Program-made: the position numbers and the translations under genes
Shown: positions 1 through 42,019 of the stretch, piece after piece
Numbering within the stretch: position 1 is the stretch's first letter
Layout: each line of letters begins with the position of its first letter
From: a virus
DNA: 42,019 nucleotides
Reading direction: 5' to 3' (one strand)
Virus record (IMG/VR): IMGVR_UViG_3300025133_008711
Location: 1 to 42,019 of that record
The notes under the pieces: model-generated
Database searches by the model: none
What the model saw: only the letters and a program-made list of their open reading frames with translations
What the model was told of the DNA's origin: nothing

Positions 1-126
1 TCCAACATCTTTCAAATTACGAAAATTAATATATAAAATAGTTGGATTTCCATATTCACCTAGGTGATAATTTTTACCTAGCTCTTCTTTGATGATTTGT
101 TTTAATTGTTCTTTTGTTATTTTCAT
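1..126 (-). CDS. MKITK-leader small protein, 3' end cut by window edge
   Basis: Only the first 42 codons are inside the window; the frame is open to position 1. The N-terminus reads MKITKEQLKQIIKEEL, the same leader as the next three genes, followed by an unrelated, more beta-like stretch (GNPTILYINFRNL). The start ATG overlaps the stop of the upstream gene (TAATG), so the genes are translationally coupled. Function unknown; the leader is shared and the bodies are not, which suggests a targeting or docking tag rather than a catalytic domain. Confidence 0.75.
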   Translation of the reverse strand, partial: MKITKEQLKQIIKEELGKNYHLGEYGNPTILYINFRNLKDVG

Positions 127-407
127 TATTTAGTTCCCAAATAAGGTTGCAACCTATTCAACCCTTCTATTTTAGATGTGATATCACTAATAGTTTTCTG
201 ACCGTTAATCATATCTCTAGATATACCTTGTTGATCAACCACGTCAGCTAGCGCGTCGACTGCCAGATATGCTTCGTGAAGCTTATTATCAGCATCAACA
301 ACAAGAGGATGCCCAGCTTCTGTTTCGCCAGGGTGTCCAAGTACTTCTTGTACAGCCTTAATTTCTTCTTTAATAATTTGTTTTAATTGTTGTTTTGTAA
401 TTTTCAT
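126..407 (-). CDS. MKITK-leader small protein
   Basis: A 93-residue protein: residues 1-16 are MKITKQQLKQIIKEEI, then a mostly helical acidic body (HEAYLAVDALADVVDQQG). No enzymatic motif is visible. It lies in a head-to-tail run with neighbours carrying the same leader. If the leader is a head-targeting signal of the kind known from T4 internal proteins, the body would be virion cargo; that is inference. Confidence 0.8.
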   Translation of the reverse strand: MKITKQQLKQIIKEEIKAVQEVLGHPGETEAGHPLVVDADNKLHEAYLAVDALADVVDQQGISRDMINGQKTISDITSKIEGLNRLQPYLGTK

Positions 408-412
408 TGTAG

Positions 413-754
413 TTATCCTCTACCTTCAGGTTCATATACTACCGGCCCGCGATCCATCCGCTGCAGCTGATTTAAAATATTTCTATAGTCAGCCTTGGTT
501 GGGGAAATATCTTTGTATCTCGCTTTTAGAGCATCCAAGAAAGTCCATGTAGTTCTCTCATCTTCGGGACCATATTTTTCGGCTGAATAGGCGCGCCTGT
601 CAGCTTCAAATTTTTCGATGGATCCTTCTGGGGCACTACTTGCCAGCCCATCATACATATCCTGTACAGACATTACAGAATCCTCATCATCTCCTATCAG
701 ATTAGCTAATTCTTCTTTAATAATTTGTTCTAATTGTTGTTTTGTTATTTTCAT
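413..754 (-). CDS. MKITK-leader small protein
   Basis: 113 residues with leader MKITKQQLEQIIKEEL, then an acidic segment (DDEDS) and a charged body ending PVVYEPEGRG. Its ATG lies directly against the stop of the upstream gene. The leader is nearly identical to those at 126-407 and 755-1030 while the bodies cannot be aligned by eye. Function unknown. Confidence 0.8.
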   Translation of the reverse strand: MKITKQQLEQIIKEELANLIGDDEDSVMSVQDMYDGLASSAPEGSIEKFEADRRAYSAEKYGPEDERTTWTFLDALKARYKDISPTKADYRNILNQLQRMDRGPVVYEPEGRG

Positions 755-1030
755 TTATGCACGCGTCCTTTGAATTGTAGATAAAATATATTGAGCACTG
801 TCACTTAAAGACCAAAAATCAGATCTTTTACCAGCAAGGATATCTCTTACTGTCTGCTGCTCTGAGGGATCGGCGATTTTTCTAATTTCATCATCAATTT
901 TCATTTGCGCGGCTTCTTTATCACTTGGAATATCAGCAGGATCAATTCCTGTATCAAAATGCATTTCTTTTAAAGCATTCGAAATCTCTTCTTTAATAAT
1001 CTGTTTTAATTGTTCTTTTGTGATTCTCAT
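755..1030 (-). CDS. MKITK-leader small protein
   Basis: 91 residues starting MRITKEQLKQIIKEEI. I chose the ATG at 1030 rather than an upstream in-frame ATG because it opens the conserved leader and forms an ATGA overlap with the stop of the 744-residue gene. A GGAG sequence lies about 12 nt upstream. The body is charged and helical with no recognisable domain. Confidence 0.8.
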   Translation of the reverse strand: MRITKEQLKQIIKEEISNALKEMHFDTGIDPADIPSDKEAAQMKIDDEIRKIADPSEQQTVRDILAGKRSDFWSLSDSAQYILSTIQRTRA

Positions 1031-3261
1031 TTTATAAATCTTCTCCATTTTTCGAATATATTCGCTAGCTCATCCACTGTTTTTTCTTGACTTCGCGTAT
1101 CCGCAAGTTCTCTTCTGATCCTCGGCATAATTTGCTTTTGTATCTGGTTATTAACTAGTCCCTCGGTATATTGTCGGATCTTTTCAAAGAACTCTTCTTT
1201 ATCGATCATTCTTAAAAATTTCTGAATCATTATAACCTCTTCTTCGGTTTCTTCACCCTCAATTACAACGTCGAGCCAATAAGTAAATTTATCACTAACA
1301 TCATAATCGGTACGTCCCCCTCCGGATAAATAACTTCCTTGTTTAACAGGCCCGAGCGCTCCAAACTGAATATTAAATTCTGGAATTATAAGTGGTGTTT
1401 TTTCTTCTTTAAGGGGAAGTTTCATCTGCGAAGCAATAATTTTCATTCCACGCTCCAAAACATCTTTTAAACGACTTATTATTTGGCTACCAATTTCTTG
1501 AGAATATTCAACGTTTTTCAGATGTCCAAACAGTCGACTATTAATAAGTGGTCGAGGATCTTCAGCCATGGCTCCCCTGGTTTGACCGGACATTGAAGAA
1601 ACTTTAGCCCTTCCAGTTTGTAATTCATCAGGTAACAGTATTTTGACTCTAAGTCGCGACGACATTTGAACATTTCCATCTTCCATTTCAACATCAAAGT
1701 TCTGAAACTTCATTTCATTAAATTTTTCAAGCAATGCTTTCATACTTTCGCCTGGAATCCAGCCGGCTTCTTTCATTTTATCAATAACATCATCGTATAC
1801 GTTTTGCCATTCTTTATCAGCGCTGGCGACTGTTTCCATAAAACTGGAAAATCCTTCGATTCCTTCGTGTTCGCCATGATCCGGATTTATTCGAACATAT
1901 ATCTGAATTTCACCGCCATAAGATCCATCTTCAACTTCGCCGTATATATAATGCGCGTCGAGGGCGCTATCAACAAAATCTCTTAATACATCTGTATCAA
2001 CAGCATCTTCTACGAGATCATCGACATCATCAAACCGGAATGTTGTTCCAGCATCCCAATACATTCTGCCTTCGTCCATTTCTTCGCGCGAAACATAAAA
2101 ATGCTGAAGATCGTGTTCATCTTCTATTACTTGATATTCTTCTTCAGTTGGTCCTGCTGGATTTTCGTCCCAATGGTGGCTTGATGCGCCAATGATGTCA
2201 TACAGTTGGTCACTGACCAACTCTTCAAAAGCTTCTTCTACCTCTTCTACCTCTGTTATCTCTATTCCCAAGTTCCTAAGAGAAGTTGTAAGCACTTCAG
2301 TGGTACCCTCTGAAGTATCTCTGTCTCTGAATAATGCTAGTTCATGCCGATGTTTTTCTGCAATATCCAATAATTCATCTTGTTTTTTATTGAGAATTTT
2401 TTTCACTGATTTCTTATCTGGAAGTGATTTCCAAAACCCTTTCATTAAAACATTTAATTCAACCGCATCTCTTAAACCATCAGCACCAATCTCATCATCC
2501 GGCCGGTCATAAACTTCAGAAGGTTCATCATATCCCGCCTCATAAACCAAAGCCAGTTTTTTATTATCATGATCTTGGGGTAAATGATGAAAGAAAACAA
2601 AATAAAAACCTTTCCCCTCTCCGGTATACTGATTGAAGTAGTTTTGACTTTGTGTAGCAGAAATACACCATTTTGTGCCCTGTCCAAAATAACAGGAACC
2701 TTCCGGAGTTCTCGGCCGCACAATCATATAATCTTCTTCAGTTGTTATAACATCAGTTTCTCGTTTGGCTTGTTTCTCCATCGCTTTCATTCTTTCTCTT
2801 TTTTCAACTTCATTCCAAGCAATATCAACAGCAGTTTTGAAATCAAGCCAGCTATTAAATTTATTAATATCTTTTTCAATCAAATTTCTTTGAGATAATT
2901 TATGATATTTTTCAAGTCGCTGGCTGATATTATGATAAGCTATTGGAAGATGTCCAAGAACACTATCAGTATAATCGTGAACAGGAGTACCATCACCTTT
3001 CGTATTTTTAATCATATTATGAGCATGCGTATTCAATGCTTTTGCAGCCCAAAGAGCGTATTTTTGATTTCCGGAAGGATCGCTATTCAAAATTACTTCC
3101 ATATGGGCTGTCAACAAGTCCGCGACCTTCCCTTGCGGATCTTCAGCCTTTCCAATGCCCTTTACAACCCTTTTTAAAGAATCAGTTTCGCGGGCTTCAA
3201 TAAGAAGCTGTTCAGTATTTTCAACAAGAAAAAGGCGATAATTTTCGAATATTTTTTTCAT
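1027..3261 (-). CDS. Large GxGTKWC-motif protein, probable virion-associated
   Basis: 744 residues from the ATG at 3261 (MKKIFENYRLFLVE), preferred over a GTG five codons upstream because this leader type recurs in phage proteins. Around residues 190-225 it has YFGQGTKWCISA followed by a NYFNQY/YFVFF stretch, a motif I know from phage proteins of unsettled function. The middle is very acidic (runs of E and D), the C-terminal third basic and helical. It sits among MKITK-leader genes, consistent with a structural or injected protein. No catalytic assignment is justified. Confidence 0.75.
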   Translation of the reverse strand: MKKIFENYRLFLVENTEQLLIEARETDSLKRVVKGIGKAEDPQGKVADLLTAHMEVILNSDPSGNQKYALWAAKALNTHAHNMIKNTKGDGTPVHDYTDSVLGHLPIAYHNISQRLEKYHKLSQRNLIEKDINKFNSWLDFKTAVDIAWNEVEKRERMKAMEKQAKRETDVITTEEDYMIVRPRTPEGSCYFGQGTKWCISATQSQNYFNQYTGEGKGFYFVFFHHLPQDHDNKKLALVYEAGYDEPSEVYDRPDDEIGADGLRDAVELNVLMKGFWKSLPDKKSVKKILNKKQDELLDIAEKHRHELALFRDRDTSEGTTEVLTTSLRNLGIEITEVEEVEEAFEELVSDQLYDIIGASSHHWDENPAGPTEEEYQVIEDEHDLQHFYVSREEMDEGRMYWDAGTTFRFDDVDDLVEDAVDTDVLRDFVDSALDAHYIYGEVEDGSYGGEIQIYVRINPDHGEHEGIEGFSSFMETVASADKEWQNVYDDVIDKMKEAGWIPGESMKALLEKFNEMKFQNFDVEMEDGNVQMSSRLRVKILLPDELQTGRAKVSSMSGQTRGAMAEDPRPLINSRLFGHLKNVEYSQEIGSQIISRLKDVLERGMKIIASQMKLPLKEEKTPLIIPEFNIQFGALGPVKQGSYLSGGGRTDYDVSDKFTYWLDVVIEGEETEEEVIMIQKFLRMIDKEEFFEKIRQYTEGLVNNQIQKQIMPRIRRELADTRSQEKTVDELANIFEKWRRFIK

Positions 3262-3290
3262 TTTTCGGGGATCCACATTTTTTTTTACCT

Positions 3291-3713
3291 TTAAGGTCTA
3301 GCCAAGAGGAACGATTTTTTATTCTCCGCTACCCTTTCTCTAGATGGCTTATAGTTGGTAGTTTTGGTAGCTTCCCCGCGTTCATCGGGTGGAATAAGGG
3401 GGATGCCTGCAGCAGGGGTTTGAACTGTCCTCTCCAGGCCAGGAATCTGCTCTTTGACGGCGGACATGTCCCTTTTGATTTTGTCACGATCATCCATCAG
3501 TCCGGATATGAATTTTGCCAATGTTTGCATCCTTTCTTCGGTATGCACACGAAAGCTTTCAAGTTTTTGACGATTTGTCTCTATAACTTCGAAACTTTGG
3601 TTAACGTGATCATACAATTCTTGCATTTCATTGCTTTTTTCGGAAATTTCTTCCAAAAAATCAATTGTTTCTTCCAAAATTATCTTACTCAGTGTTTCTT
3701 TCGAAAATTTCAT
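3291..3713 (-). CDS. Small coiled-coil protein with MKITK-like leader
   Basis: 140 residues from the ATG at 3713, which has an AGGGAAAA Shine-Dalgarno and opens the leader MKFSKETLSKIILEE, a diverged version of MKITKQQLKQIIKEE. Residues about 20-90 are heptad-rich (NEMQELYDHVNQSFEVIE), predicting a coiled coil; the tail is basic and proline-rich. Probably the same class of tagged proteins as those at 1-1030. Confidence 0.75.
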   Translation of the reverse strand: MKFSKETLSKIILEETIDFLEEISEKSNEMQELYDHVNQSFEVIETNRQKLESFRVHTEERMQTLAKFISGLMDDRDKIKRDMSAVKEQIPGLERTVQTPAAGIPLIPPDERGEATKTTNYKPSRERVAENKKSFLLARP

Positions 3714-3850
3714 CTTATTTTCCCTAAAATCACGATTTTTTTTGCCGGCACTACGATTTTTTTTCACTTTAAAGAGCTTAAGCTGCTTTATTGTCTTATG
3801 TACGTGATATTAAATAGTTAATTTTTACAGTATATGCCAAGTAAAAAGAT

Positions 3851-3879
3851 CTTTACTTAAATAGTGTTGTTATTATGTT
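3851..3879 (+). promoter_or_regulatory. Phage-type promoter, leaderless gene
   Basis: CTTTAC, 17 bp, TATGTT. The ATG at 3886 starts seven bases after the -10, where transcription would begin, and there is no Shine-Dalgarno, so the message is probably leaderless. Confidence 0.6.
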
Positions 3880-3885
3880 GTAGAT

Positions 3886-4104
3886 ATGAAAGGAATAAAA
3901 ATAATATTATTATGGATGGGATTGGGTGCCTTATTATCGCTTTTATTTTGTGGGATGTATTTTTGCAGCTTGCAAGCGGCCGAAGACGTAGCTAAATGTC
4001 AAAAATCCACAAGTGATCTTTGTGGATTCTTCGAGGTTTTAATCCAAAAAGAGGGCATGGGCCCTCTAGGATTACTATATTTAAACGTCAGAGGTTCGCC
4101 TTAG
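3886..4104 (+). CDS. Small membrane protein
   Basis: 72 residues on the plus strand. Residues 5-30 form one strongly hydrophobic segment (IILLWMGLGALLSLLFCGMY), followed by a Cys-containing soluble tail. Its last bases overlap the 3' end of the convergent gene at 4101-4370. The promoter at 3851 fits a leaderless start. Function unknown; a small host-envelope effector is possible. Confidence 0.6.
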   Translation: MKGIKIILLWMGLGALLSLLFCGMYFCSLQAAEDVAKCQKSTSDLCGFFEVLIQKEGMGPLGLLYLNVRGSP

Positions 4105-4370
4105 TTGATCTTTCCAGTCATCGGGTTAACCAAGGCCCATCCTGGTTTACTTTCGTCAGGCATGCCATTGGTAATACCAAAGCCTTCTGCCCACTCCCAT
4201 ACGCCACTTCTTCCTTGAATTCGACTGCCAATTTCAACGCCTTCCGGTGGCCCTTCCGATGCACCGGTTATGGCACTTTTTTTACCGGTTAACGGATCCA
4301 CGCCTTCACCAAAGGCGGCTTTAATTTCTTCTTTAATGATTTTTTGTAATTGTTGTTTAGTAATATTCAT
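4101..4370 (-). CDS. MKITK-leader small protein
   Basis: 89 residues with leader MNITKQQLQKIIKEEI, then a Gly-rich body (SGVWEWAEGFGITNGMP). It is a further member of the leader family, isolated from the others by the plus-strand gene. A CTTAAC-17-TAATAT candidate promoter ends near 4410 on the minus strand, about 45 nt upstream. Function unknown. Confidence 0.75.
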   Translation of the reverse strand: MNITKQQLQKIIKEEIKAAFGEGVDPLTGKKSAITGASEGPPEGVEIGSRIQGRSGVWEWAEGFGITNGMPDESKPGWALVNPMTGKIN

Positions 4371-4442
4371 AAATTACTCACGGGTTATAATAATTAGTGA
4401 TATAATTATATTATGGCCAAAATTGATTGGGTTAAGTTATGG

Positions 4443-4471
4443 TTTAAAGTAATATTTTATGGTGGTATAAT
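4443..4471 (+). promoter_or_regulatory. Candidate promoter of the dnaJ-like gene
   Basis: TTTAAA, 17 bp, TATAAT on the plus strand; predicted start near 4478, giving a leader of about 45 nt before the ATG at 4525. Confidence 0.45.
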
Positions 4472-4524
4472 AATGACTATATTATACCCGTTATATTTAC
4501 GAGGGTGATTAATAGGCCCATATA

Positions 4525-5175
4525 ATGAAAGATTATTATAAACTACTTGAAATTGACCCAAATGCCACTGCAGCAGATATTAAAAAAGCCTATAGGCGGC
4601 TAGCCCATAAGTACCATCCGGATCGAAATCCGGATGATTCTAGTTGTGAACAAAAATTTAAAGAAATTGTTGAAGCCAACGAAACACTGTCAAATGCTCA
4701 AAAACGGCAACAATATGATCATTCACTTAAAGGTGGCGGTTTTACAAATTTAGAAGATATGTTCGCGAATATGTTCGGTGCAGGCTTTAATCCCTTTAAT
4801 ACAAGGAAACGCCGCCATCGAGCAAAAAGACAAGATCCCACGCCAGATAATGCAACAATCAATATTGAATTGACATTAGGTGACTTAGAAAAAGGAGGTG
4901 CATCACATACCTTTGAATTCACCAAAAATGTAGCTTGTCAAGCTTGTAATGGGCTGGGCGGCAAATCAACAGCTGAATGCCACCCTTGCCAAGGTATAGG
5001 AATAATTATTCAAGATATCCGCCGCGGCTCAATGATATTTCAGACCAAATCTAGCTGCGCAGAATGTGATGGTACCGGCCAATATATTGTTGATCCATGT
5101 ACCAATTGTGGCGCCATAGGCGTTATAGCTGAAAATAACCTATATAGAGTTACTATAACTACTGAAAAGCTTTAA
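4525..5175 (+). CDS. dnaJ: DnaJ-like co-chaperone, C-terminally truncated
   Basis: 216 residues. Residues 1-66 are a J domain with the diagnostic HPD ([10 protein letters not shown]), which stimulates the ATPase of DnaK. A short G/F-type linker (MFGAGFNPF) follows. Residues about 134-200 hold four CxxCxGxG-like zinc motifs ([32 protein letters not shown]). Bacterial DnaJ is about 375 residues; here the two C-terminal substrate-binding/dimerisation domains are missing, and the protein ends just after the zinc domain at a clean stop with a terminator. The natural partner is the DnaK at 28827-30698. One of few plus-strand genes. Confidence 0.9.
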
Positions 5176-5197
5176 AGTCTAGGTGTTTTTGGACATA

Positions 5198-5228
5198 AAA
5201 AAAGCCTCGATCAAGTCGAGGCTTTTTG
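5198..5228. terminator. Bidirectional intrinsic terminator
   Basis: A 10-bp perfect stem (5201-5210 with 5216-5225, AAAGCCTCGA) around a 5-nt loop, flanked by A-run and T-run, so it can end the dnaJ transcript on the plus strand and the small gene 5237-5320 on the minus strand. Confidence 0.85.
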
Positions 5229-5236
5229 TGCTTTGC

Positions 5237-5320
5237 TTAAAGCACGTTTTTCTTGCAAACTACCCATCCGACAACTAGTCCGACAAGGCCTGCAACTGTA
5301 GCTGCTAATACACATTCCAT
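5237..5320 (-). CDS. 27-residue membrane microprotein
   Basis: ATG with a strong AGGAGG Shine-Dalgarno ten nt upstream and a TATAAT-like box just before it. The product begins MECVLAATVAGLVGLVVGW and ends VVCKKNVL: one glycine-rich transmembrane helix with a basic tail. It ends at the bidirectional terminator. Function unknown. Confidence 0.65.
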   Translation of the reverse strand: MECVLAATVAGLVGLVVGWVVCKKNVL

Positions 5321-5390
5321 TGTAAACAACCTCCTTATAGGATTATAGTACCATACTGTGGAAATTAATTTAAGATTTTTTTGCTATCTG

Positions 5391-5419
5391 CTTGATTTGC
5401 TTGCGGTTGTTCCTATAGT
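5391..5419 (+). promoter_or_regulatory. Phage-type promoter, leaderless ORF
   Basis: CTTGAT, 17 bp ending GTTCC, TATAGT on the plus strand. The ATG at 5426 sits exactly six bases after the -10. Confidence 0.65.
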
Positions 5420-5425
5420 ATTAGC

Positions 5426-5515
5426 ATGAAGGAGACACAAATCTCAGATTTTTTTTTAGATATAGCGCGTAGCGATCTAGCCCGCACTTTGGCATATGTC
5501 AATACTAGAATCTAG
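5426..5515 (+). CDS. 29-residue leaderless ORF
   Basis: A short plus-strand frame (MKETQISDFFLDIARSDL...) whose only support is its placement at the expected transcription start of a strong promoter. It ends just before the palindrome at 5519. An untranslated small RNA from this promoter is an equally good reading. Confidence 0.35.
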   Translation: MKETQISDFFLDIARSDLARTLAYVNTRI

Positions 5516-5518
5516 ATT

Positions 5519-5553
5519 CCGGGTACCCGGGGGGAGGGGGGCCCTGTTTAAAC
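5519..5553. repeat. Palindrome and G-rich patch
   Basis: Perfect 12-bp palindrome CCGGGTACCCGG at 5519-5530, directly followed by two runs of G separated by one A, GGGCCC, and the 8-bp palindrome GTTTAAAC at 5546-5553. The surrounding sequence is AT-rich. No gene is visible from 5516 to 5622. Confidence 0.6.
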
Positions 5554-5622
5554 GCTTGAAAATATTATGCTTATTTGTCAACAAAATAACACACAATATT
5601 GTAACATATTTCGCGAATATAT

Positions 5623-5865
5623 TTAAGGCTCGTTATCCGTTTTATTCTCCTTAGTTACAAGCGTGGCAGTATCACGCGGCGTGTAATATGCCTGGCCATC
5701 CTGAAACCATATGTCAATCTCGCCTGTTAAATACATATCGAGCGCAGCCAGGCACTCCTCAGCGATATCATCGCGGCCGATGGCTGCTAGGTCATTGATA
5801 ATATTATGTAACTTGTACTCAACAAAATCGATGACGTTGGGATATTCTGTATACCTACCCGCCAT
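5623..5865 (-). CDS. Hypothetical small protein
   Basis: 80 residues from the ATG at 5865 (MAGRYTEYPNVIDF), chosen over an upstream TTG because it overlaps the end of the previous gene. The body alternates acidic and aromatic residues (DMYLTGEIDIWFQDGQAYY). No recognisable domain. Confidence 0.6.
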   Translation of the reverse strand: MAGRYTEYPNVIDFVEYKLHNIINDLAAIGRDDIAEECLAALDMYLTGEIDIWFQDGQAYYTPRDTATLVTKENKTDNEP

Positions 5866-5959
5866 GGCTCGTATCCCGGCCGTGCAGGAATCCAATCGCG
5901 TAACAGCCCAGACAAGCCAGGAAAAGTGCAGTGATTTTAACGATTAACGGTGCAGCCAT
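5855..5959 (-). CDS. 34-residue membrane microprotein
   Basis: The product begins MAAPLIVKITALFLACLGCY: one hydrophobic helix followed by a short polar tail. Its stop lies 11 nt inside the next gene, indicating coupled translation; a CTAGGGAGAG sequence upstream can serve as ribosome binding site. Function unknown. Confidence 0.55.
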   Translation of the reverse strand: MAAPLIVKITALFLACLGCYAIGFLHGRDTSHGG

Positions 5960-6015
5960 ATTTTCTATCTCTCCCTAGGAGCATGCTAAACTAAGTAGCT
6001 GATATTACTGCGCTT

Positions 6016-6132
6016 TCAAAAATCAACATATTCGTCAATCTCGCGTCTATTCTCTCGAATCAGGCCGATAATCAGACCGATTGAGAAGCCTAGCGATATC
6101 GCAGCTATAGCAGCCAACGTCGTTACTAGCAT
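6016..6132 (-). CDS. 38-residue membrane microprotein
   Basis: ATG at 6132 with AGGAG eight to ten nt upstream. Residues 2-24 are hydrophobic (LVTTLAAIAAISLGFSIGLI), then a charged tail (RENRREIDEYVDF), a typical single-pass layout. Promoter at 6155-6183. Function unknown. Confidence 0.6.
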   Translation of the reverse strand: MLVTTLAAIAAISLGFSIGLIIGLIRENRREIDEYVDF

Positions 6133-6154
6133 TGTGTGTACTCCTAACACTGTG

Positions 6155-6183
6155 AATATAGGCACATTGCGCGGGTAGTTAAG
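6155..6183 (-). promoter_or_regulatory. Phage-type promoter
   Basis: CTTAAC, 17 bp, TATATT on the minus strand, about 20 nt upstream of the microprotein start at 6132. Confidence 0.6.
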
Positions 6184-6348
6184 AGATTCCTTGACATATT
6201 GCGCGCGGGGCCTTTATCGCCCAACTTGCAACCAGTCATATCGCTACTTGCCTATGTTGAAATGTATTTTGATTCTAGTTACTTCCGGTCAGGGTCTATA
6301 TGGCATCCCCAAGAGATTCGCCATATGTCATATCCGCTGACGGTGTTT

Positions 6349-6459
6349 CTACCCAACCTTATCCAGAAGGATAAGCCCTCCGATAGTTACAAACATTGAC
6401 ACCCAAAGTGCCACGATGAACAGGGCCGGCCTAAGTATTGAATCGTCAAAGACTTTCAT
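6349..6459 (-). CDS. 36-residue membrane microprotein
   Basis: Starts at the base directly after the stop codon of the sigma factor gene, so it is co-transcribed and probably coupled to it. The product MKVFDDSILRPALF... has one hydrophobic helix (ALFIVALWVSMFVTIGGLI). Co-expression with a sigma factor raises the option of a small membrane regulator, but nothing in the sequence proves it. Confidence 0.55.
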   Translation of the reverse strand: MKVFDDSILRPALFIVALWVSMFVTIGGLILLDKVG

Positions 6460-7263
6460 CTATCGAAGGCCTCGACTAACGAAGTGCCGTTGCAGCTTGG
6501 AAGTCAAATCCTTTTCAATCTGACAGACCCTCTGTTTAGTGACACCGAAAGTGCTCGCGTCGGCCTTGTCACTTCCCAAGTAATCCGCAATCACGCGGCC
6601 CGTGAAAATGGCTCGCTGTCGGTCGTTTAGGGTGTCGGCAAAGTCGGAGACTGCCACGAGAATCGCCTCGCTCGTTTGCGTGCGACACATAGCGTCGTGC
6701 TGAGAGATTGAGCCACTCGGCAGAGTGTCACCGAAAGTGGCGCCGTCAGAGTCGCCTATCGGCGCGGTCAAGCTGGCGGCGCGGGACGTGATAAGCGGAA
6801 CAATATCAGCAACATCGGCCTCGGTGATGCCCAACTCGCGCGCGATAGTGGCATTGTCAACGTCACTTCCAAACTCGCGACGGACGCGGGCGAGGCCGGC
6901 ATGGAGCTTCTTGGCGCTGCGTGTGCCGACTCGGAGAGTGCCGCAGTTTGCCTGCACGAACTCCTGAACCTTTGCGCGCATCCATTGCGCGGCGTAAGTC
7001 GTGAAACTTGCACCCTTTTCGGCGTCGAAGGTCTCGATGGCGCGGATAATGCCGGTAATGGCTTCGGCGGTCAAGTCCTCGATATCAACACCCTTTCGGA
7101 CGTGCTTCTTGGCAATCTTGACTGCCATGGGCAGATTGGACTTGATAAGCGCGTCCATGGCGCTGTTATCGTTGGACTTTTGGGCCTCGCCCACCAAATC
7201 GATTTGTGCAGAGCGGCTGAGAATGTGGGTCGTGGCGAGCAAGTTGAAAAGGGCACTGGTCAT
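6460..7263 (-). CDS. RNA polymerase sigma factor, RpoH-like sigma-70 family
   Basis: 267 residues from the ATG at 7263, with GAGGAGA upstream. Residues about 15-35 resemble region 1.2; region 2 spans about 45-115 with the core-binding and -10 reading block (ETFDAEKGASFTTYAAQWMR); a region 3 helix pair follows (TIARELGITEADVADIV); region 4 ends the protein with the helix-turn-helix STFGVTKQRVCQIEKDL. The size and lack of region 1.1 fit RpoH-type group 3 factors rather than ECF factors. It has its own phage-type promoter at 7302, so it may drive the promoters listed in this window, including its own. That pairing is inference; the host sigma-70 could also read them. Confidence 0.9.
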   Translation of the reverse strand: MTSALFNLLATTHILSRSAQIDLVGEAQKSNDNSAMDALIKSNLPMAVKIAKKHVRKGVDIEDLTAEAITGIIRAIETFDAEKGASFTTYAAQWMRAKVQEFVQANCGTLRVGTRSAKKLHAGLARVRREFGSDVDNATIARELGITEADVADIVPLITSRAASLTAPIGDSDGATFGDTLPSGSISQHDAMCRTQTSEAILVAVSDFADTLNDRQRAIFTGRVIADYLGSDKADASTFGVTKQRVCQIEKDLTSKLQRHFVSRGLR

Positions 7264-7301
7264 GTTTGGATTCTCCTCGAATCGTTTTGTCCTACACCTA
7301 A

Positions 7302-7330
7302 ATAATAAGAACCGTTTGAGGCTGGACAAG
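7302..7330 (-). promoter_or_regulatory. Phage-type promoter of the sigma factor gene
   Basis: CTTGTC, 17 bp ending GTTCT, TATTAT on the minus strand; 39 nt from the -10 to the sigma start codon. Confidence 0.75.
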
Positions 7331-7790
7331 GGGCTGATTGAAAATAGTTTCTAAGGTCTTGGAATCACAGGGAATGTTTTTTCATCCTTTCCCTTGTTTC
7401 TTCTAAACCCTCGAAATGATTGAGGCTTTTGCTTGGTTGCTGTCATAGGCTCGGCCTCTCGTCGCGAAACGCGAAAAGTGTACCCCTATAATATGCAAGT
7501 CCTGTGCCAACTTCGTGTGTTCAATCATTTCAAGGGGTTAGCGTCGCTGGTGTGCATTTTGCTTCCCAACTTGGTGCGTAGAACCATTCGCACCTGGGCT
7601 AACCCCTTGAAATGATTGAGGCAGGGTGCGTAAAGTGATACACACCTGCCATAACTCATTGAAAACATTAGGCATTGGACGCTGAGTCGGAACGTCCCCG
7701 GTTTCGGCCTGTGCAGTGGGCTAATCTGCGTAAAGCCCTCGATTCAAAGCACTTTTACACTCCCGTGTAAGTGGTTGATATGGTTGTCGT
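7331..7790. other. Gene-free interval with long inverted repeat
   Basis: The longest gene-poor stretch of the centre. Arms 7521-7542 and 7598-7619 are a perfect 22-bp inverted repeat around a 55-nt loop that itself contains GGTGCG...CGCACC. A third copy of part of the arm (GAAATGATTGAGGC) occurs near 7413. A further hairpin TTACAC/GTGTAA lies near 7755-7770. I see no convincing gene with a ribosome binding site. On the minus strand this lies between the gene at 7791 and the sigma promoter, so it could be a 3' UTR structure, terminator or small RNA. Confidence 0.7.
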
Positions 7791-8096
7791 TTAGAAGCTG
7801 ACCTTGCGTCCGGTCAGTTGACCGGCGAGCCGGGCCGCATCGGCGCGGGCTTGTGCGCCGTGAAACTCGACGGGCGCGCAAAGGGCGCGCTCGTTTGAGT
7901 CGAACAGGGCGACCATGAACGTGTCGTTACGCTGGGCGACTCCGACAAGCTCACCTTCCGGCGTGTAGGCGCGGAAGTGAATGTGTACGGGCATCGGTCG
8001 GGCATGCATCCGTTGGCCGAATCCGCGAGTGGTGCGCTCCACGCGCTGAGAGTTGGCTTTTCCGAGTTTCATTCGTTGCTTCTTGATTCGAGCCAT
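7791..8096 (-). CDS. Hypothetical basic protein
   Basis: 101 residues from the ATG at 8096 (GGAGAAG upstream). Residues 1-35 are very basic (MARIKKQRMKLGKANSQRVE), then a short beta-rich domain (MPVHIHFRAYTPEGELVGVA). A nucleic-acid-binding role would fit the charge, but no family is recognised. Confidence 0.65.
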   Translation of the reverse strand: MARIKKQRMKLGKANSQRVERTTRGFGQRMHARPMPVHIHFRAYTPEGELVGVAQRNDTFMVALFDSNERALCAPVEFHGAQARADAARLAGQLTGRKVSF

Positions 8097-8137
8097 TTTG
8101 CTTCTCCGTGGTGGGTGGCTGTTTCGTCTACATATAA

Positions 8138-8166
8138 ACAATAAGAACCGATAGAGCCCGGTAAAG
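8138..8166 (-). promoter_or_regulatory. Phage-type promoter
   Basis: CTTTAC, 17 bp ending GTTCT, TATTGT on the minus strand, 41 nt before the start at 8096. Confidence 0.75.
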
Positions 8167-8239
8167 GGCCAGGAGCGTTTTTTATCGCATTTCTTTCAAC
8201 CCCTCGGAAGTATTACATTTTGTCGCCATATACACATGT

Positions 8240-8293
8240 GCGAGCAAAAAATAATGGGCTGCTTACACACGTAGGCGCGAGCAAAAAATAATG
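8240..8293. repeat. Two copies of a 17-bp repeat
   Basis: GCGAGCAAAAAATAATG occurs at 8240-8256 and 8277-8293, directly downstream of the stop of the gene at 8298. A third exact copy is at 8896-8912 and a degenerate one at 11751-11768. Confidence 0.85.
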
Positions 8294-8297
8294 CGTG

Positions 8298-8510
8298 TTA
8301 TCTCGCGGCCTTAGAGACCACTTCGAGATATCGCGTCTGAAGCTGGACCGGGTTGATAAGGTTCGGGTCTTGAAAGACAACGCAGTCAATCAGCGGTAGC
8401 GGTGGTGTCTCGGGCCATTGGACCAGTCGCGTGACTAGACCGCCATGCAGGCCGATAGTGGGCCAGTGCTCCTCCTTTACCTGAACGATATCGCCTACTT
8501 GCGGTTCCAT
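8298..8510 (-). CDS. KVGD-type SH3-like small protein
   Basis: 70 residues: MEPQVGDIVQVKEEHW at the N-terminus, a GLVTRLVQW middle strand and YLEVVSKAAR at the end, the layout of the array proteins at 10830-12524 and 20672-25393. The end does not overlap another start, so here the C-terminal motif is kept without serving a downstream gene. Function unknown. Confidence 0.7.
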   Translation of the reverse strand: MEPQVGDIVQVKEEHWPTIGLHGGLVTRLVQWPETPPLPLIDCVVFQDPNLINPVQLQTRYLEVVSKAAR

Positions 8511-8737
8511 CAGCAGACCTCAAGACTGAGAGTAGAGACAGGCGTGATTCGACTCGGAAAAGAGACAACGCAGCCCTGAACACAATCGTTGGCGACGACT
8601 AGGCCGATCTCGTATTGCCACGGCATATGCCTGCGTACATAACGCTCCTGCGCCGCGAGGCCCTTTGCGGTCACCTGTGTGCCGGTGCTGGGATGCTGAA
8701 ATCGTACGAGATCGCCAACATTGAAACGCTTTTTCAT
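8510..8737 (-). CDS. KVGD-type SH3-like small protein
   Basis: 75 residues from the ATG at 8737. MKKRFNVGDLVRF opens it, IGLVVAND follows at mid-length and it ends LSLEVC. Stop and next start share bases (TGATG). Relative of the tandem array proteins with an inserted helix (TAKGLAAQERYVRRH). Confidence 0.7.
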   Translation of the reverse strand: MKKRFNVGDLVRFQHPSTGTQVTAKGLAAQERYVRRHMPWQYEIGLVVANDCVQGCVVSFPSRITPVSTLSLEVC

Positions 8738-8769
8738 CGTGTGGGCTCCGTGTTCCCTGTTACAACTGA

Positions 8770-8798
8770 ACAATAGGAACGGATTTTGCTCGGTTAAG
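8770..8798 (-). promoter_or_regulatory. Phage-type promoter
   Basis: CTTAAC, 17 bp ending GTTCC, TATTGT on the minus strand; drives 8737 and 8510 genes. Confidence 0.75.
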
Positions 8799-8887
8799 GT
8801 TTTTTCTTAATGAAGCACAATCGAACTGTAGAAAAGGGCGAAAACGGTCATCAAACTATATGCGAAATATAGAGTCATTCCAATACC

Positions 8888-8995
8888 TTACGGGTGCGAG
8901 CAAAAAATAATGACGGCCATCGTACCGATGCCGCCCATGATTGTGAAAGCTAGGCCCCAACCGAACACGTAGTAAATAACGTCACCGATTTTCAT
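8888..8995 (-). CDS. 35-residue membrane microprotein
   Basis: Start overlaps the stop of the upstream gene (TAATG). The product MKIGDVIYYVFGWGLAF... has the MKIGD start of the array proteins but continues into a hydrophobic helix. Its last codons are encoded by a copy of the 17-bp repeat (IIFCSHP). This may be an array start joined to a new body. Confidence 0.5.
   Translation of the reverse strand: MKIGDVIYYVFGWGLAFTIMGGIGTMAVIIFCSHP
8896..8912. repeat. Third copy of the 17-bp repeat
   Basis: Exact GCGAGCAAAAAATAATG, here inside the 3' end of the microprotein gene at 8888-8995. Confidence 0.85.
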
Positions 8996-9366
8996 TACAA
9001 ACTCTCGGAATCATTCGGCTTTCCCATCGTCTCGAATGTCGATGGGATGTTAGTGTGCCACTCGTTCAACTCGGCCATGGCCTCGCTGCGTTCGGGGTCG
9101 TTCTGCGGGTAGTAACGGTATACCATGACCCACTGACAACACACCTCGTCACCATATGCCTCGTGGTCTGGCGCCCACTGGGGCCGATAGGACTCGTGCT
9201 CTGTGACCGGATAAGAGAAGAGGTGAATGAGGCTCTCGTCCATGTCCTCTGGGGGTACGACCGTGAAAGAGGTCGCTGACGACCGGTCATAACGCACATC
9301 GATGCTCACCTCGGTCAGCGGCTTGGGGACTGTGATGGTCTCGCGAACGAGTTGGCCGAATCTCAT
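8995..9366 (-). CDS. Hypothetical protein
   Basis: 123 residues from the ATG at 9366 (MRFGQLVRETITVPKPL), which has an AGGAG nine nt upstream; an in-frame upstream start would fall inside the promoter region. Aromatic, acidic body (HESYRPQWAPDHEAYGDEV). No domain recognised. Confidence 0.65.
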   Translation of the reverse strand: MRFGQLVRETITVPKPLTEVSIDVRYDRSSATSFTVVPPEDMDESLIHLFSYPVTEHESYRPQWAPDHEAYGDEVCCQWVMVYRYYPQNDPERSEAMAELNEWHTNIPSTFETMGKPNDSESL

Positions 9367-9397
9367 TGTCTGGGCTCCTGTTCCCTGGTACACGATA

Positions 9398-9426
9398 ACT
9401 ATAGGAACGAAACAACGAAGGTTAAG
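9398..9426 (-). promoter_or_regulatory. Phage-type promoter
   Basis: CTTAAC, 17 bp ending GTTCC, TATAGT on the minus strand, 31 nt before the start at 9366. Confidence 0.8.
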
Positions 9427-9435
9427 AGAAAAGTC

Positions 9436-9639
9436 CTAAGCCTCTGGATTGATTGGATTTTTGCCGAAAAGATAAGCCAACTCGGCGCCGAGCAGAAGGC
9501 TGTGATATAACTCAACCTCTTGATTTGTTGAGAGATATGGCTCAAGGTCGTCTTTTGTGGGATTCAAACAGTATTGTGCGCGAGGCGAAAGAGCCTCTGC
9601 GAGACGCATAAGGTCATAAAATGCTTGTGCTTTCTTCAT
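9436..9639 (-). CDS. Hypothetical small helical protein
   Basis: 67 residues from the ATG at 9639, preceded by GAGGGA. The sequence MKKAQAFYDLMRLAEALSPR is amphipathic, and the rest is also helical. Not recognised. Confidence 0.55.
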   Translation of the reverse strand: MKKAQAFYDLMRLAEALSPRAQYCLNPTKDDLEPYLSTNQEVELYHSLLLGAELAYLFGKNPINPEA

Positions 9640-9701
9640 CTGTCCATCCCTCGCCATGGGCGAATGGGGAAAAAAATCGTAGATCCCGGCGTTTCGACGG
9701 G

Positions 9702-9923
9702 CTAATCGTTGCAAGGCGGGTGAGACCAGTTCTCATACTGCCAATCAGAGATGAGACCGTTTTTGCACAGGCTGTCAGTCCAGTTGTTCCAAGCCTCGCA
9801 GCGCGCGCAGGTATCGGGGATGCCGTCTTGCTCATAAGTGCGCTGAACTATTGGCAAAATCAGGTTAGTGAACTCGTCAACAGCATCTTGCCAGAGCATC
9901 GGGTTGTCAATGTCGCGGGCCAT
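9702..9923 (-). CDS. Hypothetical small protein with Cys pair
   Basis: 73 residues from the ATG at 9923 with a GAGGAGG ribosome site. Contains CARCEAWNNWTDSLC, a possible single metal-binding turn. Tryptophan-rich C-terminus. Function unknown. Confidence 0.65.
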   Translation of the reverse strand: MARDIDNPMLWQDAVDEFTNLILPIVQRTYEQDGIPDTCARCEAWNNWTDSLCKNGLISDWQYENWSHPPCND

Positions 9924-9953
9924 GTTGGGCCTCCTCGTCTCGGTTACATTCAA

Positions 9954-9982
9954 ACAATAAGAACGGTTTTTAGGGAGTAAAG
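9954..9982 (-). promoter_or_regulatory. Phage-type promoter
   Basis: CTTTAC, 17 bp ending GTTCT, TATTGT on the minus strand; its -35 lies in the last codons of the gene at 9970-10134. Confidence 0.8.
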
Positions 9983-10134
9983 GAAATACTTTGAGAATCA
10001 AGCTGAATAATCAGCGCCGACAGCATTTGTGCTGCAACCTCAAGGGCTTGCGACTCGTCGTCGGTTACTCGCGCTCGGTTGTTAAGGTTATTGAGGTCAT
10101 CACGATGTTCAATAAGTTCGCTAAGGGTCATCAT
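9970..10134 (-). CDS. 54-residue helical protein
   Basis: Starts MMTLSELIEHRDDLNNLNNR, two bases after the stop of the upstream gene. A single long helix or helical hairpin, acidic. Not recognised. Confidence 0.6.
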   Translation of the reverse strand: MMTLSELIEHRDDLNNLNNRARVTDDESQALEVAAQMLSALIIQLDSQSISFTP

Positions 10135-10135
10135 T

Positions 10136-10312
10136 TTATCGGGTCTCCGTCGACTCTTTAATATATCGGTTTAGCCCACCGACAAAGGCATAGTTAAAAT
10201 CGCTCCAGAACTCGCGGGCGAGTCGATTAGGAACATTATGATTGGTGCCGAAATACTTAACCCTGAAGGTGTCAAAAGTATATCGCTTTGCGTATGGATT
10301 TCGTTCTCTCAT
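10136..10312 (-). CDS. Hypothetical small protein
   Basis: 58 residues from the ATG at 10312, nicely spaced from a GGAGG. Basic and aromatic (MRERNPYAKRYTFDTFRVKY). First gene behind the promoter at 10332. Function unknown. Confidence 0.6.
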   Translation of the reverse strand: MRERNPYAKRYTFDTFRVKYFGTNHNVPNRLAREFWSDFNYAFVGGLNRYIKESTETR

Positions 10313-10331
10313 CGTTTCCTCCGACACCTTA

Positions 10332-10360
10332 ATAATAAGAACGGGGGGTGTAGAGTAAAG
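10332..10360 (-). promoter_or_regulatory. Phage-type promoter
   Basis: CTTTAC, 17 bp ending GTTCT, TATTAT on the minus strand, 20 nt before the start at 10312. Confidence 0.8.
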
Positions 10361-10366
10361 AACTTT

Positions 10367-10513
10367 TTACGGCTTCGGGCCTAGATATCCGATTTCCGTT
10401 TTATATCCGTAACGTTGCAGCCACATAGCATCTTCTTCAGCAGCCTCGAAGGTTGCGAAGGTGCCAGCGACTTCAGCAATGCCACGGACAACGATATAAA
10501 CGCGCCACTCCAT
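10367..10513 (-). CDS. 48-residue small protein
   Basis: Start overlaps the stop of the upstream gene (TAATG). MEWRVYIVVRGIAEVAGTF then a helix FEAAEEDAMWLQRYG: a compact beta-beta-alpha pattern. Not recognised. Confidence 0.6.
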   Translation of the reverse strand: MEWRVYIVVRGIAEVAGTFATFEAAEEDAMWLQRYGYKTEIGYLGPKP

Positions 10514-10701
10514 TAGAACATCACCATTTCAGAACGATTGGAAGTGTCGCCGCCGCATGCCTTGACGAAGCGAACAACGTCAAAGTTTGGATTCTCGTTT
10601 GTGAGCGCCTGAGCGAAGTCCAGCGCAACCTGTTGGCGCGTGTCCTTACTGTCAATGTTTTTAACGATGTTAGCAATGAGAATGAAATGCTTGCGGGTCA
10701 A
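10513..10701 (-). CDS. Conserved phage small protein (RKHF type)
   Basis: 62 residues from a TTG at 10701 preceded by AAGGAG; this start gives the N-terminus (M)TRKHFILIANIVKN, which resembles a widespread phage family of unknown function beginning with a K/R-x-HF-x2-IA motif. Longer in-frame starts would overlap the promoter. Confidence 0.6.
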   Translation of the reverse strand: MTRKHFILIANIVKNIDSKDTRQQVALDFAQALTNENPNFDVVRFVKACGGDTSNRSEMVMF

Positions 10702-10730
10702 TGTCCTTCTCCTTTTCTGGGGACACCTTA

Positions 10731-10759
10731 ACAATAGGAACGGATTTCAAAGGGTAAAG
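10731..10759 (-). promoter_or_regulatory. Phage-type promoter
   Basis: CTTTAC, 17 bp ending GTTCC, TATTGT on the minus strand, 29 nt before the TTG start at 10701. Confidence 0.8.
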
Positions 10760-10767
10760 GATTCTTT

Positions 10768-10830
10768 TCAATCCTCTGTTAAACAGGCAACTGCAATCCA
10801 AAAGATAAAGGCGGCGAAGAGTGGAGACAT
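10768..10830 (-). CDS. 20-residue hydrophobic microprotein
   Basis: ATG overlaps the stop of the array gene upstream (TAATG). MSPLFAAFIFWIAVACLTED: a single hydrophobic stretch. Supported only by coupling and position; could be non-functional. Confidence 0.35.
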   Translation of the reverse strand: MSPLFAAFIFWIAVACLTED

Positions 10831-11024
10831 TAACTGATTTTCCTCAAGTCTTGGGTGAGATAGCGTCTCAGTCGACCGTTTAGAAGCTGAACATGCCAGA
10901 CCGGGAAGGGGCGCGGGTCGATATCGTCGACCTGGGTGTCTCTCACCTTCACGATTAGGCCGATTGAATCCTTTGGTATACCAATGGAAGCCCTCGTAAT
11001 CCTTACCAAGTTACCCGGCTGCAC
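10830..11024 (-). CDS. KVGD array protein, left array, last member
   Basis: 64 residues starting MQPGNLVRITRASIG from a GTG inside the upstream gene (14-nt overlap). Middle strand IGLIVKVRD; ends YLTQDLRKIS without the usual C-terminal motif, as expected where the next gene is not an array member. SH3-like fold inferred from the short beta-strand pattern; function unknown. Confidence 0.75.
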   Translation of the reverse strand: MQPGNLVRITRASIGIPKDSIGLIVKVRDTQVDDIDPRPFPVWHVQLLNGRLRRYLTQDLRKIS

Positions 11025-11184
11025 TGATAACCTTCAGATAGTTTTGATTGACTCTCTCTAGCTCGCCATCGTGAGAGGTCCAAACTACGTGTAAAATCAC
11101 GGGGTTCTCCCTAGCGACCACAACGCCTAAGCGACCAGTGCGCCAGGGCTCAGGCGTTAGCCTAACAATATCACCGACTTGCAT
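11011..11184 (-). CDS. KVGD array protein, left array
   Basis: 57 residues, MQVGDIVRLTPEPW; strands GVVVAREN and VLHVVW-type; end YLKVISAAG encoded over the next gene's start (14-nt overlap, 11011-11024). Confidence 0.75.
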   Translation of the reverse strand: MQVGDIVRLTPEPWRTGRLGVVVARENPVILHVVWTSHDGELERVNQNYLKVISAAG

Positions 11185-11356
11185 TGATTAGTTCCAAGTA
11201 TTCTTCGCTGAAGAGTTGCGGACGGTCTGTGCCGACCCAAAGTATATGTATATGCAGCGCGTTGAACCTGCCGACCACTAAGCCGACGTCATCTTCAAGC
11301 GCGGGGTGGGTGCCTCGACCCCAGGCCGACAACTTAACAATATCACCGACTTCCAT
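11171..11356 (-). CDS. KVGD array protein, left array
   Basis: 61 residues from the ATG at 11356, MEVGDIVKLSAWGRG; DDVGLVVGRF, ILWVGTDRPQLF, end YLELINASR. Closest visible relative is the right-array gene 25202-25393 (DDIGLVMR, ILWAGCHKPTLF), 14 kb away. Confidence 0.8.
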   Translation of the reverse strand: MEVGDIVKLSAWGRGTHPALEDDVGLVVGRFNALHIHILWVGTDRPQLFSEEYLELINASR

Positions 11357-11558
11357 TGACAAGCTCCAAAGCGTACCGAGGGCAGGATTTCAGTTCACGG
11401 TCTGGCATCGTGGGCCAACGAACATAAACCCGGTCGGCGCGGGTGGACGGACCATCGGGTTGTGCCGTCGGGCCGTCGACCTTTACGATAAGACCAATAC
11501 CATACAGGCGTGGAGGTTGGACTGAAGCCCTCATCTTTACCAAGTCACCGACTTCCAC
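11343..11558 (-). CDS. KVGD array protein, left array
   Basis: 71 residues from a GTG, MEVGDLVKMRASVQPPRLYG. Shares YGIGLIV, W-TMPDRE, SC and YALELV with the right-array gene 24083-24268 at matching positions: a clear paralogue pair. An insert PTAQPDGPSTRADR lengthens this copy. End LELVNGSR overlaps the next start by 14 nt. Confidence 0.8.
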   Translation of the reverse strand: MEVGDLVKMRASVQPPRLYGIGLIVKVDGPTAQPDGPSTRADRVYVRWPTMPDRELKSCPRYALELVNGSR

Positions 11559-11733
11559 TGATGACCTCCAAGTGTTCTGAACCAAACTGAACAATCCGGG
11601 CGCGGCCGGTCCATATTAGCTCCACCAGCGGCTTCGACCGGTCGGCGCGTACGCGGGGGTGGACGCCAACGATAATCGCTGTTGGGCGTTGACCCTCACC
11701 ATAGGTTCTGACTACTAAATCGCCAACCTTCAT
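11545..11733 (-). CDS. KVGD array protein, left array
   Basis: 62 residues from the ATG at 11733, MKVGDLVVRTYGEGQR; strands AIIVGVHPRV and VELIWTG; end HLEVISGSR. The ATG lies downstream of a degenerate copy of the 17-bp repeat, not inside another array gene, so this member restarts the chain. Confidence 0.75.
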   Translation of the reverse strand: MKVGDLVVRTYGEGQRPTAIIVGVHPRVRADRSKPLVELIWTGRARIVQFGSEHLEVISGSR

Positions 11734-11750
11734 TCTGTCACCTTGCATAT

Positions 11751-11768
11751 GCGAGCAAAAGATTATTG
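11751..11768. repeat. Degenerate copy of the 17-bp repeat
   Basis: GCGAGCAAAAGATTATTG, matching the copies near 8240 in its first ten bases and again directly at the 3' end of a minus-strand gene (stop at 11763). Confidence 0.6.
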
Positions 11769-11987
11769 AGGCTGAAAATCGAAATCTGTATCACCAGAAA
11801 TCGAAACGATACGCCAGTGCTTTCCGTCCATCGTTTCCAGTTCTGCAATATCCGTACCAGCGGGAAAGCGACCGTGCGGCATAGCACCTTTGATATTAAG
11901 GACTTTCCAAAGTCGGCCCTGTTCTCTCACTCGATTCTTTCCATGCCTTGTCTTGCCAGAAAGAATAAGAATATCACCTACTTTCAC
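11763..11987 (-). CDS. KVGD array protein, left array
   Basis: 74 residues from a GTG, MKVGDILILSGKTRHGKN, then a basic loop and ELETMDGKHWRIVSI; ends DFDFQPQ with no C-terminal array motif, consistent with the next gene not overlapping. Confidence 0.75.
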   Translation of the reverse strand: MKVGDILILSGKTRHGKNRVREQGRLWKVLNIKGAMPHGRFPAGTDIAELETMDGKHWRIVSISGDTDFDFQPQ

Positions 11988-12168
11988 TGATTAGCTCCAA
12001 ATGGTCTTCTTCGTGGAAAGAAAAATCATCGTTCCATTGAACCCTGTATGATTTCCAGGCGTGAAGGTCATTAACCCCTTGCTCGATAAATGTAATAACG
12101 CCGGGGCCATAGTAAACATCTTTTATTCGCCAATCTTCTTTGAGCAGAACAATATCACCGACTTTCAC
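11974..12168 (-). CDS. KVGD array protein, left array
   Basis: 64 residues from a GTG, MKVGDIVLLKEDWRIKD; strands GVITFIEQ and YRVQWNDD; end HLELISESR encoded over the next start (14 nt). Confidence 0.8.
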   Translation of the reverse strand: MKVGDIVLLKEDWRIKDVYYGPGVITFIEQGVNDLHAWKSYRVQWNDDFSFHEEDHLELISESR

Positions 12169-12322
12169 TGAAAACTTCCACATGTGCCAACTGTGATTTC
12201 CTGATGTATTGAAATCGACCGTTACGCAGCACAGTTATCTGGTCGGATACGTCGCCCCAGGTCTCCGTCACAAGCATCACTTCCCGTTCGCCCTTTATAC
12301 GCACCAAATCACCGACTTGCAT
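12155..12322 (-). CDS. KVGD array protein, left array
   Basis: 55 residues, MQVGDLVRIKGEREVMLVTE; VLRNGRFQYI; end HVEVFSESR. Both ends lie in 14-nt overlaps. Confidence 0.75.
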   Translation of the reverse strand: MQVGDLVRIKGEREVMLVTETWGDVSDQITVLRNGRFQYIRKSQLAHVEVFSESR

Positions 12323-12524
12323 GCACAACCTCTAGCACATCTCTTTCTGGCAATGAAGTATGTCTTCCATAATAATCTGGTGCGCCAGCCCAATAAACCT
12401 TACATCGGATTCCAACACACTCAATGATTACGCCAACATCGCCAACAAAAGAGCCGCTATAGGCCGATCTTTTTATTGCTTCATCGTCAAGCCTAACCAA
12501 ATCACCAACGCGGGGCTTGTCCAT
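12309..12524 (-). CDS. KVGD array protein, left array, first chained member
   Basis: 71 residues from the ATG at 12524 that overlaps the upstream stop (TAATG): MDKPRVGDLVRLDDEAIK; GVIIECVG, CKVYWAGAP, end VLEVVHASR over the next start. Confidence 0.75.
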   Translation of the reverse strand: MDKPRVGDLVRLDDEAIKRSAYSGSFVGDVGVIIECVGIRCKVYWAGAPDYYGRHTSLPERDVLEVVHASR

Positions 12525-12664
12525 TAGTCGCGCCATCGAAGGTGCTTCGGCTTCTGGTGCTTGGGCTTGCGACGGCGCCCCTTGCGGAAGTCATCGACTC
12601 GTTTATGATGGGCACCAGCCTTGCCAGCGTGCATCACTCGTGCGTCTATGCTTGCGTGCTTCAT
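12524..12664 (-). CDS. 46-residue highly basic protein
   Basis: Coupled to the upstream gene by an ATGA overlap. Rich in His, Lys and Arg (KGRRRKPKHQKPKHLRWRD at the C-terminus). Likely binds nucleic acid or an acidic partner; not recognised. Confidence 0.6.
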   Translation of the reverse strand: MKHASIDARVMHAGKAGAHHKRVDDFRKGRRRKPKHQKPKHLRWRD

Positions 12665-12864
12665 TTCCAGTGCTCCAAATAAAGGGCGTTCATCACATAA
12701 ATCTCGCCATCGGTGGACAAGACGCGGACAAAAGCAGTGTGCGACGGCTGCGCGGCAGGAGCCGCAAAAGACAGGACCAGGGCCGGTACAATCTCGTTAT
12801 CGCGAGACATGGTTTTGACCAAAACACCGGGTCTGATTTCATCTGAATGGAGATAAATACTCAT
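12661..12864 (-). CDS. Diverged SH3-like small protein
   Basis: 67 residues with GGAGAG before the ATG. MSIYLHSDEIRPGVLVKTMS, then VPALVLSF, FVRVLSTDGE, and ALYLEHWK: the same strand order as the KVGD proteins with PG replacing GD. First gene behind the promoter at 12883. Confidence 0.6.
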   Translation of the reverse strand: MSIYLHSDEIRPGVLVKTMSRDNEIVPALVLSFAAPAAQPSHTAFVRVLSTDGEIYVMNALYLEHWK

Positions 12865-12882
12865 TATCTCTCCGACACCTTA

Positions 12883-12911
12883 ACTATAGGAACAGTGGTC
12901 GCGCGGTAAAG
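12883..12911 (-). promoter_or_regulatory. Phage-type promoter of the left array
   Basis: CTTTAC, 17 bp ending GTTCC, TATAGT on the minus strand, 18 nt before the ATG at 12864. No further promoter is visible until 10759, so it probably drives the whole left array. Confidence 0.8.
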
Positions 12912-13313
12912 CTAAAAATAAAGAGAGCGAGTCACGCCGATACCATCGAAGGCCCAGCCTTTTTCTGTAAGGTCGTCGGTATCTTCACCAAGTCGAACAA
13001 ACCTGAAGTATTCACCCCACTGGTCGTCAGACCCGTCTGGCAGCTTTGGAGGTTCGGCCTCTCCATAATCGGACAGGTCATCGTCTTCTAGCGCGAGGAC
13101 AAACGCCTGGATTGCCTCCACTTCTGGATATCCTTCATACCACTTGATGTGGTCCCAGAACATAAAGTAATCACCCTCACGGGCATAGCCGGAGGTAAAG
13201 GTGTCTGCTTCGTGGCAAAACTCCAATACTTTCGGGTCTTTAGCACAGAGCGCCATAAAAGCAGAAGCAGCTTCCGGCGCAATCGCCAATACTACTTGTG
13301 AACGATAACCCAT
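12912..13313 (-). CDS. Conserved phage hypothetical (MGYRS type)
   Basis: 133 residues, GAGGAG before the ATG. MGYRSQVVLAIAPEAASAFM, WDHIKWYEGYPEV and YFRFVRLGED match the pattern of a common phage family of unknown function. Acidic, soluble. Confidence 0.65.
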   Translation of the reverse strand: MGYRSQVVLAIAPEAASAFMALCAKDPKVLEFCHEADTFTSGYAREGDYFMFWDHIKWYEGYPEVEAIQAFVLALEDDDLSDYGEAEPPKLPDGSDDQWGEYFRFVRLGEDTDDLTEKGWAFDGIGVTRSLYF

Positions 13314-13318
13314 TGATT

Positions 13319-13528
13319 CTACTCCTCTTTTAGCACCACGCTAACGTCCAAGTTATCTTCAACGAGACAATCCTGGCACTTTGCGTCTTTGAACTCAAAC
13401 TCGATATTGCCACCATCGGCCCAAGCGTCTTCGCAGTCGCCGTCTTCGTTGAGAATCCAGGTCTCCGGTACGAAGGCGACAACGGTGAACGTCTTGTGCT
13501 CTGGATTGTTTGGGCATGTAAGTTTCAT
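13319..13528 (-). CDS. Small zinc-binding-like protein
   Basis: 69 residues. CPNNPEHKTFTVVAF near the start and CQDCLVEDN near the end give a CPxxPxH...CxxC layout as in zinc ribbons that recognise peptides or nucleic acids. Otherwise acidic. Role unknown. Confidence 0.6.
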   Translation of the reverse strand: MKLTCPNNPEHKTFTVVAFVPETWILNEDGDCEDAWADGGNIEFEFKDAKCQDCLVEDNLDVSVVLKEE

Positions 13529-13554
13529 TATTGCCTCTGCCTCTCGTAACTAAG

Positions 13555-13959
13555 TCATTTTCCGTCATCCCACAAACGCCAACCTGCTGCGCTAACTGAC
13601 TGTTCAGCGGCGCCGTCGATTTCTCGTCGCTTCGCGTGTGAGGCAAAAACTTCAGTGCCATCCGGCATACGAATGAGGTACTGCGAGCCTCTAATGTGTT
13701 CAAGCACAAGGGCGCCCTCAAAACTTTTCTGTGTGATTAAGGAGCCTTCGAGTGCTCGACGTTCGCGAGCAAACTGTGCTCGGTCTTCTGGCGAGAGCCG
13801 TTTCTTTTCGTAGTTCTTACCCATAATGTCTTCCTTTTCGAACGGAGACCAGTATTCGTTGAGATTCTTGTCGAGATATTCTGACTTGTAGTTATCAGTG
13901 TTGAACTTGAAGTCTTTGAGATACCTAGAGATATCATCGTTCCACTTGAGTTTCTTCAA
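13555..13959 (-). CDS. Hypothetical protein
   Basis: 134 residues from a TTG at 13959 preceded by GGAG. N-terminal half basic and helical (RLSPEDRAQFARERRALEG); C-terminal half beta-rich (YLIRMPDGTEVFASHAKRRE). Not recognised. Confidence 0.6.
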   Translation of the reverse strand: MKKLKWNDDISRYLKDFKFNTDNYKSEYLDKNLNEYWSPFEKEDIMGKNYEKKRLSPEDRAQFARERRALEGSLITQKSFEGALVLEHIRGSQYLIRMPDGTEVFASHAKRREIDGAAEQSVSAAGWRLWDDGK

Positions 13960-13960
13960 G

Positions 13961-14191
13961 TTACTTCTCCTTCCAAAAATCAGCTATAGCTATCCAGTCG
14001 ACGTTGGTCAAACTGAAGCCGTCAGGCGTCTTATCTTTCCAGAGATAGTAGCAGAAGTTCTCAAACTGAGATGGATCCGTCATTTTCAGCGATTGGGCGA
14101 GGCTTCGAGCATGCTCGTTATTTGTCAGTTGGGCTGCAACAGCCCATGTAGCCTGGTTTGCCCAGCCTTTATGTTTTCCCTCGTCTATCAC
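13961..14191 (-). CDS. Conserved phage hypothetical, leaderless GTG start
   Basis: 76 residues. GWANQATWAVAAQLTNNEHA resembles a phage family with a WxNxATW motif of unknown function. The GTG start lies six bases after the -10 of the promoter at 14198 and has no Shine-Dalgarno, so the message is probably leaderless. Confidence 0.65.
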   Translation of the reverse strand: MIDEGKHKGWANQATWAVAAQLTNNEHARSLAQSLKMTDPSQFENFCYYLWKDKTPDGFSLTNVDWIAIADFWKEK

Positions 14192-14197
14192 GCTTCA

Positions 14198-14226
14198 ACT
14201 ATAATCACGAGTCTTCAGCAGTAAAG
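14198..14226 (-). promoter_or_regulatory. Phage-type promoter, leaderless gene
   Basis: CTTTAC, 17 bp, TATAGT on the minus strand, inside the 3' end of the gene at 14205; start codon of 14191 falls at the expected transcription start. Confidence 0.75.
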
Positions 14227-14405
14227 GTCGGAGATGGATTATTCAGCACATTTCCTGCAAACCCTATAGGTTGCTTGGCTTCTGGCGTATTTCGTACTGC
14301 CATTACTACTGCGGCTTTATGAGCCTGTTTAATCGTTTCAAAGGTCAGACAGGCTTGTTCCAGACCGGCAGCACAGGAATATAGAATGTTGATTAGCCTT
14401 TTCAT
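14205..14405 (-). CDS. Hypothetical small protein
   Basis: 66 residues, MKRLINILYSCAAGLEQACL, N-terminal helix moderately hydrophobic. Three bases after the previous stop. Function unknown. Confidence 0.55.
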   Translation of the reverse strand: MKRLINILYSCAAGLEQACLTFETIKQAHKAAVVMAVRNTPEAKQPIGFAGNVLNNPSPTFTAEDS

Positions 14406-14408
14406 TGA

Positions 14409-14585
14409 CTAAATCCAGTCAGGGTCATAATCGACCGAGCCGGTTGTCTCGAATCGTCTAGCCCAATCGTCATCACCGTAATATGAATCAAGATAGGCAA
14501 AATCCAAGTCATCATACTCATAATGTTCTTCTGCACTTGGACCGTCCTTTTCTGGATATGTATCTTCGTTGGTTAAATCAACCAT
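14409..14585 (-). CDS. Small acidic Tyr/Asp-rich protein
   Basis: 58 residues from the ATG at 14585 with GGAG eight nt upstream. Very acidic (EEHYEYDDLDFAYLDSYYGD), a composition seen in DNA-mimic phage inhibitors, but that is only a composition argument. Follows the VWA gene. Confidence 0.6.
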   Translation of the reverse strand: MVDLTNEDTYPEKDGPSAEEHYEYDDLDFAYLDSYYGDDDWARRFETTGSVDYDPDWI

Positions 14586-14595
14586 ATCATCTCCT

Positions 14596-15828
14596 CTACT
14601 TGTCAATGATAACAACACGTTCATTGGTTTTGAAATATGGATTGGCACCGTTACGGGAATCAGTCATCCACATACGCGGGCATTTGCTCGGCTTTGGCTT
14701 TGGCGCACACATATCAGTCAGACAAATGTGACCGTCGTACTTACCCTTATTGACAAACTTAGTCGGCGCATTGAAACACGTACCACCGTAGAGCACCCGC
14801 TCTTTCTTGCGGCGCTCGCCCTTTTTCCAAACGTAAACCTTATCCTCGGCAACCTTTGTGTCGAAAGGAATCACAGTAAATGTAGCAACGTCAGCTAGCT
14901 TGTTAAGCTCAGAATAAAACGCTGCCAGCATTTCATCGGAGACGGAACCAGACTGGTCAATGCTGATTGCGATATTGGCAACACGCTCGACCTTGCGGCC
15001 GGGATGAATGTAGGCGTAACGCTTATTCAGACGTCGCGGGGTGCTGCGCTTATTGGACCGCTGAGAGCACTTGACAAACCATCGAAGCACCTTGCGCCAG
15101 TCGACCTTCGTCGACAACTTGTCCATGATTTCTCTACGCACAGACGAAGACACGGAGCCCCATGAGTTAGACTTTGCAGCCTCGTTGGCGGCATCCTTCA
15201 TCGCCTCCTTCAAACGCTCTTTCGCTATTTCTTTGGTAGCCTCGTCGCAGGCGTCGCCGCCCCACTGACCATGGCTGTCAAACTGACCGGCATTATCAGG
15301 GTCGAAACCTTCGCCCTTCTCACCGTCGTCACCTCCACCATTCTGGTCGTCATCAGCCTTTTGCTTCAACTGCTCGTAATACCATTCGCCAGTCCGATCG
15401 GGAGGCAAATCCTCAAAGGGTCCAGAGCCGGGAAAGCAGCACATTTCTGGCAACTTATCCTTGCCAATCAAACAGTTGATTGAAAGGTCAGTTGCGATAT
15501 TCCACAACTTGAAAAGCTGCATCTTGTCTTTCGGCACATTACCATTGTTGGTAAAAACACCAGCAAGCTCATCGGGCAGTCGTCCGGTGACGTGCTCAAA
15601 AATCAGATGATAAAACTCGTGGACAAGCACACCAGACCTTTGAGCGTCAGTCAGACCTTCAAAGAAGTCTGGATTATACATCATCTCGAAATATCCGGTG
15701 TCGGGATTAACACGTACACCGGCAGTCGGGATGCCCTTGAACTCCTTCTTCTCGATACGACGAGAAAGCGCAGCAAAGAAAGGCTCACGCTGTAGGAGTC
15801 GGAAGATGTGGTCGTTTAGAACAAACAT
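14596..15828 (-). CDS. VWA-like metallopeptidase (DUF2201 type)
   Basis: 410 residues from the ATG at 15828, with GGAGG upstream. Residues about 50-75 contain VLVHEFYHLIFEH, an HExxH zinc-metalloprotease-type signature; the C-terminal part (from about residue 290) reads NIAISIDQSGSVSDEM, the MIDAS-like start of a VWA-like domain. This two-domain layout matches the DUF2201 family, usually paired with a MoxR-type ATPase, which lies directly upstream here (16020-17087). The pair may act as an ATP-driven metal-dependent remodelling or protease complex on an unknown target. The middle is an acidic Gly/Asp linker. Confidence 0.85.
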   Translation of the reverse strand: MFVLNDHIFRLLQREPFFAALSRRIEKKEFKGIPTAGVRVNPDTGYFEMMYNPDFFEGLTDAQRSGVLVHEFYHLIFEHVTGRLPDELAGVFTNNGNVPKDKMQLFKLWNIATDLSINCLIGKDKLPEMCCFPGSGPFEDLPPDRTGEWYYEQLKQKADDDQNGGGDDGEKGEGFDPDNAGQFDSHGQWGGDACDEATKEIAKERLKEAMKDAANEAAKSNSWGSVSSSVRREIMDKLSTKVDWRKVLRWFVKCSQRSNKRSTPRRLNKRYAYIHPGRKVERVANIAISIDQSGSVSDEMLAAFYSELNKLADVATFTVIPFDTKVAEDKVYVWKKGERRKKERVLYGGTCFNAPTKFVNKGKYDGHICLTDMCAPKPKPSKCPRMWMTDSRNGANPYFKTNERVVIIDK

Positions 15829-15849
15829 TGTGACCTCCGTTACGCTATA

Positions 15850-15878
15850 ACTATAGGAACGGCTAAAAGATGGTAAAG
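15850..15878 (-). promoter_or_regulatory. Phage-type promoter of the VWA gene
   Basis: CTTTAC, 17 bp ending GTTCC, TATAGT on the minus strand, 21 nt before the ATG. Confidence 0.8.
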
Positions 15879-15884
15879 AAAAAT

Positions 15885-16006
15885 GATGACAGGGGGGCTG
15901 TTTACTCACAGTGCAGCCTTGCTATCTAGTTTTTTGATTTATGGGATCGATCCCTCCGCCGAAACTAGCAAAGTGGCGGGTTTAGTTAATAAACTCCCCT
16001 GTCATC
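15885..16006 (-). other. Structured intergenic element
   Basis: An 11-bp inverted repeat GATGACAGGGG / CCCCTGTCATC (15885-15895 with 15996-16006) brackets about 100 bp with further inverted repeats: CTAGTTT/AAACTAG, CCGCC/GGCGG and the 12-bp palindrome GGGATCGATCCC (15943-15954). On the minus strand the outer stem is followed by ATTTTTCTTT. It lies between the ATPase gene and the next promoter: terminator, processing site or small RNA. Confidence 0.6.
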
Positions 16007-16019
16007 GCCTCACAAAACT

Positions 16020-17087
16020 CTAAGAATCCTTGCCCGTGAGCATTTGAACCATTCGCGCCGAGACCTTTGTTCCGTCCGTCGCAGAAGCCTTATGCAGGCC
16101 AATCACGTTAGCGTTGTCACCCTTACCGAGTACGGTCCACAACTTCATCGCGGCCTCGGATGGCAGAATCACGAAGTAGTTTGCCAGGTTTTGAATCTGG
16201 TTATCCTGAAGTTCGCTGGCAAACGTGTCGCTAGCTTCCATCTTTTCGATGAGAGCACAGTGCTCGTTGATACCAAAGTCCTCTGTCTTGGCGACCTGTC
16301 CATCATCGAGAATCATCGGGATGGTCACTTGGCGCTCGTAGTTCTGTGCAAAGTCATTGAACGCGACGGCGGCTTCCATGCCAACGAAGGCGGCAGACAA
16401 ATGATAAACGCTAGCATCACCCTTGGTATCTGGCGTGAGAAATCCAGCACTAGCCAGACAATCATTCAGACGCTTCCAAGAGCGACGGGACGGGTAAACC
16501 TTGTTAGGCTCGTAATCCTCGGCATGCTCCAGATGTGAACGATTCTGATTGATGAAGTCCCAAACGAGACCATCGACATTATCCTTTGCCCAATCAAGCC
16601 AATCCTCGACGGTGGGCTCAACGTCAAACACGGTCCAGCGGTCAAGCTCGGCAGGGTCCATTTCTCCAACCTGATACTGCGAACCATGCTCGCCACCATT
16701 GACAGCGGCAACGATAACGGTATCGGGATGGATGGGCTTGCCAAACAACTTGCGAGAATCCGTAAGCTCGAAGAGGCCTTGGCGTACCTCGTTGACGGCT
16801 CGGTCAACCTCATCGAAGAAGAGGACCACGGGCTTGTCACAAGCCTCCTGAAACCAGTCAGGAGGACAGAAAGAAGTGACATCGCCGTCAGTCTTAGGAA
16901 GGCCAATGAGATCGCCCTCAGTCATCTGAGATGCGCGTCGTTCGACGACGGGCAGATCGAGATCTGTAGCAATCTGATATACGACCTCGGACTTGCCAAC
17001 ACCGTGGCGTCCGCGAAGCAGCACAGGCTTGCGTACCGCGATAACGTGCGGGGCAACATTTCGGAATGTCTTGAAATCAACAGCCAT
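16020..17087 (-). CDS. MoxR-type AAA+ ATPase
   Basis: 355 residues. Walker A at residues about 26-33 (GRHGVGKS), Walker B VVLFFDEVDR, sensor region VIVAAVNGG, and PAELDRWTVFDVEP as the arginine-finger/sensor block. Such ATPases remodel protein complexes with a VWA partner, here encoded next door. It has its own promoter (17129) and is separated from the VWA gene by a structured element, so the two may be made in unequal amounts. Confidence 0.85.
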   Translation of the reverse strand: MAVDFKTFRNVAPHVIAVRKPVLLRGRHGVGKSEVVYQIATDLDLPVVERRASQMTEGDLIGLPKTDGDVTSFCPPDWFQEACDKPVVLFFDEVDRAVNEVRQGLFELTDSRKLFGKPIHPDTVIVAAVNGGEHGSQYQVGEMDPAELDRWTVFDVEPTVEDWLDWAKDNVDGLVWDFINQNRSHLEHAEDYEPNKVYPSRRSWKRLNDCLASAGFLTPDTKGDASVYHLSAAFVGMEAAVAFNDFAQNYERQVTIPMILDDGQVAKTEDFGINEHCALIEKMEASDTFASELQDNQIQNLANYFVILPSEAAMKLWTVLGKGDNANVIGLHKASATDGTKVSARMVQMLTGKDS

Positions 17088-17128
17088 TGTATTCTCCTAT
17101 ACTAAATAGTGGCTCGTCTTACACAACA

Positions 17129-17157
17129 AAGATAAGAACAGTTGAAAGGGAGTAAAG
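17129..17157 (-). promoter_or_regulatory. Phage-type promoter of the MoxR gene
   Basis: CTTTAC, 17 bp ending GTTCT, TATCTT on the minus strand. Confidence 0.75.
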
Positions 17158-17164
17158 AAGTTTT

Positions 17165-17248
17165 TTACACAGGCTTCACAAGGACCGCATGGCCCAAAGT
17201 AATGCCGGTAAAAACAGCGTAACAAACAGTCAAAGTAACAAAATCCAT
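17165..17248 (-). CDS. 27-residue membrane microprotein
   Basis: ATG with TAGGAGGG upstream. MDFVTLTVCYAVFTGITLGH then AVLVKPV: one transmembrane helix. It follows the tRNA pair and probably shares their transcript. Confidence 0.6.
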   Translation of the reverse strand: MDFVTLTVCYAVFTGITLGHAVLVKPV

Positions 17249-17289
17249 AATACCCTCCTATAAGTCTATGGAAATAGTGGTTTTTTCAG

Positions 17290-17363
17290 TACATCCGACA
17301 GGACTCGAACCTGTGACCCTCGGCTTAGAAGGCCGATGCTCTGTCCAACTGAGCTACGGACGC
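17290..17363 (-). tRNA. tRNA-Arg (anticodon TCT)
   Basis: Full cloverleaf: acceptor GCGTCCG/CGGATGT with G-T pairs, D arm TAGCTCAGTTGGACAGAGC, anticodon loop CTTCTAA, T arm with GGTTCGAGTCC. CCA is not encoded. Reads AGA. Confidence 0.93.
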
Positions 17364-17367
17364 TTAA

Positions 17368-17453
17368 TGGTAGCATCGGAGGGACTCGAACCCTCAATCC
17401 CAAAGGGCGACGGATTTTAAGTCCGTTGCGTATACCAGTTCCGCCACGATGCC
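17368..17453 (-). tRNA. tRNA-Leu (anticodon TAA)
   Basis: 86 nt with encoded CCA, class II with a long variable arm; acceptor GGCATCG/CGATGCT, anticodon loop CTTAAAA, T loop GGTTCGAGTCC. Reads TTA. Starts about 12 nt after the -10 of the promoter at 17465. Confidence 0.93.
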
Positions 17454-17464
17454 TCAACACCCAA

Positions 17465-17493
17465 ACTATAAGAACCAGTTTGGACAAGTAAAG
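17465..17493 (-). promoter_or_regulatory. Phage-type promoter of the tRNA-Leu/tRNA-Arg pair
   Basis: CTTTAC, 17 bp ending GTTCT, TATAGT on the minus strand. Confidence 0.8.
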
Positions 17494-17496
17494 CTA

Positions 17497-17664
17497 CTAA
17501 TCCGTGGCCCACTCGTATCGGATGATGCGACTGCTGCCACAAGCCACGCAGTTAGCGTCGCAAGCAGGACGGGAGGAGCCTGGCTTTCTGTAGTATTTAC
17601 AGCCACATGAGCCACAGTAGTAGTTGTGGGGCTTCTCTTTCTTCTTAGGGGGTGGCTTAAACAT
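17497..17664 (-). CDS. 55-residue zinc-ribbon protein
   Basis: Basic N-terminus (MFKPPPKKKEKPHNYY) followed by CGSCGCKYYRKPGS and CDANCVACGSSR: a CxxC...CxxC zinc ribbon. Its ATG comes one base after the stop of 17666-18331. This frame, not the longer overlapping one, carries the metal-binding pattern. A small RNA- or DNA-binding protein is likely. Confidence 0.75.
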   Translation of the reverse strand: MFKPPPKKKEKPHNYYCGSCGCKYYRKPGSSRPACDANCVACGSSRIIRYEWATD

Positions 17665-17665
17665 A

Positions 17666-18331
17666 TTAAATCCTTGCCTTCTTTAGCCATCGAACCTCGG
17701 TCTCGATAGTTTCAGAATCACCAACCGGCAGTACAATCACAGGTACTGCACCTTTTGCGGCACCAGCAACTTTGTCGGGATAGTCAATAATCATCACCAT
17801 TTTATCGCGGTGATTTCTCATCTTGTGCCCGGTCACTACCGTTCGGACGCGGGCTATCGTTCCCACAGGAAAAGTAGGAACGGAAGCCATATTATCAAGC
17901 ACCTTGGCAACATACTTGTTTTCAACCATTGCGCGATACTGCTTCTCAGTTGGAACAAGGCTGTCATCGCCCAAAACACGATGAGCAAGATCCGCAAAGT
18001 ACGGAGGATTATTCAAGTAATAGCGAGCAGCGACGCGCATCTTATCGCGCATCTCCTCGGAAAAACTATCATTCCAAGCCTTTCGGGCAGCTTGAACGTC
18101 AGGGTCTAGCTTCTTTTCAACACGTTGAAGAATCGACTCCTGCTTGCCAGTCAGACTTCCGTAGCGCTTAACACCATCCTTAATAGATGAAAGAAAATCT
18201 CTTTCCCAGACGGAAAGACCAGAATCATTGGCAAGAATCTTGTCAATACGAACAATAAGTTCAGGATTTGCCTTTTCTCTGCGTTGTCGCATAACAGTCT
18301 CTCGTCGGTGTGCGCCAGAGTTCCAACCCAT
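17666..18331 (-). CDS. Hypothetical protein
   Basis: 221 residues. N-terminal two thirds helical and basic (ELIVRIDKILANDSGLSVWE; YLNNPPYFADLAHRVLGDD), C-terminal third beta-rich (VGTIARVRTVVTGHKMRNHR; VPVIVLPVGDSETIETEV), the latter resembling a small SH3-like module. No named family recognised. Confidence 0.7.
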   Translation of the reverse strand: MGWNSGAHRRETVMRQRREKANPELIVRIDKILANDSGLSVWERDFLSSIKDGVKRYGSLTGKQESILQRVEKKLDPDVQAARKAWNDSFSEEMRDKMRVAARYYLNNPPYFADLAHRVLGDDSLVPTEKQYRAMVENKYVAKVLDNMASVPTFPVGTIARVRTVVTGHKMRNHRDKMVMIIDYPDKVAGAAKGAVPVIVLPVGDSETIETEVRWLKKARI

Positions 18332-18360
18332 TTTTCTCTCCGTGTCCTGGGTACGCTTAA

Positions 18361-18389
18361 ACTATAAGTACGATTCTTTTTAAGTTAAG
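18361..18389 (-). promoter_or_regulatory. Phage-type promoter
   Basis: CTTAAC, 17 bp ending GTACT, TATAGT on the minus strand, 29 nt before the start at 18331; overlaps the 3' end of the gene at 18385. Confidence 0.75.
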
Positions 18390-18675
18390 AAGTTACGTGA
18401 GAAACAACCATTAGTTCCCAACTTTCACGCACTTGCAGGCGTTCGATTGGCCCCTTCCATGAGGCGCGCGGGACGAGGGGCTCCCTACAAAGCCAATGAA
18501 CAACAATATCATAGCGTTCTTCTTTCCACTGAGATAAGAGTTTGGCATGATGTTTTTCTTTAATATGCTTTTTACCAATCACTATGCCATGGATGGGGTG
18601 ACCCCAGCTATCCGGTCGATATGCCTCGCGAACAATGGCACCGGTCTTGAGTTTTCGAGCGGCTCTAATATCCAT
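18385..18675 (-). CDS. Diverged SH3-like protein
   Basis: 96 residues; LKTGAIVREAYRPDSWG, then HGIVIGKKH, YDIVVHWL, and ESWELMVVSHVTS. The strand order equals that of the KVGD proteins with TGAIV for VGDLV. Coupled to the upstream gene (TAATG). Confidence 0.6.
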   Translation of the reverse strand: MDIRAARKLKTGAIVREAYRPDSWGHPIHGIVIGKKHIKEKHHAKLLSQWKEERYDIVVHWLCREPLVPRASWKGPIERLQVRESWELMVVSHVTS

Positions 18676-18977
18676 TAGCGGCGCCGTCCTTCAATAAAAT
18701 CAGCCTTGTCACGAGAAAAACTATCCTCCCACGAACGACGTTTATCCGCATTATCGCTCATTTGATCGGCAGTTAAAGGCTTAACATCATTATTGAAAAT
18801 AGCCTTTTCGGCCTGAAAAACTGCTTCTGCCAGCTGTTTCCGATTGTTGTTCTGAAGTGCAACCTCGGTACGCTCAATAGCTTCCGGTGCAGTACCGGAA
18901 GTACGGTCGAGAATACGATTTGCAACAGAAAGAAAAGCCTCAAGTGATTCGCGAGGAATCGTGATTGAATCGTCCAT
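18675..18977 (-). CDS. Hypothetical helical protein
   Basis: 100 residues, GGAG before the ATG. Helical throughout (IPRESLEAFLSVANRILDR), basic end (DFIEGRRR). Its C-terminal SWEDSFSRDKADF recalls WNDSFSEEMRDK in the 17666 gene. Not recognised. Confidence 0.65.
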   Translation of the reverse strand: MDDSITIPRESLEAFLSVANRILDRTSGTAPEAIERTEVALQNNNRKQLAEAVFQAEKAIFNNDVKPLTADQMSDNADKRRSWEDSFSRDKADFIEGRRR

Positions 18978-18995
18978 TAAAATCTCCGTGAAAAA

Positions 18996-19024
18996 ACTAT
19001 AGGAACGAGACCCCGAGAGTAAAA
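18996..19024 (-). promoter_or_regulatory. Phage-type promoter
   Basis: TTTTAC, 17 bp ending GTTCC, TATAGT on the minus strand, 18 nt before the ATG at 18977. Confidence 0.8.
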
Positions 19025-19819
19025 CTATTCGTCATCGTATTCGATACCATGGTAATCATACGGACGCTCTTTCTCGAACAGACCACGCTCCACAGCGGCG
19101 ACGAGACAGCCTGCCATAGTCAGAAAATCATCGGGAAACGAAGTCTCGACGGGCGAAATAACTTCAAAGCCTCGTTCCTTGTTTCGCGACCGAGCGCTAT
19201 CCTCAACGTCGTTGATATTGATCAACTCTGGCTTGAGCATGTTTGAGAACCTTTCGCCGTCGGGGTAGTGCTCATCTGGCGTAATGTTCGTGGCATAGAT
19301 GATCTCATTGCATTGCAGATTTTCGCCCAAAGCACACTCATGGGTAAGCCTAGCCCAATCGATTCTATCGACCATCGCCAAAACACTATTGTCACCTGTG
19401 CGCCAAGAATGTGCGTGACCGAGAGCGCCGACACCCAATCCGGCTTCGGCAAATCGCTCGGCAAACTTCTCGCGCGCCGCAAGAGCCTTGGTGGCAAAGT
19501 CATTCATATCATTCTTCTTATACCCGCAAGAGCGACGATTGTGTCCATATCCAGTGCAGTAAGAACACTTGCGATTCTTGCCACGATTGGCTACCTTGTT
19601 CAACTCAGCCTTGTGGCGATCGAGATAGCGCTGTGCTGACCTGCGTTCCCAATCCTCTGTGAAGTTATCTTCTGCAAGTCGGTGTTCATATCCAGCAATC
19701 TGGTCCAGGTGATTCTGCTTCTTCGCCTTGCACGAACCCTTGTTGTGACCCTTTTCATAGCAGTAGCCACAAGTTACAGTGCGCTTCCAGTTTCCATTTT
19801 CATCAGTATAATACGACAT
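19025..19819 (-). CDS. Twin CCHC zinc-knuckle protein
   Basis: 264 residues, GGAGGG before the ATG. Two zinc knuckles of the CX2CX4HX4C type at residues about 17-30 (CGYCYEKGHNKGSC) and 86-99 (CSYCTGYGHNRRSC), separated by a basic helix. Such knuckles bind single-stranded nucleic acid, best known from retroviral nucleocapsid. The C-terminal 150 residues (LGVGALGHAHSWRTGDNSVL; ATNITPDEHYPDGERFSN) form a domain I do not recognise. An RNA-binding regulator is plausible. Confidence 0.8.
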   Translation of the reverse strand: MSYYTDENGNWKRTVTCGYCYEKGHNKGSCKAKKQNHLDQIAGYEHRLAEDNFTEDWERRSAQRYLDRHKAELNKVANRGKNRKCSYCTGYGHNRRSCGYKKNDMNDFATKALAAREKFAERFAEAGLGVGALGHAHSWRTGDNSVLAMVDRIDWARLTHECALGENLQCNEIIYATNITPDEHYPDGERFSNMLKPELININDVEDSARSRNKERGFEVISPVETSFPDDFLTMAGCLVAAVERGLFEKERPYDYHGIEYDDE

Positions 19820-19844
19820 TTCAACCCTCCGTTGTGTCGTTTAC

Positions 19845-19873
19845 AGTATAAGTATAGTTACGCAGCTTGAAGA
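19845..19873 (-). promoter_or_regulatory. Weak phage-type promoter
   Basis: TCTTCA, 17 bp, TATACT on the minus strand, upstream of the zinc-knuckle gene; the -35 is poor. Confidence 0.5.
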
Positions 19874-20337
19874 GTCAAGAGCGCATCGAGCATATTAACA
19901 GTTTTTGGGGATCCGCCGCCCACTGGATGGACCCAACACTTTGAGCCCCACGGACTATAAATGTTTGTACCCTTTTCGCACAGGGCAGCTAAGACTTGGC
20001 AGATATCAACATCTTCCAAAATATATTCTGGGGTTTCGTCGTCGAAGGCTTCGGGGTTGTTAAAGGCCACTCCAGCTTCAACCAGCAAAATCATCATATG
20101 CTCGGTTAGTTCTTCTCCAGAGATGGGCGCGTCAGACCAACAGTTCTCCGTAAAATACTCATGGCACGAGGAATCTTCGATGACGGCCTGCATTTCAACG
20201 TAGCCGTTTTTAATCTCGATGAGTTGCATATCAACTCCATTGTCATACCAGTTAAGATATCTGTGAGTAAAGCAGTTAATCACTTTCTCGTAGATATCCT
20301 TGCCATACTTGGGCTTAAAGATCCAAGATGATTGCAT
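19858..20337 (-). CDS. Hypothetical protein
   Basis: 159 residues, acidic (EAFDDETPEYILEDVDICQV), aromatic N-terminus (MQSSWIFKPKYGKDIYEKV), C-terminus with a Gly loop (HPVGGGSPKTVNML). Follows the lipoprotein-like gene. No family recognised. Confidence 0.65.
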   Translation of the reverse strand: MQSSWIFKPKYGKDIYEKVINCFTHRYLNWYDNGVDMQLIEIKNGYVEMQAVIEDSSCHEYFTENCWSDAPISGEELTEHMMILLVEAGVAFNNPEAFDDETPEYILEDVDICQVLAALCEKGTNIYSPWGSKCWVHPVGGGSPKTVNMLDALLTLQAA

Positions 20338-20349
20338 GTTTTTTACCCG

Positions 20350-20520
20350 CTATTTTGTGTAGGTTTTAGTGTGAGTGCATCGCACTTCACCAGTTGAGCC
20401 AATATGCTTGCATGTTTCTTGATGATGCGCGCGAGTGGGTTTAATGCCAACTGACGGCATTGGAACATAACAACCGTAAGTTAAAACTGAGTATATCAAA
20501 ACAAAAATAATCTTCTTCAT
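20350..20520 (-). CDS. Small putative lipoprotein
   Basis: 56 residues with AGGGAAAA before the ATG. N-terminus MKKIIFVLIYSVLTYGC is a short signal sequence ending in a lipobox-like Tyr-Gly-Cys; the mature part is about 40 residues with two further Cys (CKHIG, RCTHTK). Phage lipoproteins of this kind can act in superinfection exclusion or lysis; neither is shown here. Confidence 0.65.
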   Translation of the reverse strand: MKKIIFVLIYSVLTYGCYVPMPSVGIKPTRAHHQETCKHIGSTGEVRCTHTKTYTK

Positions 20521-20551
20521 TATTTTCCCTATGTGTGTGAGTAAAAAAATA

Positions 20552-20628
20552 TGGTTGACCCGGTGGGACTTGAACCCACGACTCCCACCTTATAAGGATG
20601 ACGCTCTAACCTACTGAGCTACGGGTCA
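20552..20628 (-). tRNA. tRNA-Ile (anticodon TAT)
   Basis: 77 nt with encoded CCA; acceptor TGACCCG/CGGGTCA, D arm TAGCTCAGTAGGTTAGAGC, anticodon loop CTTATAA, T loop GGTTCAAGTCC. Reads ATA. Confidence 0.93.
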
Positions 20629-20647
20629 GTAATCTGTCTACGCCCCA

Positions 20648-20676
20648 ACTATAGGAACCAAAAGATCCTGGTCAAG
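20648..20676 (-). promoter_or_regulatory. Phage-type promoter of tRNA-Ile
   Basis: CTTGAC, 17 bp ending GTTCC, TATAGT on the minus strand; the -35 shares bases with the stop codon of the last right-array gene. Confidence 0.8.
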
Positions 20677-20854
20677 ACTCAGAAATAAGAAGTAGTGTTT
20701 CTTCTCGTCGACTGTGCTCTTCGCCTTCAAGTATATATAATCTAACAGATTTTCCATCTCGTTCGCTTTCAATGACCTCTACAATCATTTTGGCCGGATA
20801 GATTTCTTTGTAGTTTGAATAGCTTGAAGGTATTACTAAATCACCGACTTTCAC
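20672..20854 (-). CDS. KVGD array protein, right array, last member
   Basis: 60 residues from a GTG, MKVGDLVIPSSYSNYKE; ends LLLISES. No array gene follows, yet ISES is kept using other codons (TCT GAG TCT), so the C-terminal motif seems to matter for the protein itself. Confidence 0.8.
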   Translation of the reverse strand: MKVGDLVIPSSYSNYKEIYPAKMIVEVIESERDGKSVRLYILEGEEHSRREETLLLISES

Positions 20855-21041
20855 TGATCAGCTCCAGCTCTTCGACGCGGAATACGCACCTGCCGCCAGT
20901 GCTAGTCAGCATTACCTCTACGCGGTGGATCCAGTTAGCGGGTGATGGTTGGAAGATGTTTGTCACCAGTCCCTTAGTACGACCGTAGTTTCCTATTGTG
21001 GAATATGCTTCGCTCGCCATAACCAAATCACCGACTTTCAC
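20841..21041 (-). CDS. KVGD array protein, right array
   Basis: 66 residues from a GTG, MKVGDLVMASEAYSTIG; GLVTNIFQ, HRVEVMLTS, end ELELISESR over the next start. Confidence 0.8.
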   Translation of the reverse strand: MKVGDLVMASEAYSTIGNYGRTKGLVTNIFQPSPANWIHRVEVMLTSTGGRCVFRVEELELISESR

Positions 21042-21216
21042 TGAAATACTCCTTTAAGACTTCTTCCATCGCATCGTGGACTCGCCTCTCAAGATCGATA
21101 GCTCGTAGCTTGTCCAAATCTAAGTCGAATGGAATATCTACTCGGCACTCAACAACACTTGGTCCGATTGAAATATGGTAGTGTGCGCCAGGAGTCTGGC
21201 ATTTATGTTCCCTCAC
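21028..21216 (-). CDS. Non-KVGD module inside the array
   Basis: 62 residues from a GTG, MREHKCQTPGAHYHISIGPS, then a helix (LRAIDLERRVHDAMEEVLKE), ends YFSESR. The body is unrelated to the SH3-like proteins but it has the same 14-nt overlaps on both sides. Function unknown. Confidence 0.7.
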   Translation of the reverse strand: MREHKCQTPGAHYHISIGPSVVECRVDIPFDLDLDKLRAIDLERRVHDAMEEVLKEYFSESR

Positions 21217-21397
21217 CTACAACCTCGATAAACTTTTCGTCCATTGGACCTCCGTAATGGAAGTTCGCGGACGGGAGTGGGTGCAAGTCCCAGTAAGCTG
21301 TTCGTCCAACATAATCGTCATCCATCTTTGCCCTACCAAGAACAATATAGTAACCAACTTTCGCTGGTAAAACTTGTACTAGGTCACCCACTTTCAT
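21203..21397 (-). CDS. KVGD array protein, right array
   Basis: 64 residues from the ATG at 21397, MKVGDLVQVLPAKVGYYIVL; end FIEVVGEGT, adapted to the unusual next start (GTGAGGGAACAT). Confidence 0.8.
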   Translation of the reverse strand: MKVGDLVQVLPAKVGYYIVLGRAKMDDDYVGRTAYWDLHPLPSANFHYGGPMDEKFIEVVGEGT

Positions 21398-21563
21398 TAA
21401 CCAACACCATGCGAGGCTCAACCGTCCACACGGGATCCTCTCCTTCGATAGTCAAAGATTGAATCTTCCACCAACGATTGCCAAACTTGCAGCCTCTATC
21501 TCTCTCGACCAAAATGTAATAACCATCTTTTTCAAGTAAAGTAACTAAATCACCCGCCTTCAT
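21384..21563 (-). CDS. KVGD array protein, right array
   Basis: 59 residues, MKAGDLVTLLEKDGYYILVE; WWKIQSLTIEGEDPVW; end MVLVNESG over the next start. The start region is duplicated (21547-21580); only this second ATG opens a full frame, the first stops after six codons. Confidence 0.75.
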   Translation of the reverse strand: MKAGDLVTLLEKDGYYILVERDRGCKFGNRWWKIQSLTIEGEDPVWTVEPRMVLVNESG

Positions 21564-21580
21564 AAATCACCCGCCTTCAT
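21547..21580 (-). repeat. Tandem 17-bp duplication of a start region
   Basis: ATGAAGGCGGGTGATTT occurs twice without spacer (21564-21580 and 21547-21563). Confidence 0.9.
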
Positions 21581-21816
21581 TTTATATACATATACGTGAT
21601 CATATCGTCGGCTTCTTCGATAATATCACCCGAAGGGAACCACTTAACTTCGTAAGATTCCTCTTCAAAATCACCGTCGGCCGATGGCACGCGGCGCAGA
21701 ACTATTCCAACATTCCATTCGTATATTTCTGCTGCTGAATATCCAATACCACTGATCAGATTTTTCTTCTCGCTTGGAGAAAGTTTAACTAAATCGCCAA
21801 CTTCAAACTTTGTCAC
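21577..21816 (-). CDS. KVGD array protein, long subtype
   Basis: 79 residues from a GTG, MTKFEVGDLVKLSPSEKKNL; NVGIVLRRV, YEVKWFPSGDIIEE, ends ITYMYIK. Closely similar to 27107-27334 (VGDLVTLSSSERKIL, VRWFPSGELHEE), a second paralogue pair linking distant sites. Confidence 0.8.
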   Translation of the reverse strand: MTKFEVGDLVKLSPSEKKNLISGIGYSAAEIYEWNVGIVLRRVPSADGDFEEESYEVKWFPSGDIIEEADDMITYMYIK

Positions 21817-22009
21817 AAATAACCTCAACGCAATGCGATGGTGTCCAGGCTTCTTGTGGACCGTATTCGTCGGAAAACCAATAAATCCAAGCGCCTGGGC
21901 AGCTGCCTTCTCCATGTTCGATATCGTGCAAGTTTAAGACAATCCCTGTATGACCAACAAAATATGCACGGCCAGGGTTAGACCATCTTACTAAATCACC
22001 GACTTTCAC
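21803..22009 (-). CDS. KVGD array protein, right array
   Basis: 68 residues from a GTG, MKVGDLVRWSNPGRAYFVGH; GIVLNLHD, WIYWFSDE, ends VEVICDKV. The end differs from the usual motif because the next start (GTGACAAAGTTTGA) differs, yet the overlap is still 14 nt. Confidence 0.8.
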   Translation of the reverse strand: MKVGDLVRWSNPGRAYFVGHTGIVLNLHDIEHGEGSCPGAWIYWFSDEYGPQEAWTPSHCVEVICDKV

Positions 22010-22212
22010 TATGGATTCCCCATAGTATTTTCGTCTTCTTCTGGTTCGGGCGTGTGTCTCAAGTCTTCGATACTGTGATATTCATTAAAGTTTCGATCGC
22101 CAAATCGCACAACGGCTTCCGGGGGACAGGTGTCGACGCGCATAACAAGTCCCGGCACAGCACAATCGTCACGAATGTCATCGGCATGCCAGACCAAATC
22201 ACCTACTTTCAC
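22009..22212 (-). CDS. KVGD array protein, right array
   Basis: 67 residues from a GTG, MKVGDLVWHADDIRDD; GLVMRVDT; ends in an acidic tail PEPEEDENTMGNP. Joined to the next gene by one shared base. Confidence 0.75.
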   Translation of the reverse strand: MKVGDLVWHADDIRDDCAVPGLVMRVDTCPPEAVVRFGDRNFNEYHSIEDLRHTPEPEEDENTMGNP

Positions 22213-22376
22213 TTACAGCCCTCGCACCTACCTTTAAGATAGTCCGCGACTATATCACCAATGACATCCATCACGGCTTCAAAATCATCTTCATCGTCAA
22301 GGCAGCGCGCCGAACATCTCTCAGCTAGAGCATCGCGTATAGAATCTTTAAGATTAAAAAAATCACCCGGCTTCAT
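22209..22376 (-). CDS. Non-SH3 module with array-type start
   Basis: 55 residues, MKPGDFFNLKDSIRDALAER, then an acidic helical body ending CEGCK; four Cys in total. It has an MKxGD start but no SH3-like strands. GTGA overlap with the next gene, 14-nt overlap with the previous one. Function unknown. Confidence 0.65.
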   Translation of the reverse strand: MKPGDFFNLKDSIRDALAERCSARCLDDEDDFEAVMDVIGDIVADYLKGRCEGCK

Positions 22377-22581
22377 TTAGAACCTCCAGCCAACCAGCGA
22401 GCATACAATCTCGGCCCCCACCTTCTTCTGCTAAGTGTGCCGGTGAAACCCAACGAACCCACCAGCGATGTACACGCCGCTTGTGTTGCCGGTATACAAT
22501 GCCGATCGGGTAGTATTGCTCGCCTCCAATATCGTCTGGTCCCCAAGGGTCAGCACTTTTTACCAAGTTACCGATTTTCAT
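22363..22581 (-). CDS. KVGD array protein, right array
   Basis: 72 residues from the ATG at 22581, MKIGNLVKSADPWGPDD; WWVRWVSPAHL; end WLEVLNEAG over the next start. Confidence 0.75.
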   Translation of the reverse strand: MKIGNLVKSADPWGPDDIGGEQYYPIGIVYRQHKRRVHRWWVRWVSPAHLAEEGGGRDCMLAGWLEVLNEAG

Positions 22582-22763
22582 ATTTTCTCCAGCCATCTGT
22601 AACTGTTCCAAGATTCTTGTGGACAGCCCCTTGGAGGGTTACACCAGTATACGAAATATCCGCATCTGTCCTCCGCGATCGCGTTTAAGTCTACCTCAAC
22701 TATAATCCCCAAGCCGCTGCGGTCAAGGGCATGCGTATTATTTACCAAGTCACCGACTTTCAT
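22578..22763 (-). CDS. KVGD array protein, right array
   Basis: 61 residues, MKVGDLVNNTHALDRSG; LGIIVEVDL, YFVYWCNP, ends WLEKI with an ordinary ATGA overlap. Confidence 0.8.
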   Translation of the reverse strand: MKVGDLVNNTHALDRSGLGIIVEVDLNAIAEDRCGYFVYWCNPPRGCPQESWNSYRWLEKI

Positions 22764-22947
22764 CGAATGGTCTCAACTCGTTGGGCATATAACCATAAAC
22801 TGTACGTGGAGTGTCACCGCCGAAAAGAGACCAATGCACATCGATGAGTGTTATCCCATTGTGCTTTGACACCCTTACAACAATACCAGTCGACGTGCGC
22901 GTGTAGCCGGGTCGATCGCGATGGCGCACCAAATCACCGATTTTCAC
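22750..22947 (-). CDS. KVGD array protein, right array
   Basis: 65 residues from a GTG, MKIGDLVRHRDRPGYTRTS; GIVVRVSK, IDVHWSLF, ends LRPFDESR over the next start. Confidence 0.8.
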   Translation of the reverse strand: MKIGDLVRHRDRPGYTRTSTGIVVRVSKHNGITLIDVHWSLFGGDTPRTVYGYMPNELRPFDESR

Positions 22948-23116
22948 TTAACATCTCCAAAAGTTCGTGGTCGAGAGGATACAGCCCACTGTGTTCGGAT
23001 TTGCCAAACCAGTGAATGATAGCCTGACCTCCCCACTTATCCTCGTCTATTTCTATAATGATGCCGACGTCTTTCGCGTGTGGGTGTATCCACTTAACCA
23101 GATCACCGACTTTCAT
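22934..23116 (-). CDS. KVGD array protein, right array
   Basis: 60 residues, MKVGDLVKWIHPHAKDVG; IIIEIDED, AIIHWFGK, end LLEMLSENR over the next start. Confidence 0.8.
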   Translation of the reverse strand: MKVGDLVKWIHPHAKDVGIIIEIDEDKWGGQAIIHWFGKSEHSGLYPLDHELLEMLSENR

Positions 23117-23297
23117 TGATAACCTCTATTTCGTTCTCAGTAAAAGGATAGGGACTAGACCAGCCTTGGTAAAGCACTAAATAGTTAGTTGACCAAGCAC
23201 CGGCAGGCACGTATTGCACATCTTTGATTCCAGTGATCACGCCGATTTTACCAGCGTTGTGATTTTTGGTAATACGAACCAAGTCACCGACTTTCAT
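23103..23297 (-). CDS. KVGD array protein, right array
   Basis: 64 residues from the ATG at 23297, MKVGDLVRITKNHNAGKIG; VITGIKDV, YLVLYQGW, end EIEVINESR over the next start. Confidence 0.8.
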   Translation of the reverse strand: MKVGDLVRITKNHNAGKIGVITGIKDVQYVPAGAWSTNYLVLYQGWSSPYPFTENEIEVINESR

Positions 23298-23487
23298 TGA
23301 TAACCTCCAGTATACACAACTGATAATGACCAGCCGCCGTGTATTTGCAAGCCCACTCAACATAGGCAGAGCCCTGACAAGGCTGCGAAGGGTGCGGCGG
23401 CTCAGGTAAATCCTTAAAGCGCAATACAATACCGAAAGGGCCACTGACCCTGTGGCCTGTAAACTTTACCAAATCACCGACTTTCAT
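23284..23487 (-). CDS. KVGD array protein, leaderless start
   Basis: 67 residues, MKVGDLVKFTGHRVSGPFG; IVLRFKDL, AYVEWACK, end ILEVINESR. It does not overlap an upstream gene; its ATG sits six bases after the -10 of the promoter at 23494, so it probably opens a sub-operon with a leaderless start. Confidence 0.8.
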   Translation of the reverse strand: MKVGDLVKFTGHRVSGPFGIVLRFKDLPEPPHPSQPCQGSAYVEWACKYTAAGHYQLCILEVINESR

Positions 23488-23493
23488 ACTACA

Positions 23494-23522
23494 ACCATAG
23501 AAACCAAAAAATTAAAGTCTAG
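23494..23522 (-). promoter_or_regulatory. Phage-type promoter inside the right array
   Basis: CTAGAC, 17 bp ending GTTTC, TATGGT on the minus strand; overlaps the last codons of the gene at 23519. Confidence 0.65.
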
Positions 23523-23740
23523 GCTTTTTGGATTATTGTTACTAAGCCTTCAGCCAAGGCATCTTCGCCAAGGTCACAGACGTAGGAAATACTCGGCCAC
23601 TTTATCTTCCACGAGGGCATCACACCATCTGGGTATTCCGCAAGTTCGCCGACTACGCCCACTTCATAGCCAGAACCAACGGACACAACAAGGCCTATCT
23701 CACCGTCATGCGTATCTTGAACCAAATCACCGACCTTCAC
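23519..23740 (-). CDS. KVGD array protein, right array
   Basis: 73 residues from a GTG, MKVGDLVQDTHDGEIG; LVVSVGSGYEVG; WKIKWPSI; ends LVTIIQKA, without the array C-terminus, where the chain is broken by the promoter. Confidence 0.75.
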   Translation of the reverse strand: MKVGDLVQDTHDGEIGLVVSVGSGYEVGVVGELAEYPDGVMPSWKIKWPSISYVCDLGEDALAEGLVTIIQKA

Positions 23741-23903
23741 TGATGACCTCAATATTCGCCTTGAAAGGGAGCGTGACTTTCCCGTCGGGCCACAGTACCT
23801 CACACGCTTCACTACTATGTGACCATGCCTTTACGATAATCCCATAGACCTTTTCAATACCAGGGATGGGTACAGTGCGTCTTACCAAATCACCTACTTG
23901 CAT
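23727..23903 (-). CDS. KVGD array protein, right array
   Basis: 58 residues, MQVGDLVRRTVPIPGIEKV; YGIIVKAW, CEVLWPDGKVTLP, end IEVISEGR over the next start. Confidence 0.8.
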   Translation of the reverse strand: MQVGDLVRRTVPIPGIEKVYGIIVKAWSHSSEACEVLWPDGKVTLPFKANIEVISEGR

Positions 23904-24096
23904 TGATAACCTCTATACTACTTCGGTACTCAGGCATTGCATATGACACCGCCCATCTTTCGTCTGTCCATTCTGAATCGTACTTGTTCCACAATACAAC
24001 AGGGTCATTATCTTCATCGTAGTCTACAATCACGCCCACATATCCATCATTTCTTCGCGGACCGTGGACTGGTATGACCAAATCACCGACTTGCAC
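23890..24096 (-). CDS. KVGD array protein, right array
   Basis: 68 residues from a GTG, MQVGDLVIPVHGPRRNDG; VGVIVDYDED, VVLWNKYD, end SIEVINASR over the next start. Confidence 0.8.
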   Translation of the reverse strand: MQVGDLVIPVHGPRRNDGYVGVIVDYDEDNDPVVLWNKYDSEWTDERWAVSYAMPEYRSSIEVINASR

Positions 24097-24268
24097 TGAC
24101 AAGCTCCAAGGCGTATTTGGCGCAGCTTCCCGGCTCGCGGTCTGGCATTGTCGACCACTTGACCCGGCATCGTCTGGCCTGAGCCTCTACCGAGATAATG
24201 ATTCCAATACCATACATTTGCGGTGGTGCTACGGCTGGTCTCATCTTTACCAAATCACCGACTTTCAC
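24083..24268 (-). CDS. KVGD array protein, right array
   Basis: 61 residues from a GTG, MKVGDLVKMRPAVAPPQMYG; GIIISVEA; WSTMPDREPGSC; end YALELVSASR. Paralogue of the left-array gene 11343-11558. Confidence 0.8.
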   Translation of the reverse strand: MKVGDLVKMRPAVAPPQMYGIGIIISVEAQARRCRVKWSTMPDREPGSCAKYALELVSASR

Positions 24269-24410
24269 TGACAATCTCCAGGCCAATAGTATAGTTGTCT
24301 GCATCTTCAACTGTGCCGTCATCGAGCCATCTTATCAATGTCTCGTAGGACTCGACACAGATGACGAGAGCAAGGTATCCGTTATGCTCTACCAAATCAC
24401 CTACTTTCAT
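24255..24410 (-). CDS. KVGD array protein, right array, shortest
   Basis: 51 residues from the ATG at 24410, MKVGDLVEHNGYLALVICVE; LIRWLDDGTVEDA; end LEIVSESR. Confidence 0.8.
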   Translation of the reverse strand: MKVGDLVEHNGYLALVICVESYETLIRWLDDGTVEDADNYTIGLEIVSESR

Positions 24411-24573
24411 TAACAATCTCGCAGGCTTCTTTGACATATACCTTGGTGAACCACTCGATTCTTCCGTTAGGACACAGTATACCATATGGTGTCCGACACG
24501 TATCGTCTTTAATCGTTACCAATAAGCCCATTTCAGAATACTCACTGTCTTTTATCAAATCACCGACTTTCAT
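24397..24573 (-). CDS. KVGD array protein, right array
   Basis: 58 residues from the ATG at 24573, MKVGDLIKDSEYSEMG; LLVTIKDD; CPNGRIEWFTKVYV; end CEIVNESR. Confidence 0.8.
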   Translation of the reverse strand: MKVGDLIKDSEYSEMGLLVTIKDDTCRTPYGILCPNGRIEWFTKVYVKEACEIVNESR

Positions 24574-24739
24574 AGTGATACTCCACATCGTCAGATTCTA
24601 TTCCTTCGATTTCTCCATCGGACCACAAACATTCGAGCCAAAAGTTTTGTTTCAAGGGTCCGTGACCGGCAGGTATACCTGAAACATCTAGAATGATAGC
24701 AAACTCGCCACCACACTTTATCAAATCACCGAGTTTCAT
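24560..24739 (-). CDS. KVGD array protein, right array
   Basis: 59 residues from the ATG at 24739, MKLGDLIKCGGEFAIILDV; LECLWSDGEIEGIE; end VEYHYESR. Confidence 0.8.
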   Translation of the reverse strand: MKLGDLIKCGGEFAIILDVSGIPAGHGPLKQNFWLECLWSDGEIEGIESDDVEYHYESR

Positions 24740-25031
24740 TAACTTTCTCCAAAATAATCCGGTCATAGAAAGCGCCTCGTTTTTCTCGCTTATCCACAGC
24801 AACACTTTCAACACCTTCCATTGAAAAATGGTGTAGTGTACAAAGAGCCCTCAAGACCTCAAATATATCAGCTGCCTCTTCGTAAGAAGGATTCTCGATA
24901 AACTCTTCAAGCTCCTCTTGCATTTTCTTACACAAAAAATCTTGGTATTCGTCTAAGCCAGCGATGTGATAAACACACGTTTTCCCACCATCTTCAATAA
25001 TCTTTGGGATGCCGTCTCTAACTAGCTTCAC
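24726..25031 (-). CDS. MazG-like NTP pyrophosphohydrolase inside the array
   Basis: 101 residues from a GTG. MKLVRDGIPKIIEDGG opens it, then KKMQEELEEFIENPSYEEAA and DIFEVL give the ExxE...EEAAD pattern of all-alpha MazG-type pyrophosphohydrolases, which convert NTPs or dNTPs to monophosphates. Its last residues KVNETR are encoded over the next array start and its own start lies over the end of the gene before, so it has been taken into the array format. Confidence 0.75.
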   Translation of the reverse strand: MKLVRDGIPKIIEDGGKTCVYHIAGLDEYQDFLCKKMQEELEEFIENPSYEEAADIFEVLRALCTLHHFSMEGVESVAVDKREKRGAFYDRIILEKVNETR

Positions 25032-25215
25032 TTATAACCTCCAACTCATATTCGCTCCACCATCCAATCTCTTTCTTCCAGTGAACCTCAAAAAATACTA
25101 TACCATAGTCATCTTCATAGGCATCTAAAACAATACCATATTTACGCTCTTCAAAATCAGCACCAAGCACATTGGTGATGCCAGGACGTAATCGAACAAC
25201 ATCACCGACCTTCAC
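25018..25215 (-). CDS. KVGD array protein, right array
   Basis: 65 residues from a GTG, MKVGDVVRLRPGITNVLG; YGIVLDAYED, FEVHWKKE, end ELEVISEAS over the start of the MazG-like gene. Confidence 0.8.
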   Translation of the reverse strand: MKVGDVVRLRPGITNVLGADFEERKYGIVLDAYEDDYGIVFFEVHWKKEIGWWSEYELEVISEAS

Positions 25216-25393
25216 TTACGACCTCCAAAAAATCGCAGCGGGCGAACAGTGTTGGCTTGTGGCAACCAGCCCACAAGATGTAGGGGCTCCAACCCCAGGA
25301 TCCGCAGCGCATAACGAGGCCGATATCATCGGGTGTTCGACCATAAGTTTTGCATACTCCCGATTCAATCCTTACTAAATCACCGATCTTCAT
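25202..25393 (-). CDS. KVGD array protein, right array
   Basis: 63 residues, MKIGDLVRIESGVCKTYG; DDIGLVMRCGSWG; ILWAGCHKPTLF; end FLEVVSEGR. Paralogue of 11171-11356. Confidence 0.8.
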   Translation of the reverse strand: MKIGDLVRIESGVCKTYGRTPDDIGLVMRCGSWGWSPYILWAGCHKPTLFARCDFLEVVSEGR

Positions 25394-25617
25394 GCCCTGC
25401 TCATAATGTGAAACATATCGTCAGCGCTCACAAAATCTTCAGCGTTCCAGGGGTCTGTCAAAGTTTTGTTAGCAACGCTCCAGACAATTTCAACCATAAG
25501 TCGATAATCATCGAAATATGTTCTTAGCACAATACCAATATCGCCATCGGAACACCCAATCATATCGCCGGTATTCGGATATCCTGGGCCGTTATTTACG
25601 TCCATAGATATATTCAT
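25390..25617 (-). CDS. Diverged SH3-like array protein
   Basis: 75 residues, MNISMDVNNGPGYPNTGD, then GDIGIVLRTYFDD, VEIVWSV and FHIMSRA. ATGA overlap with the next gene; its start lies inside the GIY-YIG gene. Confidence 0.65.
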   Translation of the reverse strand: MNISMDVNNGPGYPNTGDMIGCSDGDIGIVLRTYFDDYRLMVEIVWSVANKTLTDPWNAEDFVSADDMFHIMSRA

Positions 25618-25846
25618 CTTTTTGTTTCCGTGCCAATTGCTTGAATCTGTACTCAGCCTTCTGGGCTGAAGATCGATCTTCGAAGACTGTCTGATAAATC
25701 AACTCAACAGGTCTTCTTGTCTTCGTATATTTCGCGCCTGTAGACAAAGCGTTGTGCTCTTTAAGGCGCCGGGTAATATCCGTTGTTACACCTGTATAAT
25801 AAGTACCATCGGCGCAAAGTAAAACATAAAGGTACCAGTTTTTCAT
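25592..25846 (-). CDS. GIY-YIG domain protein
   Basis: 84 residues, a complete single-domain GIY-YIG: WYLYVLLCADGTYYTGVT followed by DITRRLKEHN and a C-terminal SAQKAEYRFKQL helix. Similar in size to stand-alone GIY-YIG proteins of the UPF0213/YhbQ type. The family cuts DNA; here its role could be DNA repair, host DNA degradation or homing at the array. It lacks any extra DNA-binding domain. Confidence 0.85.
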   Translation of the reverse strand: MKNWYLYVLLCADGTYYTGVTTDITRRLKEHNALSTGAKYTKTRRPVELIYQTVFEDRSSAQKAEYRFKQLARKQKDEYIYGRK

Positions 25847-26142
25847 ACAGCACTGATAACCTTAAACAAGGGAAAGCCACTTCGACTTTTGATAGCGACG
25901 AAGCACTCACCAATATTGTCCCTACGTTCGGCGAAAATGCGATCGCCTTCGGCATTATACATAGATGGGCGCGGGCCTGTGCCATCGAGCCAAAAAACTT
26001 TCACCATCTCTGTTTCCTTGAGATGGTCGAGCCATGTGTTTTTGGCAAAGCCCAAAACCAGTGCTCGATGAGTCGATCCACCTGAGTTGAACCAAACCAA
26101 ATCGCCCGTGTTGATATTCAAAACCCACCCTTGCCCCGCCAC
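25843..26142 (-). CDS. SH3-like small protein
   Basis: 99 residues if the GTG at 26142 is used; a TTG at 26121 (MNINTGDLVWFNSGGSTH) would match the family start better. Then HRALVLGFAKN, VKVFWLDGTG, and PLFKVISAV overlapping the GIY-YIG start (ATGA). First gene of the right array block; no clear promoter seen upstream. Confidence 0.65.
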   Translation of the reverse strand: MAGQGWVLNINTGDLVWFNSGGSTHRALVLGFAKNTWLDHLKETEMVKVFWLDGTGPRPSMYNAEGDRIFAERRDNIGECFVAIKSRSGFPLFKVISAV

Positions 26143-26165
26143 TTCTCTTGTGGCTCAACACACTT

Positions 26166-26179
26166 CTACATATATGTAG
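26166..26179. repeat. 14-bp palindrome
   Basis: CTACATATATGTAG, perfect, in the AT-rich gap upstream of the right array; a possible operator. Confidence 0.5.
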
Positions 26180-26243
26180 TCACAACTTATCTAGGATCAA
26201 CAGTAAAAATTAATTTGTACAATTAAAATTCTATATGTCGGCC

Positions 26244-26576
26244 TCACACATAAGTTGTCCAGGCCGTGCGCATGCGTTTTCGCCACTTGATCGAGCCGTC
26301 CAGACACTTAATATAGATATAGTCCACGCCGTCGGCTTCGGGATCATATGCGTAATCTGGTGTGTCATCAGACAAAAATTCAGACTCGTCCGTTTCGGGA
26401 GAAAAAAGACGATAGCCTCCGTGCGTACCTGCGACTACGATATGGTCATATAGCTGCTCATGGGAACAAAATTTTATTTGCTTCAACATATGATCGGGAT
26501 ATCCATCATAGTGACAGTAGACACCGATGTAATCTCCGTCTTCTTTTTCAAGAAACAAAGTGCTAGACGTACCCAT
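26244..26576 (-). CDS. Conserved phage hypothetical (MGT-S type)
   Basis: 110 residues, MGTSSTLFLEKEDGDYIGVY then CHYDGYPDHML, the pattern of a very common phage family that begins MGTRS and has a C-H-x-DGY-P motif. Function not established. Ends in a basic stretch (IKWRKRMRTAW). Confidence 0.7.
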   Translation of the reverse strand: MGTSSTLFLEKEDGDYIGVYCHYDGYPDHMLKQIKFCSHEQLYDHIVVAGTHGGYRLFSPETDESEFLSDDTPDYAYDPEADGVDYIYIKCLDGSIKWRKRMRTAWTTYV

Positions 26577-26759
26577 TTAGGCCGCGCTCGTCGAATCTAG
26601 TTTTTCAGATATTTCAACCAGAAGCCTTCTGATATCGTCGATTCTCTTTTCTAGTTTTTCTTGTTTTTCGGTCTGAATAGCAGTTCTGAGAAGATAGAGT
26701 TGCTTCTTCGCTTCCGTTAGTTTGTCATCGACCGGATTTGGAACATAAATTCTAGGCAT
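26577..26759 (-). CDS. Small coiled-coil protein
   Basis: 60 residues; after MPRIYVPNPVDDKLTEAKKQ a heptad-like helix (LEKRIDDIRRLLVEISEKLD). The next gene begins directly after its stop. Role unknown. Confidence 0.65.
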   Translation of the reverse strand: MPRIYVPNPVDDKLTEAKKQLYLLRTAIQTEKQEKLEKRIDDIRRLLVEISEKLDSTSAA

Positions 26760-26773
26760 CTTAAAGTGTCCTC

Positions 26774-27061
26774 CTAATGTATACAGTAGTCTCCATCGTA
26801 CTCCCAGGAACAGCTATCGCCCCAGATACACCATTCTTCTACACAATCCCATCCTACATCCCATGTGCAGCAGTCTATGCCGTATTGGGGGCTCGACGCG
26901 CAAGCTTGCGGGAGATAATTATATGGTTGAGAATATTCACATATATGGTAATCCATATATAAGGGTGGATAAATAGGTGTCTCGTACCCAAGTGAATCTG
27001 GCATACTGGTGTCGATGCACCCGTACATAAACAAAAATACAATAAAAAATAAATAACGCAT
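26774..27061 (-). CDS. Cys/Trp-rich putative lipoprotein
   Basis: 95 residues. Signal MRYLFFIVFLFMYGC with a lipobox ending Tyr-Gly-Cys, then a mature part rich in Cys, Trp and Tyr (CCTWDVGWDCVEEWCIWGD), suggesting disulfides and a location outside the inner membrane. Function unknown. Confidence 0.7.
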   Translation of the reverse strand: MRYLFFIVFLFMYGCIDTSMPDSLGYETPIYPPLYMDYHICEYSQPYNYLPQACASSPQYGIDCCTWDVGWDCVEEWCIWGDSCSWEYDGDYCIH

Positions 27062-27065
27062 AACT

Positions 27066-27087
27066 TTCCCCCCTGTGTCCTGGGGGC
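27066..27087 (-). promoter_or_regulatory. Hairpin covering the ribosome binding site
   Basis: On the minus strand CCCCC, an 8-9 nt loop, then GGGGGG; the G-run is the only ribosome binding site of the lipoprotein gene starting at 27061, so folding would block translation. Confidence 0.4.
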
Positions 27088-27106
27088 CTCGAAACTAAAA
27101 TAGATA

Positions 27107-27334
27107 CTATTTCTCTTTCGTCAACAAAATAATTGAATTATTGGTTTCTTCGTGAAGCTCTCCAGAAGGAAACCATCGTACAAGATATTGAAATAATGAA
27201 GTTTTTTGTTTTGGATGTGCTTCAATAACCAGCCCATAATTCCAGTCATCAAAGGCTGTCAGTCCGGCGTCTTCTTTCAATATCTTTCTTTCAGAAGACG
27301 ACAGGGTTACCAAATCGCCAACTTTAAATTTCAT
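27107..27334 (-). CDS. KVGD protein, long subtype, isolated copy
   Basis: 75 residues, MKFKVGDLVTLSSSERKIL; NYGLVIEAHP; YLVRWFPSGELHEE; ends IILLTKEK. Near-copy in layout of 21577-21816. ATGA overlap with the upstream gene. Lies outside the arrays in AT-rich sequence. Confidence 0.8.
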   Translation of the reverse strand: MKFKVGDLVTLSSSERKILKEDAGLTAFDDWNYGLVIEAHPKQKTSLFQYLVRWFPSGELHEETNNSIILLTKEK

Positions 27335-27549
27335 TTCTTCTTTTTTCCAGAAAGCAAATTTGCCAATTTAAGTCGCTCGTGCATTTTCAAATTTTCAGAA
27401 AGCATTTCCTGAAATTCTTCAGACAACTTAATCAATATATTCATAGCACTAACATCAAGAGTAAAGACATTTCTTTTTTGCATAGCAGCAACCTTGTTTC
27501 TCGCCTCGTTTAAAAGATCAAGCCGCTTTTGAAACTTTCTTTTTTCCAC
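27331..27549 (-). CDS. Small basic coiled-coil protein
   Basis: 72 residues from a GTG preceded by GGAGG. MEKRKFQKRLDLLNEARNKV, a long helix, and a Lys tail (SGKKKK). Not recognised. Confidence 0.6.
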   Translation of the reverse strand: MEKRKFQKRLDLLNEARNKVAAMQKRNVFTLDVSAMNILIKLSEEFQEMLSENLKMHERLKLANLLSGKKKK

Positions 27550-27565
27550 TGTGCGGCCTCCATTT

Positions 27566-28555
27566 TTAAACTTTGTATTTACTGTCAGAAAAAAATATCT
27601 CTACATTTGAGAACTGTTCCTCAATGAATTCTGTAAATTGCTTTTCACCTTTAAATTCATATAACTCACCGTTATTAAGTAGTTTCCAGGTTTCCAAATT
27701 GCGTAAAATATCAACTTTGTTCAAGACAAGCTTATTGATACCATTGATATTTATTGCACGCCGAAGGGTATTCAACTCCAAAAAATTACATTGACGGGGG
27801 CGGCCAGTTGTGGCTCCGTATTCTTCCCCCGCCTCACGTACGCGAGCAAAAAACTCTACTTGCTCTTTTGGCTCAAATTGTTTTGAGCCAACATAAGTTT
27901 CGTATACTTTTCCTACTCCCCATACATCGCGTATCCAAGTGTGAGGAACAGCATTTAAAAGTGCCCCTGCGGTGCCGACGTGGCTAGAAGTAACAAATGG
28001 ATAATCGCCCCAATCAATATCCAGGCTGAATCCCTGCGCTCCCTCACATAAAACTTTAACCGATTTGTCTCCATGAAATTCCTCATATAAATCAACTATA
28101 TACGGCCTTAAAGAAGGCACGTCTTTTGCTTGTATGCCGACTCTTGCGTGCTTATCGCGGTAGGCCGGTCCATTTCCTCGTTTTGTTGTTCCAATTTTTG
28201 TCTCGTAATTCTCTTCCATAATGTGAAGGTCTGTAATCACATGTGTGTTGTGGGCAATAAAAACCTTACCATCGGTGTCAATTCCCCCTTCTTTAAGTTC
28301 TTGTAGTTCTTTAAAAAATTGTGGAGGACTCACAACACATCCAGGGCCTATAATTGATTTAATTCCATAAAATACTCCTGCTGGGATATGGTGTGTTACG
28401 AATTTACGACCTTCGTGATAAATCGTATGGCCGGCGTTGCATCCGCCGTTAAATCTTAGTACATGCGTATAATCCTTACACTTGCATAAGTAGTGTGTTA
28501 CTTTTCCTTTCGCCTCGTCTCCATGTTGTACTCCAATTACCACATCTGCTAACAC
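27566..28555 (-). CDS. Adenylosuccinate synthetase family, PurA/PurZ-like
   Basis: 329 residues from a GTG with GGAG upstream; bacterial PurA is about 430. P-loop-type GVQHGDEAKGKV, with the Asp of the PurA GDEGKG loop kept; NGGCNAGHTIY keeps the catalytic His; IGTTKRGNGPAYRDK substrate loop; EGAQGFSLDIDWGDYPFVTS; GATTGRPRQCNF in place of the aspartate-binding GATTGRRRR; NKVDIL guanine-specificity motif. PurA joins Asp to IMP using GTP. Short phage relatives (PurZ) act on dGMP on the way to 2-aminoadenine in DNA. The length favours a phage-type enzyme, the retained Asp argues for caution. Substrate not decided here. Confidence 0.9.
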   Translation of the reverse strand: MLADVVIGVQHGDEAKGKVTHYLCKCKDYTHVLRFNGGCNAGHTIYHEGRKFVTHHIPAGVFYGIKSIIGPGCVVSPPQFFKELQELKEGGIDTDGKVFIAHNTHVITDLHIMEENYETKIGTTKRGNGPAYRDKHARVGIQAKDVPSLRPYIVDLYEEFHGDKSVKVLCEGAQGFSLDIDWGDYPFVTSSHVGTAGALLNAVPHTWIRDVWGVGKVYETYVGSKQFEPKEQVEFFARVREAGEEYGATTGRPRQCNFLELNTLRRAININGINKLVLNKVDILRNLETWKLLNNGELYEFKGEKQFTEFIEEQFSNVEIFFSDSKYKV

Positions 28556-28721
28556 TATACATCTCCAATGTAAAAAAACCCACCCTTTCCCGCTTCATCT
28601 GGTGAAGCCACCGCAACTCTGCCACTTACAAAATACTTACTAATGTAATATAGAATGGAACTGAAAAAAGTAAAATCTTTTTGTAAAAATTATCGCCACT
28701 ATAGCGTACATAATCATTCAT
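28555..28721 (-). CDS. Small protein with apparent -1 frameshift
   Basis: ATG at 28721 with GGAGG upstream. The zero frame gives 31 residues (MNDYVRYSGDNFYKK then ILLFS...) and stops at 28626. Slipping back one base at AAA-AAG (about residue 14-15) continues DFTFFSSILYYISKYF and ends PDEAGKGGFFYIGDV, with a stop that overlaps the GTG of the purA-like gene (TAGTG). The second half looks coding and is coupled to the next gene. Either programmed frameshifting or a mutation/sequence error. Confidence 0.5.
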
Positions 28722-28748
28722 CTATTTATCCTCCTTGAAAATCATATT

Positions 28749-28824
28749 TGGTACCCCCTGTAGGGATCGAACCTACGACCTGCGGATTAAGAGTCCGATG
28801 CTCTACCAACTGAGCTAAGAGGGC
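28749..28824 (-). tRNA. tRNA-Lys (anticodon CTT)
   Basis: 76 nt with encoded CCA; acceptor GCCCTCT/AGGGGGT, D arm TAGCTCAGTTGGTAGAGC, anticodon loop CTCTTAA, T loop GGTTCGATCCC. Reads AAG. Two bases after the dnaK stop. Confidence 0.93.
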
Positions 28825-28826
28825 AT

Positions 28827-30698
28827 TTAAGCGTACTCGGCATCAATGATATCATCATCGCCGCTTTGGGACGGCGGGACGTCTTCCTGTTGGCTTTCTT
28901 CTTTTTGTGCCTCATACAAAATCTTGCTTGCCGCATGAACCGCCTTTTCTAAGTTGGTATACGCGGCTTCGTAAGCTTCCGCATTTGAATTTTGAACTGC
29001 ATTTCTTACTTCTTCCATGGACGCCTCAACCTGCTGTCTGGAGTCGTCATCTAATTGATCCTTATTCTTGATAACACTTTCTGCCTGAAAAATTAAAGTA
29101 TTTAGCTTGTTCGTCCACTCAACCTCGTGCCTTTTCTTTTTGTCTGCCTCTTCGTTTTCTTTTGCGTCTTGTACCATACGATCGATATCGGCATCGTTTA
29201 GCCCACTGGCATCAGCTATTGTTATATCCTGCTCTTTTCCAGTGGCTTTGTCTTTGGCAACAACACTCAAGATGCCGTCTGCGTTAATATTAAAAGTTAC
29301 TTCAACTTGAGGTACGCCCCGGGGAGCCGGGGGAATTCCGTCTAGAGTAAAATTGCCCAGAGTTCTATTATCGGAAGCCATTTGGCGCTCACCCTGTAGT
29401 ACATGAATAGTGACCGCTAGCTGATTGTCATCTGCCGTGGAAAAAATTTGTGACTTTTTTACCGGTACCGTTGTATTTCTTTCAATCAAAGCCGTGCATA
29501 TGCCGCCTAAAGTTTCAATACCCAGACTCAAAGGTGTTACGTCCAATAACAAAACATCACTTACATCGCCAGACAAAACACCTCCTTGTACAGCGGCGCC
29601 AAGAGCAACAACCTCATCTGGATTGACACTATGACTAGGCTCTTTCCCAAAGAAATCTGTTACTCTTTTGGCAACCAAGGGAATTCGTGTCGAGCCTCCG
29701 ACGAGAAGTACTTCGTCGATATCTCCAACTTTCTTTCCGGCATCTTTTAGCGCCTTCCTGCACGAAGTAAAAGTCTTTTTAACCAAGCCGTCGATCATCG
29801 TTTCAAATTTCGATCGCTCAATGCTAACGGTCAGGTGTTTTGGACCGGTCGCATCAGCGGTTAAGAAAGGAAGATTGACCTCTGTTCTAACGGTAGAGCT
29901 TAGTTCCTTCTTGGCTTTTTCTGCGGCTTCTCTGAGACGCTGCATGGCCATAGGATCACCCGAAATATTAATACCAGTGTCTTTCTTAAATTCTTTAAGC
30001 AAATGCTTAATAATCTTTTCATCAACATTATCTCCTCCCAGGCGTGTATCACCAGAAGTCGATAGTACTTCAACGATATCCTCGCCCACTTCTAAAATAG
30101 ACACATCAAAGGTGCCGCCGCCAAAATCATATACAGCAATAACCTGATCGGACTTGCTTCCAAGACCATAAGCCAAAGCTGCAGCAGTCGGCTCGTTGAT
30201 AATGCGCTTAACTTTCAGACCAGCAATCTTTCCAGCATCGCGCGTCGCTTGCCGTTGGCTATCATTAAAATAAGCCGGCACAGTAATAACTGCTTCTGTT
30301 ACTTCGCCTCCAAGATACTTTTCAGCTGATCTCTTCAGCTTCTGCAACACTTTCGCACTCAATTCTGGCGGGCTATATTCTTTTCCAGAAACCATAATTG
30401 AAGCCTGTCCAGAAGCGGCACGTGCCACTTCAAAGGGCATATTTTCTGCCGATTCCTTTACTTCGTCATAGCTCGAACCTATAAAACGCTTAACTGAATA
30501 AATAGTTTCCTTGGGTTTTACAACTGCTTGGCGGCGCGCGGTGGCACCCACCAAAACTTCTTCGTCGTTTCCAAAACCAATCACTGAAGGAGTTGTTCTA
30601 CTGCCTTCCTCATTTACAAGAACCTTGGGTTCTCTACCTTCCATAACGGCTACACACGAATTCGTGGTACCTAAATCAATTCCAATAATTTTTGACAT
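28827..30698 (-). CDS. dnaK: DnaK (Hsp70) chaperone, full length
   Basis: 623 residues, AGGAG before the ATG. Nucleotide-binding domain with [44 protein letters not shown] and [13 protein letters not shown]; linker [15 protein letters not shown]; substrate-binding domain and helical lid; C-terminus [10 protein letters not shown] as in bacterial DnaK. All expected blocks are present, so it should be an active ATP-dependent foldase. A J-protein is encoded at 4525-5175; no GrpE is visible. A complete DnaK is rare in phages. Confidence 0.97.
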
Positions 30699-30701
30699 AT
30701 T

Positions 30702-31268
30702 TCATTTTCTCCTGTTTTGAATCGCATATGTTTTCTGGATCCAATCATACATCGCGATTCCAGAACTCGTGCCTACGTTTAAACTTCTGACCGAGCCATA
30801 CTGCGGTATATTAACACAATAAGCACATTCTTTTAAAAGTAAAGGAGAAATTCCTTCACCTTCTTCGCCAAAAATCATTAAAGCGTTATCAGGCCACTCA
30901 AACGTCTCCATCGGTACGCAACAATCCAAATTATTGTCAAGCCCAACAAAAACATATTTTTCCTTTAGCTTCATCAATTCTTCAAAATCGTTAAGATAAT
31001 TTAAATCTACGTAATGGTGTGTACCTACAGTACCTCGTCGATCAAAGCGTTTACGACCAATGTAAAATACCTGTGAAGCATTAAAAGCATTGGCGTTTCT
31101 AATCATCGTACTGATATTAAAATCGCCCTTCCAGTGTTCCATCAAGACTGCGAACGGGTGTGCCTTTGAACGCAAATCTTTTTTAATCTCTTCAACACTC
31201 CGCGACTTATATTCGTCGGTTACATTGTATTTCCAAGCACTTAGGCGCTCTTTATCAATTACATTCAT
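30702..31268 (-). CDS. SPOUT (TrmH/SpoU) RNA 2'-O-methyltransferase
   Basis: 188 residues from the ATG at 31268, 14 nt inside the upstream gene. The three SpoU motifs are present: NISTMIRNANAFNA (motif 1 with Asn and Arg), ALMIFGEEGEGISP (motif 2), and YGSVRSLNVGTSSGIAMYDW (motif 3, the AdoMet knot). It methylates a ribose of tRNA or rRNA; substrate unknown. Translation-linked neighbours (tRNA-Lys, peptide deformylase) fit a role in tRNA upkeep. Confidence 0.88.
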   Translation of the reverse strand: MNVIDKERLSAWKYNVTDEYKSRSVEEIKKDLRSKAHPFAVLMEHWKGDFNISTMIRNANAFNASQVFYIGRKRFDRRGTVGTHHYVDLNYLNDFEELMKLKEKYVFVGLDNNLDCCVPMETFEWPDNALMIFGEEGEGISPLLLKECAYCVNIPQYGSVRSLNVGTSSGIAMYDWIQKTYAIQNRRK

Positions 31269-31554
31269 TTTGAAACGTATTCCTGTGAAAATCCAACATA
31301 GTTTCAGCAGCCAACTGCCGGCTAGCATGCCCATTTAGATTAGCCGAGGGATTGTTTCCAATTTTAACAATTGGAATATATGTGACAGCATATCTTTGCC
31401 CGGGTGACATTTTTAATGATTTGTCCGCACGATAAGGCGCCCAATCAATATCTTTATTTTCCTTTAACAAAGAAAATATTTCACCAAGAAATATTCCATC
31501 GTACCAGACGCTTAAACGGCCCGTATGTTGTTGTTTCTTAAAAACAAAATTCAT
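31255..31554 (-). CDS. Hypothetical protein
   Basis: 99 residues, MNFVFKKQQHTGRLSVWYDG; beta-rich first half, helical end (HASRQLAAETMLDFHRNTF). Overlaps the methyltransferase start by 14 nt. Not recognised. Confidence 0.65.
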   Translation of the reverse strand: MNFVFKKQQHTGRLSVWYDGIFLGEIFSLLKENKDIDWAPYRADKSLKMSPGQRYAVTYIPIVKIGNNPSANLNGHASRQLAAETMLDFHRNTFQNECN

Positions 31555-31560
31555 TTTGCC

Positions 31561-31809
31561 TCATTTAAAATCTGGCGTAGGTATGCAAGTTTCTGGATCA
31601 ATTGTGACCTCATCATTCTCGTGAGCCTCAATAAATTTTTGAGCCGCCTTCTTGTTGCGAAAATTTGTGAGATAAATCATTTTTTCACCAGCCTGAAGAA
31701 TCACTTCATAACATCCATGGCGTGGATGATTGATTTGATAATTACTGACTTCCTCATTTTCCTTAAACCTTTCAAAGTTTTTCGGTATCTTGGCTCTACG
31801 CTTTTTCAT
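31561..31809 (-). CDS. Hypothetical small protein
   Basis: 82 residues. Basic start (MKKRRAKIPKNFERF), then YEVILQAGEKMIYLTNFRNK and KKAAQKFIEAHE, a beta-beta-alpha pattern as in small single-domain phage proteins. Function unknown. Confidence 0.65.
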   Translation of the reverse strand: MKKRRAKIPKNFERFKENEEVSNYQINHPRHGCYEVILQAGEKMIYLTNFRNKKAAQKFIEAHENDEVTIDPETCIPTPDFK

Positions 31810-31952
31810 ATGTCAATTATAATAACGCCGCGATCATCGTCAAGATTTTCTTCTTCTTGCTGCTGTTCATTTTCCTTGAGCCATTGAACATATCTTTCCC
31901 GCTCTTCCTGCGGTGAGGGAACTCTAACATATAACCGTTCATATTCATTCAT
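31806..31952 (-). CDS. 48-residue acidic protein
   Basis: MNEYERLYVRVPSPQEERER followed by a Gln/Glu-rich helix and GVIIIDI. ATGA overlap with the next gene, start 8 nt inside the previous one; GAGGAG upstream. Not recognised. Confidence 0.6.
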   Translation of the reverse strand: MNEYERLYVRVPSPQEERERYVQWLKENEQQQEEENLDDDRGVIIIDI

Positions 31953-32094
31953 TATCCAACTCCTCAATTATTTTTTTTAATTGCTCATTTTCATCACGCA
32001 ACTGGTGAATCATCTCATTCATTTCGTGAACAGCTTGAATTAGAATGTCATATTTTATTCTTAATTCCTCTAAGAGCTGATCACGAGTTTTCAT
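31945..32094 (-). CDS. 49-residue coiled-coil protein
   Basis: One continuous helix with heptads (LLEELRIKYDILIQAVHEMN; QLRDENEQLKKIIEELDNE). ATGA overlap with the upstream gene. Probably an oligomerising partner of another protein. Confidence 0.65.
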   Translation of the reverse strand: MKTRDQLLEELRIKYDILIQAVHEMNEMIHQLRDENEQLKKIIEELDNE

Positions 32095-32273
32095 CTCCCT
32101 TGGCCTCTGTGTTTTCGGTTATGTCGATGCGCTCTAGAGGGGGGACTTCCGGCCCTATAGCCATGGTGAAATGTTTCTCCCCCTCCGTGCGGGCTCTTTG
32201 AATATTTTCCGCCTCCTTGCTTGGTTTTCTTCGAAACATATGTTGATCGACTTTTCGTATTGATTTTTGCCAT
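32091..32273 (-). CDS. Small basic Gly/His/Lys-rich protein
   Basis: 60 residues: KKTKQGGGKYSKSPHGGGE, then HRHNRKHRGQGR. The TKQG...RGQGR frame resembles short basic proteins common in marine phages. Disordered and probably nucleic-acid binding. Confidence 0.65.
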   Translation of the reverse strand: MAKINTKSRSTYVSKKTKQGGGKYSKSPHGGGETFHHGYRAGSPPSRAHRHNRKHRGQGR

Positions 32274-32275
32274 CG

Positions 32276-32719
32276 TTATTCTCCTTTCTGACGGTCATAC
32301 ATTGTAACGCCATTCAGATGATCTATTTCGTGTTGTACACAAACACATTCTAGGACATTTTTATCTGCACCGAAATACAAAGTGTCTATGTGATTGTCTG
32401 CTTTGACAGCGATATTCTCATAGCGTTCGGTTAAAACATAGTCACCTGGGAATGAAAGACAAGCTTCGGTGTATGATATTTTTTTAAATTTTCCGATGAT
32501 TCTTGGATTAATCAAAATCAAAGGCTTTGTGACATTTATCACGCACACTCTCTTGTCTAGGCCAATTTGGTTAGCGGCCAGTCCGGCGCCAGATTTAATT
32601 TGACTTAAAATTTCTAGCAGCTGCTTTCCAATTGCAATTCCCTCTTCGACGTTCTTGTACGTTTTGCAGGGAGCAGAAAGAAAATCCCTATCTTGTATTA
32701 TTTTGATATCCATACACAT
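32276..32719 (-). CDS. def: Peptide deformylase
   Basis: 147 residues with all three motifs: GAGLAANQIG, EACLSFPG (metal-ligand Cys) and QHEIDHLNG (HExxH metal ligands). It removes the N-formyl group from new proteins. Phage deformylases are known, mostly shorter than the roughly 170 of bacteria because the C-terminal helix is missing, as here. Lies in a run with translation and folding genes. Confidence 0.95.
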   Translation of the reverse strand: MCMDIKIIQDRDFLSAPCKTYKNVEEGIAIGKQLLEILSQIKSGAGLAANQIGLDKRVCVINVTKPLILINPRIIGKFKKISYTEACLSFPGDYVLTERYENIAVKADNHIDTLYFGADKNVLECVCVQHEIDHLNGVTMYDRQKGE

Positions 32720-32721
32720 AA

Positions 32722-33342
32722 TTAGTTGTCTTGAAGGCTACGTTGCTTCATTATCTTCGAAGAAAGGTAAAAACTAATTATCGCCAAAAGAACACCAGAA
32801 AAAACATCAACAATGTAATGTTGTTTTAAAGTTAGTGTTGATAAGGATATACCAACCGCCCACAAGAAATAAAGTGCGCGTAGGCCCTGCACTCGACATA
32901 CGATTTTGGAATAAAAAGCGCCGAAGAACATTATCCAAGCAAATGCAACGTGGCCGGACGGAAAAGTATTGTTTGAGCCATCAATTTGGTATGTTAAATA
33001 AACCATGGCCTCTGATATAGAACTAACTTCAAATTCCGGCCGGGGATAAAAACTAGGAAAGAAAATATAAGAAATGTTTAGTATAACCATCGCTATGACG
33101 CAAGCCCAAAATGTCGAAAGAAATATATACTTGGTTTCAACAAGTAAAAACATAGTCAAAAATATTGCAGGCAAAATCGTATGGTATATCCATACATGTT
33201 CTGGCATAAAGGGTATGGCGGTATCAAATTCTGTTAGAAAATCAAATTTATGTGTCGTTACAAAAGCTTGCACAAACACATAAACACCAATATAGGTAAC
33301 TAACATTAATAAGATATACTTTACCTTATCAGACTTGGACAT
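32722..33342 (-). CDS. PAP2-family membrane phosphatase
   Basis: 206 residues from the ATG at 33342 (GGAGAGA upstream). Six hydrophobic segments; catalytic motifs FYPRP, FPSGHVAFAW and LKQHYIVDVFSGVLL (PSGH and HxxxD) of lipid phosphatases such as undecaprenyl-pyrophosphate or phosphatidic acid phosphatases. Closest in layout to inositolphosphotransferase/PAP2_3 forms with FPSGH. An envelope-active enzyme is unusual in a phage; it could alter lipid carriers or membrane lipids during infection. Confidence 0.85.
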   Translation of the reverse strand: MSKSDKVKYILLMLVTYIGVYVFVQAFVTTHKFDFLTEFDTAIPFMPEHVWIYHTILPAIFLTMFLLVETKYIFLSTFWACVIAMVILNISYIFFPSFYPRPEFEVSSISEAMVYLTYQIDGSNNTFPSGHVAFAWIMFFGAFYSKIVCRVQGLRALYFLWAVGISLSTLTLKQHYIVDVFSGVLLAIISFYLSSKIMKQRSLQDN

Positions 33343-33437
33343 ATATCTCTCCAAACGTCTTTAATCGAAGCAAATGTAGGAACTACATCTGTTATAAATA
33401 TGCAGGATTATTGCAAAAACAAAATAAAAAAATAATT

Positions 33438-33788
33438 TTAATTATACATCATAGAAACGTGATGGTGCTGCAATAGTTGAACTGTGTGAAAACGAGAAAC
33501 GGTTGCGGATTCAATAAGCATCATTCTTTCTTCTGTAAAAACAATTTCTTCTTTATTTTTTTCTTTGCGAATTAGCTCGTTGTCAATAGAAAAATTTAAC
33601 TCTTCTAAGACTATAGTGCTGGAGGCGTAGTAATCACACAGCAGGCGAATAACTCTTGGATTAATTATTTCCAAGTCAAGATAGTATCTTATAAATTCTT
33701 CAGTAAGCGCTATGTGTTGTTTACATTCGTCTACCAAGTCGTTTGCGTGTTTCTTTTCCAGCGAATAAAGCAGGTTGTCATCACCCAT
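33438..33788 (-). CDS. Hypothetical helical protein
   Basis: 116 residues, helical (KKHANDLVDECKQHIALTEE), His-rich end (QLLQHHHVSMMYN). Overlaps the glutaredoxin gene by 8 nt. Not recognised. Confidence 0.65.
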   Translation of the reverse strand: MGDDNLLYSLEKKHANDLVDECKQHIALTEEFIRYYLDLEIINPRVIRLLCDYYASSTIVLEELNFSIDNELIRKEKNKEEIVFTEERMMLIESATVSRFHTVQLLQHHHVSMMYN

Positions 33789-34029
33789 CGAGTGGCCTCG
33801 AATATGCCTCTAGGTCTGAAAATCCCCCAATCATAACTTGAAATTTGCCTTCTTTTTTAAAAATAATCGGAACAGTTTGCCAATCGTAAATCTCCTTTAA
33901 GCTTTTCAAAATACTTGGAAATTCAGATAAATCTATAATCGAATATGGCTCTGATAGTGATTTTAGCAGATCTATCGCTCGTATACATAAAGGACAATCT
34001 CTCTCGATGTAAAGAATATACTCATTCAT
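33781..34029 (-). CDS. Glutaredoxin-like protein
   Basis: 82 residues: ILYIERDCPLCIRAIDLLKS carries the CxxC redox site (Cys-Pro-Leu-Cys) and TVPIIFKKE the cis-Pro, followed by IGGFSDLEAY: the compact glutaredoxin fold. Likely electron donor for a ribonucleotide reductase, which is not in this window. Confidence 0.85.
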   Translation of the reverse strand: MNEYILYIERDCPLCIRAIDLLKSLSEPYSIIDLSEFPSILKSLKEIYDWQTVPIIFKKEGKFQVMIGGFSDLEAYSRPLDG

Positions 34030-34313
34030 TTCTTTCCCTTTAATTTCTCGGCGACCGTAAAGACGTCCCCTACTACAGTTTTTGAAGATACATAATTGCC
34101 ACCAGAATTAAAAATAATTTTTGTAAAAGATATTCTTTTATCTAGATCTTCTGGCCAGCCGTGGTTAATAATTTGCTGTTTAATTTTAATATTCTCTTTT
34201 AAATAAACAACATATGCCGGGTTGATGATTATTTCATCCAGGCTGTAGATCTGGCTTGACGGCAACACATCCTCTTGTTTATGTACTTCAGTTAAAACAA
34301 CCAAGTTATTCAT
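34026..34313 (-). CDS. Hypothetical small protein
   Basis: 95 residues, MNNLVVLTEVHKQEDVL; EIIINPAYVVYLKEN and FTKIIFNSGGNYVSSKTVVG give a beta pattern as in small phage proteins of the IINPxxV type. ATGA overlaps on both sides. Confidence 0.6.
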   Translation of the reverse strand: MNNLVVLTEVHKQEDVLPSSQIYSLDEIIINPAYVVYLKENIKIKQQIINHGWPEDLDKRISFTKIIFNSGGNYVSSKTVVGDVFTVAEKLKGKK

Positions 34314-34521
34314 CTATCATTCCATAGGCATCTTTCTTTTTTATGTACCACACTTCGCCCTCATAAAATATCCCAACTTTATCATCTTTGTTCTCCGCAA
34401 CCAAAACATTGAGTGGCACTTTTGTCGTACGATAATCCTCAATAGCACCAGATTTAGATTTGCTAATAACAACATTCGAAGGAATATATATTAATTCACC
34501 TATTTTAGCATCTTTAAGCAA
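34306..34521 (-). CDS. Diverged SH3-like protein
   Basis: 71 residues from a TTG next to GAGGAA. MLKDAKIGELIYIPSNVV, then LNVLVAENKDDKVGIFYEGE and WYIKKKDAYGM. The strand order recalls the KVGD proteins. It lies close to groEL, but neither length nor motifs fit GroES. Confidence 0.55.
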   Translation of the reverse strand: MLKDAKIGELIYIPSNVVISKSKSGAIEDYRTTKVPLNVLVAENKDDKVGIFYEGEVWYIKKKDAYGMIDE

Positions 34522-34812
34522 TTATTCCTCCTCTTCCTCTTTTGAGGCCTCATCCGAAATTTCTGGTGTGCTAATTGTGGCCTGTACGTAGCCAGAAATA
34601 ATATTGTGACACTCCGCCACACAACTGTCTATACGCAGCATTCTTTCGCGAAGCTTATCAACCTCCACAACAAACTTTTCTGGATCTTCTAAATTAATTG
34701 TTTCCGCATAGCGAGCCAATGAAGAAAGGAGTCTCTTACAGTCTCCAAATTTACGCTCTATCTCTGCTGGGATTTCTTCCAAATCCAATGCATAACTTAC
34801 TCTTACTTTCAT
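34522..34812 (-). CDS. Hypothetical helical protein
   Basis: 96 residues; helical (IPAEIERKFGDCKRLLSSLA), ends in an acidic tail (EASKEEEEE). 20 nt downstream of groEL. Not recognised. Confidence 0.65.
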   Translation of the reverse strand: MKVRVSYALDLEEIPAEIERKFGDCKRLLSSLARYAETINLEDPEKFVVEVDKLRERMLRIDSCVAECHNIISGYVQATISTPEISDEASKEEEEE

Positions 34813-34832
34813 AATTTCCTCTTTTACGGTGC

Positions 34833-36416
34833 CTAAACTTCAATAATGGCATAGTTTGTGGTAATCAACGTTGAAGCAGCCGATGCTGCATTCTGTAACG
34901 CAACGCGGGTGACCTTTGCGGGATCAACAATGCCTTCTTCTAGCATATTGATTATTTCGCCGCTATTAAAATCATAACCGTATCCGTCAGATTCGTCTTC
35001 CACCAGGCTTACAATTATATCTGGCGATTTACCAGCGTTTTTAGCCATCTGTCTTAGGGGGGTAGACAACGCCTGCTTAATTATTTCCACTCCCAGCATT
35101 TGATCTTGGCTGTCCAAGTCAATATCAATATTTTTTGCAGCACGAACTAATGTTGCGCCACCTCCAGGAATTATTCCTTCTTCTTGGGCTGATTTTACAG
35201 CTTCTAGGGCATCTTCAATGCGATGTTTCTTCTCAATCATCTCAATTTCAGTAGGTGCTCCTACTTTAATTATAGCAACGCCACTGGCTAGTCTAGTAAT
35301 TCTTTCTTGAAGGCCCTCGCACACACGAATATCATCTTCTTCCATTATTTGTTCTTTGACAATATCTATTCTCTTTTCTATATCTGCATAGCGTCCTTTA
35401 CCATCAACTATTGTTGTTAGGTTTCGCATAATCTCAATAGTCTTACAGTTACCAAAATCTTCTAACTTCACACTTTTTAATGTCCTATCCGAATCTCTAG
35501 AAATAAACGTGGCACCAGTAGCAACACACAAATCTTCTAAAATGCTTTTTCTTTCTTCTCCATAGCGCGGGGCTTTAACTGCGACGACCTTCATCGTGCC
35601 CCGGGCTGCGTTCATTATCATAGCAGCTAATGCTTGTCCTTCAACTTCTTCTGCTATGATTACTAACGGTCTGGAATCTCTGGACGCTAACTCCAAAACG
35701 GGATAAACATCCTCAACCGTCTCTATTCTGTAATTCGTTATTAATATCAAAGGATTATTATAGCGACACACATTTCTTCTTTGATCGGTAACAAAAGCTT
35801 TAGCAAAATAACCCGAATCGAATCTAAAACCCTCCACAACTTCCAAGGTTGTTTCCATAGATTTTGCCTCCTCAATTGTAATCGAACCATCTCTGCCTGC
35901 CTGATCAATTGCGGCCGTAATTAAACTAGCAACTGCTTCGTCTCCATTCGCAGAAATTTTTGCAATATTTTTGATATCACCCTGGCTATTGACCGGAGAA
36001 GACATCTCATAAATATACTCTACCACAAATTTCACAGCCTTGTCAATTCCCTTCTTTAATTCAACCGGGCTGGAGCCTGCAGCTAAATACTTCTGCGAAT
36101 GCTCTAAAATTGCCCGAGCTAAAACAGTAGATGTGGTTGTACCATCGCCGGCCAATGCATTTGTTTGCGATGCAACTTGCTTAATTATCTGTGCGCCGAC
36201 ATTTTCAAACGGATCGTCGAAACTAATGAAATCCGCAACTGTAACGCCATCTTTTGTAATGATTGGATTGGCGCCCTTTTTATGTAAAATAACATTGCGG
36301 CCGCGGGGACCGAGCGTAGAGGCTACGTTGTCAGCCAGCCTGTTGATCCCATTTAAAACTTGGGTCTGTAACTGGTTCCCGTTCTGATATCTCTTTGATA
36401 TCGTTTGCTGTGTCAT
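34833..36416 (-). CDS. groEL: GroEL (Hsp60) chaperonin, full length
   Basis: 527 residues. N-terminal TLGPRGRNVILHKKG and ITKDGVTVA (nucleotide pocket), GDGTTTSTVLA, apical-domain segment GYFAKAFVTDQRRN, PRYGEERKSILEDL hinge, and AQEEGIIPGGGATLVRAA with the preceding ATPase Asp (RIEDAL). The Gly-Met-rich tail is absent; the chain ends TTNYAIIEV. No GroES-like gene is seen here, so it may use the host co-chaperonin or work without one. Its first 86 nt overlap the membrane-protein gene upstream. GroEL homologues occur in a few large phages, for instance EL and OBP. Confidence 0.96.
   Translation of the reverse strand: MTQQTISKRYQNGNQLQTQVLNGINRLADNVASTLGPRGRNVILHKKGANPIITKDGVTVADFISFDDPFENVGAQIIKQVASQTNALAGDGTTTSTVLARAILEHSQKYLAAGSSPVELKKGIDKAVKFVVEYIYEMSSPVNSQGDIKNIAKISANGDEAVASLITAAIDQAGRDGSITIEEAKSMETTLEVVEGFRFDSGYFAKAFVTDQRRNVCRYNNPLILITNYRIETVEDVYPVLELASRDSRPLVIIAEEVEGQALAAMIMNAARGTMKVVAVKAPRYGEERKSILEDLCVATGATFISRDSDRTLKSVKLEDFGNCKTIEIMRNLTTIVDGKGRYADIEKRIDIVKEQIMEEDDIRVCEGLQERITRLASGVAIIKVGAPTEIEMIEKKHRIEDALEAVKSAQEEGIIPGGGATLVRAAKNIDIDLDSQDQMLGVEIIKQALSTPLRQMAKNAGKSPDIIVSLVEDESDGYGYDFNSGEIINMLEEGIVDPAKVTRVALQNAASAASTLITTNYAIIEV

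Positions 36417-42019: not shown

Follow-up and report, generated by a model that had tools for sequence, protein, structure and literature searches.

The locus raises the question of what a long perfect inverted repeat is doing in the non-coding DNA in front of a phage sigma factor gene. A repeat search of the 42-kb virus record (all 42,019 nucleotides, here called the window) returned two 22-nt arms, at 7521-7542 and 7598-7619, which are 100% complementary and lie 55 nt apart. When the 250-bp region was dinucleotide-shuffled 100 times, with loops of up to 150 allowed, no perfect inverted repeat was longer than 10, placing the observed 22 beyond chance; the repeat claimed in a preliminary description of this DNA is thus real, with exact arms of a length never reached in shuffles. 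Also present as claimed were a GGTGCG/CGCACC stem in the loop and a third part-copy near 7413, which corresponds to TCAATCATTTCGAGGGTTTAG (7403-7423, minus strand), 21 nt that are 90% complementary to the first arm and lie downstream of the sigma-54 start predicted below. The gap that holds the repeat is gene-free, as had been stated, but measures 527 bp instead of 460 bp, extending from the end of a minus-strand 101-aa gene with no assigned function (7791-8096) to the ATG at 7263 of the sigma gene. The latter (6460-7263, minus strand) encodes a 267-aa phage sigma-70-family factor, whose nearest curated models are RpoH/sigma-32, below their cut-offs.

At a distance of 11 bp from a repeat arm, and reading towards the sigma gene, lies a sigma-54-type -24/-12 promoter, TGGCACAGGACTTGCA (7494-7509, minus strand), which the preliminary description did not mention. 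Nowhere else in the window is TGGCACN5TTGCA matched perfectly, and the predicted +1 of the element would fall near 7483. With one mismatch allowed, the window contains three matches against 0.74 expected, a number reached by 4 of 100 shuffles. The element precedes the same sigma gene in ten of ten phage loci (the window and nine relatives), agreeing with the pattern at 10 of 11 positions in L046 and L051 and at all 11 in the other eight, with the GG of -24 and the GC of -12 ten bases apart in every case. Six of the nine viral relatives (L004, L005, L046, L048, L050 and L051) were found by protein alone; the protein-based scan returned nine contigs, four of them previously unseen (L046, L048, L050 and L051). 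In the phage records G000 to G004 and G006, 598 kb in total, the perfect pattern occurs exactly once per record and always before the sigma gene, although the promoter pattern had served to find G003, G004 and G006, which are informative only for its uniqueness and place. The nearest relative, L004, has a sigma protein 86% identical to that of the window and keeps the element, as does L005 (71%), even though the surrounding non-coding DNA of L005 hardly aligns; the start codon of L005 comes 49 bases beyond the element. Counted against a sigma-54 reading is that all ten phage sites end in GCA (-12 of TTGCA or similar), compared with TTGCT in the consensus as quoted in the excerpted text of PMC12316311. 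An extended promoter pattern matched seven viral contigs, comprising two known relatives, three with a sigma gene of the same family and two (L014 and L016) in which the pattern is present but a sigma gene behind it is absent. The 40-kb contig of L014 has two perfect sigma-54-type matches within 1.5 kb (213-228 and 1679-1694), and no sigma gene was seen behind the second.

The inner stem GGTGCG/CGCACC was found to be part of a 20-bp dyad, GTGCGWAN6TWCGCAC, of which the window has two copies, both on the minus strand. The proximal dyad, GTGCGAATGGTTCTACGCAC (7574-7593), contains the inner stem, matches all 12 of the fixed positions scored and is centred 74 bp upstream of the -24 element, and the distal dyad, GTGTGTATCACTTTACGCAC (7626-7645), matches 11 of 12 and is centred 126 bp upstream. 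At a threshold of 10/12 or better, no more than 250 bp upstream of the promoter, the dyad is present in eight of the ten phage loci, whereas 200 shuffles of each locus predict 0.000-0.025 per locus. Its offsets recur, at 74 and 125-126 in the window, L004 and L050 and at 106, 126 and 167 in L012 and L015. Some of the copies in L012 and L015 have one good half only, which is easier to reconcile with a protein site than with a stem. In L005 and L048, where the promoter is retained, no dyad of this consensus was detected in the 250 bp upstream of it. A strict pattern of dyad plus promoter, run over 2.9 million viral contigs (a collection that may omit records near the window), returned three contigs, those of L012, L015 and L050, and in each the match precedes this sigma gene. 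Small deviations, spacing or a contig end explain why the contigs of L004, L013, L046 and L051 were missed, and the absence of the dyad explains it for those of L005 and L048. The preliminary description had also passed over a tandem repeat (7573-7617 and 7625-7669, 71% alike and 52 bp apart), which corresponds to two units on the minus strand (7573-7669), each made up of an IHF-like site and a dyad.

IHF aids looping at sigma-54 promoters according to the available part of PMC7175178, and its consensus, WATCAANNNNTTR, is quoted in the excerpt of PMC10380432. Each repeat arm contains a 13-base stretch that fits this consensus at 8 of 9 fixed positions (minus strand). The promoter-proximal site, TAACCCCTTGAAA (7528-7540, reverse orientation), lies in the arm 7521-7542 and is assigned to IHF from the consensus only; the second, TTTCAAGGGGTTA (7600-7612), lies between the dyads in the arm 7598-7619. 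A further consensus match at 8/9, TTTCAATGAGTTA (7652-7664, minus strand), is located upstream of the distal dyad. Over the 250 bp upstream of the promoter in the ten loci, 14 IHF-like sites were observed versus 2.49 expected from shuffles, five of the 14 coming from the window and L004, where they are near-identical. A proximal site is found at an offset of 24.5 bp in four of the ten loci (the window, L004, L048 and L050, the latter two matching at 9/9) and in two others (L012 and L015) at 45.5 bp, with none there in L005, L013, L046 and L051; the sole sites of L005 and L046 are far upstream (182.5 and 187.5), and L013 and L051 have no site at 8/9 within the 250 bp. The inverted repeat is best regarded as a pair of identical candidate bend sites that face in opposite directions on either side of the proximal enhancer, the bender probably being IHF or another DNABII protein. 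A DNABII model (IHF-alpha, himA) found matches in 12 of 13 genomes of the putative host group described below, two of them over the curated cut-off; since this model also matches HU proteins, the matches are no proof of IHF. It likewise matches in B. subtilis, which we take to have HU only. Taken together with the promoter and the dyads, the repeat in our judgment very probably belongs to a control region that places the phage sigma gene under sigma-54, with an enhancer and bend sites and served by a host activator.

A different assignment of the arms has a smaller but appreciable probability. Here the control region is real, and the arms would be sites of another phage or host regulator, related to a TTCCGAGGNCTTATAA motif that occurs before other phage promoters; we consider this unlikely, though it is the strongest of the alternatives. 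The third part-copy (7403-7423) and a copy at 2848 in L004 share AATCATTYCRAGGNNTTAG with the arms, the proximal site of L048 reads CAAGG on the opposite strand, and looser copies at 7349, at 8194 and in L004 and L005 are positioned 17-18 or 27-28 bp upstream of a sigma-70-type -35 in seven counted cases. Other copies, however (for example at 7401 and 8995), deviate from this spacing, and the offset-24.5 sites of L048 and L050 agree with the IHF consensus throughout, that of L050 without a CRAGG core. The DNABII matches in the host-group genomes also speak for a bender, with the reservations about the cut-off and HU given above. A near-palindrome like TTCCRAGRNCTTATAA was observed in seven copies, at 7349-7364 and 8194-8209 of the window (minus strand), at 1370, 1954 and 2900 of L004 and at 1704 and 2126 of L005; by comparison with activator sites, its spacings of 17-18 and 27-28 bp, which differ by about one helical turn, would suit an activator site. 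The exact string ATTTTTTGCTCGC occurs at 8240, 8277 and 8896 of the window (minus strand), at 787, 1385, 1789 and 1826 of L004 and at 1595 and 2053 of L005, and in L004 it twice directly follows a TTCCGAGG-like motif. Within the third part-copy there is a small terminator-like hairpin, CCTCGAAATGATTGAGG then CTTTTGCTTG (7409-7425, plus strand).

The structured hairpin that headed the preliminary description is not what the family conserves. A long stem is present in only two of the ten loci, the window and L004 (arms of 22 and 21 bp), and the contig of L004 was the sole match in a scan with the repeat arm; the longest perfect repeats in the other eight loci are 6-10 bp, the level of shuffles. 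The family instead preserves DNA sequence, placed at recurring distances from the sigma-54-type promoter. Covariation, which had been proposed as a check in relatives, cannot be shown because the arms are identical in the two loci with the stem. A structured non-coding RNA, or a long hairpin in a read-through transcript from the upstream gene that protects an mRNA 3' end or acts as a regulatory RNA, is for these reasons very improbable. The fold is very stable on either strand (-50.9 and -53.2 kcal/mol, z -8.75 and -9.43), a stability that is due to the repeat itself. Another hairpin-like stretch, GGCAGG...CCTGCC, surrounds the distal dyad (7620-7650, minus strand) and was likewise missing from the preliminary description; by reading, its outer stem is kept by a compensating change in L004, which a pure DNA site does not need, and three L004 changes in the loop stems stay G-U pairs on the minus strand, although these changes come from two sequences, the window and L004, and carry little weight. 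Against an RNA, the predicted fold of the inner loop differs between the window and L004, no Rfam family scored over its gathering score at the repeat (two microRNA models were far below), and the half-sites of the dyad hold much the same sequence instead of covarying freely, with one half degraded in some copies as noted above. An RNA element as the main reading was rejected on folding, Rfam and the ten-locus comparison.

An intrinsic terminator, or a palindrome produced by chance or assembly, can be dismissed almost entirely, for although the repeat sits between two genes and has a long stem, no T-run directly follows it on either strand by reading (as the preliminary description had observed), shuffles stay far below its length, and a separate contig keeps 7480-7629 at 83-100% identity in 30-column windows while its upstream flank falls to 33%. 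The terminator scan accepts loops of 3-8 bases only and so cannot judge a repeat with a 55-nt loop. The broader claim was borne out: upstream of the sigma gene there is a genuine element that does not resemble an ordinary terminator, and the preliminary description had itself listed binding of a protein to the DNA among its checks.

The control region with enhancer dyads and a sigma-54-type promoter has a counterpart in bacterial chromosomes. A composite of the dyad, 51-111 bp and the sigma-54 element was scanned over 84,980 species genomes and gave 25 loci. Fourteen of these are titled Deltaproteobacteria or Myxococcota/Myxococcales, and three more (L032, L040 and L042) have other titles, yet their genomes were assigned to the phylum of L035. 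By title, the remaining eight fall outside the group, two of them in Pseudomonas and one each in Dyella, Rhodovulum, Sutterella, Bacillota, Hungateiclostridiaceae and Fibrobacteres. With a relaxed promoter, TGGCN7TTGC, 377 genomes of the phylum of L035 yielded 18 composites in 17 genomes compared with 0 for the reversed pattern; 12 of the 17 had been preselected by the larger scan, so that five are new versus 0 for the reversed control. Among 31 host loci, 13 (some of them closely related, such as L020 and L024) have the same small protein downstream, starting within 39 bases. By eye, a related TPR-like protein is found in six, a phosphatidylserine-synthase-like protein in four others and a kinase-like (diacylglycerol-kinase-like) protein in three. 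This coherence of the genes behind the host sites argues that in deltaproteobacteria/Myxococcota the composite is a true regulatory unit, belonging to an enhancer-binding protein. The chromosomal sites have the same dyad, an overlapping spacing range and the same promoter element as the phage loci and differ in the genes that follow: where clustered, they precede the small-protein, phosphatidylserine-synthase-like and kinase-like genes, whereas the phage sites precede the sigma gene. The conserved small protein has 57-77 aa (L020, L023-L025, L031, L032, L035, L037, L040, L069 and L072-L074), and only weak matches below cut-off were obtained for it in Pfam (four tested) and NCBIfam (two tested). 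Among the loci scanned for an activator gene, a GAFTGA motif was present beside the sites of L030 and L031 only. Outside the group by title, L041 has an ECF-like sigma downstream, by eye. In L022 and L026, both Pseudomonas contigs, a composite with a GTGCGCA-N6-TGCGCAC dyad stands before an Hcp-like gene, by eye, and is probably a different sigma-54 regulon.

No sigma-54 domain (PF04552) was found in the ten phage records, and a search for PF00158 in eight records, six of them from the family and several of these being fragments, gave no match over the cut-off. A sub-threshold PF00158 match in the window is a MoxR-like AAA protein (16023-17087), and sub-threshold matches are also present in G001 and G003; PF02954 and PF00216 were not found in G000-G002. 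G004 has 180.7 kb and, from its 77-base overlapping ends, looks complete. Sigma-54 is present in both host-group genomes tested, and according to PMC12316311 Myxococcus xanthus does not survive its loss. The absence of PF04552 and of PF00158 over cut-off from these phage records suggests that the activator is most likely supplied by the host, and from the shared enhancer only we infer this host to be a member of the deltaproteobacteria/Myxococcota.

The promoter element, the dyads, their positions and the bacterial counterpart are well supported by comparison, and we infer sigma-54 dependence, the identity of activator and bender, timing and host group. Host RNA polymerase with host sigma-54 would bind at 7494-7509, and a host enhancer-binding protein would occupy both dyads, the proximal one (7574-7593) at about -100 and the distal one (7626-7645) at about -152 relative to the predicted start. 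A DNA bender, probably IHF or another DNABII protein, would sit on the arms, of which the first separates enhancer and promoter and the second lies between the dyads, and the bends would bring the activator onto the polymerase, leading to transcription of the phage sigma gene. The phage sigma protein would then redirect polymerase to phage promoters.

Phage promoters are usually of the sigma-70 kind and fire without an activator, and phage sigma factors of the T4 gp55 and SPO1 types switch transcription. The sigma gene studied here resembles these in encoding a sigma-70-family factor that presumably redirects host polymerase; it differs in being apparently under host sigma-54 control, in most loci with a second promoter of the sigma-70 type. 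As a sigma-54 promoter needs an activated AAA+ protein, it is a gate on a host signal, and placed before a phage sigma factor it would make takeover depend on host physiology. Sigma-54 promoters with upstream activating sequences and IHF, such as psp, share with this locus the -24/-12 element, dyads about 100-150 bp upstream of the start and bend-site candidates between dyads and promoter, as far as the excerpts of PMC7175178 and PMC12316311 describe them. Compared with these, the present region belongs to a phage, whose own sigma-70-family gene it drives, its IHF-like sites make up a perfect inverted repeat of 22 bp on both sides of the proximal dyad, and its dyad consensus was matched to no named activator.

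We suggest tentatively, and with the odds slightly against it, that a large-phage lineage of deltaproteobacteria/Myxococcota makes its transcription switch depend on a host signal through an enhancer borrowed from a host sigma-54 regulon. If so, the phage sigma factor would be made when the host activator is on, and L005 and L048, in losing the enhancer consensus and keeping the promoter, may have been re-targeted to other host activators. The shared enhancer sequence would also help to indicate the hosts of uncultured phages, and it directs attention to a sigma-54 regulon of the deltaproteobacteria/Myxococcota. Judged by titles and the beginnings of abstracts, no report of a natural sigma-54 promoter in a phage was seen among the open-access matches listed. 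Two studies reportedly come near, PMC11720261 mentioning a sigma-54-dependent promoter in connection with an engineered phage and PMC9879122 dealing with Gifsy-1 prophage genes and the RpoN activator RtcR. In the available part of PMC11877940, RpoN concerns a flagellar receptor.

The sigma-70-type promoter of the sigma gene in the window, TTGTCC-N16-TATTAT, is at 7302-7329 (minus strand). Similar CCCCTTGTC...CTTA strings are found in L004, L048 and L050, with looser ones in L012 and L015, and none was recognised before the sigma gene of L046. In L005, L013 and L051 the sigma-54 element and the gene are separated by just 41-49 bases, which would leave the sigma-54 promoter to act alone unless transcription arrives from further upstream. 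The combination of the two promoters suggests a host-gated start that is joined by another input, in that presumed order.

No DNA match was found in isolated phages; relatives of the sigma protein occur in 59 isolated-phage records, all at <60% identity. A scan with the 101-aa upstream protein found no relatives and was insensitive, since L004 and L005 each encode one and were missed. The long genes tested in the window include those for HSP70, a chaperonin, adenylosuccinate synthetase and the sigma-70-family factor. Chaperone genes thus accompany a sigma factor nearest to RpoH models: a DnaJ-like gene (by eye) at 4525-5175 (plus strand), HSP70 at 28827-30698 and the chaperonin at 34833-36416 (both minus strand), together with the sigma gene at 6460-7263. 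A 25-base string with ATCACCGACTTTCAT-like sequence is present in 26 copies, 72% or more alike, between 8971 and 25393 (minus strand); by reading, the copies lie at the start of many small minus-strand genes and encode MKVGDLV-like N-termini. Finally, a 67-base string occurs in five copies, at 79-1049 and 4323-4389 (minus strand), of which the copy at 4323 encodes a MNITKQQLQKIIKEEI N-terminus.
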